Source: Micromonospora terminaliae (GTDB lineage: Bacteria; Actinomycetota; Actinomycetes; Mycobacteriales; Micromonosporaceae). Taken from it: DNA of 64,000 bases. Shown here in pieces: positions 1 to 64,000 of this stretch. Numbering within the stretch: position 1 is the first letter of the stretch; every line of letters starts with the position of its first letter. The position numbers were made by a program, and so were the translations under genes. The stretch spans positions 5,281,001-5,345,000 of the forward strand of contig NZ_CP045309.1 of assembly GCF_009671205.1 (NCBI RefSeq). Reading direction: 5' to 3'. Under the pieces are notes generated by a model. The model was not told where the DNA came from and did no database searches. It worked only from the letters and a program-made list of their open reading frames with translations.

Positions 1-2
1 GG

Positions 3-887
3 GGGAAGGTCATTCCGGGCAGTGAGTGGGTCGAGTACACGCACCGAACCGGCAACACCCATCTGCCGGAGTTCGTGATGAAGTTCTTCGACGCCGTCAA
101 ATCCGCGTACGGGATCGCCCCGCCCAACCTGACCTACCGAATCAAGGATCTCAACGCGCACAACGGCGCCTACACGACCGCCAATCCGGCCACCAACGGC
201 ATCCTCCCCGGCCGGGCGTACGCGACCGCCGGGAAGGCGCCGTCTCTGGTCGACTCGGCCGGAAACCCCACGCAGACCAATGCCACCTGCGTTGCCGCGC
301 TACAGGTGTCCGGCGGATCGATCGGCTACCGGCCGATGCTGGGCGAGGACGGCCCGGACTCGGCGATGTCGGCCTACGTGAACCGGCTCGGTGACAGCGG
401 CGCGGTGCCGGACAAGGTACGCGATCTGGCCGAGGAGATCCGCGAGCTGTTCTTCGACAACGGGCTCCCCGGAATCGACGGCAGCGCTTTCACCCAGGCC
501 GCGCCAATCTGGCAGGAGCTCAATTTCAAGGCCTGCTCGGATGGCACTGTCAAGCAGAACAACCGGCCAATCCTGCGGGGCAGCTGGATGCCCGACCAAT
601 ACCTCTACCACAATGGCATTGCAATGACCCAAACCGGAGCATCGACCACGAGCAAGGGCCCGCTGTGGACGGGGAACTTCAAGAACTTCAGCCAAACCCC
701 GGACCCGAACCAGACCTATCCCCTCTGGCCCAACGCCTACGGAGTGTGCGACGCGGCGACGGACCGGTCGGGCAATCCCTGGGACATGTCTCCGCTACCC
801 ACTCCGGAGGATCCCGGAATCAATCCAGCCACTGCGCACTTCTGCGTCGACAAGAACCTCGCCCGCGACCCTTCACACAGTAACTGA
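3..887 (+). CDS. Unrecognised protein, C-terminal part (5' end outside window)
   Basis: The reading frame is open from the first bases of the window to the TGA at 885-887, so this is the last ~294 residues of a longer protein whose start is outside the window; the in-frame GTG at 75 is probably not the start. The visible part is rich in Asn, Thr, Pro and Gly, has only three cysteines and no membrane segment, which would fit an exported or structural protein, but I recognise no family. GC is clearly lower than in the core genes to the right and codon use is less biased (for example aat, ttt, gca codons), which suggests an accessory or transferred gene. A hairpin follows 10 bp after the stop. 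Confidence 0.7.
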   Translation, partial: GKVIPGSEWVEYTHRTGNTHLPEFVMKFFDAVKSAYGIAPPNLTYRIKDLNAHNGAYTTANPATNGILPGRAYATAGKAPSLVDSAGNPTQTNATCVAALQVSGGSIGYRPMLGEDGPDSAMSAYVNRLGDSGAVPDKVRDLAEEIRELFFDNGLPGIDGSAFTQAAPIWQELNFKACSDGTVKQNNRPILRGSWMPDQYLYHNGIAMTQTGASTTSKGPLWTGNFKNFSQTPDPNQTYPLWPNAYGVCDAATDRSGNPWDMSPLPTPEDPGINPATAHFCVDKNLARDPSHSN

Positions 888-896
888 CATTGAAGC

Positions 897-918
897 GGGC
901 CAGCAGGAAGGCTGGCCC
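897..918 (+). terminator. Hairpin terminator after the left-edge gene
   Basis: An 8-bp perfect stem (gggccagc / gctggccc) with a 6-nt loop starts 10 bp after the stop of the left-edge gene. There is no clear T-run, as is usual for intrinsic terminators in high-GC actinomycetes. Confidence 0.55.
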
Positions 919-934
919 CTGGTAAAGTGATCGG

Positions 935-1192
935 ATGGCCGCGTTTGCGCTCGTCTGGTTCATTCTGGTGCCAATAGGAATCGCGTCGGTCGTAGTGGCA
1001 TCACTGCCACTACGACCGACGCGACTGCGTTTCGGCGTCCTGGCCGCGCACTTCCTGGCGTCGATCGCCCTGATCTTTTCCCTGGGCGAGCCACGCGCAC
1101 TTTGGGTGATCGTCTTCGGCACCGGCCTGGTGATCTCGGCCACCCGGATCGGGATTCTCCTGACCAACGCGGTCAGGAGAGAGGGCACCTGA
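935..1192 (+). CDS. Small hydrophobic membrane protein (85 aa)
   Basis: This short frame encodes about three hydrophobic segments (roughly residues 3-22, 33-50 and 55-75) with a basic C-terminus, which fits a small integral membrane protein; no family is recognised. ATG at 935 has only a weak ribosome-binding site (gtaaag). Composition is less GC-rich than the core genes and resembles the upstream gene. A perfect 20-bp inverted repeat lies inside the coding sequence (981-1024), which is unusual and raises the alternative that the region is a structured DNA/RNA element rather than a gene. Confidence 0.5.
   Translation: MAAFALVWFILVPIGIASVVVASLPLRPTRLRFGVLAAHFLASIALIFSLGEPRALWVIVFGTGLVISATRIGILLTNAVRREGT
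981..1024. repeat. Perfect 20-bp inverted repeat with 4-nt loop
   Basis: Bases 981-1000 are the exact reverse complement of 1005-1024, separated by tcac. Pairing stops at the next base on each side (a versus c). The stem lies inside the 85-aa frame, where such a long perfect match is not required by the protein sequence. Confidence 0.95.
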
Positions 1193-1215
1193 GGAGGGGG
1201 CAACGCCCTGGAGGT

Positions 1216-1671
1216 TCAGAGCCCGAGCTGGCGGCGTACCTCCGCGGCGACCCGGCCGCCCTCGGCCCGGCCCGCCACCGCGGCCTGGGCCGCCTTCATG
1301 GCCGGGCCCATCTGCGCCTTGCCGGTGAAGCCGCCCGCGGCGAGCGCCCCCGAGACCAGCTCGGCCAGCTCGTCGTCGGAGAGCTGCCTCGGCAGGTAGC
1401 GCTCCAGCACCTCACCCTCGGCGGTCTCCTTGCCGGCCTGCTCCGCGCGACCCGCGTCGGCGAAGGCGGTGGCCGCCTCGCGGCGCTTCTTCGCCTCCTT
1501 GGTCAGCACCGCGAGCACCTCGTCGTCGCTCAGCTCGCGCTTCTCCCGGCCGGCGACCTCGGCGTTGCCGACGGCCGCGAGGGCCATCCGCAGCGTGGAG
1601 GTGGTCAGCTCGTCGCGCGCCTTGAGGGCGGCGCGCATGTCGGCGGTGAGGCGGTCCTTCAGCGTGCTCAT
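1216..1671 (-). CDS. GatB/YqeY domain protein
   Basis: A 151-aa protein of the YqeY family, whose fold matches the tRNA-binding tail domain of the GatB amidotransferase subunit; its cellular role is not settled. The match rests on the N-terminal pattern (LKDRLTADMRAALKARD, then TLRMALAA), the charged middle (KEAKKRREAATAF) and the motif EGEVLERYLPRQLSDDEL, with a C-terminal Gly/Ala-rich helix ending in RRQLGL. Length is typical of the family. ATG at 1671 lies 25 bp from the divergent phosphoesterase start, so the two share a short promoter region. Confidence 0.88.
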   Translation of the reverse strand: MSTLKDRLTADMRAALKARDELTTSTLRMALAAVGNAEVAGREKRELSDDEVLAVLTKEAKKRREAATAFADAGRAEQAGKETAEGEVLERYLPRQLSDDELAELVSGALAAGGFTGKAQMGPAMKAAQAAVAGRAEGGRVAAEVRRQLGL

Positions 1672-1696
1672 GGACGGTCAAACTACCCTGAACGCC

Positions 1697-2590
1697 ATGC
1701 GAAAGCGCACACTATTCCGGCTCGCGGCCGGGACCGTCGCCGCCGGGGCGGCCACCCTGGCGTACGCGTCGCTCATCGAGCGCAACATGTTCACCCTGCG
1801 CCGGTACGACGTACCGGTGCTCCCGACCGACGCCGAGCCGCTGCGCGTACTGCACCTGTCGGACCTGCACATGATGCCCGACCAGCGGCGCAAGCAGGAC
1901 TGGGTGGCCTCGCTGGCCGCCCTCGACCCCGACCTGGTGGTGGTCACCGGGGACAACATGGCCCACCCGGACTCGGTGCCGGGCGTGCTGCGCGCCCTGC
2001 AACCGCTGCTCGACCTGCCGGGCGCCTTCGTCTTCGGCTCCAACGACTACACCGGGCCGGTCCTGAAGAACCCGTTCACCTACTTCCTGCCGGACCGGGA
2101 GTACACCGAGGGCGTGCCACTGCCGTACGAGGAGCTGCGCGACGTCTTCACCGGCGCCGGCTGGGTGGACCTCAACAACGCGCGGACCACCCTGAAGGCC
2201 GGGGGCCGGGAGATCGAGCTGGTCGGCGTGGACGACCCGCACATCGAGCGCGACGACTACGCGGCCGTGGCGGGGCCGGTCAGCACGGGCCCGGCGCTCT
2301 CCATCGCCCTGGCCCACTCCCCGGAGCCCGCCGTGCTGGACCGGATGGCCGCCGACGGCTTCGGGCTCCTGCTCGCCGGGCACACCCACGGCGGGCAGGT
2401 CTGCGTGCCCGGGTACGGCGCGCTGGTCACCAACTGCGGGTTGCCCCGGTCGATGGCGCGCGGGCTGCACCGCTGGCCCGGCTCCGACTCCTGGCTGCAC
2501 GTCTCGGCCGGCCTGGGCACCCACCCGACGGCGCCGGTGCGCTTCGCCTGCCCCCCGGAAGCAAGCGTCCTGACGCTGATCCCTCGCTGA
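1697..2590 (+). CDS. Metallophosphoesterase, membrane-anchored
   Basis: A 297-aa calcineurin-like phosphoesterase. It starts with a hydrophobic segment (about residues 7-24) that would anchor it in the membrane or act as a signal. Metal-binding motifs follow in order: D56-L-H58, G85-D-N87, an N116-D117 pair in the context GSND where most relatives have GNH(D/E), and AGHTHGGQ near the C-terminus. The layout resembles the YkuE/YaeI-type cell-envelope phosphoesterases, but the substrate cannot be told. It is transcribed divergently from the YqeY gene. The stop codon lies in the left arm of a hairpin (2589-2636). Confidence 0.85.
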   Translation: MRKRTLFRLAAGTVAAGAATLAYASLIERNMFTLRRYDVPVLPTDAEPLRVLHLSDLHMMPDQRRKQDWVASLAALDPDLVVVTGDNMAHPDSVPGVLRALQPLLDLPGAFVFGSNDYTGPVLKNPFTYFLPDREYTEGVPLPYEELRDVFTGAGWVDLNNARTTLKAGGREIELVGVDDPHIERDDYAAVAGPVSTGPALSIALAHSPEPAVLDRMAADGFGLLLAGHTHGGQVCVPGYGALVTNCGLPRSMARGLHRWPGSDSWLHVSAGLGTHPTAPVRFACPPEASVLTLIPR

Positions 2591-2636
2591 TCTTGGTACG
2601 AAGCGGCCCTCACCGGGGCCGGTGACCACCAAGATC
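2589..2636 (+). terminator. Hairpin after phosphoesterase gene
   Basis: A 9-bp perfect outer stem (gatcttggt / accaagatc) encloses a second 5-bp stem (ggccc / gggcc). The left arm begins inside the TGA stop codon. It is placed as a terminator for the phosphoesterase gene; it could also be a dispersed intergenic repeat. Confidence 0.5.
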
Positions 2637-2709
2637 CGCGGCGGGGTCGGCGCGGGGGATACCGAGTTTGACCGTCGGAGCGGGTGGGCTACTATTTGTC
2701 GGCACGCCT

Positions 2710-2786
<77 letters not shown>

Positions 2787-2801
2787 GAGGTAACAGCAGG
2801 T

Positions 2802-2827
2802 CAAGGCCCCTCCACGGAGGGGTCTTG
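2802..2827 (+). terminator. Terminator of tRNA-Pro
   Basis: A stem of about 11 bp (caaggcccctc / gaggggtcttg, one G-U pair) with a 4-nt loop starts 16 bp after the CCA end of tRNA-Pro and is followed by gattcg. Confidence 0.7.
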
Positions 2828-3025
2828 ATTCGTTCCGGCGGATGATCGTCCGGCCGAGGGCAGCCACCGATGCAGCGCCCCGCGATCCGGATCACAAGCA
2901 GCCCTTCGGCCCCGGTCTCAAAGAACCGCCGGTCCAGCCCTCAGATATTTCCTCGGTTCGGTGCAACCGTGGCGTCGCTCTGCTGCGTGAGTGGGAGGAG
3001 CAGCCTCCGAGGAGAGTGGGTCGGC

Positions 3026-3625
3026 GTGACAGAGGAGGACTACCAGGCGTTCTACGCATCGACCTTCGCCCGGTTGGTCGGTCAGGTGTATCTGCTGACC
3101 GGCGACTTCGCTGAGGCGCAGGACGCCGTTCAAGAGGCGTTTGTCCGAGCCTGGAGCAGACGTCGCCGGTTCGCCGACGGGGACGAGCCGGAGGCGTGGA
3201 TCAGAACAGTCGCCCGCCGGGTCGCGGTCAGCCGTTGGCGTTCCGCACGGTCCGGGTTGGCGGCCTGGCGACGGCGCGGGCCGGTCCAGCACGTGCCTGC
3301 GCCCGGCGTGGAGACTCCGCTGATCGTCGCGGCCCTGCAACGTCTGCCCGAGGAGCAGCGACGCGCCATCGTGCTGCACCACCTGTGCGATCGGTCGGTC
3401 GAGCAGGTCGCCGCGGAGATGGGCGTGCCATCCGGCACGGTCAAGGCCCGGCTGTCGCGCGGCCGGACGGCTCTGCGACAGATCCTCGACGAGGCGGACG
3501 CCTCGCATCAGTGGAGCCGAACGGGGTCCGGCTCCACACCCCACGCGGGCGAGCCGCGGTCCGGCACACCGGGCCGTTCCGACCGACCGGACGACATCAC
3601 GACCTTGGAGCGTCGTCATGCCTGA
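3026..3625 (+). CDS. SigE-family ECF RNA polymerase sigma factor
   Basis: A 199-aa extracytoplasmic-function sigma factor. Region 2 (about residues 5-75) has the pattern YQAFYASTFARLVGQVYLLTG, then AEAQDAVQEAFVRAW, which contacts core RNA polymerase and the -10 element. Region 4 (about 105-160) holds LPEEQRRAIVLHHL and the helix-turn-helix VEQVAAEMGVPSGTVKARLS for -35 binding. The start is taken as GTG 3026 because a purine-rich site (gaggaga) sits about 10 bp upstream and SigE-type proteins begin near this point; the frame is open further upstream. The stop overlaps the start of the next gene, so the two are probably translationally coupled. No classic zinc-binding anti-sigma gene follows. 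Confidence 0.88.
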   Translation: MTEEDYQAFYASTFARLVGQVYLLTGDFAEAQDAVQEAFVRAWSRRRRFADGDEPEAWIRTVARRVAVSRWRSARSGLAAWRRRGPVQHVPAPGVETPLIVAALQRLPEEQRRAIVLHHLCDRSVEQVAAEMGVPSGTVKARLSRGRTALRQILDEADASHQWSRTGSGSTPHAGEPRSGTPGRSDRPDDITTLERRHA

Positions 3626-4508
3626 ACGCCACAACGTCGACCGAGAGAGCCGCGGCCTCGACAGCCACCTGGAAGGTTCGCTGCCCGGCCTGGACACCAT
3701 GCTCCGGGACGCGGCCGGCGACGCGGCGCGCCGGGCGATCGTGCCGTCGTACGACCTGGTCCGGGGCACGGCGCGTGGCCGGCGTACCGCGCGGGTCGCG
3801 ACGGCCGGGGTGTTCGGGACAGTGCTTTTCCTGGTGATCGGGATGGCGGCGGTCACCGGCGCCGGGCCGGGCCGGCACGAGGACCGGCCGCCGGCCGCGT
3901 CGGCCACCACCCTCGACCCGTCGTTGCGTGGGTACTGGACAAGGATCCCGATCCTGACCTGGACGCCGGAGGCGAGCCGCGAGGCGTCCGAGGTGTCGTC
4001 CACGAACGAGTTCCTTACGGCGGTGTTTTCCGCGCTTGCCCCGGGGGATCACGACTATTCAAACCTCCCGGATCTGCGGAAGCTCTTTCCCGACGCTCCG
4101 ACCGGTGGCCCGGCCGTCGCCATCCATCAGTCGGTCACGAGAGCCGAACTGGAGCGCGCCGCCGCCAACCTGCGCAAGCTCGACGGCGTGCAGGACGCGC
4201 GGGTCGTCGAGGTGCGAGGCCTGTGGTTCACCGTGTCGGCCACCGCCCCCGCCGCCTCCGGCAGCGGGCTGCCCCCGGTCATCGACGTCACCGGGACCGG
4301 CGCCAAAGGCTCCGCGAGCGGGCAACGCCGGGACGCACAGAACCGTTGGGTGATCTGGGTACGCGCCACGTACTTCGGACCGGCCATCGACCGTGCCACC
4401 TTCGACCTGCTCCGCACCCGGACCGCCGAAGCCGTGCACGTCGATGTCTCGCAGGTGGTGGTCACGGCGGAATCGTCCGTCCGGAAGCCGAAGCCGACGA
4501 CGAGCTGA
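3618..4508 (+). CDS. Single-pass membrane protein coupled to the sigma factor
   Basis: A 296-aa protein whose ATG overlaps the last 8 bases of the sigma gene. It has an N-terminal cytoplasmic stretch (1 to ~58), one membrane helix (about 59-81, VATAGVFGTVLFLVIGMAAV) and an extracytoplasmic part of ~210 residues with two stretches that look like a paired alpha/beta fold. No HxxxCxxC anti-sigma motif is visible. By position it may control the sigma factor or sense an envelope signal; this is inference from the overlap only, and no named family is recognised. Confidence 0.75.
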   Translation: MPERHNVDRESRGLDSHLEGSLPGLDTMLRDAAGDAARRAIVPSYDLVRGTARGRRTARVATAGVFGTVLFLVIGMAAVTGAGPGRHEDRPPAASATTLDPSLRGYWTRIPILTWTPEASREASEVSSTNEFLTAVFSALAPGDHDYSNLPDLRKLFPDAPTGGPAVAIHQSVTRAELERAAANLRKLDGVQDARVVEVRGLWFTVSATAPAASGSGLPPVIDVTGTGAKGSASGQRRDAQNRWVIWVRATYFGPAIDRATFDLLRTRTAEAVHVDVSQVVVTAESSVRKPKPTTS

Positions 4509-4624
4509 CGCTGGCGTGGGCCGGGCCCACGAGGCGGCCGGCCCGGCCCCGTAGCTGGTCCGGTGACGGATCACAAGCGTCCCACCACGGGCAGTTGATC
4601 GTTCTTCCTGGCAAGGTTGATGGC

Positions 4625-5737
4625 ATGGCCGCCATGATCCGATCCCGCCTGACCGATTGGACCACCCTCGTACCCCTGATCGCGGTCGTCGTGCTCGCGG
4701 CCACCTGGAACCGGAAGCTGTCCGGCCCGCTGGTCTTCCTGGTGGCCGCGCTGCTCGCCGGCGCGGTGCTGGCGGCCGTGCACCACGCCGAGGTGGTGGC
4801 GCACAGGGTGGGCGAGCCGCTGGGGTCGCTGGTGCTCGCGGTGGCGGTCACCGTGATCGAGGTCGGTCTGATCGTCACGCTGATGATCAGCGGCGGCGAC
4901 AAGACACAGGCGCTGGCCCGGGACACCGTCTTCGCCGCCGTGATGATCACCTGCAACGGGATACTCGGCCTGTCCCTGCTGCTCGGCGCGCTGCGGCGGC
5001 GGGTGGCGGTGTTCAACCCGGAGGGCACCGGCGGGGCGCTGGCCACCGTGGCCACGCTCGCCACCCTCAGCCTGGTGGTGCCCACCTTCACCACGAGCCG
5101 GCCCGGCCCGGAGTTCTCCCCCGCGCAACTGGCCTTCGCGGCGGTCGCCTCGCTCGCCCTGTACGGCCTGTTCGTGATGGTGCAGACCGGCCGGCACCGC
5201 GACTACTTCCTGCCGGTGACGCAGGAGGGCAGCATCATTCCCGAGGACGCCGACGGTGACGGGCACGCCGACCCGCCGTCGACGCGTACCGCCCTGGCCA
5301 GCCTGGCGTTGCTGGTGGTGGCCCTGGTCGCGGTGGTCGGGGACGCGAAGAGCGTCTCCCCGGCGATCGAGGCGGGCGTCGAGGCGGCGAACCTGCCGCA
5401 GGCGTTCGTCGGCGTGGTCATCGCCCTGCTGGTGCTGCTGCCGGAGACCCTCGCCGCCGCCCGGGCGGCCCGCCGGGACCGGGTGCAGATCAGCCTCAAT
5501 CTGGCGCTCGGCTCGGCCATGGCCAGCATCGGCCTGACCATCCCGGCCATAGCGCTGGCCTCGATCTGGCTGGAGGGCCCGCTGCTGCTGGGCCTGGGCG
5601 GCACCCAGATGACGCTGCTGGCGCTGACCGCGGTGACCGGCGTGCTCACCGTGGTGCCGGGCCGGGCGACCGTGCTCCAGGGCGGGGTGCACCTGGTGCT
5701 GCTGGCCGCATTCGTCTTCCTCGCCGCCAGCCCCTGA
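4625..5737 (+). CDS. chaA: Calcium/cation:proton antiporter, ChaA-like
   Basis: A 370-aa integral membrane protein with about 11 hydrophobic segments. The two inverted halves typical of the Ca2+:cation antiporter superfamily are visible: an acidic motif in the first half (VAVTVIEVGLIVTLMISGG) and one in the second (VIALLVLLPETLAAARAA), joined by an acidic cytoplasmic loop (EDADGDGHADPP). Length and order match ChaA of enterobacteria, which exchanges Na+, K+ or Ca2+ for protons. The ATG at 4625 was chosen because hydrophobic sequence begins 14 residues later; the frame is open upstream but not protein-like. The gene stands alone. Confidence 0.82.
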   Translation: MAAMIRSRLTDWTTLVPLIAVVVLAATWNRKLSGPLVFLVAALLAGAVLAAVHHAEVVAHRVGEPLGSLVLAVAVTVIEVGLIVTLMISGGDKTQALARDTVFAAVMITCNGILGLSLLLGALRRRVAVFNPEGTGGALATVATLATLSLVVPTFTTSRPGPEFSPAQLAFAAVASLALYGLFVMVQTGRHRDYFLPVTQEGSIIPEDADGDGHADPPSTRTALASLALLVVALVAVVGDAKSVSPAIEAGVEAANLPQAFVGVVIALLVLLPETLAAARAARRDRVQISLNLALGSAMASIGLTIPAIALASIWLEGPLLLGLGGTQMTLLALTAVTGVLTVVPGRATVLQGGVHLVLLAAFVFLAASP

Positions 5738-5803
5738 CCGTCGGCCGGCCCGTGACCGTCGGCTCGCCCGTGACCGTCGGCCGGCCCGTGACCGTCGGCG
5801 AGG
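5735..5803. repeat. 18-bp tandem repeat, 3.8 copies
   Basis: The unit tgaccgtcggccggcccg occurs at 5735-5752, 5753-5770 (two changes) and 5771-5788, and a 15-bp partial copy ends at 5803. The first copy begins at the TGA of the antiporter gene, and the array fills the space up to the stop of the converging gene at 5810. Confidence 0.92.
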
Positions 5804-5809
5804 GAGCCG

Positions 5810-6283
5810 TCAGTCGTGCAGTTCGGTGCGGGCCACCTCGGCGAACGCCGCCGACAGGTGGTCGGACAGGGGCCGGCCGGTGGCCGCCATCAGATCGGCG
5901 ATGAGCAGCGGGGCGTGCCGGGCGATCGCGGCCGCATCCGGTGGCGCGTCGTCGTCGCCCGGGTCGTAGACGCCGAGCGCGCTCGCCAGCAGCACGAGCA
6001 GCACGTGCGGGTCGACGTCGGCCCGCCAGGCCGCGTTCGACCGGACGCACCGCTCCAGCACCTGGCGTACGTCGTCGCCGTCCAACCCGTCCGGGTGGCT
6101 CTCCTCCAGCAGCAACCGGACCACGCCGCCGAGCACCAGCCCGGCCCGGTCCGCGGAGGTGAGCCGTTCCACCGCCGGCCCGTACGCCGCACCGTCGCGC
6201 TCGGCGGCGGCGGTCACGGCCACCATGGCGGCATCGGCGATCTCCCGAGCGGCCGCGGGGAGGTGGCGCCAGGTCGTGGTCAC
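5810..6283 (-). CDS. Uncharacterised all-helical protein (157 aa)
   Basis: The protein is Ala/Leu/Asp-rich and predicted mainly helical. It resembles in general style the C-terminal ligand domain of TetR-type regulators, but no DNA-binding part is present and no family is recognised. A GTG start at 6283 gives a protein that begins VTTTWRHLPAAAREIAD; the frame is open to 6391 but the extra residues look non-coding. The stop lies 7 bp from an 18-bp tandem repeat array, and the gene converges with the antiporter gene. Confidence 0.6.
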   Translation of the reverse strand: MTTTWRHLPAAAREIADAAMVAVTAAAERDGAAYGPAVERLTSADRAGLVLGGVVRLLLEESHPDGLDGDDVRQVLERCVRSNAAWRADVDPHVLLVLLASALGVYDPGDDDAPPDAAAIARHAPLLIADLMAATGRPLSDHLSAAFAEVARTELHD

Positions 6284-6476
6284 CGGGCCAGCATGGCAGA
6301 CCGCACCGACAGGACGCCCGTCAGCCGCATCAGGATGTTTTGAGCTCGAATATCCGGGGCACCGAGATCCGCACTGTTGATCGAGCGGCACGCGGCGCCC
6401 GAGATGCCGGATGCGCTCGGTCGTACGTCATGACAGGACCGTGGCACGCGACGCGCGTACCGGAATGGAGCTGATC

Positions 6477-7166
6477 GTGAGCACACCGGAACTCACACCG
6501 TTGTCCCTCGACGAGTTGGCCGCAGAGGCGGCGACCGCGCTGCCCACGAAGGAGGTGATCTCCCTCCTCGACCTCAACGTGGACCTCGACCTCGGGCTGG
6601 ATCTCGCGGCGCCGATCGACCTCGCGGTGGCCGCCAACGCCAACGTCGCCGCCCCGATCGACGCCGCTGTGGGCGCCAACATCCTCTCCACGGGCTCGAC
6701 CGCGGCCGCCCTGTCCGACCAGGGCGTCCTCATCGACCAGACCATCTCCGGCCACGCGATCGCCACCGCTCCCCAGGACAGCGCGATCGACCAGTCCAAC
6801 GACGTGATCGACGACGGCACGACCGACCCGGGCACCGCGGACCCGGGCACCACCGACCCCGGCACCGGTGGCACGACCGACGGAGACGTCACCGTCCCGA
6901 CCGACCCGGCGTCGATGCTCGACGGCGACCTGCTGAACGTCGACGTCAACGTGGCCCTCGACGCCGACCTCGCCGCGCCGGTCGCCGGCGCGGTCGCCGC
7001 CAACGCCAACGTCGCGGCGCCGATCGACGCCGCCGTCTCCGCGAACGTCGCGTCGGTGGACTCCAGCGCCACCGCCATCTCCCAGCAGGACGCGATCATC
7101 ACCCAGCACCTCGACGACGTGACGGCGCGCGCCACGGCCGACCAGCAGGCCGAGATCACCCAGTAG
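6477..7166 (+). CDS. Cys-free two-repeat acidic protein, putative partner or substrate of the adjacent M50 protease
   Basis: A 229-aa protein with no cysteine, no signal peptide and no membrane helix. Residues 1-30 form a leader-like helix (ELTPLSLDELAAEAATALPT). Two related modules follow, about residues 31-90 and 152-210. Both contain VAANANVAAPIDAAV followed by AN, then Ser/Thr/Ala-rich stretches and a Gln-rich end (SDQGVLIDQ and SQQDAIITQ). A linker (115-132) is made of DPGT units. GTG 6477 is chosen because GGAG lies 6 bp upstream; ATG 6465 and 6411 are alternatives. The stop is 2 bp before the start of the M50 metalloprotease gene, so the two form one unit. I do not recognise a named family. 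The modular layout and the coupling suggest a substrate or exported partner of the protease. Confidence 0.8.
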   Translation: MSTPELTPLSLDELAAEAATALPTKEVISLLDLNVDLDLGLDLAAPIDLAVAANANVAAPIDAAVGANILSTGSTAAALSDQGVLIDQTISGHAIATAPQDSAIDQSNDVIDDGTTDPGTADPGTTDPGTGGTTDGDVTVPTDPASMLDGDLLNVDVNVALDADLAAPVAGAVAANANVAAPIDAAVSANVASVDSSATAISQQDAIITQHLDDVTARATADQQAEITQ

Positions 7167-7168
7167 CG

Positions 7169-9667
7169 ATGAGTGTCATCTCGCCGTCCGGCCCGATCAC
7201 CTCGCAAGGGCGGGGCGCCGTCAGCACGGTGCTCCGCCCTGCGGGGGGTTCCCGACCGGAGCCGGACACCGCCGAGGCCACCGGATCCGGCCCGCGGGAG
7301 GTCGTGCCCGCCCACGCGCCGGGACTGGAACTGCTGGGCGAACTGCCGGGCTCCGGGTATCGCCAACCACCCGGGCTGGTACGGCGTGACGACGGCCAGA
7401 CCTGCCAGCTCACCCGGCTGTTGTATCTCGTTCTCGAGGCGATGGACGGCCGGCGCGGCTACCCGGAGATCGCGGCGCTGGTCAGCCGGAGGATCGACCG
7501 TCTGGTCACCGCGGACAACGTGCGCATGCTGACCGAGCAGAAGCTGCGCCCGCTCGGCCTCATCGCACGGTCCGACGGCGCCGCACCGACGGCGCGCAAG
7601 GCCAATCCCCTGCTGGCGCTGCGGTTCCGACTCGTGGTCTCCAACCCGCGGGTGACCCGACGGATCACCCGGCCGTTCGCGGCCCTGTTCCGCCCACCGG
7701 TCGTCGCCCTCGTCCTGGTCGCCTTCCTGCTGTCCACCGGATGGGTGCTGTTCGAGAAGGGGCTCGCCTCCGCCACCCACCAGGTGTTCGACAGGCCGGG
7801 CCTGCTGCTGCTGGTCTTCGCCATCACCATCGTCTCGGCCGGCTTCCACGAGTTCGGGCACGCCGCGGCCTGCCGGTACGGCGGCGCCACCCCCGGCACC
7901 ATGGGCGTGGGCCTGTACCTGGTCTGGCCCGCCTTCTACACCAACGTCGACGACAGCTACCGGCTCGGACGGGCGGGCCGGATCCGCGTCGACCTCGGCG
8001 GCCTGTACTTCAACGCGATCGTCGCGGTGGCGATCTTCGCCACCTGGGCGGTCACCCGGTGGGACGCGCTGCTGCTCGTCATCGTCGCCCAGGTCCTGCA
8101 GATGCTCCGGCAACTGGCGCCGTTCGTCCGCTTCGACGGCTATCACATCCTGGCGGACCTGACCGGGGTGCCGGACCTCTATGCCCGCATCAAGCCGACG
8201 CTGCTCGGCCTGCTCCCGACCCGGTGGAACCGCCCGGAGTCCAAGGTGCTGAAGCCGTGGGCCCGGGTGGTGGTGACCCTGTGGGTGCTGATCGTGGTGC
8301 CCCTGCTCCTGATCACGCTGGTGCTGATGGTGACGGCCCTGCCCCGTGTCGTGGCGACCGCCTGGCAGGGCCTGCAGCGCCAGTCCGTGCTCCTGGTCGC
8401 GAACTGGGTGGACGGGGACGTCCCCAGCATCGGCGTCCGGCTGCTGTCCGTGCTCGCCATCTGCCTGCCCCTGCTCGGCACGGCGTACCTCCTGGTCCGG
8501 CTGGTGCGGCGGACGGTCCGCTCGGTCTGGCGGGCCACGGCGGGCCGGCGGCTGCATCGCGTCGGCGCGGTGGTGGCCGGCGGCGCGCTGGTGGCGGCGC
8601 TGGTCTGGGCCTGGTGGCCGGACCCGGCGACCTACCGGCCGGTGCAGGAGCACGAGCGCGGGACCGTCGCCGACGCACTGCCCGCCGGGCAGCGGCATTC
8701 CGCCGTGCCGGCGGTCGAGCCGACGCTCCGGGTCGGGGAGCGGCGGACGGTGACCACCGTCTGGCCCGGCGCCACCACGCCACCCACCCCGGGCGAGCAG
8801 CGACTGGCGCTCGTCCTGGTGCCCCGGGAGCCCGCCTCGCCCGCGGCCGGCGGGCACCCGCGATCGACCTGGGTCTTCCCGTTCAACCCGCCGGAGGCAC
8901 CGGGCCCGGGTGACAACCAGGCCCTGGCGGTCAACACCCGGGACGGCTCCACCGTCTACGACGTGGCGTTCGCCCTCGTGTGGGCCGACGGGGACGAGGG
9001 CGACGTCGACAACCGCAACGAGGCGTACGCCCTGGCGAGCTGCCGGGACTGCCGCACCGTGGCGGTCTCGTTTCAGGTGGTGCTCGTCGTCGGGCCCGCC
9101 GACGTGATCGTGCCGGAGAACGTGTCGGCCGCCGTGAACTACTCCTGCCGGGACTGCCTGACGTACGCGGTGGCCTCGCAACTCGTGTTCACCCTGCCCG
9201 AGGGGCTGAGCGACGACACGAAGGACCGCATCACCGCGCTGTGGCGGGAGATCGAGCGGTTCGGCCAGCACATCCGGGGGCTCGGTCCGCAGGAGATCCA
9301 GGTCCGCCTGGAGGGGTTCAAGGCACAGATCGTGGAGATCATCGGGCAGGATCCGGCGGTCGCGGCGACGGCCGGCGGCACGCCCTCCGCGACCGCTACG
9401 ACCGCGGTGCCGGCCGCCGGCACGACCCCGAGCCCCACCGACACGCCGTCCGTCGCGCCGTCGGCGCCCGCCGGCTCCACCGCACCGGCGGCCGACACCC
9501 CGTCGCCCGCGGACTCCGCGTCCACCTCACCGGTGCCCACCCCGTCGGGTACGACTCCGTCGGCCACCCCGGCCGAGGGGTCACCGTCGGCCACCACCGT
9601 CCAGGAGTCCCCGTCGGACGCCACGGCCGAGGGGTCGGAGATGGCGACACCGACGCCGGTCGGCTGA
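7169..9667 (+). CDS. Large membrane M50-type metalloprotease with PqqD-like N-domain and duplicated CxxC ectodomain
   Basis: An 832-aa protein. Residues 50-130 resemble a PqqD-like peptide-binding fold (TRLLYLVLEAMDGRRGYPEI, then EQKLRPLGLI). The membrane protease core follows: helices at about 178-196 and 210-228, the zinc motif H227-E-F-G-H231 and the third-ligand motif F-D323-G-Y-H, with further helices at about 280-315, 365-392, 422-445 and 463-482. An extracytoplasmic region (~485-740) contains two similar units built on CRDC at 625-628 and 660-663, each followed by T-x-AV-x-S/A-x-Q and a hydrophobic strand. The tail (~740-832) is a Pro/Ser/Thr/Ala-rich stretch. Annotators usually call such proteins putative peptide zinc metalloproteases. 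It starts 2 bp after the repeat protein and ends in an 18-bp terminator, so the two are a closed transcription unit. Confidence 0.85.
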   Translation: MSVISPSGPITSQGRGAVSTVLRPAGGSRPEPDTAEATGSGPREVVPAHAPGLELLGELPGSGYRQPPGLVRRDDGQTCQLTRLLYLVLEAMDGRRGYPEIAALVSRRIDRLVTADNVRMLTEQKLRPLGLIARSDGAAPTARKANPLLALRFRLVVSNPRVTRRITRPFAALFRPPVVALVLVAFLLSTGWVLFEKGLASATHQVFDRPGLLLLVFAITIVSAGFHEFGHAAACRYGGATPGTMGVGLYLVWPAFYTNVDDSYRLGRAGRIRVDLGGLYFNAIVAVAIFATWAVTRWDALLLVIVAQVLQMLRQLAPFVRFDGYHILADLTGVPDLYARIKPTLLGLLPTRWNRPESKVLKPWARVVVTLWVLIVVPLLLITLVLMVTALPRVVATAWQGLQRQSVLLVANWVDGDVPSIGVRLLSVLAICLPLLGTAYLLVRLVRRTVRSVWRATAGRRLHRVGAVVAGGALVAALVWAWWPDPATYRPVQEHERGTVADALPAGQRHSAVPAVEPTLRVGERRTVTTVWPGATTPPTPGEQRLALVLVPREPASPAAGGHPRSTWVFPFNPPEAPGPGDNQALAVNTRDGSTVYDVAFALVWADGDEGDVDNRNEAYALASCRDCRTVAVSFQVVLVVGPADVIVPENVSAAVNYSCRDCLTYAVASQLVFTLPEGLSDDTKDRITALWREIERFGQHIRGLGPQEIQVRLEGFKAQIVEIIGQDPAVAATAGGTPSATATTAVPAAGTTPSPTDTPSVAPSAPAGSTAPAADTPSPADSASTSPVPTPSGTTPSATPAEGSPSATTVQESPSDATAEGSEMATPTPVG

Positions 9668-9708
9668 GACCCACCTCACCCCGTGAGCAACGGGGTGAGG
9701 TGGGTCTC
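9666..9708 (+). terminator. Strong 18-bp terminator after the protease gene
   Basis: The arms 9666-9683 and 9691-9708 are perfect reverse complements (begins gagacccacctc), with loop tgagcaa. The stem overlaps the last two bases of the stop codon. Confidence 0.88.
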
Positions 9709-9755
9709 TCGAAAACCGTTCGCCGCCTGTCGTACCCCCGCAACAGAATCCAGGC

Positions 9756-11033
9756 ATGCTGCGCCGCGCCCTGCCCGCCCGTCCCGAAGCCCGTCGGATC
9801 CTGATCGGCACCCTGCTGTCGGCCGTCGGGCGCGGCCTCACCCTGCCCTTCCTCTTCATCTACCTCACCGACGTGCGCGGGCTGAGCGACCCCCGGGCCG
9901 GCCTGGTGATCGGCTGGTTCGGCGCGGTGACGCTGGCGCTGTCACCGCTGGGCGGCACGCTGATCGACCGGTTCGGCGCGCGTCGGGTGGTGCTCCCCTG
10001 CCTGGTGATCGAGGCGGTCGGCACCGGCTCGCTGGCCCTGGTCGACTCGACGGCCTCGGCGTTCGGCGTGATGACGCTGATCGCCGTGGGCAGTTCGGCG
10101 ATCTGGTCCGGCCAGAACACGATCCTCGCCTCGCTCACCGGCGACGGTGAGCGGCAGCGGGTGTTCGGGTTGAACTTCGCGCTGCTCAACCTGGGTATCG
10201 GGGTGGGCGGCCTGATCTCCGGCGCGGTGGTCGACGTGGCCCGGCCGGTCACCTTCCAGGCCATCTACCTGCTGGACGCGCTGAGCTACCTGATGCCGGG
10301 GCTCATCCTGCTCACCCTCCCGCACGTCGGGCACCGGCTGGCCAGGGCCGCGACGGAGGCCACCCGGCCGGCCGGGGGTTACCTCACCGTGCTGCGGGAC
10401 CGGCCGTTCCGCCGGCTGGTCATCTTCGGTCTGGTCCTCACCACCTGTGGCTACGCGCAGATCGAGGTGGGCTTCGCCGCGTACTCGGTGCGGGTGGTGG
10501 AGGTGTCGCCGCGGGTGGTGGCCTGGGCGCTGGCCGGCAACACCGTGATGATCGTGCTCTCGCAGCTGCTGGTGATCCGCCGGATGGAGGGCCGGAGCCG
10601 GACCGGCGCGCTCGCCGCGGTGGGTGCGGTCTTCGCGGCCGCCTGGCTGGTTCTGGGCGCGGCGGGCGTGATCGGCACGGGCAACGCGCTGCTCGCGGCG
10701 CTGGGCGTGGTGGCCTGCTCGGCGATCTTCGGGTTCGGCGAGACGATGCTGTCGCCGGTGATGCCGGCGCTGACGAACGCGCTCGCCACCGACGAGCTGC
10801 GCGGGCGGTACAACGCCATGAGCTCGATGATCTTCGGGATCAGCGGGGTCATCGGCCCGGTCACCGCGGGCCCGCTGATCGGTGCGGCACACGGCCGGCT
10901 CTGGGTGGCCGTCGTGGTGGGCGGCTGCCTCACCGCCTCGGTGCTGGCCCTGTCGTTGCGCCGGCTGCTCACCGCCGGTCAGGACGGCCGCGTCGCCGCC
11001 GTCGTCCGGGAGCCGGAGCCCGCGCACGCCTGA
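9756..11033 (+). CDS. MFS transporter, drug-efflux type
   Basis: A 425-aa protein with 12 predicted membrane helices in two halves. The MFS motif A region between helices 2 and 3 reads GGTLIDRFGARRV, and the central loop lies near residues 190-210. Such proteins export small molecules using the proton gradient; the substrate cannot be predicted. Helix 11 contains SSMIFGISGVIGPVTAG. The gene stands alone between two strong hairpins and has no adjacent regulator. Confidence 0.85.
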   Translation: MLRRALPARPEARRILIGTLLSAVGRGLTLPFLFIYLTDVRGLSDPRAGLVIGWFGAVTLALSPLGGTLIDRFGARRVVLPCLVIEAVGTGSLALVDSTASAFGVMTLIAVGSSAIWSGQNTILASLTGDGERQRVFGLNFALLNLGIGVGGLISGAVVDVARPVTFQAIYLLDALSYLMPGLILLTLPHVGHRLARAATEATRPAGGYLTVLRDRPFRRLVIFGLVLTTCGYAQIEVGFAAYSVRVVEVSPRVVAWALAGNTVMIVLSQLLVIRRMEGRSRTGALAAVGAVFAAAWLVLGAAGVIGTGNALLAALGVVACSAIFGFGETMLSPVMPALTNALATDELRGRYNAMSSMIFGISGVIGPVTAGPLIGAAHGRLWVAVVVGGCLTASVLALSLRRLLTAGQDGRVAAVVREPEPAHA

Positions 11034-11052
11034 GCACTGTCGCCGCACGCGA

Positions 11053-11084
11053 ACGGGCCCCGGAGCATCAGCTCCGGGGCCCGT
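11053..11084 (+). terminator. Bidirectional terminator
   Basis: A 14-bp perfect stem (acgggccccggagc / gctccggggcccgt) with loop atca sits between the converging MFS and nucleotidase genes and can serve both. Confidence 0.85.
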
Positions 11085-11102
11085 CGTCGTGCGGGTCGGC
11101 CG

Positions 11103-12845
11103 TCAGGCGGCCGGAACCTCCGCGGTGGTCTGGATCCGGTTCAGCGCCGGCGCGGAGACCGGCGACTTCTCGGTCAGGTACGCGGTGAAGGCGTCCAGGT
11201 CGATCATGCCGGTGACGGCGTTCGTGCCACCGGTGAGGACGCTGAAGCCGTCGCCACCGCCGGAGAGGAAGTTGTTCACCGTGACGCGGTAGGTCGCGGC
11301 GTCGGTGACCGGGGTGCCGTTGATGGTGAGGCTGCCCCGGACCACGCGGGTGCCGGTGCACGGCGACCCGGCCGGCGCCGTGGTGCCGTTGACGTCGACG
11401 ACGTAGTGCACGGTCGAGGACGCGTAGAGCACCTTGGCGGTGGTGAACTGCTGCTCCAGCAGGCAGTAGAGCTGGGCGCCGGTCAGGTCCAGCGTCACCA
11501 GGTTGTTGGCGAACGGCTGGACGGTGAACGCCTCGGCGTAGGTGACCGGGCCGGCGTCGAGGTCGGCGCGGACACCACCGGGGTTCATGAACGCGGCGAC
11601 CGCGTTCTGCTCGTTGTCGGTGGCGGCGAGCTGGGCGTCGGCGATGACGTTGCCGAGCGGCGACTCACCGGTCTGGTACGTCGGCTTGCCGTTGACGTCG
11701 ACCCCGGTCTGGTACAGGTTCTCCTGGGTCTTGGTGAGCACGCTCGTGGTCTCGCCGACCACCTTGTCGGCCACCGGGCCGAGGGCGGTCTTGTAGTGGG
11801 TGATCAGGTCGTTCGTGGCCTTGTCCGGGTCGACGGTCCGGGTGACCACGACGTTGTTAGCGGACGCGCTGACGATGTCCTTGCTCCGCCGGTCGATCTT
11901 CAGGTCGATGTCGGTGACCAGGCGACCGAAGGAGCTGGCGCTGGTGACCAGCTTGCCGTTGATGTTGCAGTTGTACGCGGCGTGGGTGTGCCCGCTGACG
12001 ATCACGTCGATCGCCGGGTCCATCCGGTTCGCGATGTCGACGATCGGGCCGCTGAACCCGGTGCAGTCGTTGATGCCGCCGCCGTTCTGCACGCCGCCCT
12101 CGTGGAGCAGCACCACGATGGACTGCACGCCCTGGGCCTGCAGGATGCGCGCGTACCTGTTGGCGGTGTCCGCCTCGTCGGCGAAGGACAGGCCGGCGAC
12201 GCCCTGCTGGCTGACGATCTGCGGGGTGCCCTCGAGGGTCATCCCGATGAAGCCGATCTTCACGCCGTCGATCTTCTTGATGCCGTACGGCGGCAGCAGC
12301 GGCTTGCCGGTGGCGGTCTTGAAGGCGTTCGCCGACAGGTACTGGAAGTCGGCGCCCGCGAACGGGGTGCCGTCGCCGCAGCCGTCCACCGGGTGGCAGC
12401 CGCCGTTCTGCATCCGGAGCAGCTCGGCGGCGCCCTCGTCGAACTCGTGGTTGCCGACGCTGGTGAACTCGAGCCCGGCGAGGTTCATCTCCTCGATGGT
12501 GGGCTCGTCGTGGAACGCGGCGGAGAGCAGCGGCGAGGCGCCGATGAGGTCACCGGCGGCGACCGTGACGGTGTGCTCCCGCTCCTCCTCGGTGGTGCCC
12601 CGCAGCGCGTCGAGGTGGGCGGCCAGGTATGCCGCGCCACCGGCGGTCTTCCCGTCGATGGTGCCGCTGGAACCGGTCGGCGGCTCCAGGTTGCCGTGGA
12701 AGTCGTTGATGGCGAGCAGCTTGACGTCGATCGGCGTCGGGTCGGCTGCGGCCTGGTCGGGGTGTACGGCGACCGCGGTGAACGCGGTGGCGGCGAGTGC
12801 GGCCAGGCCGACGGCGGCCCGGCGGCGCATCCCGGGGACGGACAT
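11103..12845 (-). CDS. Secreted 5'-nucleotidase / metallophosphatase
   Basis: A 580-aa exported enzyme. A signal peptide covers about residues 1-35 (RRR, then an Ala/Val-rich core, cleavage near QAAA). The N-terminal metallophosphoesterase domain has NDFHGN, AAGDLIGAS, GNHEFD, LLHEGG and SGHTHAAY. The C-terminal substrate-binding domain (about 370-580) has NPGGVRADL and NNFLSGGGDGF. The order and length match 5'-nucleotidases and 2',3'-cyclic phosphodiesterases that release phosphate and nucleosides outside the cell. ATG 12845 is preferred because gaggag lies just upstream on the minus strand and the signal peptide begins there. The 284-bp gap to the divergent hydrolase gene holds both promoters. 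Confidence 0.92.
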   Translation of the reverse strand: MSVPGMRRRAAVGLAALAATAFTAVAVHPDQAAADPTPIDVKLLAINDFHGNLEPPTGSSGTIDGKTAGGAAYLAAHLDALRGTTEEEREHTVTVAAGDLIGASPLLSAAFHDEPTIEEMNLAGLEFTSVGNHEFDEGAAELLRMQNGGCHPVDGCGDGTPFAGADFQYLSANAFKTATGKPLLPPYGIKKIDGVKIGFIGMTLEGTPQIVSQQGVAGLSFADEADTANRYARILQAQGVQSIVVLLHEGGVQNGGGINDCTGFSGPIVDIANRMDPAIDVIVSGHTHAAYNCNINGKLVTSASSFGRLVTDIDLKIDRRSKDIVSASANNVVVTRTVDPDKATNDLITHYKTALGPVADKVVGETTSVLTKTQENLYQTGVDVNGKPTYQTGESPLGNVIADAQLAATDNEQNAVAAFMNPGGVRADLDAGPVTYAEAFTVQPFANNLVTLDLTGAQLYCLLEQQFTTAKVLYASSTVHYVVDVNGTTAPAGSPCTGTRVVRGSLTINGTPVTDAATYRVTVNNFLSGGGDGFSVLTGGTNAVTGMIDLDAFTAYLTEKSPVSAPALNRIQTTAEVPAA

Positions 12846-13129
12846 GGAACTCCTCGTGAGACTCGGCGCGTGGCTGTCCGGGCGATGGTTCGCACCGGTG
12901 ACCCTGGACGTGCCGTGACAGGGGTCGATCGCGGATGACGGCGGTCGGGGGACGCCGCCTGCCGAAGCAAGCTTGCCACCCGTCAAGCGATCGGTCGACC
13001 GGGGCAGTCCATCTCAACTGCGGATACCGACAGCAACTTGCGCCGGTACGCCCGACTAGTCGGACATGACCGGCGGGTGAATTCCTTCATGCCCTGCCGC
13101 TGTCGGAGGTATGGACTAGGAAAGTAGCC

Positions 13130-13933
13130 ATGGAGTCGAGCGGGACCAACTGGACGGTGGACTCGGTGCGGTCCGCCGACGGCACCACGATCGCCTACGA
13201 GACGGCCGGTGACGGGCCGCCCATCATCCTGGTCGGCGGGGCCTTCAACGACCGGAGCACGACCCGCCCGCTGGCCGCCGCGCTCGCCGCCGACTTCACC
13301 GTCTACGGCTACGACCGCCGGGGTCGCGGCGGCAGCGGTGACACCGGACCGTACGCGGTGCAGCGCGAGATCGAGGACGTGGCGGCCCTGACCGACCGGG
13401 CCGGCGGCAGCGCCCACCTCTACGGCCTCTCCTCCGGCGCGATCCTCGCCGCGTATGTGGCGGCCGAGGGGGTTCCGGTCGCCGGGCTGGCGCTCTTCGA
13501 GCCGCCGTTCCAGGCGGGCCCGCACGGTGGCCGGAAGCTGGGGCTGGCCGAGCGGTTGAGCGAGCTGGTCTCGGCGGGCCGGCGCGACGACGCGGTCGCC
13601 CTCTTCCTGACCGACGCGGTCGGCGTGCCCACCGAGGCGGTCGGCGCGATGCGCGAGGCCCCCGAGTGGGGCTGGATGGCGGGGCTGGCGCACACCCTGG
13701 CCTACGACACCACGGTCACGGGCTCCGGCGGCCTGCCCGAGGACCGGCTCGCGGCGATCACCGCTCCCACCGTGGTGGTGGACAGCACCGGCAGCCCGCC
13801 GTGGCTGCGGGACGCGGCCGTCGCGACCGCCGGGGCGATCCCCGGGGCGACCCACCTCAGCCTGGCGGGTGGCTTCCACGAGGTGCCGCCGGAGGTGCTG
13901 GCCCCCGCGCTGCGCGACGCCCTGCTCGGCTGA
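13130..13933 (+). CDS. Alpha/beta-hydrolase
   Basis: A 267-aa enzyme of the alpha/beta-hydrolase fold. The oxyanion-hole region reads VGGAFNDRS and the nucleophile elbow is G99-L-S101-S-G103. An acid residue is likely in the VVVDSTGSP strand, and the catalytic His is in GGFHEVPPE near the C-terminus. The substrate is unknown. ATG 13130 has a good site (aggaaag) upstream. The gene is transcribed away from the secreted nucleotidase and ends 43 bp before a 15-bp hairpin. Confidence 0.85.
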   Translation: MESSGTNWTVDSVRSADGTTIAYETAGDGPPIILVGGAFNDRSTTRPLAAALAADFTVYGYDRRGRGGSGDTGPYAVQREIEDVAALTDRAGGSAHLYGLSSGAILAAYVAAEGVPVAGLALFEPPFQAGPHGGRKLGLAERLSELVSAGRRDDAVALFLTDAVGVPTEAVGAMREAPEWGWMAGLAHTLAYDTTVTGSGGLPEDRLAAITAPTVVVDSTGSPPWLRDAAVATAGAIPGATHLSLAGGFHEVPPEVLAPALRDALLG

Positions 13934-13975
13934 GTCCGGTCGAAAGGTCTGCCGGGCGGCCGGGGTCCCACGCCC

Positions 13976-14013
13976 ACGGCGCCGGCTCCCAGGGACCAGG
14001 GAGCCGGCGCCGT
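13976..14013 (+). terminator. Terminator after hydrolase gene
   Basis: A 15-bp perfect stem (acggcgccggctccc / gggagccggcgccgt) encloses an 8-nt loop. Confidence 0.85.
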
Positions 14014-14507
14014 GCGCGGGGCGGACCAGCAGGAGGGTGCGGCACCTGCTGATCCACGATCAGGTGTCGCGGCCCCTTCATGTCACGTGCAGAATCTTGC
14101 TCGCGCAACCTTCCCACGGGTAAATACATTCGCGGACGAGCCGAACAGGACCGTTCGGTGGTCAACATCTGCCGGTACGCCGGTCGCATCCGCCCGAAGG
14201 CCCGGCCCCGGCGGCAGCGCCAGACGTGCGCGCGACCGCGCCGGGTCGACCGGGAGCTGGGGGCGTATCGGGGACTTTTCGCCCTGACGGCGGGCGAGCA
14301 CCCGCGGCCGGTGGAGGATGCCGACTGTCCGATCTAGACCATCGCGCGCCCGACGCGGCGCCGACGCGGCGAGCGGATGAACCCACAGGGCGCTGAGCTG
14401 CGGCTACGTGTCCGAAACCGATCGAAAGTGAAGAATTTTATTTGAATCGCTCGGTTGGACCGGGGTACCGGATGGACGCACGAATGAGCCAGAGGAAGGA
14501 AGAGTTC
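14014..14507. other. 494-bp intergenic region with no gene recognised
   Basis: No frame here looks protein-coding. Two short stems can be drawn (cagcagg / cctgctg and cacctg / caggtg near 14030-14070). The last 100 bp are unusually AT-rich (gaattttatttgaatc near 14432-14447) and probably carry the promoter and a long 5' leader of the secreted-protein gene at 14508. Confidence 0.5.
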
Positions 14508-15083
14508 ATGCATGCAGCACGTCTCCGGACCGCCTCGGTCGCCCTGGCCGCGAGCGTAGGACTGGTCCTCGCCACGACGGGTGTGGCGCAGGCCGCCCCG
14601 GTGAGCCAGCAGGCCCAGCAGGCACCCGCGGCCGCCCCCGCGGCGTCCGCGGTCAGCACGCCCGTCACCGGCAGCTTCACCGACGCGCTGGGCGGGGTCG
14701 GCAACTTCGCGGGCACCTTCACGCCCACCCGGTTCGTCAACCAGAACGGTCAGCTCGCCGCCGTGGGCACGCTGACCGGCACCCTCACCAACTCCGCCGG
14801 CACCTCGCTCGGCGCCGTCAACCAGCAGATCACCGTGCCGGTCCAGGCGGCTGCCACCTGCGACATCCTCAATCTCGACCTCGGCCCGCTGGACCTGAAC
14901 CTGCTCGGTCTCCAGGTGCACCTCGACGAGGTCGTGCTCGACATCACCGCGCAGCAGGGCCCGGGCAACCTGCTCGGCAACCTGCTCTGCGCGGTCGCCG
15001 GCCTGCTCGACAACACCGGCGGCGGCAGTGGCGTCCTGAACGGGATCGTGGCCCTGCTCAACCGGATCCTCGGGGCGCTCTGA
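14508..15083 (+). CDS. Small secreted protein of unknown function (191 aa)
   Basis: A Sec signal peptide is clear (basic start, LALAASVGLVLATTG core, cleavage near AQAAP, about residue 28). The mature part carries TGSFTDALGG, an uncharged Thr/Ser/Asn-rich region, and a conserved-looking stretch LNLDLGPLDLNLLGLQVHLD followed by a C-terminal GNLLGNLLCAVAGLLD with two cysteines in the mature protein. I know similar secreted proteins from streptomycetes and micromonosporas only as hypothetical. ATG 14508 follows a strong site (ggaagga). The last 26 bp overlap the converging gene. Confidence 0.85.
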   Translation: MHAARLRTASVALAASVGLVLATTGVAQAAPVSQQAQQAPAAAPAASAVSTPVTGSFTDALGGVGNFAGTFTPTRFVNQNGQLAAVGTLTGTLTNSAGTSLGAVNQQITVPVQAAATCDILNLDLGPLDLNLLGLQVHLDEVVLDITAQQGPGNLLGNLLCAVAGLLDNTGGGSGVLNGIVALLNRILGAL

Positions 15084-15786
15084 TCCATTCCGACATCGCG
15101 GAGCTGAGGGCGGAGGCCATCGGGACCTGGTCCCGGTGGCCTCCGCCGCGTCCCGCCCCGCCGACCGCATCCTCCGCCAGGCGGCCGACCCGGGAGCGGG
15201 GCCAGTTGCCCCGGACCCCGGGCCGGGCCGCCAGGTAGCCGGTGATCCGCGCGACGCCCCAGCCGTGCGCCTCGCGCAGCCCGCGGGCGAGCATGCCGAG
15301 GTAGACCGGAGCCGGCGAGGTCCAGTCCACCTCGGACGCGCGGTGCGGGGCCGTGAACGTGAGCATCGGCAGGCCGTCACGCGTGCCGACCCGGAGCAGG
15401 GTCTCGTAGCGGCCGGGGCCGAGGGTGGCGCGGCCGGTCTCCGCCGCCACCCGGATCAGGTCCAGGTCCGTCCCGGGCGGCCGGTACATCTCCTGCGCCG
15501 CGATGTCGGCGAACTGCTCGACCGTCACGAGGTAGCCGCGCACGGCCGCGCGTCCCGGCAGGTCCGGGTCGTAGAACGCCATCCCGCCGGTCCAGGCCCG
15601 CGACTCGCCGGCGAAGTAGACACCGCCGGGGATCAGCCCGGCGGCCGTCCGGCGCGGTGGCCGGCAGTCCCGGCAGCCGGGGTACGTGCGCAGCCCGCCG
15701 GGTGGGCGCCCGCCCCGCATGTACCGGTCGAGCCGCGCCGCGTGCAGGTTCGAGCCGTACGCGACGTACCAGAGCAGGGGCTCCAC
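15058..15786 (-). CDS. Gamma-glutamylcyclotransferase-fold protein
   Basis: A 242-aa protein that begins LLWYVAYGSNL, the signature of the gamma-glutamylcyclotransferase (BtrG) fold. Relatives in actinomycetes are often annotated as histone deacetylase, which this sequence does not support because no deacetylase metal motifs are present. Activity is unproven. It starts with GTG 5 bp after the stop of the phosphodiesterase gene and has no visible ribosome-binding site, so it is probably coupled to it. The C-terminal ~40 residues are Gly/Arg-rich and run into the converging gene (26-bp overlap), so the true end of the domain may be earlier. Confidence 0.75.
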   Translation of the reverse strand: MEPLLWYVAYGSNLHAARLDRYMRGGRPPGGLRTYPGCRDCRPPRRTAAGLIPGGVYFAGESRAWTGGMAFYDPDLPGRAAVRGYLVTVEQFADIAAQEMYRPPGTDLDLIRVAAETGRATLGPGRYETLLRVGTRDGLPMLTFTAPHRASEVDWTSPAPVYLGMLARGLREAHGWGVARITGYLAARPGVRGNWPRSRVGRLAEDAVGGAGRGGGHRDQVPMASALSSAMSEWIRAPRGSG

Positions 15787-15790
15787 GGGT

Positions 15791-16570
15791 TCAGAACCAG
15801 CAGGTCCGCCCGGCGGCGTGGCTGACCTGGACCGTATGCGTCACGCAGCCCCCGTCGGCCACCCGGTGCAGCAGGAACGCGGTGGGCTCGGCGACCCACC
15901 CGATGCCCTCCTCGTCGGTCATGGCGAGGCTGACCTGCATCCAGGTGCTCGGCGCGGTGGTGAGCACCGTGCCGGCGAAGGCGCTGGTGACCGGCCGGTG
16001 CAGGTGGCCGGCGGCGACCCGGACCACGTGGGGGTGGCGACCGATCACCTCGGCGAGCGCGTCGGCGTCGGTGAGCCCCATGGCGTCCATGGCCGGCACG
16101 CCGACCGCTATCGGCGGGTGGTGCAGGCACACCACGGCGGGCACCTCGGTGCGACCGGCCAGCACGCCGTCGAGCCAGCCGAGCTGGTCGTCCCCGAGCC
16201 GCCCGGCGTCCCCGCCGGGGGCGAGCGAGTCCAGCACCACGAGCGTGCCGTCCGGCTGGTCGACGTGGTAGTGGGCCGAGAAGCCGCCACCCAGGTACGG
16301 GGTGCCGCCGAAGGTGTCGAGCAGGGACTCCCGGTCGTCGTGGTTGCCGGCGGCGAGGTGGACGGGCAGCGGGAATCGCCCGATGATCTCGCGCAGCGCG
16401 AGGTACTCGTCCGGACGGCCGTTGCTCACGAGGTCGCCGGTGATCACCACGCAGTCGGGCCGGGGGCGCAGGGCGAGCACCCGCCCGAGTGCCCGGTGCA
16501 GCCCGGACGCCTGCTCGGCCGCGAGCAGGCCGGTGGTCACATGCGGGTCGCTGAGCTGGGCGATGAGCAT
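15791..16570 (-). CDS. CpdA-like 3',5'-cyclic nucleotide phosphodiesterase
   Basis: A 259-aa calcineurin-like phosphoesterase. The metal-binding motifs follow the class III cyclic-AMP phosphodiesterase order: D8-x-H10 (QLSDPHV), GDLVSNG, GNHDD, LHHPP and AGHLHRP. Length and motif spacing match CpdA and Rv0805-type enzymes, which hydrolyse cAMP, with variable specificity. The neighbour on the right is a diguanylate cyclase transcribed the other way, so two nucleotide second-messenger genes share one 176-bp intergenic region. The gene is first in a two-gene unit with the cyclotransferase-fold protein. Confidence 0.85.
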   Translation of the reverse strand: MLIAQLSDPHVTTGLLAAEQASGLHRALGRVLALRPRPDCVVITGDLVSNGRPDEYLALREIIGRFPLPVHLAAGNHDDRESLLDTFGGTPYLGGGFSAHYHVDQPDGTLVVLDSLAPGGDAGRLGDDQLGWLDGVLAGRTEVPAVVCLHHPPIAVGVPAMDAMGLTDADALAEVIGRHPHVVRVAAGHLHRPVTSAFAGTVLTTAPSTWMQVSLAMTDEEGIGWVAEPTAFLLHRVADGGCVTHTVQVSHAAGRTCWF

Positions 16571-16650
16571 CGGCGCCTCCTGACGAGCCCGGGACCCTCA
16601 CGCTATCGCCGCCGCACGCGAACGCGCGGCCCTCTCCCGCCCACAGGTCC

Positions 16651-16683
16651 CGTCCACAGCCTGTGGATAGCACATGTGTACGA
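16651..16683 (+). promoter_or_regulatory. 33-bp element with inverted DnaA-box-like sequences, copy 1
   Basis: The sequence has a core tccacagcctgtgga, palindromic except at its centre, then a spacer and acatgtgtacga. The two halves match the actinobacterial DnaA box consensus ending TCCACA, facing each other. The same 33-bp element, with 4 differences, recurs in reverse orientation at 42749-42781. It lies 63 bp before the diguanylate cyclase start. Confidence 0.65.
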
Positions 16684-16746
16684 AGGTCGCGGGCTGCCGC
16701 GCTGGGTACCCTTGATCGCGCCCCGCCCCCTCCGAGCAGGAACGAC

Positions 16747-18210
16747 GTGGATCACGAGCGAGTCGTCCGGGACGTCACGGTCCGCCTACCGATGGCGTCG
16801 ACCGCGCTGGAGGCGTGCCAGTGGACCGTCTCGGCGCTGGCCCGGCACACGCCGGCGACGGTCTCGATCCTGCTCGGGGTCCACGACTCGCTCCGCTGCG
16901 TCGCCGCCACCGGCGCCTGGCAGGTCTTCTCCACCGTGCCGGCGCAGGCCGGGGCCGACGACTCCGGCACGCCGCGCCGGGACCACCAGCGCTCGATCGT
17001 CGCGCGGGTGTACGCCTCCGGCGAGCCCGCCGTCGTCCCCGACGTGACCGCCGATCCCGACTACCTTCCGGTACGCCCCGACGTCACGGCCGAGATCTGC
17101 GTGCCGGTGCGGGACCGGGCGGGCCGCCCGCTCGGTGTGCTGGACCTCCAGTGGAGCGGCCCGGTGGAGGCGCAGCGGTGGCGGAGGACCGCCCAGCGGC
17201 TGGCCGACCGGCTCGGCGCCCGGATCGCCGCGCTCGGTGGCCCGCCGGCCGAGACCCGCAGCGAGAAGCTGCTCCGGCACACCGCCGCGATGACCAGCGC
17301 CCCCACCGACTGGGACCTGACGACGGCCGCGATCGCCGCGGCCCGGGACGTCTCGGCGCTCGCCGCCGCCGTGCTGATCCTTCCCGGCCCGCGCGAACCG
17401 CGGCTGGGCACGCCCACCGCCACCCCCGGGGCGCTGGAGGCCCGGATGCGGGCCGAGCTGGCCGAGGCCGGTCCGGCGGCGCTCGCCCGGATGATCGCCC
17501 GCGCGCACCGGCACGGGTCGGCGTACACGCTGGGCGAGGAGGGGCATCCGCCGACCGAGGACTACCTGCCGTTGACCCGGGCCGGGGCGCGCACCCTGGT
17601 GGCGGTGCCGGTCGGTCCCACGGAGGGTGGCGGCGTGCTGCTGGTCGCCGACGAGCGGCTGCTGCGCCCCGACCCGACCACGGTCAACCTGATCGAGCTG
17701 CTGGCCGGGCAGGCGTGGATCTGCCTCGACCGGCTGCGTACGCTCGCCCGGCTACGCGAGCAGGCCAGCTCGGACCCGCTCACCGGGCTGCGCCACACCG
17801 GGCCGTTCGGGCAGCGGATCGCGAGCGCCACGCCGGGGCGTACCGCCCTGCTGGCGATCGACGTGGACGGCTTCAAGGACGTCAACGACACGTACGGCCA
17901 CCAGGCCGGCGACCAGCTGCTGGTGGGGCTGGCCCGGGCGCTGGAGGGTGCGCTGCGCCAGGGTGACGAGCTCTACCGCACCGGCGGCGACGAGTTCGTC
18001 GCGGTGATCGAGGTGAGCCGGCCCGAGGAGGCCGTGCGGATCGCCGAGCGGCTCACCGAGGCCGCCCGCCGCACCGGCCGGACGATCAGCGTCGGCGTCG
18101 CCCTCCCCCGCCCCGGCGAGTCCCCGGAACGAACCCTGAGCCGCGCCGACCAGGCCCTGTACGCGGTGAAACGCGACGGCCGCGACGGAGTACACCTCTC
18201 CGCCGCCTGA
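16747..18210 (+). CDS. GAF-GAF-GGDEF diguanylate cyclase
   Basis: A 487-aa cytosolic protein. Residues ~15-145 and ~170-320 look like two GAF-type sensor domains, and ~335-487 is a GGDEF domain that makes cyclic di-GMP from two GTP. The active-site motif GGDEF is intact at 413-417. The inhibitory I-site RxxD (RQGD) lies five residues before it, so product feedback is expected. The metal-binding AIDVDGFKDVND segment is also present. No EAL domain or membrane helix is seen. GTG 16747 was chosen because gagcagga lies just upstream and the frame is not protein-like before it. A 33-bp palindromic element lies in the promoter region. Confidence 0.9.
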   Translation: MDHERVVRDVTVRLPMASTALEACQWTVSALARHTPATVSILLGVHDSLRCVAATGAWQVFSTVPAQAGADDSGTPRRDHQRSIVARVYASGEPAVVPDVTADPDYLPVRPDVTAEICVPVRDRAGRPLGVLDLQWSGPVEAQRWRRTAQRLADRLGARIAALGGPPAETRSEKLLRHTAAMTSAPTDWDLTTAAIAAARDVSALAAAVLILPGPREPRLGTPTATPGALEARMRAELAEAGPAALARMIARAHRHGSAYTLGEEGHPPTEDYLPLTRAGARTLVAVPVGPTEGGGVLLVADERLLRPDPTTVNLIELLAGQAWICLDRLRTLARLREQASSDPLTGLRHTGPFGQRIASATPGRTALLAIDVDGFKDVNDTYGHQAGDQLLVGLARALEGALRQGDELYRTGGDEFVAVIEVSRPEEAVRIAERLTEAARRTGRTISVGVALPRPGESPERTLSRADQALYAVKRDGRDGVHLSAA

Positions 18211-18213
18211 CGC

Positions 18214-18289
18214 CGTCGATCATGGAGTTGTGGCACCTGACAAAGGGCTCCGATCGGGCCTTCCAGGCGCCACAACTCCATGATCGACG
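18214..18289. repeat. 21-bp inverted repeat, intergenic
   Basis: The arms 18214-18234 and 18269-18289 (cgtcgatcatggagttgtgg and c, then its complement) are perfect over 21 bp. Pairing extends by four more bases after one mismatch, with an inner GC-rich part. It lies between the converging cyclase and asd genes and may terminate both. From memory the half-site resembles sequences common between genes in Micromonospora, which I could not check. Confidence 0.9.
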
Positions 18290-18331
18290 CGCAGGTCCGC
18301 GGCGACGCGCAGGTCAGCGGCGACGCGCGGG

Positions 18332-19393
18332 TCAGGGGTGGGTCAGCTCTCTCGCCAGGAGTTCGGCGATCTGGGCGGTGTTCAGGGCGGCGCCCTTGCG
18401 GAGGTTGTCGCCCGTCACGAAGAGGTCCAGGGCGCGGGGGTCGTCCACGGCGCGGCGGATGCGGCCGACCCAGGACGGGTCGGTGCCCACCGCGTCGATC
18501 GGCATGGGGAACTCGCCGGCGGCCGGGTCGTCGACCAGGATCACGCCGGGCGCGTTGCGCAGCACCTCGCGGGCGCCCTCGGCGTCGACCTCGGTGGCGA
18601 AGACCGCGTGCACGGCGACCGAGTGACCGGTCACCACCGGCACCCGGACGCAGGTCGCGGAGACCTTGAGGTCGGGCAGCCCGAGGATCTTGCGCGACTC
18701 GTTGCGCATCTTCAGCTCCTCGGACGACCAGCCGCCGTCGGCGAGCGAGCCGGCCCAGGGCACCACGTTGAGCGCGAGCGGCGCCGGGAACGGCCCCAGC
18801 TCGTCGCCGACCGCCTGCCGGACGTCGCCGGGCCGCGAGCCGAGCACCCGATCCCCGGCGATCTTGCTGAGCTGGGCGTGCAGCGCGTCCACGCCGGCCT
18901 GCCCCGCACCGGAGACCGCCTGGTACGAGGCGAGCACCAGCTCGCGCAGCCCGTACTCCCGGTGTAGCGGGGCAATCGCCACGATCATCGCCAGGGTCGT
19001 GCAGTTGGCGTTGGCGATGATCCCCTTGGGGCGGTTGCGGACCTGCTCGGGGTTGATCTCGGGAACGACGAGCGGCACGTCGCGGTCCATGCGGAACGCG
19101 CCGGAGTTGTCCACCGCGACGGCGCCCCGGCTGACGGCGATCGGTGCCCACTCGGCCGAGACCGCGTCGGGGACGTCGAACATCGCGACGTCCACGCCGT
19201 CGAACGCCTCGGGGGTGAGCGCCTGGACGGTCAGCGTCTCGCCCCGGCACTGGATCTGGCGGCCGACCGAGCGCTCGGAGGCGAGCAACCGGATCTCGCC
19301 CCACACGTTGCGGCGGGAGGAGAGGATCTGGCACATCACCGTGCCGACGGCGCCGGTCGCCCCGACCACGGCGAGGGTGGGCAGCGACGACAT
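18332..19393 (-). CDS. asd: Aspartate-semialdehyde dehydrogenase
   Basis: A 353-aa enzyme that reduces aspartyl phosphate to aspartate semialdehyde with NADPH, the branch point to lysine/diaminopimelate, threonine and methionine. Visible motifs are the nucleotide-binding GATGAVG (11-17), the catalytic cysteine in NANCTTLAM (C131), and SGAGQAG. Length is normal. ATG 19393 is preferred; a GTG at 19399 in the same frame overlaps the ask stop codon by one base. Either way the gene is coupled to ask, the usual arrangement in actinobacteria. Confidence 0.95.
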   Translation of the reverse strand: MSSLPTLAVVGATGAVGTVMCQILSSRRNVWGEIRLLASERSVGRQIQCRGETLTVQALTPEAFDGVDVAMFDVPDAVSAEWAPIAVSRGAVAVDNSGAFRMDRDVPLVVPEINPEQVRNRPKGIIANANCTTLAMIVAIAPLHREYGLRELVLASYQAVSGAGQAGVDALHAQLSKIAGDRVLGSRPGDVRQAVGDELGPFPAPLALNVVPWAGSLADGGWSSEELKMRNESRKILGLPDLKVSATCVRVPVVTGHSVAVHAVFATEVDAEGAREVLRNAPGVILVDDPAAGEFPMPIDAVGTDPSWVGRIRRAVDDPRALDLFVTGDNLRKGAALNTAQIAELLARELTHP

Positions 19394-19398
19394 GCGCA

Positions 19399-20664
19399 CT
19401 ACCGCCCGGTGCCGGCGTAGACGACGGCTTCGGTGTCACCGCCCAGGTCGAAGGCGTCGTGGATGGCCCGGACCGCCTTGTCGAGGTCGGTGTCCCGGCA
19501 GACCACCGACACCCGGATCTCCGAGGTGGAGATCATCTCGATGTTCACCCCGGCCGCGCCGAGGGCGGCGAAGAAGCCGGCCGCGACACCCGGGTGCGAG
19601 CGCATGCCCGCGCCGATCAGCGACACCTTGCCGACGTGGTCGTCGTAGAGCAGGCCCTTGAACTTGACCTGCTCCTGGATCTTGCTGAGCGCGGCCATGG
19701 CCGTCGGGCCGTCGGTCTTGGGCAGCGTGAAGGAGATGTCGGTGCGGCCGGTGCCCTCGGTGGACACGTTCTGCACGATCATGTCGATGTTGATCTCGGC
19801 GCCGGCCACGGTGTCGAAGATCCGCGCGGCGGCGCCCGGCTCGTCGGGCACCCCGACAATGGTGATCTTCGCCTCGCTGCGGTCGTGGGCGACCCCGGTG
19901 ATCAGTGCCTGTTCCACAGGAAGGTCCTCCATCGATCCGGTGACCATCGTGCCGGTGTTGGTCGAGTATGACGAACGGACGTGGATCGGCAAGCCTGCGC
20001 GCCGGGCGTACTCGACGCTGCGCAGGTGCAGCACCTTGGCGCCGCAGGCGGCCAGTTCCAGCATCTCCTCGTAGGTGATGTGCTTGATGTGCCGCGCGTT
20101 GGGCACGATCCGCGGGTCGGCGCTGAACACGCCGTCCACGTCGGTGTAGATCTCGCAGACGTCCGCGTCGAGTGCGGCGGCGAGGGCCACGGCCGTGGTG
20201 TCCGACCCGCCCCGGCCCAGGGTGGTCACGTCCTTGGTGTCCTGCGAGACGCCCTGGAAGCCGGCCACGATGACCACCGCGCCCTCGTCCAGCGCGCCCT
20301 TCAGGCGGCCCGGGGTGACGTCGATGATCCGCGCCCGGCCGTGCACCGAGGTGGTGAGCACGCCGGCCTGGGAGCCGGTGAACGAGCGGGCCTCGTACCC
20401 CAGGTTGTGGATGGCCATGGCGAGCAGCGCCATGGAGATCCGCTCCCCGGCGGTCAGCAGCATGTCCAGTTCGCGGCCGGGCGGCAGCGGGCTGACCTGG
20501 TTGGCCAGGTCGAGCAGCTCGTCGGTGGTGTCGCCCATGGCCGAGACCACCACGACCACGTCGTCGCCCGCCTTGCGGGCCGCCACGATGCGCTCGGCCA
20601 CCCGCTTGATCCGCTCGGCGTTGGCGACGGAGGACCCGCCGTACTTCTGCACCACGAGTGCCAC
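19399..20664 (-). CDS. ask: Aspartokinase (alpha subunit, with internal beta start)
   Basis: A 421-aa kinase that phosphorylates aspartate in the first step of the lysine/threonine/methionine pathway. The N-terminal catalytic domain shows [24 protein letters not shown] and [20 protein letters not shown]. The C-terminal half holds two ACT domains (from about 265) that bind lysine and threonine for feedback control. In this enzyme type a second start inside the gene yields the regulatory beta subunit; ATG at the MEDLPVEQ segment (~residue 247) with gga just upstream is the candidate. The gene is followed without a gap by asd. A GC-rich hairpin lies in its 5' region. Confidence 0.95.
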
Positions 20665-20704
20665 GACGGTGCACTCCCTCCCAGCGACGACCCTGAGCGT
20701 GCCG

Positions 20705-20734
20705 GCGCCGCCGGTTTCTTCGGTCCGGCGGCGC
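20705..20734 (-). promoter_or_regulatory. Hairpin in the 5' region of ask
   Basis: A 10-bp perfect stem (gcgccgccgg / ccggcggcgc) with a 10-nt loop lies about 40 bp before the ask start on the minus strand. It could be part of the leader mRNA or a terminator-like element; no leader peptide and no lysine riboswitch core is seen. Confidence 0.35.
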
Positions 20735-20904
20735 GTGTCAGACCTCCCCAGGGTATCGGGCGGCGGATGGCGCCGGGTCGGGTGATCCCACCATCCGGCC
20801 CGGCGTGGGGCGGCTCACCGGCCCCGGCCCGGCCGCGCGACACGCCGCCGGAACACCCGTGCGGCGGGCTCCCCGGAGCCCGGCCGGCACCGCAGAATGT
20901 CCCG

Positions 20905-21690
20905 GTGCACGCACACCGACGCGCGGCCCGGCGGCTCGCCGGCGCCCTGGCGCTCACCCTGCCGGCGCTCCTGGCCGCCTGCACCGCCGATCCGCCGAGC
21001 CGGGCCCCGACCAGCACCGCCGACCCGGTCCCGGCCGAGGTCGACGCGGCCCGGGACGAACTGGCCGCGCTGGCCGCGGCCGCGCAGGACCGGCACCTCA
21101 CCGCCACGTACGCCTTCGAGCCCGGCGACGGCGCGACCCGGACGGTCACGGTGACCAGCGCGAACGACGGCACCTGGCGGGTGGACGTGCCCGGTTGGGG
21201 GCAGGGCGGCACCGTCGACGTCTCGCTCGCCGCCACCGGCGACGGGCTCTTCCAGTGCGCCCTGCCGTCGGCCGGCTGGGCGCAGCCGGCGGGCTGCGTA
21301 CGCCTCGGCGACGCCGACGACGCCGTGCCCCGCAGGCTGGACCCGCGGGTGCAGCACCCGTTCACCGACTGGCTGGAGGTGCTCACCGACCGGCGCGCCC
21401 CGCTCGCCGTCTCGGCGGCCGCGCCGCTGCCCGGGGCGAGCGGCGAGTGCTACTCGGTCGAGTCGACCTCGGCCTCGCTGAACGCCCCGCTGGACGTCGG
21501 GATCTACTGCTACCTCCCGGACGGCACCCCGACGGCGGTGCGGGCCGCCTTCGGCACCCTGAAGCTGGCCGGCGAGCCGGGCCCGGCACCGGCCACCGTG
21601 CCGCTGGCCGGGCCGGTCAGCGAGGGCGGCGAGCCGGTGAGCCGGGACGCGCCGTCGCCGACCGACAGCCCGACCGCGGGAACGCCCTGA
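20905..21690 (+). CDS. Putative lipoprotein (261 aa)
   Basis: The N-terminus has a basic start, a hydrophobic core and the lipobox LLAAC (Cys about residue 26), so the protein is probably lipid-anchored outside the membrane. The mature part has an Asp/Ala-rich helix, then a beta-rich region (TVTVTSANDGTWRVDVPGWG) with four cysteines in the mature domain beyond the lipid-modified one, and a Pro/Ser/Thr-rich tail. No family is recognised. The GTG start at 20905 is chosen for the signal sequence. It is transcribed away from ask. Confidence 0.75.
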   Translation: MHAHRRAARRLAGALALTLPALLAACTADPPSRAPTSTADPVPAEVDAARDELAALAAAAQDRHLTATYAFEPGDGATRTVTVTSANDGTWRVDVPGWGQGGTVDVSLAATGDGLFQCALPSAGWAQPAGCVRLGDADDAVPRRLDPRVQHPFTDWLEVLTDRRAPLAVSAAAPLPGASGECYSVESTSASLNAPLDVGIYCYLPDGTPTAVRAAFGTLKLAGEPGPAPATVPLAGPVSEGGEPVSRDAPSPTDSPTAGTP

Positions 21691-21776
21691 CCGCGATGTC
21701 CGTTACGGGTGCTCTTCGCCACATCTGAACCCGGGCGACGGCAGGGGCAAAACACCCATCAGGGATGCTTTGCCGC

Positions 21777-22307
21777 ATGCCTGACCTCACCCCGCTGCTC
21801 GCCTTCCGCTGGAGCCCACGCGCCTTCGACCCGGCCGCCGAGCTGACCGGGGACGAGGCCGCCTGCCTGCTGGAGGCCGCCCGCTGGGCGCCCTCGGCCG
21901 GCAACGCCCAGCCGTGGCGCTTCGCGCTCGGCCACCGGCAGGACGAGACCTGGAAGCGCATCCTGGTCAACCTGCCCGAGGGCGACCAGCGGTGGGTCCG
22001 GCACGCCGCCGCGCTGGTCGTCGGGGCGCACACCGGCGGCGACCCGGAACGGGCCGCGTACGACCTGGGCCAGGCCGTCGCCCACCTGACCGTGCAGGCC
22101 ACCGCGCTGGGCCTGCACGCGCACCAGCTCACCCGCCTCGACCGCGCCGGCCTCGCCACCGAGCTGGACCTGGCGGCCGCGATCCGGCCCCTCGTGGTGG
22201 TCGCGATCGGGCGGCTCGGGGACCCGTCCGCGCTACCCGAGGACCTGCGGGACCGGGAGACCGCCCTGCGCCGCCGCCGGCCGCTGGCCACCCTCCTGCT
22301 CGCCTGA
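21777..22307 (+). CDS. Nitroreductase family protein
   Basis: A 176-aa FMN-dependent nitroreductase-fold protein. The start RWSPRAFDP with AARWAPSAGNAQPWRF is the flavin-phosphate binding signature, and the middle DLGQAVAHLTVQATALGLHAHQL and a final ALRRRRPLATLLLA also fit. Such proteins reduce nitro groups, quinones or flavins; the natural substrate is unknown. It is on the short side for the family but appears complete. ATG 21777 gives the expected N-terminus. Confidence 0.85.
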   Translation: MPDLTPLLAFRWSPRAFDPAAELTGDEAACLLEAARWAPSAGNAQPWRFALGHRQDETWKRILVNLPEGDQRWVRHAAALVVGAHTGGDPERAAYDLGQAVAHLTVQATALGLHAHQLTRLDRAGLATELDLAAAIRPLVVVAIGRLGDPSALPEDLRDRETALRRRRPLATLLLA

Positions 22308-22326
22308 TCCGTACCCGCCGGCCCGG

Positions 22327-23313
22327 TCACCCGCCACGGCTGGCCCGGACCAGGACCGTCGCGGCGTCGGTGTTGCGGTAGAGGACGTGCCGGCCCTGCC
22401 GGGATCGGGAGACCAGCCCGGCCGCGTGCAGCGCGGCCAGGTGCTGCGAGACGTTCCCACCCGACATCCCGGTACGCCGGGCCAGGTCGCTGGTGGTGGC
22501 CGCCACGTCGAGCAGGTGCAGCAGCGCGGCCCGGCCGGCGCCGACCACCCGGGCCAGCGCGTCACCGGGCGGCGACTCGACCGCCTCCCAGAGCGTACCC
22601 ACCGCCCGGACCGGGTACGCGCCGGCCGGAAGCGAGTCCTCCAGCAGGTTCCACAGCACCCGCCGGTCGGCGAAGATGCTGGGGTTCAGCGCCAGCCCGC
22701 GCCCGCGGAGGTCGAAGTCCCGCTCGAACGGGTCGTCGCTGACCACCCGGTCGCCCAACCAGCGCAGGCTCGGGTGGAGCTGCGTGAACAGCCGACCGGC
22801 GCCGCCCTCGGCGAGCTGCGCGGCACGGTACGCGACGTCGGCGTCGAGCAGCGCCCGCATCCGCGTCCAGTCGCGGGCGATCGCCTCGTCGTACCAGACC
22901 CGCATCGCGTCGACGACGTGCGGCAGCAGCCCGCGAGGGTCGGCGAGGAGCGCCTGCCCGAACGGGCTCAGCGGCCCGCGCGGGGTGGTCGCCAGCAGGT
23001 CCTGGACCACCACGTCCGGCGGCGTCGCGGCGATCTGCGCGAGCTGATCGGTCATCTCCAGGCCCGGCCGGGCCGCCGGCGTGAGGAAGTCGGGCAGCCA
23101 GCGGCGCGGCCGGGTCAGCTCCACCAGCGGGCGGACCCGTGCGGCCACCTCCGGACGGCGCAGCGTCAGCCGGGCCCGGTCGATCCAGGGCAGGTGCACG
23201 GCGTAGCGGGCCGGATCGGCAAGGGCCCACATGCTCATGACCGTCTCGTTGGCCGGCGAGACGGCGAACCGCACTCCGGCGACGTCGGCCAGGGTGAACC
23301 GCAACTCGGACAC
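22327..23313 (-). CDS. ArsR-family regulator with DUF5937-type N-domain
   Basis: A 328-aa protein. The N-terminal ~240 residues resemble the DUF5937 region (begins SELRFTLADVAGVRFAVSP). The C-terminal part is a winged helix-turn-helix (TTSDLARRTGMSGGNVSQHL, then LVSRSRQGRHVLYRNT) of the ArsR type. Such regulators usually repress a neighbouring exporter. Here the divergent MFS gene starts 78 bp away with a palindrome between them. GTG 23313 gives the family N-terminus; an upstream in-frame start would cross that palindrome. Confidence 0.85.
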   Translation of the reverse strand: MSELRFTLADVAGVRFAVSPANETVMSMWALADPARYAVHLPWIDRARLTLRRPEVAARVRPLVELTRPRRWLPDFLTPAARPGLEMTDQLAQIAATPPDVVVQDLLATTPRGPLSPFGQALLADPRGLLPHVVDAMRVWYDEAIARDWTRMRALLDADVAYRAAQLAEGGAGRLFTQLHPSLRWLGDRVVSDDPFERDFDLRGRGLALNPSIFADRRVLWNLLEDSLPAGAYPVRAVGTLWEAVESPPGDALARVVGAGRAALLHLLDVAATTSDLARRTGMSGGNVSQHLAALHAAGLVSRSRQGRHVLYRNTDAATVLVRASRGG

Positions 23314-23341
23314 GCGTACCCCCGCAGGCAGGATTCGGCTC

Positions 23342-23354
23342 AGCCTAAAAGGCT
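23342..23354. promoter_or_regulatory. Palindromic operator candidate (ArsR/MFS pair)
   Basis: AGCCT-AAA-AGGCT is a perfect inverted repeat in the 78-bp region between the divergent regulator and transporter genes. It is the only symmetrical AT-containing site there, so it is the likely regulator-binding site. This is inference from position. Confidence 0.5.
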
Positions 23355-23391
23355 CGACCGGAACGTGGGGGGCGCGGTTCACTCACCGGCC

Positions 23392-24663
23392 ATGGGGGCC
23401 AGAGAGACCATCCGCACCGCCGTCCACCATGTCGTGCCGCCGGCCGGGCTGACCCGCGCCCTGGCCGTGCAGGCCATGGTCTACGCCGTCGGCGGCGGCC
23501 TGTTCCAGGCCGGCAGCGCCGTGTTCTTCACCCGGGCGCTGGGGCTCAGCGCCGCCCAGGTCGGGCTGGGCCTGTCCATCGCGGCGGGGGTGTCGCTGCT
23601 GGGCACGGTGCCGCTGGGCGGGCTGACCGACCGGTACGGTCCGCAGCGGGTCTGGGTCCTCGCGCTGGTGCTGGAGGCGGCGCTCTTCGCCACGTACCCG
23701 TTCGTGGGCGGCTTCGCCGGGTTCCTCACCGTGGTGGTGGCGTTGGCCGCCGTGGACGCGGCGGCCGGCGTCGCCCGGCAGGTCTACTCGATCAACGCGT
23801 TGCCGCCGGCCGAACGGGTCACCGCGATGGCCTACCAGCGCTCCCTGCTGAATGTCGGGTTCGGGCTCGGCGCGGCGATCAGCGGCCTGGTGCTGGCGGT
23901 GGACACGATCGCGGCGTACCGGGTGATGGTCTGGTTCATCGCGGCGGTTTTCCTGGTGACGGCACTCTTCGTGCGGCGGCTGCCCCGGCTGCCCGAGGTG
24001 GCCCGCCCGGCCGAGCCGATGAGCCGGTTCGCGGTGCTGCGGGACCGGCCGTTCATGGCGGTCTCCCTGCTGTCCGGGCTGCTCACCGCGCACCAGACGC
24101 TGTACCTGACGGTGCTGCCGCTCTGGATCCTCACCCACACCGACGCCCCGAAGACGGTGATCGCCGGGCTGGTGCTGCTCAACACGATCCTCATCGTGCT
24201 GCTCCAGGTACGCGCCAGCCGGGGCGCCGACACCGCCCCGGGCGCGGCCCGGGCGTCCCGCCGGGGCGCCCTGCTGATCGCCCTGTTCTGCCTGGTCGTG
24301 CCGATCTCCGGAGTGACCCGGGGCACGCTCACCCTGGTGGTGCTGGTGGTCGCCGCGCTGCTGCTCATCGTGGCCGAGCTGGTCGAGTCCGCGGGCACCT
24401 GGGGGCTCACGGCCACCCTGCCGCCGGCCACCCAGCGCGGCGCGTACGTGGGGGCGTTCCGGCTCGGCACGCAGCTGCAGTACCTGATCGCCCCGGCCGG
24501 GCTGACCGCTCTGGGCGTGACCACCGGCGGCTGGGGCTGGTTCCCGACGGCGGCGGTCTTCGTGCTGATCGGGCTGGCGATCGTGCCCGTGGTGGCCTGG
24601 GCCGGCGGGACGCCGCGGCTGGGCGCGACGGCTCCGGAGCAGACCGTGACCCCGGTCCCATAG
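23392..24663 (+). CDS. MFS transporter, efflux type
   Basis: A 423-aa protein with 12 predicted helices. Motif A reads GGLTDRYGPQRV after helix 2. The segment LPPAERVTAMAYQRSLLNVG in helices 4-5 is typical of actinobacterial drug exporters. The substrate is unknown. ATG 23392 is just downstream of the palindromic operator candidate, and the gene is divergent from the ArsR-type regulator that probably controls it. Confidence 0.85.
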   Translation: MGARETIRTAVHHVVPPAGLTRALAVQAMVYAVGGGLFQAGSAVFFTRALGLSAAQVGLGLSIAAGVSLLGTVPLGGLTDRYGPQRVWVLALVLEAALFATYPFVGGFAGFLTVVVALAAVDAAAGVARQVYSINALPPAERVTAMAYQRSLLNVGFGLGAAISGLVLAVDTIAAYRVMVWFIAAVFLVTALFVRRLPRLPEVARPAEPMSRFAVLRDRPFMAVSLLSGLLTAHQTLYLTVLPLWILTHTDAPKTVIAGLVLLNTILIVLLQVRASRGADTAPGAARASRRGALLIALFCLVVPISGVTRGTLTLVVLVVAALLLIVAELVESAGTWGLTATLPPATQRGAYVGAFRLGTQLQYLIAPAGLTALGVTTGGWGWFPTAAVFVLIGLAIVPVVAWAGGTPRLGATAPEQTVTPVP

Positions 24664-28108
<3,445 letters not shown>

Positions 28109-28216
28109 GGGTAACCACTCTGCCGGGACCGCCACTCCGACGCCACGAATCTGGGAAACCGTCGCCGGGTACTGTGCGGACTCGCCCCGAGCACGCAAGC
28201 TGGAGAGGTGTCGTCT

Positions 28217-28873
28217 GTGCGTACGAGATCAGGAGCCCGTGCCGGGATGGTGGCCGCGCTCACCGCGGTGCTCGCCCTCGGTGCGGCCGGCTGCGTGCCG
28301 ATCGACGAGCCGGACACGTCGCCGAGCAGCGCCGGCGACGTCAACCAGCAGCTCGACGAGCTGACCGTGGCCGTTGCCGGGTCGATGAAGGGCTACAGCC
28401 GGACCCGCTTCCCGCACTGGCGGGACACCGGCAAGAACTGCGACGTGCGGGACAGCGTCCTGCAGCGGGACGGCGAGAGCATCAAGCTCTCCGGCTGCAA
28501 CGTGGTCGGCGGCCGTTGGGAGAGCCCGTACGACGGGCTGGCGCTGACCGATCCGGCCGACGTGGACATCGACCACGTGGTGCCGCTGGCGAATGCCTGG
28601 CGCTCCGGCGCCGACGAGTGGGACGACTCGAAGCGCGGCGACTTCGCCAACGACCTGACCCGGCCGCAGCTGGTGGCGGTTTCCCTGCGCTCCAACCGGG
28701 CAAAGGGTGACCAGGACCCGTCCCAGTGGAAGCCGCCGAACAAGGCCGTGTGGTGCCGGTACGCGGCGGACTGGGTGACGGTCAAGCACTACTGGCGGCT
28801 CACGGTGACCAGTGCCGAGAAGGCCGCTCTCACCGACATGTTGGAGGGCTGCACATGGGCGACCAAGCGGTGA
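28217..28873 (+). CDS. Exported HNH-type nuclease lipoprotein (DUF1524-like)
   Basis: A 218-aa protein with a lipobox LGAAGC (Cys ~26), so it is likely anchored outside the cell. The catalytic region resembles the DUF1524/GmrSD C-terminal HNH fold: VDIDHVVPLANAW carries the D-H-V-V-P-L motif, followed by FANDLTRPQLVAVSLRSNRAKG with the conserved Asn, and DPSQWKPP. Such secreted nucleases may act in DNA scavenging or competition; function here is inference. GTG 28217 is preferred over GTG 28208 because ggagag lies 9 bp before it. The next gene overlaps by 19 bp. Confidence 0.85.
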   Translation: MRTRSGARAGMVAALTAVLALGAAGCVPIDEPDTSPSSAGDVNQQLDELTVAVAGSMKGYSRTRFPHWRDTGKNCDVRDSVLQRDGESIKLSGCNVVGGRWESPYDGLALTDPADVDIDHVVPLANAWRSGADEWDDSKRGDFANDLTRPQLVAVSLRSNRAKGDQDPSQWKPPNKAVWCRYAADWVTVKHYWRLTVTSAEKAALTDMLEGCTWATKR

Positions 28874-29337
28874 CCGGGTCCGGCGACGCGCCGGCGCCGG
28901 AGAGGACGCCGGACGCGACCGGTGAGGACGCCGCGGCGGCCGCCGGCGGCGGCACGGCCGCGCCGGGCCCGACGTCGGCCGGGATGACGGCCGACGGCAC
29001 GCCGGCCGCCCCCGCCGACGTCTCCGGGGCCGGGATGTCGGCGGACGCCACGCCGGCCGCGCCCGCCGCGGCCCCGCCGGCGCCCGGGCCGCAGGAACGG
29101 ACCAGCGACATCACCGCCGGTCCGGGCGGCGTCATGACCGACGAGGTCGGCGTGGTGACCGGCGACCTGACGCTGCGCACGGAATACGCCGACGGCCAGG
29201 TCACCCTGCGGGTGCAGTACAAGGACGCCGACGAGTGGTACGCGGTGACCGGCGGCCGGGTGCCGCTGGCCGACCCGGCCGCGCTGGACGCCGTGCACAC
29301 CGTCGCGGTGGCCCTGCTCAACCGCCCCGAGGGCTGA
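28855..29337 (+). CDS. Uncharacterised protein with low-complexity N-half (160 aa)
   Basis: The first ~90 residues are Ala/Pro/Gly/Asp-rich and contain two similar units around GMTADGTPAAP and GMSADATPAAP. The last ~70 residues look like a small beta-rich domain (TLRTEYADGQVTLRVQYKD, then EWYAVTGGRVPL). No signal peptide is present. The ATG overlaps the end of the HNH nuclease gene by 19 bp and has ggaggg upstream, so the two are co-translated. An immunity or accessory role is possible but not shown. Confidence 0.7.
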   Translation: MGDQAVTGSGDAPAPERTPDATGEDAAAAAGGGTAAPGPTSAGMTADGTPAAPADVSGAGMSADATPAAPAAAPPAPGPQERTSDITAGPGGVMTDEVGVVTGDLTLRTEYADGQVTLRVQYKDADEWYAVTGGRVPLADPAALDAVHTVAVALLNRPEG

Positions 29338-29353
29338 CCCGCTGCGAACGCGA

Positions 29354-29386
29354 CGAGGCCCCTTCCCCGGTGGGGAAGGGGCCTCG
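29354..29386. terminator. Bidirectional terminator
   Basis: A 15-bp perfect stem (cgaggccccttcccc / ggggaaggggcctcg) with a 3-nt loop lies between the nuclease unit and the converging opp operon. Confidence 0.88.
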
Positions 29387-29396
29387 CGTCGTCACG

Positions 29397-30499
<1,103 letters not shown>

Positions 30500-30503
<4 letters not shown>

Positions 30504-31486
30504 GGCACCGCCACCTCCTCGGAAACGGGGTTGTTGCAGCGCAGGTCGCCGCCGGTCGCGGTGGGTTCGAGCGGAGGCGTGCCCTCCAGGCAGGCGTCCA
30601 CCACGTTGTCGCAGCGGGGGGCGAACGCGCAGCCCTCGACCCACGGGATGTTGTCGGCCACCGAGCCGCGGATGGCGTGCAGCCGCTCGCCCCGCGGCGA
30701 GTCCAGCCGCGGCACCGAGTTCAGCAGCCCGTGGGTGTACGGGTGCCGCGGCCGGGCGAACAGCTCGTGCCGTTCGGCCCGCTCGACCACCTTGCCGCCG
30801 TAGAGCACGTTGACCGTGTCGCAGAGGCCGGCCACCACGCCCAGGTCGTGCGTGATCATGATGAGCGCGGTGCCGGTCTCGTCGACGAGCTGCTTGAGCA
30901 GGGTGAGGATCTGCGCCTGGATGGTCACGTCCAGCGCGGTGGTCGGCTCGTCCGCGATCAGCAGCCGCGGCTTGCAGGCCAGCGCGATGGCGATCAGCGC
31001 GCGCTGCCGCATGCCGCCGGAGATCTGGTGCGGATATTCCTTGAGCCGCCGCATCGGGTCCGGGATGCCGACGGCGTCGAGCAGCTCCCGGGCCTCCTTC
31101 ATGGCCACCTTGCGGTCCATCCCGCGGTGCCGCTCCAGCACCTCGGCCACCTGGACGCCGATCGGCACGACCGGGTTCAACGAGGACAGCGGATCCTGGA
31201 AGATCATGCCGATGTCGCGGCCGCGCCGGTCGCGCATGTCGTCCGGGCGCAGCTTGAGCAGGTCGGCGCCGTCGAAGTTGACCTCGCCGGTGACCTTGTT
31301 GCCCCGCCGGGGCAGCAGGCCCATGATCGCCAGGCTGGTCACGCTCTTGCCGCAGCCGGACTCGCCGACCAGGCCCACGGTCTGCCCCGGCTCCACGCTG
31401 AAGCTCACCTTGTCGACCGCGGTGAACGGCCGCTCACCGCGACGCTGGAACACCACGCTCAGATCGCGTACGTCGAGCAGGCTCAT
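30500..31486 (-). CDS. oppD: Oligopeptide/dipeptide ABC transporter ATP-binding protein, OppD type
   Basis: A 328-aa ATPase that pairs with OppF to drive import. Walker A is GESGCGKSV, the signature is [14 protein letters not shown], Walker B is [14 protein letters not shown], and MITHDLGVV carries the switch His. The C-terminal Cys-rich extension ([16 protein letters not shown]) is characteristic of the oligopeptide branch. ATG 31486 has gaggaagtg upstream and lies 43 bp after oppC. Confidence 0.9.
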
Positions 31487-31529
31487 CGGGTCACTTCCTC
31501 ACCGTGCTGGTTCCTGGTCCGCATCGCCG

Positions 31530-32570
31530 TCACCGCCGGCTCTTCGGGTCGATCGCCTCGCGCATGCCCTCACCCAGCAGGGTGAAGCCGAGCGCGACCA
31601 CGATGATCGCGATGGCCGGGAAGTAGGCCAGCTCCGGCCGGACCTCGAAGTAGCGCTGACCGTCCACACCGAGCATCAGGCCCCACTCGGCGCGGTTGAT
31701 GTCGGGGTCACCGAGACCGAGGAAGGAGAGCGACGCCGCCTCCAGGATCGCGGTGGAGAGGGTCAGCGTGGCCTGCACGATCACCGCGGTCATGGCGTTG
31801 GGCAGCATGTGCCGGAGCACGATCGAGCCCTGCTTGACGCCGAGCGCGCGGGCGGCCAGCACGTGGTCGCTCTCCCGCTGGGCGAGCATCGAACCGCGCA
31901 ACAGCCTTGCGAAGATCGGCACGTTGACGATCGCCACCGCCAGGATGACCGTCCACTGGCTGGATCGGCTGGCCATGGCCACCAGGCTGATGGCCAGCAG
32001 CAGGGCCGGCAGCGCCAGCATCACGTCGGTGAAGCGCATCAGGATGTTGTCGACCCAGCCGCCGAAGGCACCGGCGATCGCGCCGATCAGCACGCCCAGG
32101 GCCAACCCGATGAGCGTGGCGAGCACGCCGACGAAGAGGGTCTGCCGGCTGCCGTGGATCATGCGGGACAGGAAGTCCCGGCCGAGCGGGTCGGAGCCGA
32201 GCGGGAACTCGCTGCTGGCCCCGGGGATGCTGTCGACGGTGAGATTCTTCGTCAGCTCGTCGAAGCGCTGCGCGGGGTCGTGGGGCGCGAGCAGCGGCGC
32301 GAAGATGGCGATCAGGATGAACAGCGCCACGATGGACGCGCCGACGATCGCCGTCGGGTTGCGCCGCAGCCGGCGGAAGGCGTCCCGGACCAGGCTCACG
32401 CCGCCCTTTTCGGCGGTGGCCTGGGCCAGCTGCTCCAGCCGGGCGCGCTTGCGCTCGCCGAGCCGGTCGATGCCGCGCGGCAGGGTGCCCTCGCGCTTCT
32501 CCTCGACGGCTTCGGGGTCCACGCTCTCGCGCGGGGTGCCCACCGTGGGCCGGGTGATCGGGTCACTCAT
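31530..32570 (-). CDS. oppC: Peptide ABC transporter permease, OppC type
   Basis: A 346-aa permease. A charged cytoplasmic N-terminus of ~65 residues precedes six membrane helices. The first helix is VGASIVALFILIAIFAPLLA and the motif PLGSDPLGRDFLSRMIHGSR lies in the first periplasmic loop region. The coupling motif (EAA loop) reads AARALGVKQGSIVLRHMLPN. ATG 32570 overlaps the oppB stop by 4 bp. It forms the channel with OppB. Confidence 0.9.
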   Translation of the reverse strand: MSDPITRPTVGTPRESVDPEAVEEKREGTLPRGIDRLGERKRARLEQLAQATAEKGGVSLVRDAFRRLRRNPTAIVGASIVALFILIAIFAPLLAPHDPAQRFDELTKNLTVDSIPGASSEFPLGSDPLGRDFLSRMIHGSRQTLFVGVLATLIGLALGVLIGAIAGAFGGWVDNILMRFTDVMLALPALLLAISLVAMASRSSQWTVILAVAIVNVPIFARLLRGSMLAQRESDHVLAARALGVKQGSIVLRHMLPNAMTAVIVQATLTLSTAILEAASLSFLGLGDPDINRAEWGLMLGVDGQRYFEVRPELAYFPAIAIIVVALGFTLLGEGMREAIDPKSRR

Positions 32571-33574
32571 CGCACACGCACCCTCGGGTCGATGAAGGCG
32601 TAGGAGAGGTCGACCAGGAGGTTGACCACCACGAAGACCAGTGCGGCCAGCAGGATCAGCGCCTGGAGCACCGGGTAGTCGCGGCCACCGCTGATCGAGT
32701 TGTAGATCAGCGTGCCCAGGCCGCCCCAGTTGTAGACCCGCTCGGTGAGCACCGCGCCGGAGAGCAGCGCGCCGGTCTGCAGGCCGATGGTGGTGACCAC
32801 CGGCAGGAGGGCGTTGCGCAGGATGTGCCGGCCCCGGATCGTCTTGTGGCGCAGGCCCTTCGCCTCGGCCGTGCGGACGAAGTCCTCGTTGAGCACGTCG
32901 AGCACGCTGGCCCGGGTGATCCGGACGATCACCGCGAGCGGGATGGTGGCCAGGGTGAGCGCCGGCAGGATGAGGTGCCACAGCGCGTCGGCGGTGGCGT
33001 CGAACTCGCGGGTGAGCAGCCCGTCGAGGACGAAGAAGCCGGTGACGTTCGTGTTGTCCACCCCGGTGCTGATCCGGCCCGAGGGCGGGAACCAGTGCAT
33101 GTTCTGGGTGAACACGTCCTTGAGCAGGTAGCCCAGGAAGAAGATCGGGATCGAGATGCCGAGCAGGGTGCCGGCGATGCTCAGGTTGTCGAGCAGCCGG
33201 CCGCGGTGCCGGGCGGCCAGGTAGCCGAGCGGCACGCCGAGCCCGATGGCGATGATCATGGCGGCCGCGGCCAGCTCGATGGTGGCCGGGAAGGCGCGGC
33301 CGATCACCTCGGTGACCGGGTCGCCGCTCCGGATCGAGTTGCCGAAGTCGCCGGTCAGCAGCCGCTGCATGAACTTGGCGTACTGCACCAGGATCGGCTG
33401 GTCGTAGCCGAGGGCCTTCACCAGCAGGGCGCGCCGCTCCGGCGTCGCCCGCTCACCGAGCAGCGCCTCGATCGGACCGCCGGGGAGGTTCCGCAGCCAG
33501 ACGAAGACCAGCAGGGACAGCCCTATCAGGGTCACCACCAGCTGCAGCAGGCGGCGGACTATGACTCGCAACAT
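32567..33574 (-). CDS. oppB: Peptide ABC transporter permease, OppB type
   Basis: A 335-aa permease with six membrane helices. The N-terminal signature is MLRVIVRRLLQLVVTLIGLS, the conserved GDFGNSIRSGDPVTEVI follows, and the EAA coupling loop is TAEAKGLRHKTIRGRHILRN. It follows the binding-protein gene after a 15-bp hairpin, which would lower its expression relative to the binding protein. Confidence 0.9.
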   Translation of the reverse strand: MLRVIVRRLLQLVVTLIGLSLLVFVWLRNLPGGPIEALLGERATPERRALLVKALGYDQPILVQYAKFMQRLLTGDFGNSIRSGDPVTEVIGRAFPATIELAAAAMIIAIGLGVPLGYLAARHRGRLLDNLSIAGTLLGISIPIFFLGYLLKDVFTQNMHWFPPSGRISTGVDNTNVTGFFVLDGLLTREFDATADALWHLILPALTLATIPLAVIVRITRASVLDVLNEDFVRTAEAKGLRHKTIRGRHILRNALLPVVTTIGLQTGALLSGAVLTERVYNWGGLGTLIYNSISGGRDYPVLQALILLAALVFVVVNLLVDLSYAFIDPRVRVR

Positions 33575-33606
33575 CTCTCACACACCAGATTCTCGGTAAC
33601 AGCGGG

Positions 33607-33644
33607 TCGGCCCGGGCCGGGAGAGAGAGCCCGGCCCGGGCCGA
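33607..33644 (-). terminator. Intercistronic hairpin between oppA and oppB
   Basis: A 15-bp perfect GC stem (tcggcccgggccggg / cccggcccgggccga) with an 8-nt AG-rich loop lies between the binding-protein stop and oppB. Such hairpins typically act as partial terminators or stabilise the binding-protein mRNA. Confidence 0.7.
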
Positions 33645-33676
33645 TTCCGCGTACGGCGTCAGCGGTCAGTGGCGCT

Positions 33677-35347
33677 TCAGCCGACGCTGACGGTGTTGAA
33701 CCGCTCGTCGGTCAGGGGGCTGGCGACCAGACCCTTGACGTCCTTGGTGACCACGATGGCCGGCGGGGCGTGCCAGACCGGCACGGCCGGCAGCCACTTG
33801 GCGGCGATGTCGCGGTTGACCTGCTCCCACGCGGCCTTCTTGCCGGCCTCGTCGACCGTCGCGTCGGCCTTGGTGATGGCGTCGAACATCTCGGTCATCG
33901 CCTGGTCGCCGAACTCGACCTTGCCGCGGCCGAAGAAGGTGCCGACGAAGTTGCCCGGGTCGTTGTAGTCACCGGTCCAGCCGAGAATGTGCAGGTCGTG
34001 CTTGCCGAACTGCTGCACGTCGTCCTTGTAGCCACCGTTCCACGGGCGGGCCACACCGTTGACCTTGATGCCGACGGCCTGCAGGTCGTTGGCCAGGACG
34101 GTGAAGATCTCCTGCGGGTTCGGCATGTACGGCCGGGAGACGTCGGTCGGGTAGTAGAAGTTGAGCGTCAGGTTCTCGGCGCCCGCCTCCTTGAGCAGCT
34201 GCTTGGCCTTGTCGACGTTGTAGTCGTACTTCTGCACGTCCGAGGCGTAGCCGAGCACGGTGTCCGGCATGAACTCGTCGGCGACCTTGGTGCCACCCGG
34301 GCCCTTGGTCTGGACGAGCGCCTGACGGTTGAGGGCGTAGGCGATCGCCTGGCGCACCCGCAGGTCCTTCAGCTTCGGGTTCTTCTGGTTGAAGCCGAGG
34401 TAGAGGATGTTGAACGCCGGGCGGTCGAGAACCTGGAAGCCCTCGCCCGCGAGCGCCTTCCGGTCGGCCGGGGCCGGGAAGTCGATGCCCTGGACGGTGC
34501 CCGCCCGCAGCTCCTGCTTACGGGTGTTCTCGTCCTCAATGATCTTGATGACGAGCTTGTCGACCTTGGCCTTCTCGCCCCAGTAGTCGGGGTTCCGGTT
34601 CAGGGTGATCTCACCCTTGGCCTTGTCCCAACCGCCGAAGGTGAAGGGGCCGGTGCCCACCGGGTGCTCGTTGGCGAACGCGCTGTACTCGAACGAGTCG
34701 CCGTTCTGCTTCACGGTGTCAGCGTCGTACTTCTTCAGCGCCTCGGGGCTGGCGATCGACAGCGCGGTCAGCGCGAAGGCGCCGGGGAAGGCGCCCTTGT
34801 ACCGGTTCATCGTGACGACGGCGGTGCCGTCGTCCTTCGCCTCGCACTTGTTGTAGACCGGCTCGCCCACGCCCTCGGCCTCGTTCTTGGCGAAGCCGCC
34901 GAAGACGTCCGAGTAGTAGATCATCTGCGACTGGGCGGCGGCACCCTTCATGTTGAACCAGCGGTCGAAGTTGAAGCAGACCGCGGCGGCGTTGAAGGGG
35001 GTGCCGTCGTGGAACTTCACGTTCTTGCGCAGGTGGAAGGTCCAGACCTTGCCCTCGGGGTCGTGCTCCCAGCTCTCCGCCAGAGCGCCCTGCAGATCGG
35101 CCGTGCCCGGCTTGTTCTGCACGAGGGTGTCGTACATCTGCCGGATCGGCCGGAAGGACTCGCCGTCGTCGTTGAAGATCGGGTCGAAGTTCTTCGGGTT
35201 ACCGGCGCCCGCGAAGACGAAGGTGCCGCCGGTCTTCGCCGCACCGCTGTCGTCGTCGCGCTCGCTCTTGGCGCAGCCGGACGCTCCGACCGCCAGAGCG
35301 GCGGCGGCCGCGAGGGCCACGGCCGCTTTAAGCCTGCTCGCCTGCAT
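33677..35347 (-). CDS. oppA: Peptide ABC transporter substrate-binding lipoprotein, OppA type
   Basis: A 556-aa extracytoplasmic binding protein. The signal peptide ends in the lipobox VGASGC (Cys ~25), so it is lipid-anchored. The family 5 binding-protein pattern is clear: ESWEHDPEGKVWTFHLRKNV with KFHDGTPFNAAAV, then NRNPDYWGEKAKVDKLVIK and LRDLRVRQAIAYALNR-like sequence (LKDLRVRQAIAYALNRQAL). It heads the operon, and transcription probably starts in the 35348-35420 region. Specific peptides cannot be predicted. Confidence 0.92.
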   Translation of the reverse strand: MQASRLKAAVALAAAAALAVGASGCAKSERDDDSGAAKTGGTFVFAGAGNPKNFDPIFNDDGESFRPIRQMYDTLVQNKPGTADLQGALAESWEHDPEGKVWTFHLRKNVKFHDGTPFNAAAVCFNFDRWFNMKGAAAQSQMIYYSDVFGGFAKNEAEGVGEPVYNKCEAKDDGTAVVTMNRYKGAFPGAFALTALSIASPEALKKYDADTVKQNGDSFEYSAFANEHPVGTGPFTFGGWDKAKGEITLNRNPDYWGEKAKVDKLVIKIIEDENTRKQELRAGTVQGIDFPAPADRKALAGEGFQVLDRPAFNILYLGFNQKNPKLKDLRVRQAIAYALNRQALVQTKGPGGTKVADEFMPDTVLGYASDVQKYDYNVDKAKQLLKEAGAENLTLNFYYPTDVSRPYMPNPQEIFTVLANDLQAVGIKVNGVARPWNGGYKDDVQQFGKHDLHILGWTGDYNDPGNFVGTFFGRGKVEFGDQAMTEMFDAITKADATVDEAGKKAAWEQVNRDIAAKWLPAVPVWHAPPAIVVTKDVKGLVASPLTDERFNTVSVG

Positions 35348-35633
35348 CTCTCACCTCTGTCATGCGCATGTGTTCACGCCGAGCTGTGACTCAGTCCGTG
35401 TGCGGGAGGCTATGACACGACACACAAGATGCGGAACGCCCGCGAGGCAATCGCTACCAAGCCGACACCAAGTGGCCGGGTCTGACAGCCCGCGATCTCC
35501 CGACAAACAGGACTGTCACAGCCATGAGCAGATAGTGGGACCGGACGGATCACCGCAAAACGGGGCAGTCGTCCGCCGACCGACGAGCACGTGGCGAATC
35601 GCACCCGTCCCACATTGCGGATGCCGGAACGAC
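35348..35633. other. Intergenic region upstream of oppA
   Basis: No gene is recognised in this 286-bp stretch. It holds the ribosome-binding site gaggtgag and presumably the promoter of the opp operon on the minus strand. Composition is less GC-rich than the genes on both sides. No convincing -35/-10 pair or operator was found by eye. Confidence 0.5.
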
Positions 35634-35665
35634 GCCGGCCGGCCCCCGCAAGGGGACCGGCCGGC
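35634..35665 (-). terminator. Terminator after recR
   Basis: A 9-bp stem (gccggccgg / ccggccggc) continued by 4 bp after a one-base bulge lies 17 bp after the recR stop on the minus strand. Confidence 0.75.
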
Positions 35666-35681
35666 CTGGTCGTCGCTCCGG

Positions 35682-36275
35682 TCAGATCGCCCTGCGGCCC
35701 TCGAACGCGCGGCCCAGGGTGATCTCGTCGGCGTACTCGAGGTCGCCACCGACCGGCAAGCCGCTGGCCAGCCGGGTCACCGCGATGCCCATCGGCTTCA
35801 CCATGAGCGCCAGATAGGTCGCGGTCGCCTCGCCCTCGGTGTTCGGGTCGGTGGCGAGGATCAGCTCGCGGACCGTGCCCCCGCCCAGCCGGGTCATCAG
35901 CTCCCGGATCCGCAGGTTGTCCGGGCCGATGCCCTCCAGCGGATTGATGGCGCCGCCGAGCACGTGGTAGCGGCCACGGAACTCGCCGGTCCGCTCGATC
36001 GCCACGACGTCCTTCGGCTCCTCGACCACGCAGAGCACCTCGTCGGTGCGCCGCGGGTCACGGCAGATCCGGCACTGCTCCGACTCGGCCACGTTGTAGC
36101 AGGTCGTGCAGAACCGCACCAGGTCCTTGACCTTGCGCAGCGCACCGGCCAGCCGGTTGACGTCGGCGGGGTCCGCCGAGAGGACGTGGAACGCGATCCG
36201 CTGGGCGCTCTTCGGGCCCACGCCCGGCAGCCGGCCCAGCTCGTCGATCAGGTCCTGGATGGCACCCTCGTACAT
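35682..36275 (-). CDS. recR: Recombination mediator protein RecR
   Basis: A 197-aa protein that, with RecF/RecO, loads RecA at gaps. The helix-hairpin-helix [19 protein letters not shown], the zinc finger C(T)xC...C(R)IC (FCTTCYN and CRICRD), and the Toprim segment with [15 protein letters not shown] and [14 protein letters not shown] are all present. Length is standard. It starts 8 bp after ybaB in the conserved dnaX-ybaB-recR order. Confidence 0.97.
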
Positions 36276-36283
36276 CTGCCGGC

Positions 36284-36616
36284 TCAGAACCCGGGCAGGC
36301 CGAGGCCGCCCATCCCGCCCGCGACCGGGCCCATCTTCTTCTCGGTCAGCTCCCGGGCCGCCTCGGCGGCGTTGTGCACGGCGGCGACGACCAGGTCCTC
36401 CAGCGTCTCCACGTCCTCCGGGTCGACCGCCTTCGGGTCGATCTTGATCGCCTTCAGCTCACCGGTGCCCGCGACGGTGGCGGTGACCAGGCCACCACCG
36501 GCGGTGCCGGTCAGCTCGGCCTCGGCCAGCTCGGCCTGGGCCTTGGCGATCTGCTGCTGCATCTTCTGCGCCTGCTTCAGCATCTGCTGCATGTTCGGCT
36601 GTCCACCTGGGCGCAC
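36284..36616 (-). CDS. YbaB/EbfC nucleoid-associated protein
   Basis: A 110-aa protein of the YbaB/EbfC family that binds DNA as a dimer. The N-terminal Gln-rich helix ([19 protein letters not shown]), the [18 protein letters not shown] strand region and the helical end are all typical. A C-terminal Gly/Met-rich tail follows. GTG 36616 has gaaggag upstream; an ATG nine codons in is the alternative. Its place between dnaX and recR is conserved across bacteria. Confidence 0.93.
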
Positions 36617-36699
36617 GGATGGCTCCTTCTCGCACTCGTCTGATCGGCCGCGCCCAGCCTAGTCGGGCGGCGGCACTGCTCCTCGGCGGTCGACGCGCG

Positions 36700-39630
36700 C
36701 TACCGCGCGTCCACCTCGTTGATCTTCTCGGCCCCGAACGCCTCGCGGAGGAGCTGCACCGCCTGCTCCTCGCTGGACTGCCGGGCGGTCCGCTCGTCGA
36801 TCACGTCGTCGAGCGGCTCGTCGCCCGGATCGAAGCCCTCGTAGGCGGGTGCCGCCGGGGCCGGCGCCGCCGACCGGTTGCCGACCGGCCCGTCGTAGTC
36901 GGGGTCGTAGGGCGGCTCACCGGCCCAGTCGGCGTCGGCGGTCTTCCGGGCCGCCTGCGCCGCCCGGGGACCCTTGCCGGGGCCACCACCGGCGGCGGCC
37001 GCCGCCGCAGCCGCCCGGGCCGCCGCGATCGCGCTGTTCTTCGGCGTGCCACCGCCCGCCGGGGTGCCCGCCGGTCCGGCCGGCTTCGGTACGACGGGCG
37101 CGGTGCCGCCCGCCGCGGTGGCGACCGTTGTCGTCGCGGTCGTCTCGGTCGTCGCGGTCGCCGAGATGGCAGCCGTGGTTCTGGCTGCCGCGCCACCCGG
37201 ACGGGCGGCCTCGGGCCAGTCGTCAGCGTCGGCGGCAGCCGTCGGGGCAGCGCCGTCACCGGTCGGCTGGCCGGCGCCTCCCGGTCGGGCCGGCTCCGGC
37301 CAGTCCTCCTCGTCGTCGTCCCCGCCAGCAGCCGTCCCAGGTGTGGACGGGCCGGACGGCCGGCGGGCGGGACCGCCGGACGGCGCCGACGCGCGGGCGG
37401 CCCCACCGGACGGGCCGGGGTTCCCGGCCGAGCCGCCGACAGGGTTCGCCGCGGAGCCGGACGGGCCGGCGTCGTTTGCGGGCCGCCCCCCGGACTGGTT
37501 TGCGGAAGCACCGGGCCGCCCCCCGGCCTGGTTCCCGGAAGCACCGGACGGGCCGGCCATGTCCCCGGGCCGGCCCCCCACGTGGCTCCCCGGTGCGCCG
37601 GACGAGCCGGCGGTCCGGGTCGGGCCCGCGGCGGCTGGTGCCGCATCCGCGCTGTCCGGGCCGGCCGCCGGGCGTGCCGGGGTGGCCTCCGGCGCCGGAC
37701 GGGACGAGCCCGAGGGCCGGGCCGGGCCGCCGAGCGAGGCCGCACCCCGCTCGCCGGCCACCTCGCACCGGATCTGCCAGCGGCCGCCCAGCTCCTCGTA
37801 GAGCGCGTCGGTCAGCACGGCGGCGTGGTCGGCCATCATCTTGGCCAGCACCGTCGACTTCACGGTCAGCACCAGCGTGTCGCCGTCCAGGTCGCGGACC
37901 ACCGCGTCCCGCATCAGCGCCGCGATCCGCTTGTTGCTCCGGTTGACCTTGCCGACCACCTCGGGCCAGACCCGGCGCACCGCGACGGCGTCCAGAGCGC
38001 CGGCCGGGGCCGCACCGGGGCGCGGCGGCTCGGGGGTGGCCGGATCGGGCAGCACCGCCGAGGCCGGGACCGGCCGCCGGGCCGCGCCGGAGGTCGCACC
38101 GCCGGCCGTCGAGCCGCCAGCCGTCGAGCCACCCGACGCCGGACCGCCGGACGCCGGGTCGGTCGGGCCCGGGGCGGGCCGGGCCCGACCGGAGCTGTCC
38201 GCGGGACGGACACCCGGACCGGGCTGGGCGGGACCGCTCTCGGCCGGGTCGGCCGGGCGGGCCGCCGGGGCCGAGCGGGCACCGGCCGCCGCGGCGGCGG
38301 CGCGGGCGGCGGCCGCCCCGGTCGGGGCACCGGCAGCCGCCGGCGTGCCGGCGGTCTCCGGGTCGGGCGCGGCGGCAGCCGCGGCCGGGGCGGAAGGCGC
38401 CGGGCGTACCCCAGGGGCGGAGCCGACCGGCGCGGAGCCGGCGGCGGCCGGCGGCGGCTCGGCGCCACCCAGGGTGAGCCGGCGTTCCATCCGCTCGAGG
38501 CGCTGGAGCAGGCCACCGGACGAGTCGTCCACGCCCGGCAGCAGCATGCGGGCGCAGATCAGCTCGAGCAGCAGCCGGGGCGCGGTGGTGCCGCGCATCT
38601 CGACCAGGCCGTTGTGCACGATGTCGGCGCAGCGGGACAGGGTGGCCGGGCCGAGCCGCTGGGCCTGGGCGGCCATCCGCTCGATCTGGTCGTCGGGGCC
38701 GTCGATGAGGCCCTTGGCGGCGGCGTCCGGCACCTGCTGCATGACGATCAGGTCGCGCAGCCGTTCCAGCAGGTCGGAGGCGAACCGGCGCGGGTCGTGC
38801 CCGGCCTCCGCGACCCGGTCGACGGTGGCGTACGCGGCGGCGCCGTCACCGGCGGCCAGCGCGTCGCACATCTCGTCGATCAGCGCGGAGTCGGTGACGC
38901 CGAGCAGCGCGGCGGCCCGGGCGTAGCTGACCCCCTCGGGGCCGGCGCCGGCGATGAGCTGGTCGAGCACGGAGAGACTGTCCCGGGCGCTGCCGCCACC
39001 GGCGCGCACCACCAGCGGGAAGACCGCCGGCTCGACCTTGACCCCCTCGGCCTCGGTCAGCTGCTCCAGGTAGGGCCGGAGCACCTTCGGCGGGATGAGC
39101 CGGAACGGGTAGTGGTGGGTCCGCGACTTGATCGTGCCGAGGACCTTCTCCGGCTCGGTGGTGGCGAAGATGAACTTGACGTACTCCGGGGGCTCCTCGA
39201 CCAGCTTGAGCAGGGCGTTGAAGCCGGCCGACGAGACCATGTGCGCCTCGTCGATGACATAGATCTTGAAGCGGCTGCGGGCCGGCGCGAAGAAGGCCTT
39301 CTCGCGCAGCTCGCGGGCGTCGTCGACGCCGCCGTGGCTGGCCGCGTCGATCTCGATGACGTCGATCGAGCCGGCGCCGTCGGTGGCCAGCGAGCGGCAC
39401 GACTCACACTGCCCGCACGGCTCCGGCGTGGGCCCCTGCTCGCAGTTGAGCGAGCGGGCCAGGATGCGGGCGCTGGAGGTCTTGCCGCAGCCGCGGGGGC
39501 CGGAGAAGAGGTAGGCGTGGTTGAGCCGCCCGCTGCGCAGCGCCTGCGACAGCGGCTCGGTCACGTGCTCCTGGCCGATGACCTCGGCGAACGTACGGGG
39601 CCGGTACTTGCGGTAAAGGGCCAGTGCCAC
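36700..39630 (-). CDS. dnaX: DNA polymerase III subunit gamma/tau with long disordered linker
   Basis: A 976-aa clamp-loader ATPase. Residues 1-370 are the AAA+ region: Walker A GPRGCGKT (44-51), a four-Cys zinc site (C63, C72, C75, C78), DEAH-type Walker B (VIDEAHMVS), and the sensor FATTEPEKVLGTIKSR. Domain III ends near residue 390. A tau-like domain is seen around residues 585-650 (WPEVVGKVNRSNKRIAALMR). It is flanked by Ala/Pro/Gly/Ser-rich stretches from ~393 to ~940 that make this protein far longer than most DnaX. The end NEVDAR follows an acidic helix. GTG 39630 with gaggagg upstream is preferred. No slippery A-run for a gamma frameshift is seen. Confidence 0.95.
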   Translation of the reverse strand: MALALYRKYRPRTFAEVIGQEHVTEPLSQALRSGRLNHAYLFSGPRGCGKTSSARILARSLNCEQGPTPEPCGQCESCRSLATDGAGSIDVIEIDAASHGGVDDARELREKAFFAPARSRFKIYVIDEAHMVSSAGFNALLKLVEEPPEYVKFIFATTEPEKVLGTIKSRTHHYPFRLIPPKVLRPYLEQLTEAEGVKVEPAVFPLVVRAGGGSARDSLSVLDQLIAGAGPEGVSYARAAALLGVTDSALIDEMCDALAAGDGAAAYATVDRVAEAGHDPRRFASDLLERLRDLIVMQQVPDAAAKGLIDGPDDQIERMAAQAQRLGPATLSRCADIVHNGLVEMRGTTAPRLLLELICARMLLPGVDDSSGGLLQRLERMERRLTLGGAEPPPAAAGSAPVGSAPGVRPAPSAPAAAAAAPDPETAGTPAAAGAPTGAAAARAAAAAAGARSAPAARPADPAESGPAQPGPGVRPADSSGRARPAPGPTDPASGGPASGGSTAGGSTAGGATSGAARRPVPASAVLPDPATPEPPRPGAAPAGALDAVAVRRVWPEVVGKVNRSNKRIAALMRDAVVRDLDGDTLVLTVKSTVLAKMMADHAAVLTDALYEELGGRWQIRCEVAGERGAASLGGPARPSGSSRPAPEATPARPAAGPDSADAAPAAAGPTRTAGSSGAPGSHVGGRPGDMAGPSGASGNQAGGRPGASANQSGGRPANDAGPSGSAANPVGGSAGNPGPSGGAARASAPSGGPARRPSGPSTPGTAAGGDDDEEDWPEPARPGGAGQPTGDGAAPTAAADADDWPEAARPGGAAARTTAAISATATTETTATTTVATAAGGTAPVVPKPAGPAGTPAGGGTPKNSAIAAARAAAAAAAAGGGPGKGPRAAQAARKTADADWAGEPPYDPDYDGPVGNRSAAPAPAAPAYEGFDPGDEPLDDVIDERTARQSSEEQAVQLLREAFGAEKINEVDAR

Positions 39631-39740
39631 CCGTCCCGCCTCCTCTCGACCGAGCCATTCTGCGCCGGTCGGCCCCGGGTGACCACCCACCACCCCGTGA
39701 CCTGACCCGCAGGGACGTTACCGGCACCCGGAGACAGAAA

Positions 39741-39830
39741 GGCCCCCCGTGCACCCGTCAGAGCCCGCTTATCCTTGCTGCCTTCCGGCCCTGGGGAGGT
39801 TCACGAGATGCACGCCGCACGGGGGGTGCC
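39741..39830 (-). ncRNA. ffs: Small signal recognition particle RNA (4.5S type)
   Basis: On the minus strand the sequence contains gaacctccccagggccgg followed by aaggcagcaaggataagc, the conserved domain IV of bacterial SRP RNA with the GGAA tetraloop and the asymmetric internal loop that binds Ffh. The ends pair (ggcaccccccgt with acggggggcc) to close a single hairpin of about 90 nt. Its place before dnaX and next to tRNA-Ser is usual in actinobacteria. Ends are set by pairing and may be off by a few bases. Confidence 0.93.
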
Positions 39831-39910
39831 GCCTAGCCTACCCGACCCGGGGTGGATCTTCAGGGGGTGGTGGGGTGGCCCGGCGGTCGGGGACCTGTAT
39901 CCTGGCTCGC

Positions 39911-39995
39911 GGAGGATTCGCCTAGAGGCCTAGGGCGCACGCTTGGAAAGCGTGTTGGGTTAACACCCTCACGAGTTCGAATCTCGTATCCTCCG
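39911..39995 (+). tRNA. tRNA-Ser(GGA)
   Basis: Acceptor stem ggaggat / atcctcc, anticodon stem cacgc / gcgtg with loop ttGGAaa, a long variable arm (tgttgggttaacaccctc) and T-arm GAGTTCGAATCTC. Anticodon GGA reads serine codons TCC and TCT. Discriminator G at 39995; CCA is not encoded (next bases ccg). Confidence 0.96.
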
Positions 39996-40114
39996 CCGTC
40001 GACGCAGGGGCCGGCTCTCGCCGTGGGGCCGGCCCTTCGTCGTTCCCTGAGCCGCGCGAACGCCGCGTCTGATCGCCGCCAGACTCGCCGCCCGCCACCG
40101 ACCAGGCTGGTGGC

Positions 40115-40858
40115 ATGAACGGAGTTCTGGACGGAAAAGTGGCATTGGTGACCGGCGGCAGCCGCGGTATCGGGGCGGCGGTGGCCCTGCGGCTGGCCCG
40201 GGAGGGCGCCGACGTGGCACTCACCTACGAGCGGCGGGCCGACCGGGCGGCCGAGCTGGTCGAGCAGATCAAGGCGGTCGGGCGGCGGGCCCTGGCGGTA
40301 CGGGCCGACAGCGCCGAGCCGGCGGCGGCCCGCGCGGCGGTCGACCGGGTCGCCGGCGAGTTCGGCCGGCTCGACGTGCTGGTCAACAACGCCGGCGTGT
40401 TCCTGACCGGCCCGGTGACCGAGCTGGGCCCGGACGAGGTCGAGCGGACCATCGCGGTCAACGTGCGGGCGCCGTTCGTGTTCGCCCAGGCGGCGGTCCG
40501 GCACCTGACCGACGGCGGCCGGATCGTGAACATCGGCAGCAACGTGGCCGAGCGGGCCGTGTTCCCCGGTCTCGCCCTCTACTCGATGAGCAAGACCGCC
40601 CTGACCGGCCTGACCCGGGGCCTCGCCCGGGAACTGGGCGGCCGGGGGATCACCGCGAACCTGGTCGTCCCCGGGCCGACCGACACCGACGCGAACCCGG
40701 CGGACGGGCCGAACGCGGACGTCATCCGCGCCTTCACGGCCCTGGGCCGCTACGCCGACCCGGCGGAGATCGCCGCGGTCGTGGCCTTCCTGGCCGGGCC
40801 GGACGGCGGGTACGTGACCGGCGCGACGATCAACGCCGACGGCGGCTTCACGAGCTGA
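40115..40858 (+). CDS. Short-chain dehydrogenase/reductase
   Basis: A 247-aa classical SDR. The cofactor motif is TGGSRGIG, the structural motif is NNAG, and the catalytic residues are S (IGSNVAER region) with YSMSK giving Tyr and Lys. The C-terminus AINADGGF-like sequence (TINADGGFTS) is typical of FabG-related enzymes. The substrate is unknown. The first basic residue after the glycine motif suggests NADP(H). The last 13 codons and stop are almost exactly repeated 42 bp downstream. Confidence 0.88.
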   Translation: MNGVLDGKVALVTGGSRGIGAAVALRLAREGADVALTYERRADRAAELVEQIKAVGRRALAVRADSAEPAAARAAVDRVAGEFGRLDVLVNNAGVFLTGPVTELGPDEVERTIAVNVRAPFVFAQAAVRHLTDGGRIVNIGSNVAERAVFPGLALYSMSKTALTGLTRGLARELGGRGITANLVVPGPTDTDANPADGPNADVIRAFTALGRYADPAEIAAVVAFLAGPDGGYVTGATINADGGFTS

Positions 40859-40902
40859 CCCCGCGCGACGATCAACGCGGACGGCGGCTTCACGAGCTGA
40901 CC
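40821..40902. repeat. 40-bp direct duplication at the SDR gene end
   Basis: Bases 40821-40860 and 40863-40902 are identical except one base (c to g at the 17th position), separated by cc, so the period is 42. The first copy encodes the last residues and stop of the SDR. The second contains the stop codon of the converging MFS gene (40890-40892). Confidence 0.95.
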
Positions 40903-42122
40903 GGCGACGTGTCCGAGCGCGGGGCGGCGGCCGGCGGCGGGGCGGGACGGGGCCCGCGCAGGGCCCAGCCGGCGAGCAGGAGCGCGCCGGCCGCCCCGGC
41001 AAGCTGGATCACCCGGTGGTCGGCGAAGGCCAGCAGGCTCGCGCCGGCCAGCACGGCGAGCGTGCCGGGGCCGAAGGTCAGCGTGTTCACGGTCGCGGAG
41101 ACCCGCCCCAGCAGCGCGTTGGGTGTCTCCCGCTGGACCGCCGTCCAGACGTTGATCAGCACCAGCGGAGCGCCGACGCCGACCGCCACGGTGCCGGCGG
41201 CCACCGGGGCCAGACCGGGCGCGGCCCGCAGCGCGAGGCCGGCGGCCAGGAGCGCGACCGCCACCGCCGTCACCCGCCGGTCGCCGAGCCGGCGCAGCAG
41301 CGTCCCGGCGGCCAGTCCACCGACCAGCGAGCCGACGCCCTGCATCGTGCCAAGCACCCCGTTGAACTCCGGCGGCCGGTGCAGACCGTCGTCCACCACG
41401 GCGTACGCGAGGGCGCCGTTGAGCCCGATCAGCAGCATGGCGGCGCCGGTGCAGGCGACGAGGTGCCGCAGGGCGGCGTGCCGGCGGAGGTGGCCCAGCC
41501 CCTCGGCGAGCTGGCGGGTCCACGGTTCGCGGGGCGGTGGGGCCGTCTCGCGTACCCGGATGAGGGCGAGCAGCAGCGCGGCGAGCGCGAAGGTGGCGGC
41601 GTCGAGCAGCACCACGGGATGCCCGCCGTACGCGGCGAAGAGGCCGGCGCCGGCCAGCGGGGCGACCAGCTTCATGCCCTCGTTGACCGTCGTCCGCAGC
41701 CCGTTGAAGTCGCCGAGCAACTCGCCGGGGACCACGGCCGGCATTAGCGCCGCCTCGGCCGAGTCGATCAGCACGAAGCTGACCCCGTACGCGACCGTGA
41801 CCGCGAAGATCAGCCAGACCCGGGTGGCGGAGTCGACCAGCAGCAGCACCGGCAGCAGGGCGGCCATGGCCAGGTGCAGCACGACGAGCAGCGGCCGGCG
41901 GGGAAACCGGTCGGCCAGCACCCCGATGAGCGGGGCGACCAGGGTGGGCCCCCAGGTGCCCAGCGTGACCAGCCCGGCCAGGCTGCTCGACCCGGTGAGG
42001 TCCTTCACCCAGATCCCGGCCACCAGGAGCATGGCCGCCGTGCCGAAGCCGGACACCAGGACGGCGGCCAGGTAGCGGCCCGCGTCGCGGTTGCCCAGCA
42101 CTCTGGTCGTACCCCAGCTCAT
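40890..42122 (-). CDS. MFS transporter paired with ArsR regulator
   Basis: A 410-aa protein with 12 predicted helices. Motif A is IGVLADRFPRRPL. The segment FVLIDSAEAALMPAVVPGELLGDFN in helix 4-5 is typical of the MFS drug-export group annotated as DHA3-like in actinobacteria. ATG 42122 follows gaggtgcc. The stop codon is inside the second copy of a 40-bp duplication, so the natural C-terminus may have been altered by it. The gene is divergent from an ArsR gene with a palindrome between them. Confidence 0.85.
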   Translation of the reverse strand: MSWGTTRVLGNRDAGRYLAAVLVSGFGTAAMLLVAGIWVKDLTGSSSLAGLVTLGTWGPTLVAPLIGVLADRFPRRPLLVVLHLAMAALLPVLLLVDSATRVWLIFAVTVAYGVSFVLIDSAEAALMPAVVPGELLGDFNGLRTTVNEGMKLVAPLAGAGLFAAYGGHPVVLLDAATFALAALLLALIRVRETAPPPREPWTRQLAEGLGHLRRHAALRHLVACTGAAMLLIGLNGALAYAVVDDGLHRPPEFNGVLGTMQGVGSLVGGLAAGTLLRRLGDRRVTAVAVALLAAGLALRAAPGLAPVAAGTVAVGVGAPLVLINVWTAVQRETPNALLGRVSATVNTLTFGPGTLAVLAGASLLAFADHRVIQLAGAAGALLLAGWALRGPRPAPPPAAAPRSDTSPVSS

Positions 42123-42163
42123 GGCACCTCCCCCGTGCGGTGCCGATTCTGTCCACACCCGAC

Positions 42164-42183
42164 CCCCAAGTCAATGCTTGGGG
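42164..42183. promoter_or_regulatory. Operator candidate between MFS and ArsR genes
   Basis: CCCCAAG-tcaatg-CTTGGGG is a perfect 7-bp inverted repeat centred in the 88-bp divergent region, a good fit to an ArsR-type binding site by symmetry and place. Binding is inferred. Confidence 0.6.
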
Positions 42184-42210
42184 GTTGGCGCTCCCGTCGG
42201 GTGCGGTTCA

Positions 42211-42741
42211 ATGGCGGCCGTGAGCACCACCGATCCGCGCCTGCGCGCGCTGGCCCATCCGGTACGACTGCGCATGCTCTCGCTGCTCTGGAGCGCGCCG
42301 CTCTCCGCCGCCGCGCTGGCCCGGGAGCTGGCCATCTCGCACGCCCTGGCCAGCCAGCACCTGCGCCGGCTGGACGCCGCCGGCCTGGTCGAGCTGGCCG
42401 ACGTGCGCGCCCGGCGCGGCGGCCGGGAACGCCGCTACCGCGCGGTACGCGGCCCCTGGCTCACCGAGCAGCAGGAGGGGCAGCCGCTGCTCGCCGAGTC
42501 GCTCGCCCGCAACCTGCTCGACCGGGTGGCCCACCGCGCCCCCGGCACGCCCGGCGTCACCACCGACGCGGAGCTGTGGGTGTCCCCCGACGCCTGGGCG
42601 GCGGCGCGCCGCCGGTTGCACGCGATCATGACCGAGCTGCACGACGCCGCCCAGCCGCCGCACGCTCCCGGTACGGTCCGGGTGGGCGCCACCCTCATGG
42701 CCTTCGAGATGGCCGACCCGCCGCCGGCCGCCGAGGGCTGA
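42211..42741 (+). CDS. ArsR-family transcriptional regulator
   Basis: A 176-aa winged helix-turn-helix protein. The N-terminal DNA-binding domain begins LRALAHPVRLRMLSLLWSA, with the recognition helix in AISHALASQHLRRLDAAGLV and a wing RARRGGRERRYRAV. The C-terminal ~90 residues form a ligand-binding or dimer part with no Cys metal site. It probably represses the divergent MFS gene. ATG 42211 is used; GTG 42220 is an alternative. Confidence 0.85.
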   Translation: MAAVSTTDPRLRALAHPVRLRMLSLLWSAPLSAAALARELAISHALASQHLRRLDAAGLVELADVRARRGGRERRYRAVRGPWLTEQQEGQPLLAESLARNLLDRVAHRAPGTPGVTTDAELWVSPDAWAAARRRLHAIMTELHDAAQPPHAPGTVRVGATLMAFEMADPPPAAEG

Positions 42742-42748
42742 CCGGCCG

Positions 42749-42781
42749 TCGTACACATGTTCCATCCACAGCCTGTGGACG
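42749..42781 (-). promoter_or_regulatory. 33-bp element with inverted DnaA-box-like sequences, copy 2
   Basis: This is the reverse complement of the element at 16651-16683 with 4 differences: an inverted tccaca pair, then acatgt and gtacga. It lies 8 bp after the ArsR stop and 13 bp before the ATG of the next gene, so it would overlap that gene's promoter or leader. Confidence 0.65.
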
Positions 42782-42794
42782 CCGAGGGGAATGG

Positions 42795-43409
42795 ATGAGT
42801 TACCAGCTCAGCGCGGTGGTCGCGGACGTCGAGCTGCTCCGCGAGCAGACCGCCGGGCTGGACCACGCGGTCCTCGCCGCGCTCCGCCAGGACTTCGCGC
42901 TGCTGCCGGTCACCCCGCAACTGGTCGAGGAGCTGACCGGCCGGCTGCCGGACTTCGCCACCGGCGAGCCGTCGGCGGAACACCCCTTCCACCTCGTCCT
43001 CTCGCCCGCCCTGTCGGAGCTGCTCGCCCGCTGGTCCCGGCCGGGGCCGGTGGCGTACCTGGAGGCGGAGTTCACCGGCGGGCTGGGCCACCAGGCTGCG
43101 GCGGTCTGGCTGGGCGGCGAGCCGAACTGGGGGCCCTGCTTCGACGACCGGCTGGACCGGCCGCGCGCCGAATGGCCGATCAACGCGGCGCTCGCCCGGC
43201 TGGGCGTCGAGCCGGGGCCGTGGATCGACCCGTTCGCCGAACTGGGCCTGCACCTCGAGCGCGAGACGGCCGGCTGGCTGGCGCACGGCCGGCGCGGGCT
43301 CTCCGCCGACTACTGGGACGAGCTGGCCGACGAGTGGGAGCTGCGGCAATCCGACCAGCAGCAGCAACCTCCTCGCCCCGGTCCCGTTGGGGACTGGGGG
43401 ATTGCATGA
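42795..43409 (+). CDS. Uncharacterised soluble protein (204 aa)
   Basis: No signal peptide or membrane helix. The sequence is an acidic alpha/beta type with a central AEFTGGLGHQAAAVWLGG and NWGPCFDDRL, and WIDPFAELGLHLERETAGWL near the end, followed by a Gln/Pro-rich tail. I do not recognise a family; related proteins are known to me only as hypothetical. ATG 42795 follows gagggga. It overlaps the next gene by ATGA (4 bp) and is preceded by the second copy of the 33-bp palindromic element. Confidence 0.75.
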   Translation: MSYQLSAVVADVELLREQTAGLDHAVLAALRQDFALLPVTPQLVEELTGRLPDFATGEPSAEHPFHLVLSPALSELLARWSRPGPVAYLEAEFTGGLGHQAAAVWLGGEPNWGPCFDDRLDRPRAEWPINAALARLGVEPGPWIDPFAELGLHLERETAGWLAHGRRGLSADYWDELADEWELRQSDQQQQPPRPGPVGDWGIA

Positions 43410-43936
43410 AACTGCGACAATTCGGATTCATCGCCGCGCTGATGGCGGCCGCCTCGATCGCCGGCAGCGGCGTCCGTCCACAGGGGGCGGACGTGCCGGC
43501 CCGGCCGGTCGGCGCCGCCGAGGTGGTGAGCCTCGACGGGCTGGGCAACGCCGCGTTCGGCGCCACCGAGGAGGACCTGACCCGGCGTGGCCTGCTGCGT
43601 ACGGACGAGGACGCCTGCGGGCCGACGCTGGCCGGGCACGGCTCGGTCAGCCCGATCTTCGTCGACGACCGGCTCGTCCTGCTCTGGCTCGACGACCCCA
43701 TGAGCACCCCCGAGGGGATCACGGTCGGCACGCCGGTCGACGCGGTGCACGACGCGTACCCGTCGGTGGTCGCCCTCGACGCTCCACAGGGGATGCAGCG
43801 GTTCGACGGGCTGCTCGCCCGCAGCGGCGACCGCGCGTACCTCTTCCTCCACGACGGCGCCACGGTCCGGAAGATCATCGCCGGGTACGCGGACTGGGCC
43901 CGCCGCCTCTTCGACGAGGGCTACGGCCCCTGCTGA
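43406..43936 (+). CDS. Small exported protein (176 aa)
   Basis: A signal peptide is likely (KLRQFGFIAALMAAASIAGS). The mature part is acidic with a pattern GLGNAAFGATEEDLTRRGLL, where calcium-binding or helical modules start in related proteins, two cysteines (near 74 and the last residue), and a repeated style GTPVDAVHDAYP. No family is recognised. It is coupled to the upstream unknown gene by a 4-bp overlap and may extend the operon into the NACHT gene 48 bp later. Confidence 0.7.
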   Translation: MKLRQFGFIAALMAAASIAGSGVRPQGADVPARPVGAAEVVSLDGLGNAAFGATEEDLTRRGLLRTDEDACGPTLAGHGSVSPIFVDDRLVLLWLDDPMSTPEGITVGTPVDAVHDAYPSVVALDAPQGMQRFDGLLARSGDRAYLFLHDGATVRKIIAGYADWARRLFDEGYGPC

Positions 43937-43984
43937 CCGGGGCGCGGGTTGTGCGGACACCCGCGCGGACGGTAGAGACGACGC

Positions 43985-46132
43985 ATGCGTCGGGTGGTCA
44001 TGGTCGGCTTGTCGGTGGTCGTCGTGGCCCTGCTCGGCGTGGCCACGAACGTCGCGACCGGGGCGCTGCCGGCGCGCTGGTCCCCGTACCTATGGTTGGC
44101 CTGGCCGCTGGTGCTGCTGCTCGTGGCGGTCCTGGTGCTCATCGAGGTGCAGCGCGGCCGGGAGCCGCGGCGGTCCGGCACCGCCGGCGCGGCGCGGGCC
44201 CGCCGGGTGCTGCTGGAACGGGTCCGTCGCTACTGGGTGACCAGCGTCCTCGACCGCTCCCTCTACGAGGAGGCGCGGATCGAGCTGGGCATCGCCGCGA
44301 CCGCCGACGACCGCCGGCACCCGTGGAGCCTGCAGGCCAGCCACCGGGACGGCTTCACCGGCTCGCTGGACGACCGCACCTCGATGTCGGCGCTGTTCGA
44401 CCAGCTCGACGAGGCGGTGGTCATCGTCGGCGCACCCGGCGCCGGCAAGACGACCACGCTGCTGGAACTCGCGCGGGACCTGCTCGACCGTGCCGACCAC
44501 GACCCGGACGCTCCGATCCCGGCGGTGTTCAACCTGTCCTCCTGGGCGACCCTCCGCCGTCCCCTCGACCGGTGGCTGGTCGAGCAGCTCACCGAGCGGT
44601 ACGGCATCCCAGCGGGGCAGGCGGCCGCCTGGGTGGCGGCCGGGGAGATCCTGCCGCTGCTGGACGGCCTCGACGAGGTCGGCGAGCAGCACCGTGACGA
44701 GTGCGCCGAGGCGATCGCCGCGTTCCACCAACGGCAGCCACTCACCCCGATCGCCGTCTGCTGCCGCCAGGCGGAGTACGCCCGGCTCCGGTCGGCGCTG
44801 CCCCTCTACGGCACGGTCGCCATCCAGCCGCTGGACCGGTCGCAGATCGGGCGGTACGTGGACCGGCCGGGGCTGGCCGGCCTGCGGGCCGCGCTCGACG
44901 CCGACCCCGAGCTGTGGAAGCTCGCCGACTCGCCGCTGATGCTCAGCATCATGGCCCTGGCGTACGCGGACCCGGACGACGCCGGACCTGACCGGGGCGA
45001 CGCCGGCTCCGGGCGCGAACGGCTCTTCACCCGGTACGTCGACACCATGCTGCGCCGCCGGCCACATCCCCGGTACCGCCCCGAGCGGACCGCCGGCCAC
45101 CTCGCCACCCTCGCTCGGATGCTGCGCCAACGCGACCAGACGGTCTTCGTGCTGGACATGATCGACGAGTCCTGGTCGGCCCGGCGGCCGGCCGCGTGGC
45201 GGACCTCGACGGCGCTCGCCCGGCTGCTCGGCTGCGCCGCGCTGGCCGCCGTGTTCGTCGCGGCGGGCTGGGCGCTGGGCCCGGTGACCGGGCTCGTGGT
45301 CGCCGGCGGCCTGCTGGGGCTGGCCGTGCTCATGCACACCGTCAACTACGCCGACCTGTTCGAGCTGACCTCGACCATCCGGGACCGCGACGAACGGCGA
45401 CCGGAGAGCTGGGCGGCCGCCTGGACGGCGAGCGTCGCCGAGCTGGAACGGCTCATCCAGGTCGCGGCGCTCGTCGCGGGCGTGGCCGTCGGCGTGCTCA
45501 TCGGCTGGTTCGCCCCCGGCGGGCCGAGCTGGGCCGCCGGCCTCGGCTACGGCGGCGGGTTCTTCCTCGCCACGGTGATCGCCCTGATCGCCCTTGACAG
45601 CACCCAGGTGCGGCTCCGGTTCCGGCCGCTGCCGCCCGACGCGGGCCGCCGTGAGCTGCCGAGCCCGCTCCTGCGGCAACGGTTGACCGTCATGGCGGCC
45701 GATCTCGTGGCGCTCGGCGTCATGGTCGGCGTGCTCGGCTTCGTGCCGGTCGCGCTGGCCCGGGGGACGGCCGAGGCGCTCCGCTTCGCGGTGCTGCTCG
45801 GCGGGGGGACGGCACTCGCGCTGTTCACCGTGGTCGCGTTAACCCCGATGGTCGAGCAGACCCTGGTCCGGCGGCGACTCGCCCGGGAGGGCCTGGTGCC
45901 GTACCCGCTGCTGCCGTTCCTCGACCACGCGGTGCAGTGCCTCTTCCTGCGCCAGGTCGGCGACGGCTACATCTTCGTGCACCGGCAACTGCTGGATCAC
46001 TTCGCCGAGCGCGCCGAGGCCGGCAGGCCGATCCCGCGGCTCCGCGCCACGCAGGCCCGGAGGGAGAACATACGGCGAAGCGCCCGGGATGTCCCGGGCG
46101 CTTCGACGGTTGGCGGTGGCGGCGGGATTTGA
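43985..46132 (+). CDS. Membrane-bound NACHT-type NTPase
   Basis: A 715-aa STAND-class NTPase. Two membrane helices are at the N-terminus (~4-24 and ~34-54). The NTPase core has Walker A GAPGAGKTT (149-157), Walker B ILPLLDGLDEV (222-232), and a sensor-like VCCRQAEYARL. The C-terminal half carries five to six hydrophobic helices (~410-640). Membrane NACHT proteins in actinomycetes are mostly uncharacterised; some relatives act in antiphage defence, and function here is inference. The last ~35 codons run through the terminator hairpin and 22 bp into the antisense tRNA-Ser gene, whose T-arm provides the stop codon. Confidence 0.85.
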   Translation: MRRVVMVGLSVVVVALLGVATNVATGALPARWSPYLWLAWPLVLLLVAVLVLIEVQRGREPRRSGTAGAARARRVLLERVRRYWVTSVLDRSLYEEARIELGIAATADDRRHPWSLQASHRDGFTGSLDDRTSMSALFDQLDEAVVIVGAPGAGKTTTLLELARDLLDRADHDPDAPIPAVFNLSSWATLRRPLDRWLVEQLTERYGIPAGQAAAWVAAGEILPLLDGLDEVGEQHRDECAEAIAAFHQRQPLTPIAVCCRQAEYARLRSALPLYGTVAIQPLDRSQIGRYVDRPGLAGLRAALDADPELWKLADSPLMLSIMALAYADPDDAGPDRGDAGSGRERLFTRYVDTMLRRRPHPRYRPERTAGHLATLARMLRQRDQTVFVLDMIDESWSARRPAAWRTSTALARLLGCAALAAVFVAAGWALGPVTGLVVAGGLLGLAVLMHTVNYADLFELTSTIRDRDERRPESWAAAWTASVAELERLIQVAALVAGVAVGVLIGWFAPGGPSWAAGLGYGGGFFLATVIALIALDSTQVRLRFRPLPPDAGRRELPSPLLRQRLTVMAADLVALGVMVGVLGFVPVALARGTAEALRFAVLLGGGTALALFTVVALTPMVEQTLVRRRLAREGLVPYPLLPFLDHAVQCLFLRQVGDGYIFVHRQLLDHFAERAEAGRPIPRLRATQARRENIRRSARDVPGASTVGGGGGI
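46076..46105. terminator. Terminator of tRNA-Ser(CGA), inside the NACHT gene end
   Basis: A perfect 14-bp pairing (cgaagcgcccggga / tcccgggcgcttcg) with a 2-nt centre, so about 13 bp in practice, lies just past the 3' end of the minus-strand tRNA. It is also the coding sequence for the last NACHT residues. Confidence 0.75.
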
Positions 46133-46200
46133 ACCCGCGGAGGGCGTAAACCCTCACACGCTTTCGAGGCGTGCTCCTTAGGCCACTCGGACACGCCACC
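46111..46200 (-). tRNA. tRNA-Ser(CGA)
   Basis: On the minus strand: acceptor ggtggcg / cgccacc, anticodon stem cacgc / gcgtg with loop ctCGAaa, long variable arm (tgagggtttacgccctc) and T-arm CGGGTTCAAATCCCG. Anticodon CGA reads TCG, serine. Discriminator G is at 46114 and CCA is encoded at 46113-46111. Confidence 0.96.
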
Positions 46201-46275
46201 GCCGAGTAGGGTACAGGACCACGGGTCTGGACGCCGAACCGGTATCCCCCGACCCGGCCTGGCAGGATCCTTGCC

Positions 46276-46983
46276 ATGAGTACGCACATCGGCGCTGAGC
46301 CGGGAGAGATCGCCGAGCGGGTCCTGATGCCGGGCGACCCGCTGCGGGCCAAGTGGATCGCGGAGACCTACCTCGAGGACGCCCGCTGCTACACGACGGT
46401 TCGCGGCATGCTGGGCTTCACCGGCCGCTGGAACGGCGTCGAGGTCTCCGTCCAGGGCTCCGGCATGGGCATGCCGTCCGCCTCCATCTACGCCCACGAG
46501 CTGATCAACGAGTACGGCGTGAAGACGCTGATCCGGGTCGGTTCGTGCGGCGCCCTGACCGAGGACCTCCAGCTGCGCGACGTGGTGGCGGCGATCGGCT
46601 CGTCCACCGACTCGAACATGAACCGGATGCGGTTCGACGGCTTGATCGACTACGCCCCGGTGGCCGATTTCGGGCTGCTGCGTACCTCGGTCGAGGTGGC
46701 CGAGCGGCGCGGCATCACCATGCGGGTCGGGCCGATCCTGGCGGCGGACGCCTTCTACACCGACCGGCCGGACCTCTACGACGCCCTCGCCGACTACGGA
46801 GTGCTCGCGGTGGAGATGGAGTCGGCGGCGCTCTACACGATCGCGGCCCGGTTCAAGGCCCGTGCGCTGACGGTCCTGACCGTCAGCGACCACATCAAGA
46901 CCGGCGAGAAGACCACGTCGCAGGAGCGCGAGCAGACCTTCGGCCAGATGGTCGAGATCGCCCTCGACACCGTCATCGCCTGA
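46276..46983 (+). CDS. deoD: Purine-nucleoside phosphorylase, DeoD type
   Basis: A 235-aa hexameric phosphorylase that splits purine nucleosides with phosphate. Key motifs are the phosphate-binding [46 protein letters not shown] and the ribose/base motif [10 protein letters not shown] with TVSDHI. The length is standard. ATG 46276; an rRNA-style strong hairpin follows. It is part of purine salvage. Confidence 0.95.
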
Positions 46984-46995
46984 CCCGGCCCTGGT

Positions 46996-47026
46996 CCGCC
47001 CCGCCACCGCCCAGGTGGCGGGGCGG
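46996..47026 (+). terminator. deoD terminator
   Basis: A 13-bp perfect stem (ccgccccgccacc / ggtggcggggcgg) with loop gccca begins 13 bp after the stop. Confidence 0.85.
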
Positions 47027-47056
47027 TCGCGTTACCGGGGTCACACAAAATAAGCA

Positions 47057-47066
47057 CGACCGGTCG
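47057..47066. promoter_or_regulatory. TetR operator candidate
   Basis: The 10-bp palindrome CGACCGGTCG, within a longer imperfect match to the common TetR site type with ACCG/CGGT halves, lies 26 bp before the TetR start and next to a T-run. Autoregulation is likely by analogy. Confidence 0.5.
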
Positions 47067-47091
47067 GTCTTTTTCTCGCTACGCTGCTCGC

Positions 47092-47730
47092 ATGACCATC
47101 GACGGCCGGGTCGCCCGCGGCGACCGCACCCGCACCGCGGTGCTGGACACCGCCGTGGCGCTGGCCACCGAGGTCGGCCTGGACGGCCTCTCCCTCGCCC
47201 AGCTCGCCGACCGGCTCGGGGTCAGCAAGTCCGGCCTCTTCGCGCACTGGCGCTCCAAGGAGGCACTGCAACTCGCCACCGTCGACCGGGCCGTGGCGCA
47301 GTGGGAGGAGCGCATCGTGGCCCCGGCCCTGCGCGCCCCCCGGGGCGTCCGCCGGCTGCGCGCGCTGCACGAGGCCCGGATCGAGTTCTACGCCGCCCGC
47401 GTCCTCCCCGGCGGCTGCTTCTTCGCCAACACCGAGTTCGAGTACAACGCCCGCCCCGGCCCGGTCCGCGACCGGCTCGCCGAGGCGTTCGGCCGGTGGA
47501 CCACGTTCCTCGAACGCCTCGTGCAGGAGGCCGTCGACCTCGGCGAACTCCCCGCCGGCCTGGACGTGCCGCTGCTGGCGTACGAGATCGACGCGCTGGG
47601 GATCAGCGCCGTCATGCGGTCCCGGATGCTCGACCCGGACGCCACCTACCGGCACGCCCGCCAGGGCCTGCTGAACCGGCTACGGGCGCTCTGCCCCGAC
47701 CCGGCCCTGCTACCGGAAGGCCAGTCATGA
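47092..47730 (+). CDS. TetR-family transcriptional regulator
   Basis: A 212-aa repressor. The N-terminal helix-turn-helix domain covers ~10-55 (LDTAVALATEVGLDGLSLAQ, then ADRLGVSKSGLFAHWRSKEA). The C-terminal ligand domain resembles the TetR_C_16/AcrR-like all-helical type, with FFANTEFEYNARPG in the middle. It overlaps the following thioesterase by ATGA and probably regulates that two-gene unit through the palindrome upstream. Confidence 0.88.
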   Translation: MTIDGRVARGDRTRTAVLDTAVALATEVGLDGLSLAQLADRLGVSKSGLFAHWRSKEALQLATVDRAVAQWEERIVAPALRAPRGVRRLRALHEARIEFYAARVLPGGCFFANTEFEYNARPGPVRDRLAEAFGRWTTFLERLVQEAVDLGELPAGLDVPLLAYEIDALGISAVMRSRMLDPDATYRHARQGLLNRLRALCPDPALLPEGQS

Positions 47731-48170
47731 GCCAGCAGTTCGGGCACGTCGAGCACGTCCCGGTGCACTTCGACGACCTCGACGCCATGGGCATCCTGCA
47801 CAACGCCCGCTACGCGGTGCTGCTGGAGCGCGCCCTGACGCCCTACTGGGCCGAGCGCGGCGTGGCCTTCCGCGGCGACGTGCACGCCGCCCCCGACGTG
47901 TTCCACGCCGTCCGGGAGTTCACCATCACCTACCGCGCCCCGGTCACCGGGGTCGGTCCGGTGGCGGTGCACTTCTGGCTGGAGCACTTCGGCACCAGCA
48001 GCGCCCGCTACGCCTTCGAGTTCCGCTCGGTCGACGGCGGCGTCCTGCACGCCGACGGCACCCGGTCGATCGTCCGGCTGGACCCCGCCACGCTGCGCCC
48101 GACCGCGTGGACGGACGCGGCCCGCGCCGTCGCCGAGACCCTGCTCCGCCCGGCGCCGGCCGCGGTCTGA
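47727..48170 (+). CDS. Acyl-CoA thioesterase, hotdog fold
   Basis: A 147-aa 4HBT-type thioesterase. The signature FDDLDAMGILHNARYAVLLERA contains the catalytic Asp (start of the pattern HFDDLDAMG) and the long helix of the fold; REFTITYRAPV and the strand DGTRSIVRLD follow. It would hydrolyse acyl-CoA; the chain length is unknown. ATG 47727 overlaps the TetR stop by 4 bp. Confidence 0.87.
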   Translation: MSQQFGHVEHVPVHFDDLDAMGILHNARYAVLLERALTPYWAERGVAFRGDVHAAPDVFHAVREFTITYRAPVTGVGPVAVHFWLEHFGTSSARYAFEFRSVDGGVLHADGTRSIVRLDPATLRPTAWTDAARAVAETLLRPAPAAV

Positions 48171-48180
48171 GCGGGCACGG

Positions 48181-48819
48181 TCAGCGGAAGAAGGCGCGCA
48201 GCAGGGCGGCGCTCTCCGCCTCCCGCACCCCGCCGTACACCTCGGGGCGGTGGGTGAGGCGGCGGTCGCGCAGCACGTCCCAGAGCGAGCCGACCGCGCC
48301 CGTCTTCGGCTCCCACGCGCCGAAGACCACCGTCGAGATCCGGGCCAGCGCGATGGCGCCCGCGCACATCGTGCACGGCTCCAGGGACACCACCAGGGTG
48401 CAGCCCTCCAGCCGCCAGCGGCCCAGCCGCTCGGCGGCCCGGCGCAGCGCCAGCACCTCGGCGTGCGCGGTCGGGTCGCCGGTGAGCTCCCGCTCGTTGC
48501 GGCCGATCGCCAGTTCGGCGCCGTCGGGGCCGTAGACCACGGCGCCGACCGGGACGTCCTCGACGGCGTCCTCGCCGTCGCCGGGGACCCCGTCCGGGCC
48601 GGTCACCGCCACCTCCAGGGCCCGGCGCATCCACAGCTCGTGGCGCTGCCGCCGGCCCACGCCGTCCGGCTCGGCCAGGCCCTCGTCCGCGCCGGGACCG
48701 ACCCGCGCCGGCCGCCCCGGGGTGGGCTGCCCCGGGCGTACGGTCTCCAGCGCCGGATCGGTGGCGTCGGCCGGCTCGGCCCCGCCGGTCCACACCGGGC
48801 CGGGCGGCTCAGACCTCAC
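48181..48819 (-). CDS. tadA: tRNA adenosine(34) deaminase
   Basis: A 212-aa zinc enzyme that converts A34 of tRNA-Arg(ACG) to inosine. The zinc/catalytic motifs are H119-A-E121 and P148-C-T-M-C152, with ELWMRRALEVA at the start of the domain. A ~60-residue Pro/Ala-rich extension precedes the domain. GTG 48819 gives this extension and sits after gaggag inside the upstream gene, so translation is coupled (11-bp overlap); a later start near ELWM would give the standard length. Confidence 0.9.
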   Translation of the reverse strand: MRSEPPGPVWTGGAEPADATDPALETVRPGQPTPGRPARVGPGADEGLAEPDGVGRRQRHELWMRRALEVAVTGPDGVPGDGEDAVEDVPVGAVVYGPDGAELAIGRNERELTGDPTAHAEVLALRRAAERLGRWRLEGCTLVVSLEPCTMCAGAIALARISTVVFGAWEPKTGAVGSLWDVLRDRRLTHRPEVYGGVREAESAALLRAFFR

Positions 48820-49336
48820 GCAGCTCCTCGACCTCGTCGGCGCAGCCGAGCACCTGGCAGACCTCGGCGGTGACGTCGGCCGGCATCATCCCCTCGTGGC
48901 CGCAGAGCGCGAGCAGCTTCGGCGCCGGGATGCCCAGGTCGGCGAGGATGTCGGCGTCGCCCACCGGGTCGGCCTCCGGGTCCACGGCCGGCTGCTCGGT
49001 CTCCTCGTCGCCGGCGGCGGCCGGCCGCGGCTCGTCGGCGTCCTCCAGCCCGGTCACCGAGGTCTTCAGGTCCCCGACCAGCAGCGCGCCCAGCCGGGAC
49101 TCCTCGGCGTACGCCGAGTCGGAGCCGAAGACCCGCAGGTCCTCGCCCTCGTCCAGCCGCAGGATCACCAGGTACGTGTCGTCCGCCTCGACGAACATCA
49201 GGGAGAGGTCGGCGTCCGGCTCGACGTCGCGCATGCGGTCGGCCACCTCCTCGATGTCGGTGACCCCCCGCAGGCTCACCTCCTCGGCGGTCCAGGCGCC
49301 CTCGACGCGCGCCACGGCAGCAGCGAAGTACGACAC
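48809..49336 (-). CDS. tRNA adenosine deaminase-associated protein
   Basis: A 175-aa protein commonly found just before tadA in actinobacteria and named for that position. It starts MSYFAAAVARVEGAW, has VEPDADLSLMFVEADDTYLV in the middle and an acidic Glu/Asp/Ala-rich linker, then GIPAPKLLALCGHEGMMPADV. Its biochemical function is unknown. GTG 49336 follows a gggggga run. The stop overlaps the tadA start. Confidence 0.88.
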   Translation of the reverse strand: MSYFAAAVARVEGAWTAEEVSLRGVTDIEEVADRMRDVEPDADLSLMFVEADDTYLVILRLDEGEDLRVFGSDSAYAEESRLGALLVGDLKTSVTGLEDADEPRPAAAGDEETEQPAVDPEADPVGDADILADLGIPAPKLLALCGHEGMMPADVTAEVCQVLGCADEVEELREV

Positions 49337-49455
49337 GGTCCCCCCAAATTGGCCTCGGCAGCACGCCGACTCGTCACGCGATGCACGTTAACCGGTCGGG
49401 TCGGCAGGCGACCGGTCAACGCCCCGAAGGGCCGGCCGATCCGGGAGAAAGTCGG

Positions 49456-49629
49456 TCAGCCGGCGATGCGCCGGCGGGTCGCGATGAGTTCGCGCAGGCG
49501 CTCGGAGTGGGCCCGCTGCTGCGGCCGCTCCCGCTGCCGCACGGTGCGGGCACCGGCCAACTCGGCGAGGAGCTGCAGGCGACGGCGGCTCCGCTCGGGG
49601 TCGAGCCGCGGCGGGGTGATCCAGGCCAT
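49456..49629 (-). CDS. Possible small basic protein (57 aa)
   Basis: The frame encodes MAWITPPRLDPERSRRRLQ and an Arg-rich helical end. Third-position GC is coding-like but there is no good ribosome-binding site. The frame continues upstream to 49695 without a better start. It may be real or a chance frame. Confidence 0.4.
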   Translation of the reverse strand: MAWITPPRLDPERSRRRLQLLAELAGARTVRQRERPQQRAHSERLRELIATRRRIAG

Positions 49630-49701
49630 ACCGCGAGCGTGAACCGTCACCGCGCGTACGTCAAGACGGTCTTCGCTACGCAGCGGAACCGGCACGCACC
49701 G

Positions 49702-50097
49702 TCACCAGAGCGGCCAGTCGCCGCTCTGCGCCCAGCGCACCGCGACGATCGCCGCGGCGATGCTCCAGCCACCCGCCGTGACGATGGCGACCCCGGTGGC
49801 CACCCCACGGTCGCCGAGGCGGACCAGCACGGCGGCGGCCAGCCAGGCCAGCCCGCCGGCGAGCAGCGTCCACCAGGCGTAGCCGGGCACGTCCCGCCCG
49901 AGCAGGCCGAACAGCAGCAACCAGGCGAACGCGGTGACCGCGCCGATCGCGACACCAGGCCCGGTCACCGGGTGCGGCTCGCGGTAGCTGGGCCGCATCG
50001 GCGCGCCGGACGGGAAGAGCCCCGACGGCGTACGCGGCAGCGGGCGCACCGGCCCCGCCCCGGGTTCCCCGGCCACGCCGTGCCACCCGTTCGTCAC
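49702..50097 (-). CDS. Small integral membrane protein (131 aa)
   Basis: A cytoplasmic Pro/Arg/Ser-rich N-terminus of ~45 residues precedes three hydrophobic helices (~48-67, ~74-94, ~100-122). No family is recognised. GTG 50097 has aagggggc upstream. Proteins of this shape are common unannotated membrane proteins in Micromonosporaceae. Confidence 0.75.
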   Translation of the reverse strand: MTNGWHGVAGEPGAGPVRPLPRTPSGLFPSGAPMRPSYREPHPVTGPGVAIGAVTAFAWLLLFGLLGRDVPGYAWWTLLAGGLAWLAAAVLVRLGDRGVATGVAIVTAGGWSIAAAIVAVRWAQSGDWPLW

Positions 50098-50208
50098 CGT
50101 TGCCCCCTTCACGGACCGTAGACGTATCGAGGTCACGCAGAGCGACGGCCCCGGACCGGGTGCGTCGCAGCGTTCGTCCCTACGGTAGTGGTCTGCCAGG
50201 ATGGCCGG

Positions 50209-50961
50209 ATGCGCTCGCCATCGATCGGACGCCGCGCGCGTCCGGCGTACCCGGTCCTGCTGCTCGTGGCGGCGCTGGCCGCCGGGTGCGCCCCGGACGC
50301 CGGCCCGACGGCGGAACCGGGCAGCTCGTGGCAGGGCCCGACCGCGGTGGCCAGCAGCGCGCAGCCCGCCCAGCCGACCGGACCCGTCGCCTCGCCCACG
50401 CCGTCCCCGGCACCGAGCCGCACCGGGTCGCCGCACGTCTTCCCGGTCCGCGCCGGCAACGTCGACTACCACCCCACCCACTCCGCGTACCCGGGGACGG
50501 ACATCTTCGCCGACTGCGGCGAGCCGGTGGTGGCGGTTACCGACGGCGTGATCCTGGAGGTGAGCCGGGTGGACCGGTTCAGCAAGCGGGGGCCGCTCGG
50601 GCCGAACAACGGCGGGCTGTCGGTGTCGCTGCTCGGCGACGACGGGGTCCGCTACTACGGGTCGCACCTGAGCGCGATCGCCACGGGCGTCGACGCCGGC
50701 GTCCGCGTCCGGGCCGGTCAGCAGCTCGGGAAGGTGGGCCACACCGGGAACGCCAACAACGTCTGCCACCTGCATTTCGGTCTGTCCCCGAAGTGCACGG
50801 GCCACGACGACTGGTGGATCCGGCGGGGCGTCGTCTGGCCGGCGAAGTACCTCGACTCGTGGCGCAAGCGGGGCAACCGCTCCCCGGCCGCCGAGGTGGC
50901 CGCGTGGCAGCGCCGGCACGGCTGCCCGAAGGCGCCGAGCGGCTCCGCCGCGGCCGGCTGA
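50209..50961 (+). CDS. M23-family peptidase lipoprotein
   Basis: A 250-aa exported protein with lipobox LAAGC (Cys ~25). A Pro/Ser/Thr linker is followed by a peptidase M23 (LytM) domain: the first zinc motif is HSAYPGTD (H-x6-D in the family form), then GEPVVAVTDGVILEVS, and the second is HLHFGL. Such enzymes cut cell-wall peptide cross-links, or act as inactive regulators; the motifs here look complete. ATG 50209 follows a cagga site. Confidence 0.88.
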   Translation: MRSPSIGRRARPAYPVLLLVAALAAGCAPDAGPTAEPGSSWQGPTAVASSAQPAQPTGPVASPTPSPAPSRTGSPHVFPVRAGNVDYHPTHSAYPGTDIFADCGEPVVAVTDGVILEVSRVDRFSKRGPLGPNNGGLSVSLLGDDGVRYYGSHLSAIATGVDAGVRVRAGQQLGKVGHTGNANNVCHLHFGLSPKCTGHDDWWIRRGVVWPAKYLDSWRKRGNRSPAAEVAAWQRRHGCPKAPSGSAAAG

Positions 50962-51029
50962 CCGGCGTCCACTCCCGACACCGTGGTGAGAGCGCGCGGC
51001 GGGCGGCGCGGGCGCGTAGGTTGCAGGGC

Positions 51030-52100
51030 ATGACTGCCCGGGACCCCATCGCCGACCTGCGGCGGATCGCGTTCCTGCTGGAACGGGCGAACGAGGCCAC
51101 CTACCGGGTCCGGGCCTTCCGGTCGGCGGCCAACGCGCTCGGCGCGCTGCCGGCCGGCGAGGTGGCCGAGCGGGCTCGCACCGGCAAGCTCACCGAGTTG
51201 TCCGGGGTCGGCGACGTCACGGCCCGGTGCGTGGTCGAGTCGCTGGCCGGCGAGGAACCCGTCTACCTCCGCCGCCTGGTCGCCACCGAGGGCACCGACC
51301 TGGACGAGGCCGCGGCAAAGCTGCGGGACGCGCTGCGCGGCGACTGCCACACCCACTCGGACTGGTCCGACGGCGGCTCACCGATCGAGGAGATGGCCCT
51401 GGCGGCCGTCGAGCTGGGCCACGAGTACATGGTGCTCACCGACCACTCGCCCCGGCTGAAGGTGGCCCGGGGCCTCACCGCGGAGCGGCTGCGCAAGCAG
51501 CTCGACCACGTGGCCGCGGTGAACGAGGCGCTGCCGAAGGGCTTCCGCATCCTCACCGGCATCGAGGTGGACATCCTGGCCGACGGCTCGCTGGACCAGG
51601 ACGAGGAGCTGCTGGCCCGGCTCGACGTGGTGGTCGGCTCGGTGCACAGCGGCCTCAACGACGACCGGGCGAAGATGACCCGCCGGATGCTGGCCGCCGT
51701 CGCCAACCCGAACCTGGACATCCTGGGCCACTGCACCGGGCGGATGGTCTCCTCCCGCCCGGCGGGGGTGACCGGCCCGGGCGACCGGGGGCACCGGGCG
51801 CGTACGCGCAAGGAGAGCGACTTCGACGCCGAGGCGGTCTTCGCGGCCTGCGCGGAGCACGACGTGGCCGTCGAGATCAACTCGCGGCCCGAGCGGCAGG
51901 ACCCGCCGAAGCGGCTCATCCGCCGCGCGCTGGAGGCCGGCTGCCGGTTCGCCATCAACACCGACGCGCACGCACCCGGCCAGCTCGACTGGCAGCGCTT
52001 CGGCTGCGAACGGGCCGCGCTCTGCGGCGTGCCGGCCAACAAGGTGGTCAACACCTGGAAGGCCGACCGCCTCGTGAAGTGGACGGCCGGACGCGGCTGA
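51030..52100 (+). CDS. PHP-domain phosphoesterase with helix-hairpin-helix
   Basis: A 356-aa protein that matches the C-terminal part of PolX-type proteins. A helix-hairpin-helix (LSGVGDVTARC, 57-67) precedes a PHP domain with metal ligands in C-H107-T-H109-SDWSDGG, LTDHSPRLK, GIEVDIL, VGSVHSGL, DILGHCTGR, VEINSRP and NTDAHAPG. These domains hydrolyse phosphates, often on DNA ends. There is no polymerase palm. Function is uncertain: DNA repair or small-molecule phosphatase. Confidence 0.85.
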   Translation: MTARDPIADLRRIAFLLERANEATYRVRAFRSAANALGALPAGEVAERARTGKLTELSGVGDVTARCVVESLAGEEPVYLRRLVATEGTDLDEAAAKLRDALRGDCHTHSDWSDGGSPIEEMALAAVELGHEYMVLTDHSPRLKVARGLTAERLRKQLDHVAAVNEALPKGFRILTGIEVDILADGSLDQDEELLARLDVVVGSVHSGLNDDRAKMTRRMLAAVANPNLDILGHCTGRMVSSRPAGVTGPGDRGHRARTRKESDFDAEAVFAACAEHDVAVEINSRPERQDPPKRLIRRALEAGCRFAINTDAHAPGQLDWQRFGCERAALCGVPANKVVNTWKADRLVKWTAGRG

Positions 52101-52149
52101 CCGGCCGCCCCCGGCGGGGCGCTGAACCCGTCACCCCGCCGAGCGGCGG

Positions 52150-53109
52150 TCAGCGACCGGCCGGCACGGCCGCAGAGGCGGCCGGGGCGGGGGCTTCCAC
52201 CGGCCGGCGCCGGCCGAGCATCCCCTGTGCGACGGCCACTCCCACCAGCACGATCAGCGCGCCCACCGGCTGGTGCCAGTTCATCCGCTCGCCGAGCACC
52301 ACCGCGCCGACCAGCACCGCGAACACCGGGATCAGGTACGTGACGGTGGACGCCGTGCTCGCACCGGCGAGCCGGATGTTGCGCAGGTTGATCACGAAGG
52401 CCAGCCCGGTGCCGAGCGCGCCGAGCGCCAGCACGGACGCCACCACCTTCGCGGACAGCCCGGTCGGCACCGGCGGCGCGCCCGCCACCAGCGGCGCCAC
52501 CACCGCGAGCTGCGCGGTCGCCACCAGCAACTGCGCGGCCGAGAGCGACAGCCCGGAGTACGCGCTGCCGGCGATGAACTTCTTCTGGTACGGGATCGCC
52601 ACCCCGTAGCAGGCGGCCGCCCCGAGGCACATGAGCTGGCCGATGAAGTGCGAACCGCCCACGCCCTCCCAGACGCCGAGCACCACGAGCACGCCGGCGA
52701 AGCCCAGCCCCAGCCCGACCGCGCGGCGCACGGTCAGCCGCTCGGTGCGGAACACCAGCACCGCCAGCGGCAGCACGATCAGCGGCGTGGTGGCGTTCCA
52801 GATGCCGGCGAGCATCGACTCGACCCGCTGCTCGCCGAAGCCGAACAGGGTGAACGGCAGTGCGACGCCGAAGGCGGCGACCACCACGAGGTGCGCCCAG
52901 ACCCGGGGCTCGCGGGGCAGCCGGTCACGCAGGACGGCCAGCACCACCAGCAGCGTGGCCGCGCCGGTGGCCACGCGGTAGAGGGTGAGGTGCAGCGGGT
53001 GCAGCTCGGCCACCCCCACCTTGATGAAGAGGAAGCTGGAACCCCAGATCACGCCGAGTGCGAGGAACCCGGGGAGCCAACTGCGCACCGGCGCACGGTC
53101 AGGAGTCAT
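52150..53109 (-). CDS. EamA/DMT-family exporter
   Basis: A 319-aa protein with ten predicted helices in two EamA repeats. The first begins GFLALGVIWGSSFLFIKVGV and the second GQLMCLGAAACYGVAIPY; the end VTYLIPVFAVLVGAVVLGE is typical. These export amino acids or other metabolites. ATG 53109 is used; the frame extends to 53187 but the first ATG fits the family start. Confidence 0.86.
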   Translation of the reverse strand: MTPDRAPVRSWLPGFLALGVIWGSSFLFIKVGVAELHPLHLTLYRVATGAATLLVVLAVLRDRLPREPRVWAHLVVVAAFGVALPFTLFGFGEQRVESMLAGIWNATTPLIVLPLAVLVFRTERLTVRRAVGLGLGFAGVLVVLGVWEGVGGSHFIGQLMCLGAAACYGVAIPYQKKFIAGSAYSGLSLSAAQLLVATAQLAVVAPLVAGAPPVPTGLSAKVVASVLALGALGTGLAFVINLRNIRLAGASTASTVTYLIPVFAVLVGAVVLGERMNWHQPVGALIVLVGVAVAQGMLGRRRPVEAPAPAASAAVPAGR

Positions 53110-53276
53110 ATCCGCTGTCACCCCTGACACTCTGCCGCAGGGGTACGACGAAGTCCCGCGAAAATCGGACGCCGTGTCGACCGCCACAGCCGTTCGGTGA
53201 CACGGGATCCGCCGGCTTCCTCGAACACGGCAAACACCGTCGACAACGGGGTGGTCCGGTCACGTAGGGTCGCCTC

Positions 53277-54947
53277 GTGGGACGAATCGATGACCTCGCC
53301 AACCGCTACGTGGCCGACTGGGCTCCGCTGAGCCCGACCGGGGCCACCTACGTCGGCATCGCCGGCTACGACGACAAGCTCGACGACCTCTCCCCGGACG
53401 GCTACGCGGCCCGCGCCGACCTGACCCGGCGCACGCTGGCCGACCTCGACGTGACCGAGCCGGACACGGAGTCCGAGCGGACCGCCAAGGAGGCGATGCA
53501 GGAGCGCCTCGGCCTGGAACTCGCCCGCTACGAGGCCGGCGAGACCAGCAGCGAGGTCAACGTGATCGCCAGCGGGTTGCACGACCTGCGCATGGTCTTC
53601 GACCTCATGCCGACCGAGGGCGACGACGCGAAGGCGAACGTGGCCGCGCGGCTCAACGGCTTCGCCGGTGCGCTGGAGGGCTACAAGCGCACGCTGCGCG
53701 AGGCGGCGGCGACCGGCCGGGTCAGCTCGCAGGTGCAGCTCGTCGAGGTCGCCAAGCAGTGCGACATCTGGGTCGACCCGAACGGCGACAACTTCTTCCA
53801 CGGCCTGGCCGAGCGGCTCGGCGCGGACGGCGCGCTCGGCGCCGAGCTGCGCAAGGGCGCCGCCGCCGCCACCGCCGCCACCGCCGAGTTCGGGCAGTTC
53901 CTCCGCACCGAGCTGGCCCCGCAGGGCCGGCAGAAGCAGGCCGCCGGCCGGGAGCGCTACGAGCTGGCCTCGCAGTACTTCCTCGGCGCCCGGGTCGACC
54001 TCGACGAGACGTACGCGTGGGGTTTCGCCGAGCTGGCCCGCCTCGAGGGTGAGATGCGGGCGGTCGCCGCCCGGATCGTCGGCCCCGGCGCGAGCATCGA
54101 CGACGCGGTCGCCGCGCTGGACGCGGACCCGGCCCGGACCATCCAGGGCAAGGAGGCGTTCCGCGACTGGATGCAGGCGCTCGCCGACAAGGCGATCAGC
54201 GAGCTGCACGGCACCCACTTCGACATCCCGGAGCAGGTGCGCCGGATCGAGTGCTGCCTCGCCCCCACCAGCGACGGGGCCATCTACTACACCGGCCCGA
54301 GCGAGGACTTCTCCCGGCCGGGCCGGATGTGGTGGGCGGTGCCGCAGGGCATCACCGACTTCTCCACCTGGCGCGAGGTGACCACGGTTTACCACGAGGG
54401 CGTGCCGGGCCACCACCTCCAGGTCGCCCAGACCGCCGTCCGGGCCGACCTGCTCAACCGCTGGCAGCGGCTGCTCTGCTGGGTCTCCGGGCACGGTGAG
54501 GGCTGGGCGCTCTACTCCGAGCGGCTGATGGACGAGCTGGGCTACCTGGAGGACCCGGGCGACAAGCTCGGCATGCTCGACGGGCAGGCGTTCCGGGCCG
54601 CCCGGGTCATCGTCGACATCGGCATGCACCTGGAGCTGGAGATCCCGGCCGACAACCCGTTCGGCTTCCACCCGGGTGAGCGCTGGACTCCGGAGCTGGG
54701 CTGGGAGTTCATGCGCGCGCACTGCCGGGTGCCGGACGAGAACCTGCGCTTCGAGCTGAACCGCTACCTGGGCTGGCCGGGGCAGGCTCCCTCGTACAAG
54801 GTGGGCGAGCGGATCTGGCTCCAGGCCCGCGAGGAGGCGAAGGCTCGCAAGGGCGCCGACTTCGACCTCAAGGAGTTCCACCGCCAGGCGCTCGACCTGG
54901 GCTCGCTGGGGCTCGACCCGCTGCGCCGGGCGCTGGCCCGGCTCTGA
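53277..54947 (+). CDS. DUF885-family metallopeptidase-like protein
   Basis: A 556-aa cytosolic protein of the DUF885 family. The zinc-binding motif is in YHEGVPGHHLQ (H-E-x4-G-H-H) around residue 376, with a downstream SGHGEGWALYSERLMDELG that supplies another ligand set, and YLGWPGQAPSYKVGERIW near the end. The fold is related to M32/M3-type helical peptidases; substrates are not established. GTG 53277 follows an agggt site. A two-part hairpin follows the stop. Confidence 0.9.
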   Translation: MGRIDDLANRYVADWAPLSPTGATYVGIAGYDDKLDDLSPDGYAARADLTRRTLADLDVTEPDTESERTAKEAMQERLGLELARYEAGETSSEVNVIASGLHDLRMVFDLMPTEGDDAKANVAARLNGFAGALEGYKRTLREAAATGRVSSQVQLVEVAKQCDIWVDPNGDNFFHGLAERLGADGALGAELRKGAAAATAATAEFGQFLRTELAPQGRQKQAAGRERYELASQYFLGARVDLDETYAWGFAELARLEGEMRAVAARIVGPGASIDDAVAALDADPARTIQGKEAFRDWMQALADKAISELHGTHFDIPEQVRRIECCLAPTSDGAIYYTGPSEDFSRPGRMWWAVPQGITDFSTWREVTTVYHEGVPGHHLQVAQTAVRADLLNRWQRLLCWVSGHGEGWALYSERLMDELGYLEDPGDKLGMLDGQAFRAARVIVDIGMHLELEIPADNPFGFHPGERWTPELGWEFMRAHCRVPDENLRFELNRYLGWPGQAPSYKVGERIWLQAREEAKARKGADFDLKEFHRQALDLGSLGLDPLRRALARL

Positions 54948-54956
54948 CGGACGACG

Positions 54957-54996
54957 ACGGCCGGGCGTCGGAGGTGATCCTCCGGCTCCCGGCCGT
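54957..54996. terminator. Terminator between DUF885 and DUF6114 genes
   Basis: An outer 9-bp stem (acggccggg / cccggccgt) encloses an inner 6-bp stem (cggagg / cctccg) with loop tgat. It lies between converging genes. Confidence 0.8.
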
Positions 54997-55014
54997 TTCG
55001 TGTTGCCGTCGGGG

Positions 55015-56631
55015 TCAGGCGAGGTCGAGCTTGAGGATCGGCCGCGCGGTGAGCGCCTTGGAGTTCTCGTAAGCCAGGTCGATCACCGGGTCGTCGAAGC
55101 TGATCGGGATCGGCGAGGTGATCGGGAGGCCGTCCGGGAACGGCAGGTCCGGAGTGAGGGTGATCTTGATGCCGAGCAGGTGGCCGACGAACCGGGTGGC
55201 GTAGAAGGCGACGTCACCCTCGACCGTCAGCTTGTCGGTGACGTACCGCTGCTTCTTGCCGGCGGGGCCGTTGGCCAGGAGCGTGAAGTCCTCCGTCACC
55301 GCCTTGTCCATGGTGAACTTCAGGCACTTGAGCTTGCCGTCGTGGGTGGGCAGCTCGACGATCCCCTCGAACCGCAGCCCGGTCATGGTCACCTTGGAGC
55401 CGGTGAGCTTGGACGGCGGGTCCGCGACGATGGGCTGGTCCGGGTCCGCGGCCAGCTTCGGCAGCGGCTTGCCCGCCTCGACCGGCTTCGGCTTGGTCGG
55501 CGCCGGGCTGGCGCAGTCGGCGTCCGGCTCCGCCGGCTTCGTCGTGGCGCTGCCGCTCGGCGTGGCCGTGGCCGTGGCGGTGGCGGTCCCGCTCGGGGTC
55601 GCGGTGGTGGTCGCGGTCGCCGCCGGCTCGGCCGCCGCCGCGGCCGCCGGGGCGGACGACGAGGCGCTCGGGCTGGGCGACGGCTCGGCGTCGTCGCCCC
55701 CGGTGAACAGGTCGGTGATGCCGTCGACGATGTCGGTCAGCAGGTTGCCGTCCGAGTCCTTCTGCTCCTCGGCCGGCTGCTCCTCGGCCGGCGTGGTGCT
55801 CGGGCTGGCGGACGGTGAGGGCGAGGCCGAGGCGGACGCGCTCGCGGCCGGAGCCGTGGCGGTCGGGCACGCGGCCGGCGCGGCCACGGCCGCCTCCTGG
55901 CCGCGGAGCGCGAACAGGCCGGCCGCCGAGACGGTGGCGACGACGAACAGGATCGCGTACGCCCTGGGATCCCGGTGGCTGCCGCCCCGCGGCGTGTCCG
56001 GCCCGACGGCGGGCAGCACCTGGGTGCTGTCGGTGGCGCCGGGCGGGTCCGCCGGGGCGGCCTCGCGCAGCGGGTTGCGCGGTTCGGGCAGGGTGTCGGT
56101 GAGGACCCCCGTGGTCTCGTCCTCGCGCTGCCGGGGCATCAGGTCGTCGACGAGAGCCGGCTCCGCCTCCCCGGCGTCGTCCTCGTCGTCCTCCGCCGGC
56201 TCCACGGGCTCTGCGGGCTCGGCTGGCTCGGCGGCCGGCTGCTTCCGCGGCACCCAGGCGAAGCCGAGTGCGCTGCCCACCATGCCGAGCAGCAGGCCGA
56301 TGAAGAAGCCGCCGAGGTTCACCCCGATCATCGAGTAGAGCGCGGTGATCGCGGCGACCACCGAGTAGAACATCCGCTGCTGCGGGCTGAACCAGAGCAA
56401 CATGCCGCAGGCGAAGAGGATGGCCGGGATCAGCCAGGAGAGGAAGCCGGTGGGCCCCATCTGGAAGGTGAGGCCGTTGAGGCTCATCTGTGTGGTGCCG
56501 AAGATCTCCAGGCCGGCCAGTGCGGTGAAGAGCCCGCCCCAGAACGGCCGCGACCGCCGCCACCGGCGGAAGTCGCGCCACGCCTGGCCGACCCGACCGG
56601 GCCGGGCCTGTTGCGTATCGGCGGTTGTCAC
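55015..56631 (-). CDS. DUF6114-domain membrane protein with long linkers (538 aa)
   Basis: The N-terminal ~130 residues match the DUF6114 pattern: FRRWRRSRPFWGGLFTALAG and four membrane helices (~32-50, 62-78, 86-104, 108-126). A Glu/Pro/Asp-rich linker and a fifth helix (~228-245) follow. After that come long Ala/Ser/Thr/Pro repeats and a C-terminal ~130-residue beta-rich domain (SKVTMTGLRFEGIVELPTHD, two nearby Cys positions). This C-terminal domain is not part of classical DUF6114 proteins. GTG 56631 follows gaggag. It is downstream of the DUF6230 gene after a strong hairpin. Confidence 0.8.
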   Translation of the reverse strand: MTTADTQQARPGRVGQAWRDFRRWRRSRPFWGGLFTALAGLEIFGTTQMSLNGLTFQMGPTGFLSWLIPAILFACGMLLWFSPQQRMFYSVVAAITALYSMIGVNLGGFFIGLLLGMVGSALGFAWVPRKQPAAEPAEPAEPVEPAEDDEDDAGEAEPALVDDLMPRQREDETTGVLTDTLPEPRNPLREAAPADPPGATDSTQVLPAVGPDTPRGGSHRDPRAYAILFVVATVSAAGLFALRGQEAAVAAPAACPTATAPAASASASASPSPSASPSTTPAEEQPAEEQKDSDGNLLTDIVDGITDLFTGGDDAEPSPSPSASSSAPAAAAAAEPAATATTTATPSGTATATATATPSGSATTKPAEPDADCASPAPTKPKPVEAGKPLPKLAADPDQPIVADPPSKLTGSKVTMTGLRFEGIVELPTHDGKLKCLKFTMDKAVTEDFTLLANGPAGKKQRYVTDKLTVEGDVAFYATRFVGHLLGIKITLTPDLPFPDGLPITSPIPISFDDPVIDLAYENSKALTARPILKLDLA

Positions 56632-56669
56632 GTACTCCTCCTGGCGGTGCTGACGGCGTGAGACATGGA

Positions 56670-56703
56670 CGAGGCCCGCGGAGGGCGCCCTCCGCGGGCC
56701 TCG
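56670..56703 (-). terminator. Hairpin between DUF6230 and DUF6114 genes
   Basis: A 16-bp perfect stem (cgaggcccgcggaggg / ccctccgcgggcctcg) with only cg between the arms lies 8 bp after the DUF6230 stop, so it will limit readthrough into the DUF6114 gene. Confidence 0.8.
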
Positions 56704-56711
56704 ACATCAGA

Positions 56712-57326
56712 TCAGAAGCATTCCTTGGCGTCCTTGCCCACGTTGACCTTCAGCTTCAGGCCGTTGAGGGTGAAGACGCCGGCGCTGGTGGACCGGGCCA
56801 CCTGCTCCAGGTCGGTGATGGTCACGACGTCCGCGCTCTGCCCGAAGCCGCCGGGCTGGCCCTTCTTCGGGTTGAGCTCGTTGGCGTCGCGACCGATCTG
56901 GATGTTCTCGAAGGTGGCGTTGCCCTCGAGCGAGTCCATGTCGATCAGCAGGTTCGTGGCGGTCGCCGGGTTGCCGCCGCCACCGGCGTTGATGGTCAGC
57001 ACGATCGGGATGCCCGGAAGGCTGGCGTTGACCGACTGGCAGAGGTCGTACAGCTTGGCGTCGGCGATCTCCGAGACGGCCACCGGGTGCTGGTTGCCGC
57101 TGCTCTTCTCCTGGACCATGCCGCCGTACTGCTTGAAGCCGTTGCCCTCCAGCTTCGAGGCGCCGACCTTGAAGGTCTGGCCAGACACGGCGAACGAGGC
57201 CGCGATGGCGCCGTTGGCCATGCCCAGCACCATGCCGCCGGCGACGACGGTGGCGGGCACCATCATGGCCGCGAACCGACGCCAGCGGGTGCCGCCACTC
57301 ATCTGGCGGTTCTCCGATTCACTCAC
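56712..57326 (-). CDS. DUF6230-family exported protein
   Basis: A 204-aa protein with an N-terminal hydrophobic segment (~20-42, MMVPATVVAGGMVLGMANGA) that is probably a signal anchor. The rest is a beta-rich domain with FAVSGQTFKVGASKLEGNGF, LLIDMDSLEGNATFENIQIG and a C-terminal GKDAKECF with one Cys near the end and one in YDLCQSV. The pairing of DUF6230 and DUF6114 genes is known in streptomycetes; the function is not established. GTG 57326 has gagga upstream. Confidence 0.83.
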   Translation of the reverse strand: MSESENRQMSGGTRWRRFAAMMVPATVVAGGMVLGMANGAIAASFAVSGQTFKVGASKLEGNGFKQYGGMVQEKSSGNQHPVAVSEIADAKLYDLCQSVNASLPGIPIVLTINAGGGGNPATATNLLIDMDSLEGNATFENIQIGRDANELNPKKGQPGGFGQSADVVTITDLEQVARSTSAGVFTLNGLKLKVNVGKDAKECF

Positions 57327-57713
57327 AAGGTCCTCCTCGACGGGGGTGCGTCACCGGTGCGGATCGCGACGCGGGACGGGGAAAGCTGCGGGGCGGCGCG
57401 GGCCCGTTGTGCCGACGGACTGCGCGGTACGCGGATGGATGCTCTCGCGAAGCGACAGACCTCACAAGTCCCTTGCTACTGACGGGTAACACAGTTGTGG
57501 TATCAAGATCGCCCACGGTTACCAACGGTTAACATCCCGATAGCAAGGAGCTCAGGGCAAAACGGCCCTATTACGACAGGAAGACAGAGACGTTTCACGT
57601 GTGGTAGCCATCACGGGCTTACATCACAGTTCAGTAACGGAGAACTGACAGACCGCTGAGGGTGATGCCCCGTTCACCCGTCCGGCCGACCCGGCTGACC
57701 GGACGGCGGGCGG
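57327..57713. promoter_or_regulatory. 387-bp AT-richer promoter region of DUF6230
   Basis: No gene is seen. The part 57470-57650 is much less GC-rich than the window average and contains several near-copies of a GGTTAAC/GGTAAC/GTAACGG motif (around 57484, 57517, 57526 and 57635), a direct pair acggttacc and acggttaac, and an inverted ccttgcta / tagcaagg at 57471 and 57541. This looks like a regulated promoter for the minus-strand gene. Confidence 0.5.
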
Positions 57714-58637
57714 TCAGCTCCGGCCGTCCACCCAGGACCGGAGCAGGTGGCGGTCGATCGAGTCGATGCGACCCAGCGGGCGCCCCGCCGCCATGCGGTC
57801 CCGCAGCTCCGCCCGCGTGAACCAGCGCGCATCGACCAGCTCGTCGCCGTCCACCCGCACCTCCGTCGAGGCCGCCGTCGCGCGGAAGCCGACCATCAGC
57901 CCGGCCGGGAACGGCCAGGCCTGCGAGCCCTGATAGGCCACGTCGACCACGGACACCCCGGCCTCCTCGGCGAGCTCCCGGCGGACCGCGTCCTCCAGGC
58001 TCTCGCCGACCTCCACGAAGCCGGCCAGGGTCGACCAGGAGTCCTCTCCCGCACCCCGGTGCCGGGCCAGCAGGCAGCGCTCCGGCTCACCGGGCGCCTC
58101 GACCAGCACGATGACCGCCGGCTCGATCCGGGGAAAGAGCAGCCGCCCGCAACCGGGGCCGGTGCAGGACCGGGTGTGGCCGCCGTCGCGGACCACCGTC
58201 ACCGCCCCGCAGCCGCCGCAGAACCGCTGGCCCCGGTGCCAGTGCAGCAAACCCCTGGCGTACGCCTGGACGGCCGCCTCAGCGGGCCCCAGCCCGCCCA
58301 CGAGCGCCCGGACGTCCACCGCCTCGGCCGCGCCGGCCAGTTCACACGCCTCCGCCTCGCTCCGGCCGGACAGGTCCACGGCGAACACCGCCCGGCCGGC
58401 GTCCAGCCCGAGGAACACGGTCTCGTCGGCAGCGGCGCGCAACCCGGCCGCGTCGGCCACGGACCGGCGCACCGGCGCCCGGTCGACCGCGACCAGGCAA
58501 CGGTCCCGCCACAGCGCCAGCAGCTCGCTCGCCGGATCGGTCAGCCGGGCGGCGAGCCACGCCGGATCGGCACGCTGCGCCCCCGCCCGGTCCAGCCAGC
58601 CACCGCCGTACGCCAGGGTCCGCTCATCCGTCCGCAC
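57714..58637 (-). CDS. nudC: NAD(+) diphosphatase, NudC type
   Basis: A 307-aa Nudix hydrolase that cleaves NAD(H) to NMN(H) and AMP and can remove NAD caps from RNA. A zinc ribbon uses C140, C143, C158 and C163. The Nudix box spans G206 to V228 with RELAEEAGV. The NADH-pyrophosphatase motif reads SQAWPFP (238-244), where the usual SQPWPFPxS has Ala for Pro. GTG 58637 gives the family start. It lies divergent to the VanW protein gene. Confidence 0.92.
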   Translation of the reverse strand: MRTDERTLAYGGGWLDRAGAQRADPAWLAARLTDPASELLALWRDRCLVAVDRAPVRRSVADAAGLRAAADETVFLGLDAGRAVFAVDLSGRSEAEACELAGAAEAVDVRALVGGLGPAEAAVQAYARGLLHWHRGQRFCGGCGAVTVVRDGGHTRSCTGPGCGRLLFPRIEPAVIVLVEAPGEPERCLLARHRGAGEDSWSTLAGFVEVGESLEDAVRRELAEEAGVSVVDVAYQGSQAWPFPAGLMVGFRATAASTEVRVDGDELVDARWFTRAELRDRMAAGRPLGRIDSIDRHLLRSWVDGRS

Positions 58638-58829
58638 CCCGCCACCGTCCCACGATCCGGACCGGCGCGGGAACCGGCCAGGGGTGATGCCCGCGACACC
58701 CGGCGGCGGCGGACGCGCCGCCCGGACCGCCGCCGGGGCGGAGACTCCCGGCCGGCTCAAGCGTTGGTTACCGTAGGTGTCTCCCGTGGGGGAAGCGGTC
58801 CCCACGTGGTACTTCCGATCGAGGTTGCT

Positions 58830-60647
58830 GTGACGCTGTACGGCGAAAAAGTGCCTTCCGCCGACGACCGGCCCACCGTGAAGGTGAGGGCGGTGAGCTG
58901 GCCGGACGTCGAGCCGGAACCGGTCACCGCACCCGCCGCGGGCGGGCCCGGGACGCCGGGGCGGTTCCGGCGCGGGCGGCTGCTGATCGCCGGCGGGATC
59001 GTGGCCGCCGTGCTGGCCGCCGGCACCGGTCTCGGCGCCTACGCGTACGCCGGCGACGTCCCCCGGGGCACCACGGTCCTCGGCGCCGAGCTGGGCGGCC
59101 GGAGCCGGGCCGAGGCGACCCGGGCGCTCCAGGACGAGCTGGCGCGTCGGGCGGCGGCGCTGAACGCCCCGATCCCCGTCACGGTCGGCGAGAAGCGCGC
59201 CGAGCTGAAGCCCGCCGACATCGGGCTCGCCATCGACGTGGACGCCACCGTCGCCGCGGCGGCCGCGGCCGAGGCGCACCCGGTGAGCCGGCTCGTCGGC
59301 TCCCGCACGGTCGAGCCGGTGGTGACCGTCGACGGCACCCGCCTCGCGGCCGCGCTCCGTCAGGTGATGGGCGACCAGGGCCGCGAGATGACCATGCCGA
59401 ACATCATCTTCACCGGCACCACCCCCAAGCCGGTCTACCCGAAGCCGGCGCTGACCGTCGACCCGGACAGCGCGGCCCAGGTCCTGAAGACCGGCTGGTT
59501 GGCCGGCGGGCCGGTGACCGTGCCGCTGGTCGAGAAGTGGCCGGCCAGCAGCCGCGAGGACGTCGACCGCCTCGTCGCCGAGCTGGCCCGGCCGGCCGTC
59601 GCGGCGCCCGTCACGCTCACCACCGACGGCGGCAAGGTCACCATCCCGCCCGCCGCCATCGCCCGGGGCCTGCGCTTCTCCGCCGACGAGGCGGGCAAGC
59701 TGACGCCCCGGGTGGACGTCAAGCGGCTGCGAGCCGCGCTCGGCGACGAGCTGGCGAAGCTGGAGGTCGCGCCGAAGGACGCCGGGCTGACCATCAGCGG
59801 CGGCAAGCCGAAGGTGGTGCCGGGCCGGGCCGGGCGGCAGGTCGACGCCGCGGCGCTCGGCCGGGACCTGCTCGCCGTGCTGCCGAAGACCGACGGCCGC
59901 ACGGTGAGCGCCGCGCTGAAGGCGGCCGAGCCCGAGCTGACCGAGGCCAAACTCGCCGAGCTGGGCATCAAGGAGCGGGTCTCCACCTTCACCACCCGGT
60001 TCCCGGGCGGCCTGTCCTCGCCGCGCAGCCAGAACATCGTCCAGGCCGCCAAGGACGTCGACGGCGCCATCGTGCGGCCCGGGGAGACCTTCTCGCTCAA
60101 CGGCCACACCGGTGAGCGCGGCTACGACCAGGGCTACAAGGACGCGCCGACCATCGTGGGCGGCAAGCTGGTGCCGGGCGTCGGCGGCGGCGTCTCGCAG
60201 TTCACCACGACGCTGTTCAACGCGAGCTACTACGCCGGGCTGGAGGACGTCGAGCACAAGCCGCACTCGTTCTACTTCAGCCGCTACCCGGCGGTCATCG
60301 AGTCGACCATCTACTGGCCGCAGCTCGACTTCAAGTTCCGCAACAACACCCCGTACGGCGTCCTCATCGACACGTCCTACACGTCCAGCACCATCACGGT
60401 GTCGATGTGGAGCACCAAGATCTACGACAGCGTCAAGACGGAGTACGGGCCCCGCCGCGACATCACCCAGCCGAAGACCGTCTACCTCGATCCCGGCCCG
60501 GACTGCATCTCCGCCGCGGGCAGCGTCGGCTTCGCCCAGGACGCCTTCCGGGTCATCAAGAAGGACGGCAAGGTGGTGAAGCGCGAGAAGTTCAGCTGGC
60601 GCTACGACCCCGAGCCGCGCTTCATCTGCGCCAAGCCGCCCGCCTGA
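58830..60647 (+). CDS. VanW-family cell-wall protein
   Basis: A 605-aa protein with a cytoplasmic ~48-residue N-terminus, one membrane helix (~50-72) and an external part. Two repeated peptidoglycan-binding-like (YoaR-type) domains (~78-200 and ~215-370) are followed by a VanW domain (~385-600) with TTRFPGGLSSPRSQNIVQAA, IVRPGETFSLNGHTGERGY, GGGVSQFTTTLFNASYYAGL. VanW occurs in glycopeptide resistance loci but this chromosomal form has no known role. GTG 58830 follows gaggttgct. Confidence 0.87.
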   Translation: MTLYGEKVPSADDRPTVKVRAVSWPDVEPEPVTAPAAGGPGTPGRFRRGRLLIAGGIVAAVLAAGTGLGAYAYAGDVPRGTTVLGAELGGRSRAEATRALQDELARRAAALNAPIPVTVGEKRAELKPADIGLAIDVDATVAAAAAAEAHPVSRLVGSRTVEPVVTVDGTRLAAALRQVMGDQGREMTMPNIIFTGTTPKPVYPKPALTVDPDSAAQVLKTGWLAGGPVTVPLVEKWPASSREDVDRLVAELARPAVAAPVTLTTDGGKVTIPPAAIARGLRFSADEAGKLTPRVDVKRLRAALGDELAKLEVAPKDAGLTISGGKPKVVPGRAGRQVDAAALGRDLLAVLPKTDGRTVSAALKAAEPELTEAKLAELGIKERVSTFTTRFPGGLSSPRSQNIVQAAKDVDGAIVRPGETFSLNGHTGERGYDQGYKDAPTIVGGKLVPGVGGGVSQFTTTLFNASYYAGLEDVEHKPHSFYFSRYPAVIESTIYWPQLDFKFRNNTPYGVLIDTSYTSSTITVSMWSTKIYDSVKTEYGPRRDITQPKTVYLDPGPDCISAAGSVGFAQDAFRVIKKDGKVVKREKFSWRYDPEPRFICAKPPA

Positions 60648-60671
60648 CGCCCGTCGCGCACCCGCACAGAG

Positions 60672-60703
60672 AAGCCCCGCCGGCCACGTCCCCGGCGGGG
60701 CTT
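60672..60703 (+). terminator. Terminator after VanW gene, with T-run
   Basis: A 12-bp stem (aagccccgccgg / ccggcggggctt) is followed by ttcc, a classic intrinsic terminator. Confidence 0.9.
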
Positions 60704-60722
60704 TTCCCTGTCGTACGCCCTC

Positions 60723-61349
60723 TCAGGGCCGCGCCTCGGCCAGCCCCTGCCGTACGCCGTCCGCGCCGCGGTCGGTGCCGTAGACCGGTGTGCCGGGCTG
60801 CTGCCGCCAGCTCTCGTCGAGCGTCCCGGCGTCCACCGGGTCGAAGCCCAGCGCGTCCACGAGTTCCATGACCACCCGCTTGGCGTCGGCGTCGTCCCCG
60901 GCCACCGGCAACGCGATCCGGTCGGGCGTGCCCGCCGGCTTCCCGCTGTCCATGAGGTACGCGGCCTGGATGTTGTTGAAGGCCTTCACCACCCGGGCGC
61001 CCTTGAGGTGGTCGGCCGTCCAGCGGCTGGAGCTGAGGCTGCGGTCGAGCAGCTCGGGGATGTCGCCGTCCCGCTCGGGGTAGTAGTTGTCCGCGTCGAC
61101 CACCAGCTTGCCCTCGAAGGGCGCCGGCGGCAGGTCCGGGACCGCCTTGAGGGGGATGGCCACGACGACCAGTTCCGCGCCCTGGACTGCCTCCTCGAGG
61201 GTGCCGGCCGTGGCGCCGGTCTCCGTGGCCAGGTCGGTGAGGCTCTGCGGCCCGCGCGAGTTCGCCACCGTGACGTCGTGGCCCAGCGTCCGTAGCCGGC
61301 GCGTGAGGGTGCCGCCGATGTGCCCCGACCCGATGATTCCGATCTTCAT
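60723..61349 (-). CDS. NADP/F420-type oxidoreductase (NADPH-dependent F420 reductase-like)
   Basis: A 208-aa protein. The Rossmann motif is KIGIIGSGHIGGTLTRRL. VANSRGP after the second strand is typical of NADP binding in F420-dependent NADP oxidoreductases, and VVKAFNNIQA is the conserved middle segment. It may transfer hydride between F420 and NADP(H); relatives of unknown specificity are also common. ATG 61349 is preferred because gcaggag lies 7 bp upstream; GTG 61355 is the alternative. Confidence 0.83.
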   Translation of the reverse strand: MKIGIIGSGHIGGTLTRRLRTLGHDVTVANSRGPQSLTDLATETGATAGTLEEAVQGAELVVVAIPLKAVPDLPPAPFEGKLVVDADNYYPERDGDIPELLDRSLSSSRWTADHLKGARVVKAFNNIQAAYLMDSGKPAGTPDRIALPVAGDDADAKRVVMELVDALGFDPVDAGTLDESWRQQPGTPVYGTDRGADGVRQGLAEARP

Positions 61350-61557
61350 GACCACTCCTGCCTCCGCCAGCGCCTGGCGGTCAGTTCCGGCCGAACCATC
61401 AGGAGGTACCCCGGCCGGGCCGCCCCGACCGTGGACGACGCGTACAGCACGTCACGTTTTCCGCCGGCCTGATGGGGCAGGCGGCGGTTCACGCACCGAC
61501 CGTACGAGACGTGGCCGTGTGCCCGGGGCGATTCACCGAAGCACGCCACAAACGCAG

Positions 61558-61586
61558 TCAGGGCCACCCGTGATGGGTGGCCCTGA
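61558..61586 (-). terminator. rRNA operon terminator
   Basis: A 12-bp perfect stem (tcagggccaccc / gggtggccctga) with loop gtgat lies 13 bp downstream of the 5S gene on the minus strand, and the transcript beyond it contains gtttg. Confidence 0.85.
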
Positions 61587-61598
61587 ACTGGAAGATTG

Positions 61599-61715
61599 TC
61601 CGGCGGTGTCCTACTCTCCCACACCCTCCCGAGTGCAGTACCATCGGCGCTGGAGGGCTTAGCTTCCGGGTTCGGAATGTTACCGGGCGTTTCCCCTCCG
61701 CCATGACCGCCGTAA
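61599..61715 (-). rRNA. rrf: 5S ribosomal RNA
   Basis: The minus strand reads from acggcggtcatggcg to gacaccgccgga, with the conserved loop A/B sequence cattccgaacccggaagc and the loop E region cgatggtactgcactcg. Ends are approximate by a few bases. It is separated by about 80 bp from the 23S 3' end. Confidence 0.95.
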
Positions 61716-61793
61716 CTCTATGAACATGTCAAACAACCAGCCTGTGGTTGTCGTTTGTTCAGAGTTGCACAGTGGACGCGTAGCAGCTTGGTA

Positions 61794-64000
<2,207 letters not shown>

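Follow-up and report, generated by a model that had tools for sequence, protein, structure and literature searches.

In daptide gene clusters, an RRE domain fused to a site-2 protease has already been described beside short leader-bearing ORFs, and the accessible text of that report gives the leader ELExMEAP and an invariant C-terminal Thr as the daptide hallmarks (PMC10036551). In the same text, altering the leader motif was found to stop a modification step in which an RRE protein takes part, with the leader removed afterwards, according to the authors, by an RRE-dependent intramembrane peptidase (PMC10036551). For the epipeptide EpeX, the protease EpeP is thought to cut and export the peptide, and some production remains after its deletion, as far as the accessible part of the source goes (PMC10885120).

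The window, that is, the whole stretch of 64,000 nucleotides of Micromonospora terminaliae DNA that was analysed, was found to contain a two-gene unit, ORF1 followed after 2 bp by ORF2, which probably forms a minimal leader-guided maturation unit: the leader would be bound and cut, and the core exported to act or assemble at the surface. The features of the unit are given below.

6477..7166, + strand: ORF1, leader-bearing two-module repeat protein and presumed substrate (229 aa, GTG start; from ORF calling, composition and family alignments)
6501..6566, + strand: leader region of ORF1, residues 9-30, LSLDELAAEAATALPTKEVISL, with the pattern E13 L14.. E17. A.. L22 P23. K25.. I28 S29
6564..6812, + strand: module 1 of ORF1, residues 30-112, units ending at Q88 and Q106
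6915..7163, + strand: module 2 of ORF1, residues 147-229, units ending at Q210 and the terminal Q229
7169..9667, + strand: ORF2, with an RRE, an M50 intramembrane protease, a CxxC ectodomain and a Ser/Pro/Thr tail (832 aa)
7298..7576, + strand: RRE/PqqD-like domain, ORF2 residues 44-136
7646..8176, + strand: M50/site-2 protease core, ORF2 residues 160-336, HEFGH at 227-231 and FDGYH at 322-326
8627..9349, + strand: predicted extracellular domain, ORF2 residues about 487-727, CRDC at 625-628 and 660-663 (middle part in a low-confidence model)
9374..9664, + strand: Ser/Pro/Thr/Ala-rich tail of ORF2 (from the sequence; low-confidence coil in the model)
9666..9708, + strand: 19-bp GC-rich hairpin closing the two-gene unit, no T-run (fold -43.6 kcal/mol)

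The resemblance to daptide MpaP/DapP lies in the RRE placed N-terminal to a site-2 protease, the adjoining short ORFs with a common leader and the several precursors per cluster. However, ORF2 was found to score 103 bits against NF041824 (daptide_HExxH, NCBIfam), below the cut-off of 300, the ORF1 leader is ELAAEAATALPTKEVIS instead of ELExMEAP, the C-terminus of ORF1 is Gln instead of Thr and the cargo is a 229-aa repeat protein, whereas the decarboxylase, aminotransferase and methyltransferase of daptides were absent among the seven window neighbours and none was widely conserved in 80 loci of relatives. ORF2 is an M50 membrane protease like EpeP/YydH-LiaK, to which the cutting and export of a ribosomal peptide are attributed, but it scored 47 bits against NF058609 (epipeptide YydH/LiaK, NCBIfam; cut-off 225) and contains a fused RRE and ectodomain, with no conserved neighbour enzyme. 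The fold of residues 44-136 and the adjoining leader-bearing substrate gene are as in TbiB1 (5v1v), PqqD (5sxy) and TruD (4bs9), whereas the putative leader-binding domain of ORF2 is fused to a membrane protease. Judged from sequence, the family is related to, but distinct from, the daptide and epipeptide proteases, with another leader, no conserved modifying enzymes and protein-sized cargo.

No description of the pair or of the leader was found in the literature searched by titles and abstract starts, with few subscription journals covered. The initial annotation had called the system a candidate undescribed one, and this stood for the pair itself in the literature searched but not for the principle of an RRE with a site-2 protease, which the accessible daptide text already holds (PMC10036551).

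The two proteins and the gene unit

ORF1 was found to contain no Cys, Phe, Trp or Tyr residues, along with 47 Ala and 31 Asp, and is acidic. Each module contained NANVAAPIDAAV and two unit copies ending in Q...[IVL].Q, the last Gln being the C-terminus of the protein. The leader-like start that had been noticed in the initial annotation was borne out by the family alignment, in which L22, P23, K25 and S29 were invariant and E13, L14 and E17 nearly invariant, and the spacing of these residues was the same as in the cross-family leader of the precursors of related proteases. A helix was present at residues 11-18 in the predicted model. The model as a whole was poor (pLDDT 51), with strands on the repeats of both modules, and a hydrophobic-alternation test for beta strands in the repeats was negative. 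The best 19-residue hydropathy was 1.39, with no clear transmembrane helix, and no Sec-type signal was seen in the core.

Searches of ORF1 and its small relatives against Pfam and NCBIfam gave sub-threshold matches only. Among the candidates scored, 3991 relatives of ORF1 were found at E<=0.001. The annotation 'peptidoglycan-binding protein' on relatives of ORF1 and the name 'FXSXX-COOH protein' on small relatives were found to be without support in the Pfam and NCBIfam scans. The GTG start at 6477 was backed by five Micromonospora copies. A ATGGAGCTGA stretch at window positions 6465-6480 was found to overlap the ribosome site, and in four copies (L222-L225) its frame ends at a TGA overlapping the GTG start; it is perhaps a coupling mini-ORF.

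In ORF2, residues 44-136 were modelled as a winged helix of three strands and three helices, and in the structural alignment the rows within 1 Z were tied, with a non-RRE methyltransferase domain among them. HEFGH and FDGYH were invariant or nearly so across the family, and the core formed a helical bundle in the model; its PF02163 (Pfam) score was 14.4 bits, below the gathering score of 27.2. Searching the solved structures by sequence was uninformative, and Foldseek with the whole ORF2 model gave no match under E 0.001. The informative fold comparison was a second structural alignment made after it, in which SpoIVFB with pro-sigma-K was among the nearest solved M50 folds. The Ser/Pro/Thr/Ala-rich tail, judging by its composition, is probably wall-spanning. 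Relatives of ORF2 numbered 5127 among the scored candidates at E<=0.001 and have so far carried the names 'putative peptide zinc metalloprotease' or 'hypothetical'. Two relatives on Streptomyces plasmids (NZ_CP107797.1:200437-201558 and NZ_CP102333.1:75078-76178) were ~42% identical to the query across 43-45% of its length.

The Cys-free two-module first protein, the 2-bp spacing and the order of PqqD-like domain, HEFGH...FDGYH core, two CRDC units and tail in the second protein thus agree with the initial annotation. It had also given an 18-bp terminator, and the closing hairpin is present but was measured at 19 bp and lacks a T-run. Downstream of the other Micromonospora copies, GC-rich inverted repeats were also seen by eye, with a differing sequence in three of the four.

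A common leader on differing cargoes

At E<=0.001, the protease core found matches in 108/388 genomes, some of the related proteases being in Streptomyces. Window-like proteins were taken as group A and the other relatives as 41 matches at E<1e-70, with all 41 loci taken, of which L144, L145 and L150 had no upstream sequence and were left out of the leader count. The motif EL..E.[AG]E.LPx[RK]xx[LM] was found near the N-terminus of upstream small proteins in 38/38 testable related loci (37 with over 1 kb upstream in the main count and one further locus), the motif having been derived from the same loci in which it was counted. In control stretches, the loose form LPx[RK]xx[LMVI] was present in 8/36 antisense, 4/34 downstream and 4/34 far upstream, and the two specific leader forms in 0-1 of 34-36 stretches. 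The selection of the 74 precursors with the loose form had fixed L, P and the residue classes [RK] at +3 and [LMVI] at +6 only. Of these precursors, 70 contained Glu at -2, 59 Glu at -9, 55 Glu at -5 and 60 Leu at -8, and all 74 contained Arg at +3 and either Leu or Met at +6. Group A contained the same spacing with LPxK in 87/88. Of eleven distant M50 proteins (27-32% identity), loose matches were found for four, and none of these was judged by eye to be of the specific kind.

The cargoes behind the common leader were otherwise found to differ. In group B, single modules like those of the window cargo occurred in tandem, usually three to a set, whereas the Streptomyces cargo consisted of LPGREALG proteins of about 72 aa. 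SPGSN and SPWS types were present usually one of each in the genomes of one family (f20), and further types were Cys-containing or Gly/aromatic-rich and 60 aa long. A C-terminal hydrophobic-x-Gln at most four residues from the end was found in 47/74 precursors (shuffled rate 0.063) and in 75/89 of group A. In the cargo survey by script, 72/128 loci only passed the position filter, and the group A counts were therefore taken from profile searches. In the 60-aa precursors at L160:4011-4190, L179:5946-6125 and in L177, the leader preceded a core rich in Gly and aromatic residues, AVWDYTD...GGLF; by their composition these precursors look like bacteriocins.

In the protease tree of 73 rows, the eight label groups needed 7 changes, which is the minimum, with each cargo type in one group (the labels of L144 and L150 being assumed). 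Since the leader is common to the cargo types and the cargo type matches the protease group, the clade would form a leader-guided intramembrane protease family. The binding of the first protein by the N-domain, as had been proposed in the initial annotation, is strongly supported by a leader motif common to otherwise differing cargoes.

The CxxC ectodomain was found fused to the protease in 8/8 group A loci examined, whereas it was encoded by its own ORF near the protease in 10/11 group B loci and 5/6 Streptomyces LPGREALG loci. It was weakly matched in three C3 loci (best 25-36 bits) and was not found in two Cys-type (C2) loci or in 18 C4 and C5 loci. At E<=1e-5 it was present in 36/388 genomes, every one of which also contained a family protease. 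In three group B loci (L141:4399-5217, L142:4632-5537 and L147:4470-5807), the ectodomain ORF was encoded on the other strand from the protease and lay on its precursor side, and in two Micrococcaceae loci (L038:8236-9093 and L086:8301-9098; 228-234 bits) an extra ectodomain ORF was present just upstream of the partner. At L217:5833-7101 (G136:C4), an ectodomain ORF scoring 237 bits had neither a protease core nor a partner in the 12 kb examined and appears to be an orphan or remnant.

Gene neighbourhood and distribution

For the neighbourhood, the best 80 of 288 confirmed protease relatives in named genomes were taken, with hosts including Micromonosporaceae, Micrococcaceae, Intrasporangiaceae, Nocardioidaceae, Pseudonocardiaceae, Mycobacteriaceae and Geodermatophilaceae. 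The partner was found directly upstream of the protease on the same strand in 80/80 loci, the open frame in L105 covering the last partner module only, and the partner stop codon and the earliest ATG/GTG in the protease frame were at most 47 nt apart in all 80, where the true start may be later. Across the class, the partner was matched in 31/394 genomes at E<=0.001. A protease match adjoined in 22/22 genomes with partner matches at E<1e-25, and for the nine weaker matches it adjoined in six, was on another contig in one and was not listed in two. The separation of the homologues that, according to the initial annotation, would count against it was therefore not seen.

The partner was found in 5/160 genomes of the genus Micromonospora. 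The nearest of the other copies contained flanks common with the window, whereas in 3/4 of them DNA similarity was found only at about 6414-9344/9397. Since few genomes of the genus contain the partner and three copies share little beyond the pair, the unit behaves, at the level of sequence, as a patchy two-gene cassette. With 80/80 loci and three of the four copies sharing little else, the partnership is stronger than could be known from the window.

Flanking gene clusters spanning at least three family labels were present in at most 12/80 loci each; the larger ones were Micrococcaceae synteny, one with a single further, unassigned genome. No immunity, modification or transport gene was widely conserved beside the pair in the 80 loci. 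The seven window neighbours (2870-13930) were a sigma factor, a Na/Ca exchanger, an MFS transporter, a 5'-nucleotidase, a hydrolase and two genes without a match, and by their predicted products none suggests a link to the pair.

Proposed maturation scheme and its alternatives

In the leader-guided scheme, ORF1 would be made in the cytoplasm with the N-terminal leader EL..E....LPxK..[IV]S, followed by binding of this leader by the RRE domain of ORF2, which would bring the beginning of the cargo to the M50 site within the membrane. This site would cut ORF1 near the leader/core boundary, and the freed core would cross the membrane by or with ORF2, be taken up by the CxxC ectodomain and wall-spanning tail, and act or assemble at the cell surface. 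The initial annotation, partly supported overall, had likewise placed cleavage or threading by the protease before an action outside, both of which are predicted here. Because an RRE, a common leader and an intramembrane protease occur together, leader-guided cleavage is strongly indicated by analogy with RRE and M50 biology. Export by the protease itself is suggested after the example of EpeP. Transport by ORF2 is a hypothesis, as is an assembly of the glutamine-spaced repeats on the surface, which is weakly hinted at by the repeats, the conservation and the wall-side parts.

A release of membrane-active or antagonistic peptides from ORF1 by the protease, in an unmodified antimicrobial or signalling system like that of the epipeptides, is a rather unlikely alternative, for which EpeP, an M50 protease, offers a precedent in sufficing for EpeX production, according to the accessible text (PMC10885120). 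Relatives often contain two or three tandem small precursors, and the AVWDY type of about 60 aa is Gly- and aromatic-rich, whereas the window cargo is protein-sized, acidic and without aromatics, and no widely conserved immunity, modification or transport gene lies beside the pair. Antagonists usually change faster, and the ORF1 family was found to be well conserved, with a mean identity of 59.6% over 3027 divergent pairs. ORF1 was more conserved than the whole protease in 2889/3027 of these pairs (59.6% against 52.1%), but against protease residues 45-440 alone in only 882/3027 (59.6% against 62.4%), so that ORF1 is mostly not more conserved than this part of the protease and the case that conservation makes against an antagonist is weakened.

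Modification is the usual role of RRE domains, and Cys, Trp or Asn is present in several cargo types, as would suit a split RiPP pathway in which the protease only reads the leader for export or quality control and the tailoring enzymes are encoded elsewhere in the genome; this is improbable for a unit that recurs as two genes in different surroundings and whose window cargo contains no Cys or aromatic residue. Even less probable is a regulatory site-2 protease degrading ORF1 as a soluble regulator or stress sensor, with no export. SpoIVFB with pro-sigma-K is a regulatory system, but ORF1 contains no clear transmembrane helix and no family match above a cut-off, and the variable, often tandem cargoes, the ectodomain and the RRE suit precursor handling better. 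The leader-guided maturation unit thus remains the preferred reading, and its broadest form, in which the RRE-M50 proteins of the clade, many with a CxxC domain to receive the product, are stand-alone maturation-and-export machines moving unmodified protein cargo, selected by the leader alone, without Sec, Tat or an ABC transporter, followed by surface assembly, can be put forward only tentatively.

Regularly spaced Gln in repeats and subunits in small sets are characters of curli and other surface beta-repeat proteins. The ORF1 repeats with their spaced Gln and the small sets of subunits are alike in this, whereas structural support is weak and the Pfam curlin repeat gave no match at E up to 10 for ORF1 and seven small relatives, a search in which HMMER filters can lose weak matches.

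A clade of actinobacterial membrane proteases is now defined by a common leader code on several cargo families without useful annotation, and its orphan genes gain a testable three-part scheme of leader cargo, RRE-protease and CxxC ectodomain. The scheme points to a little-explored way of maturing, perhaps exporting, proteins and raises the question of whether intramembrane proteases guided by an RRE also act on ordinary proteins and not just on small modified peptides. Soil genera such as Micromonospora, Arthrobacter and Streptomyces account for many of the hosts.
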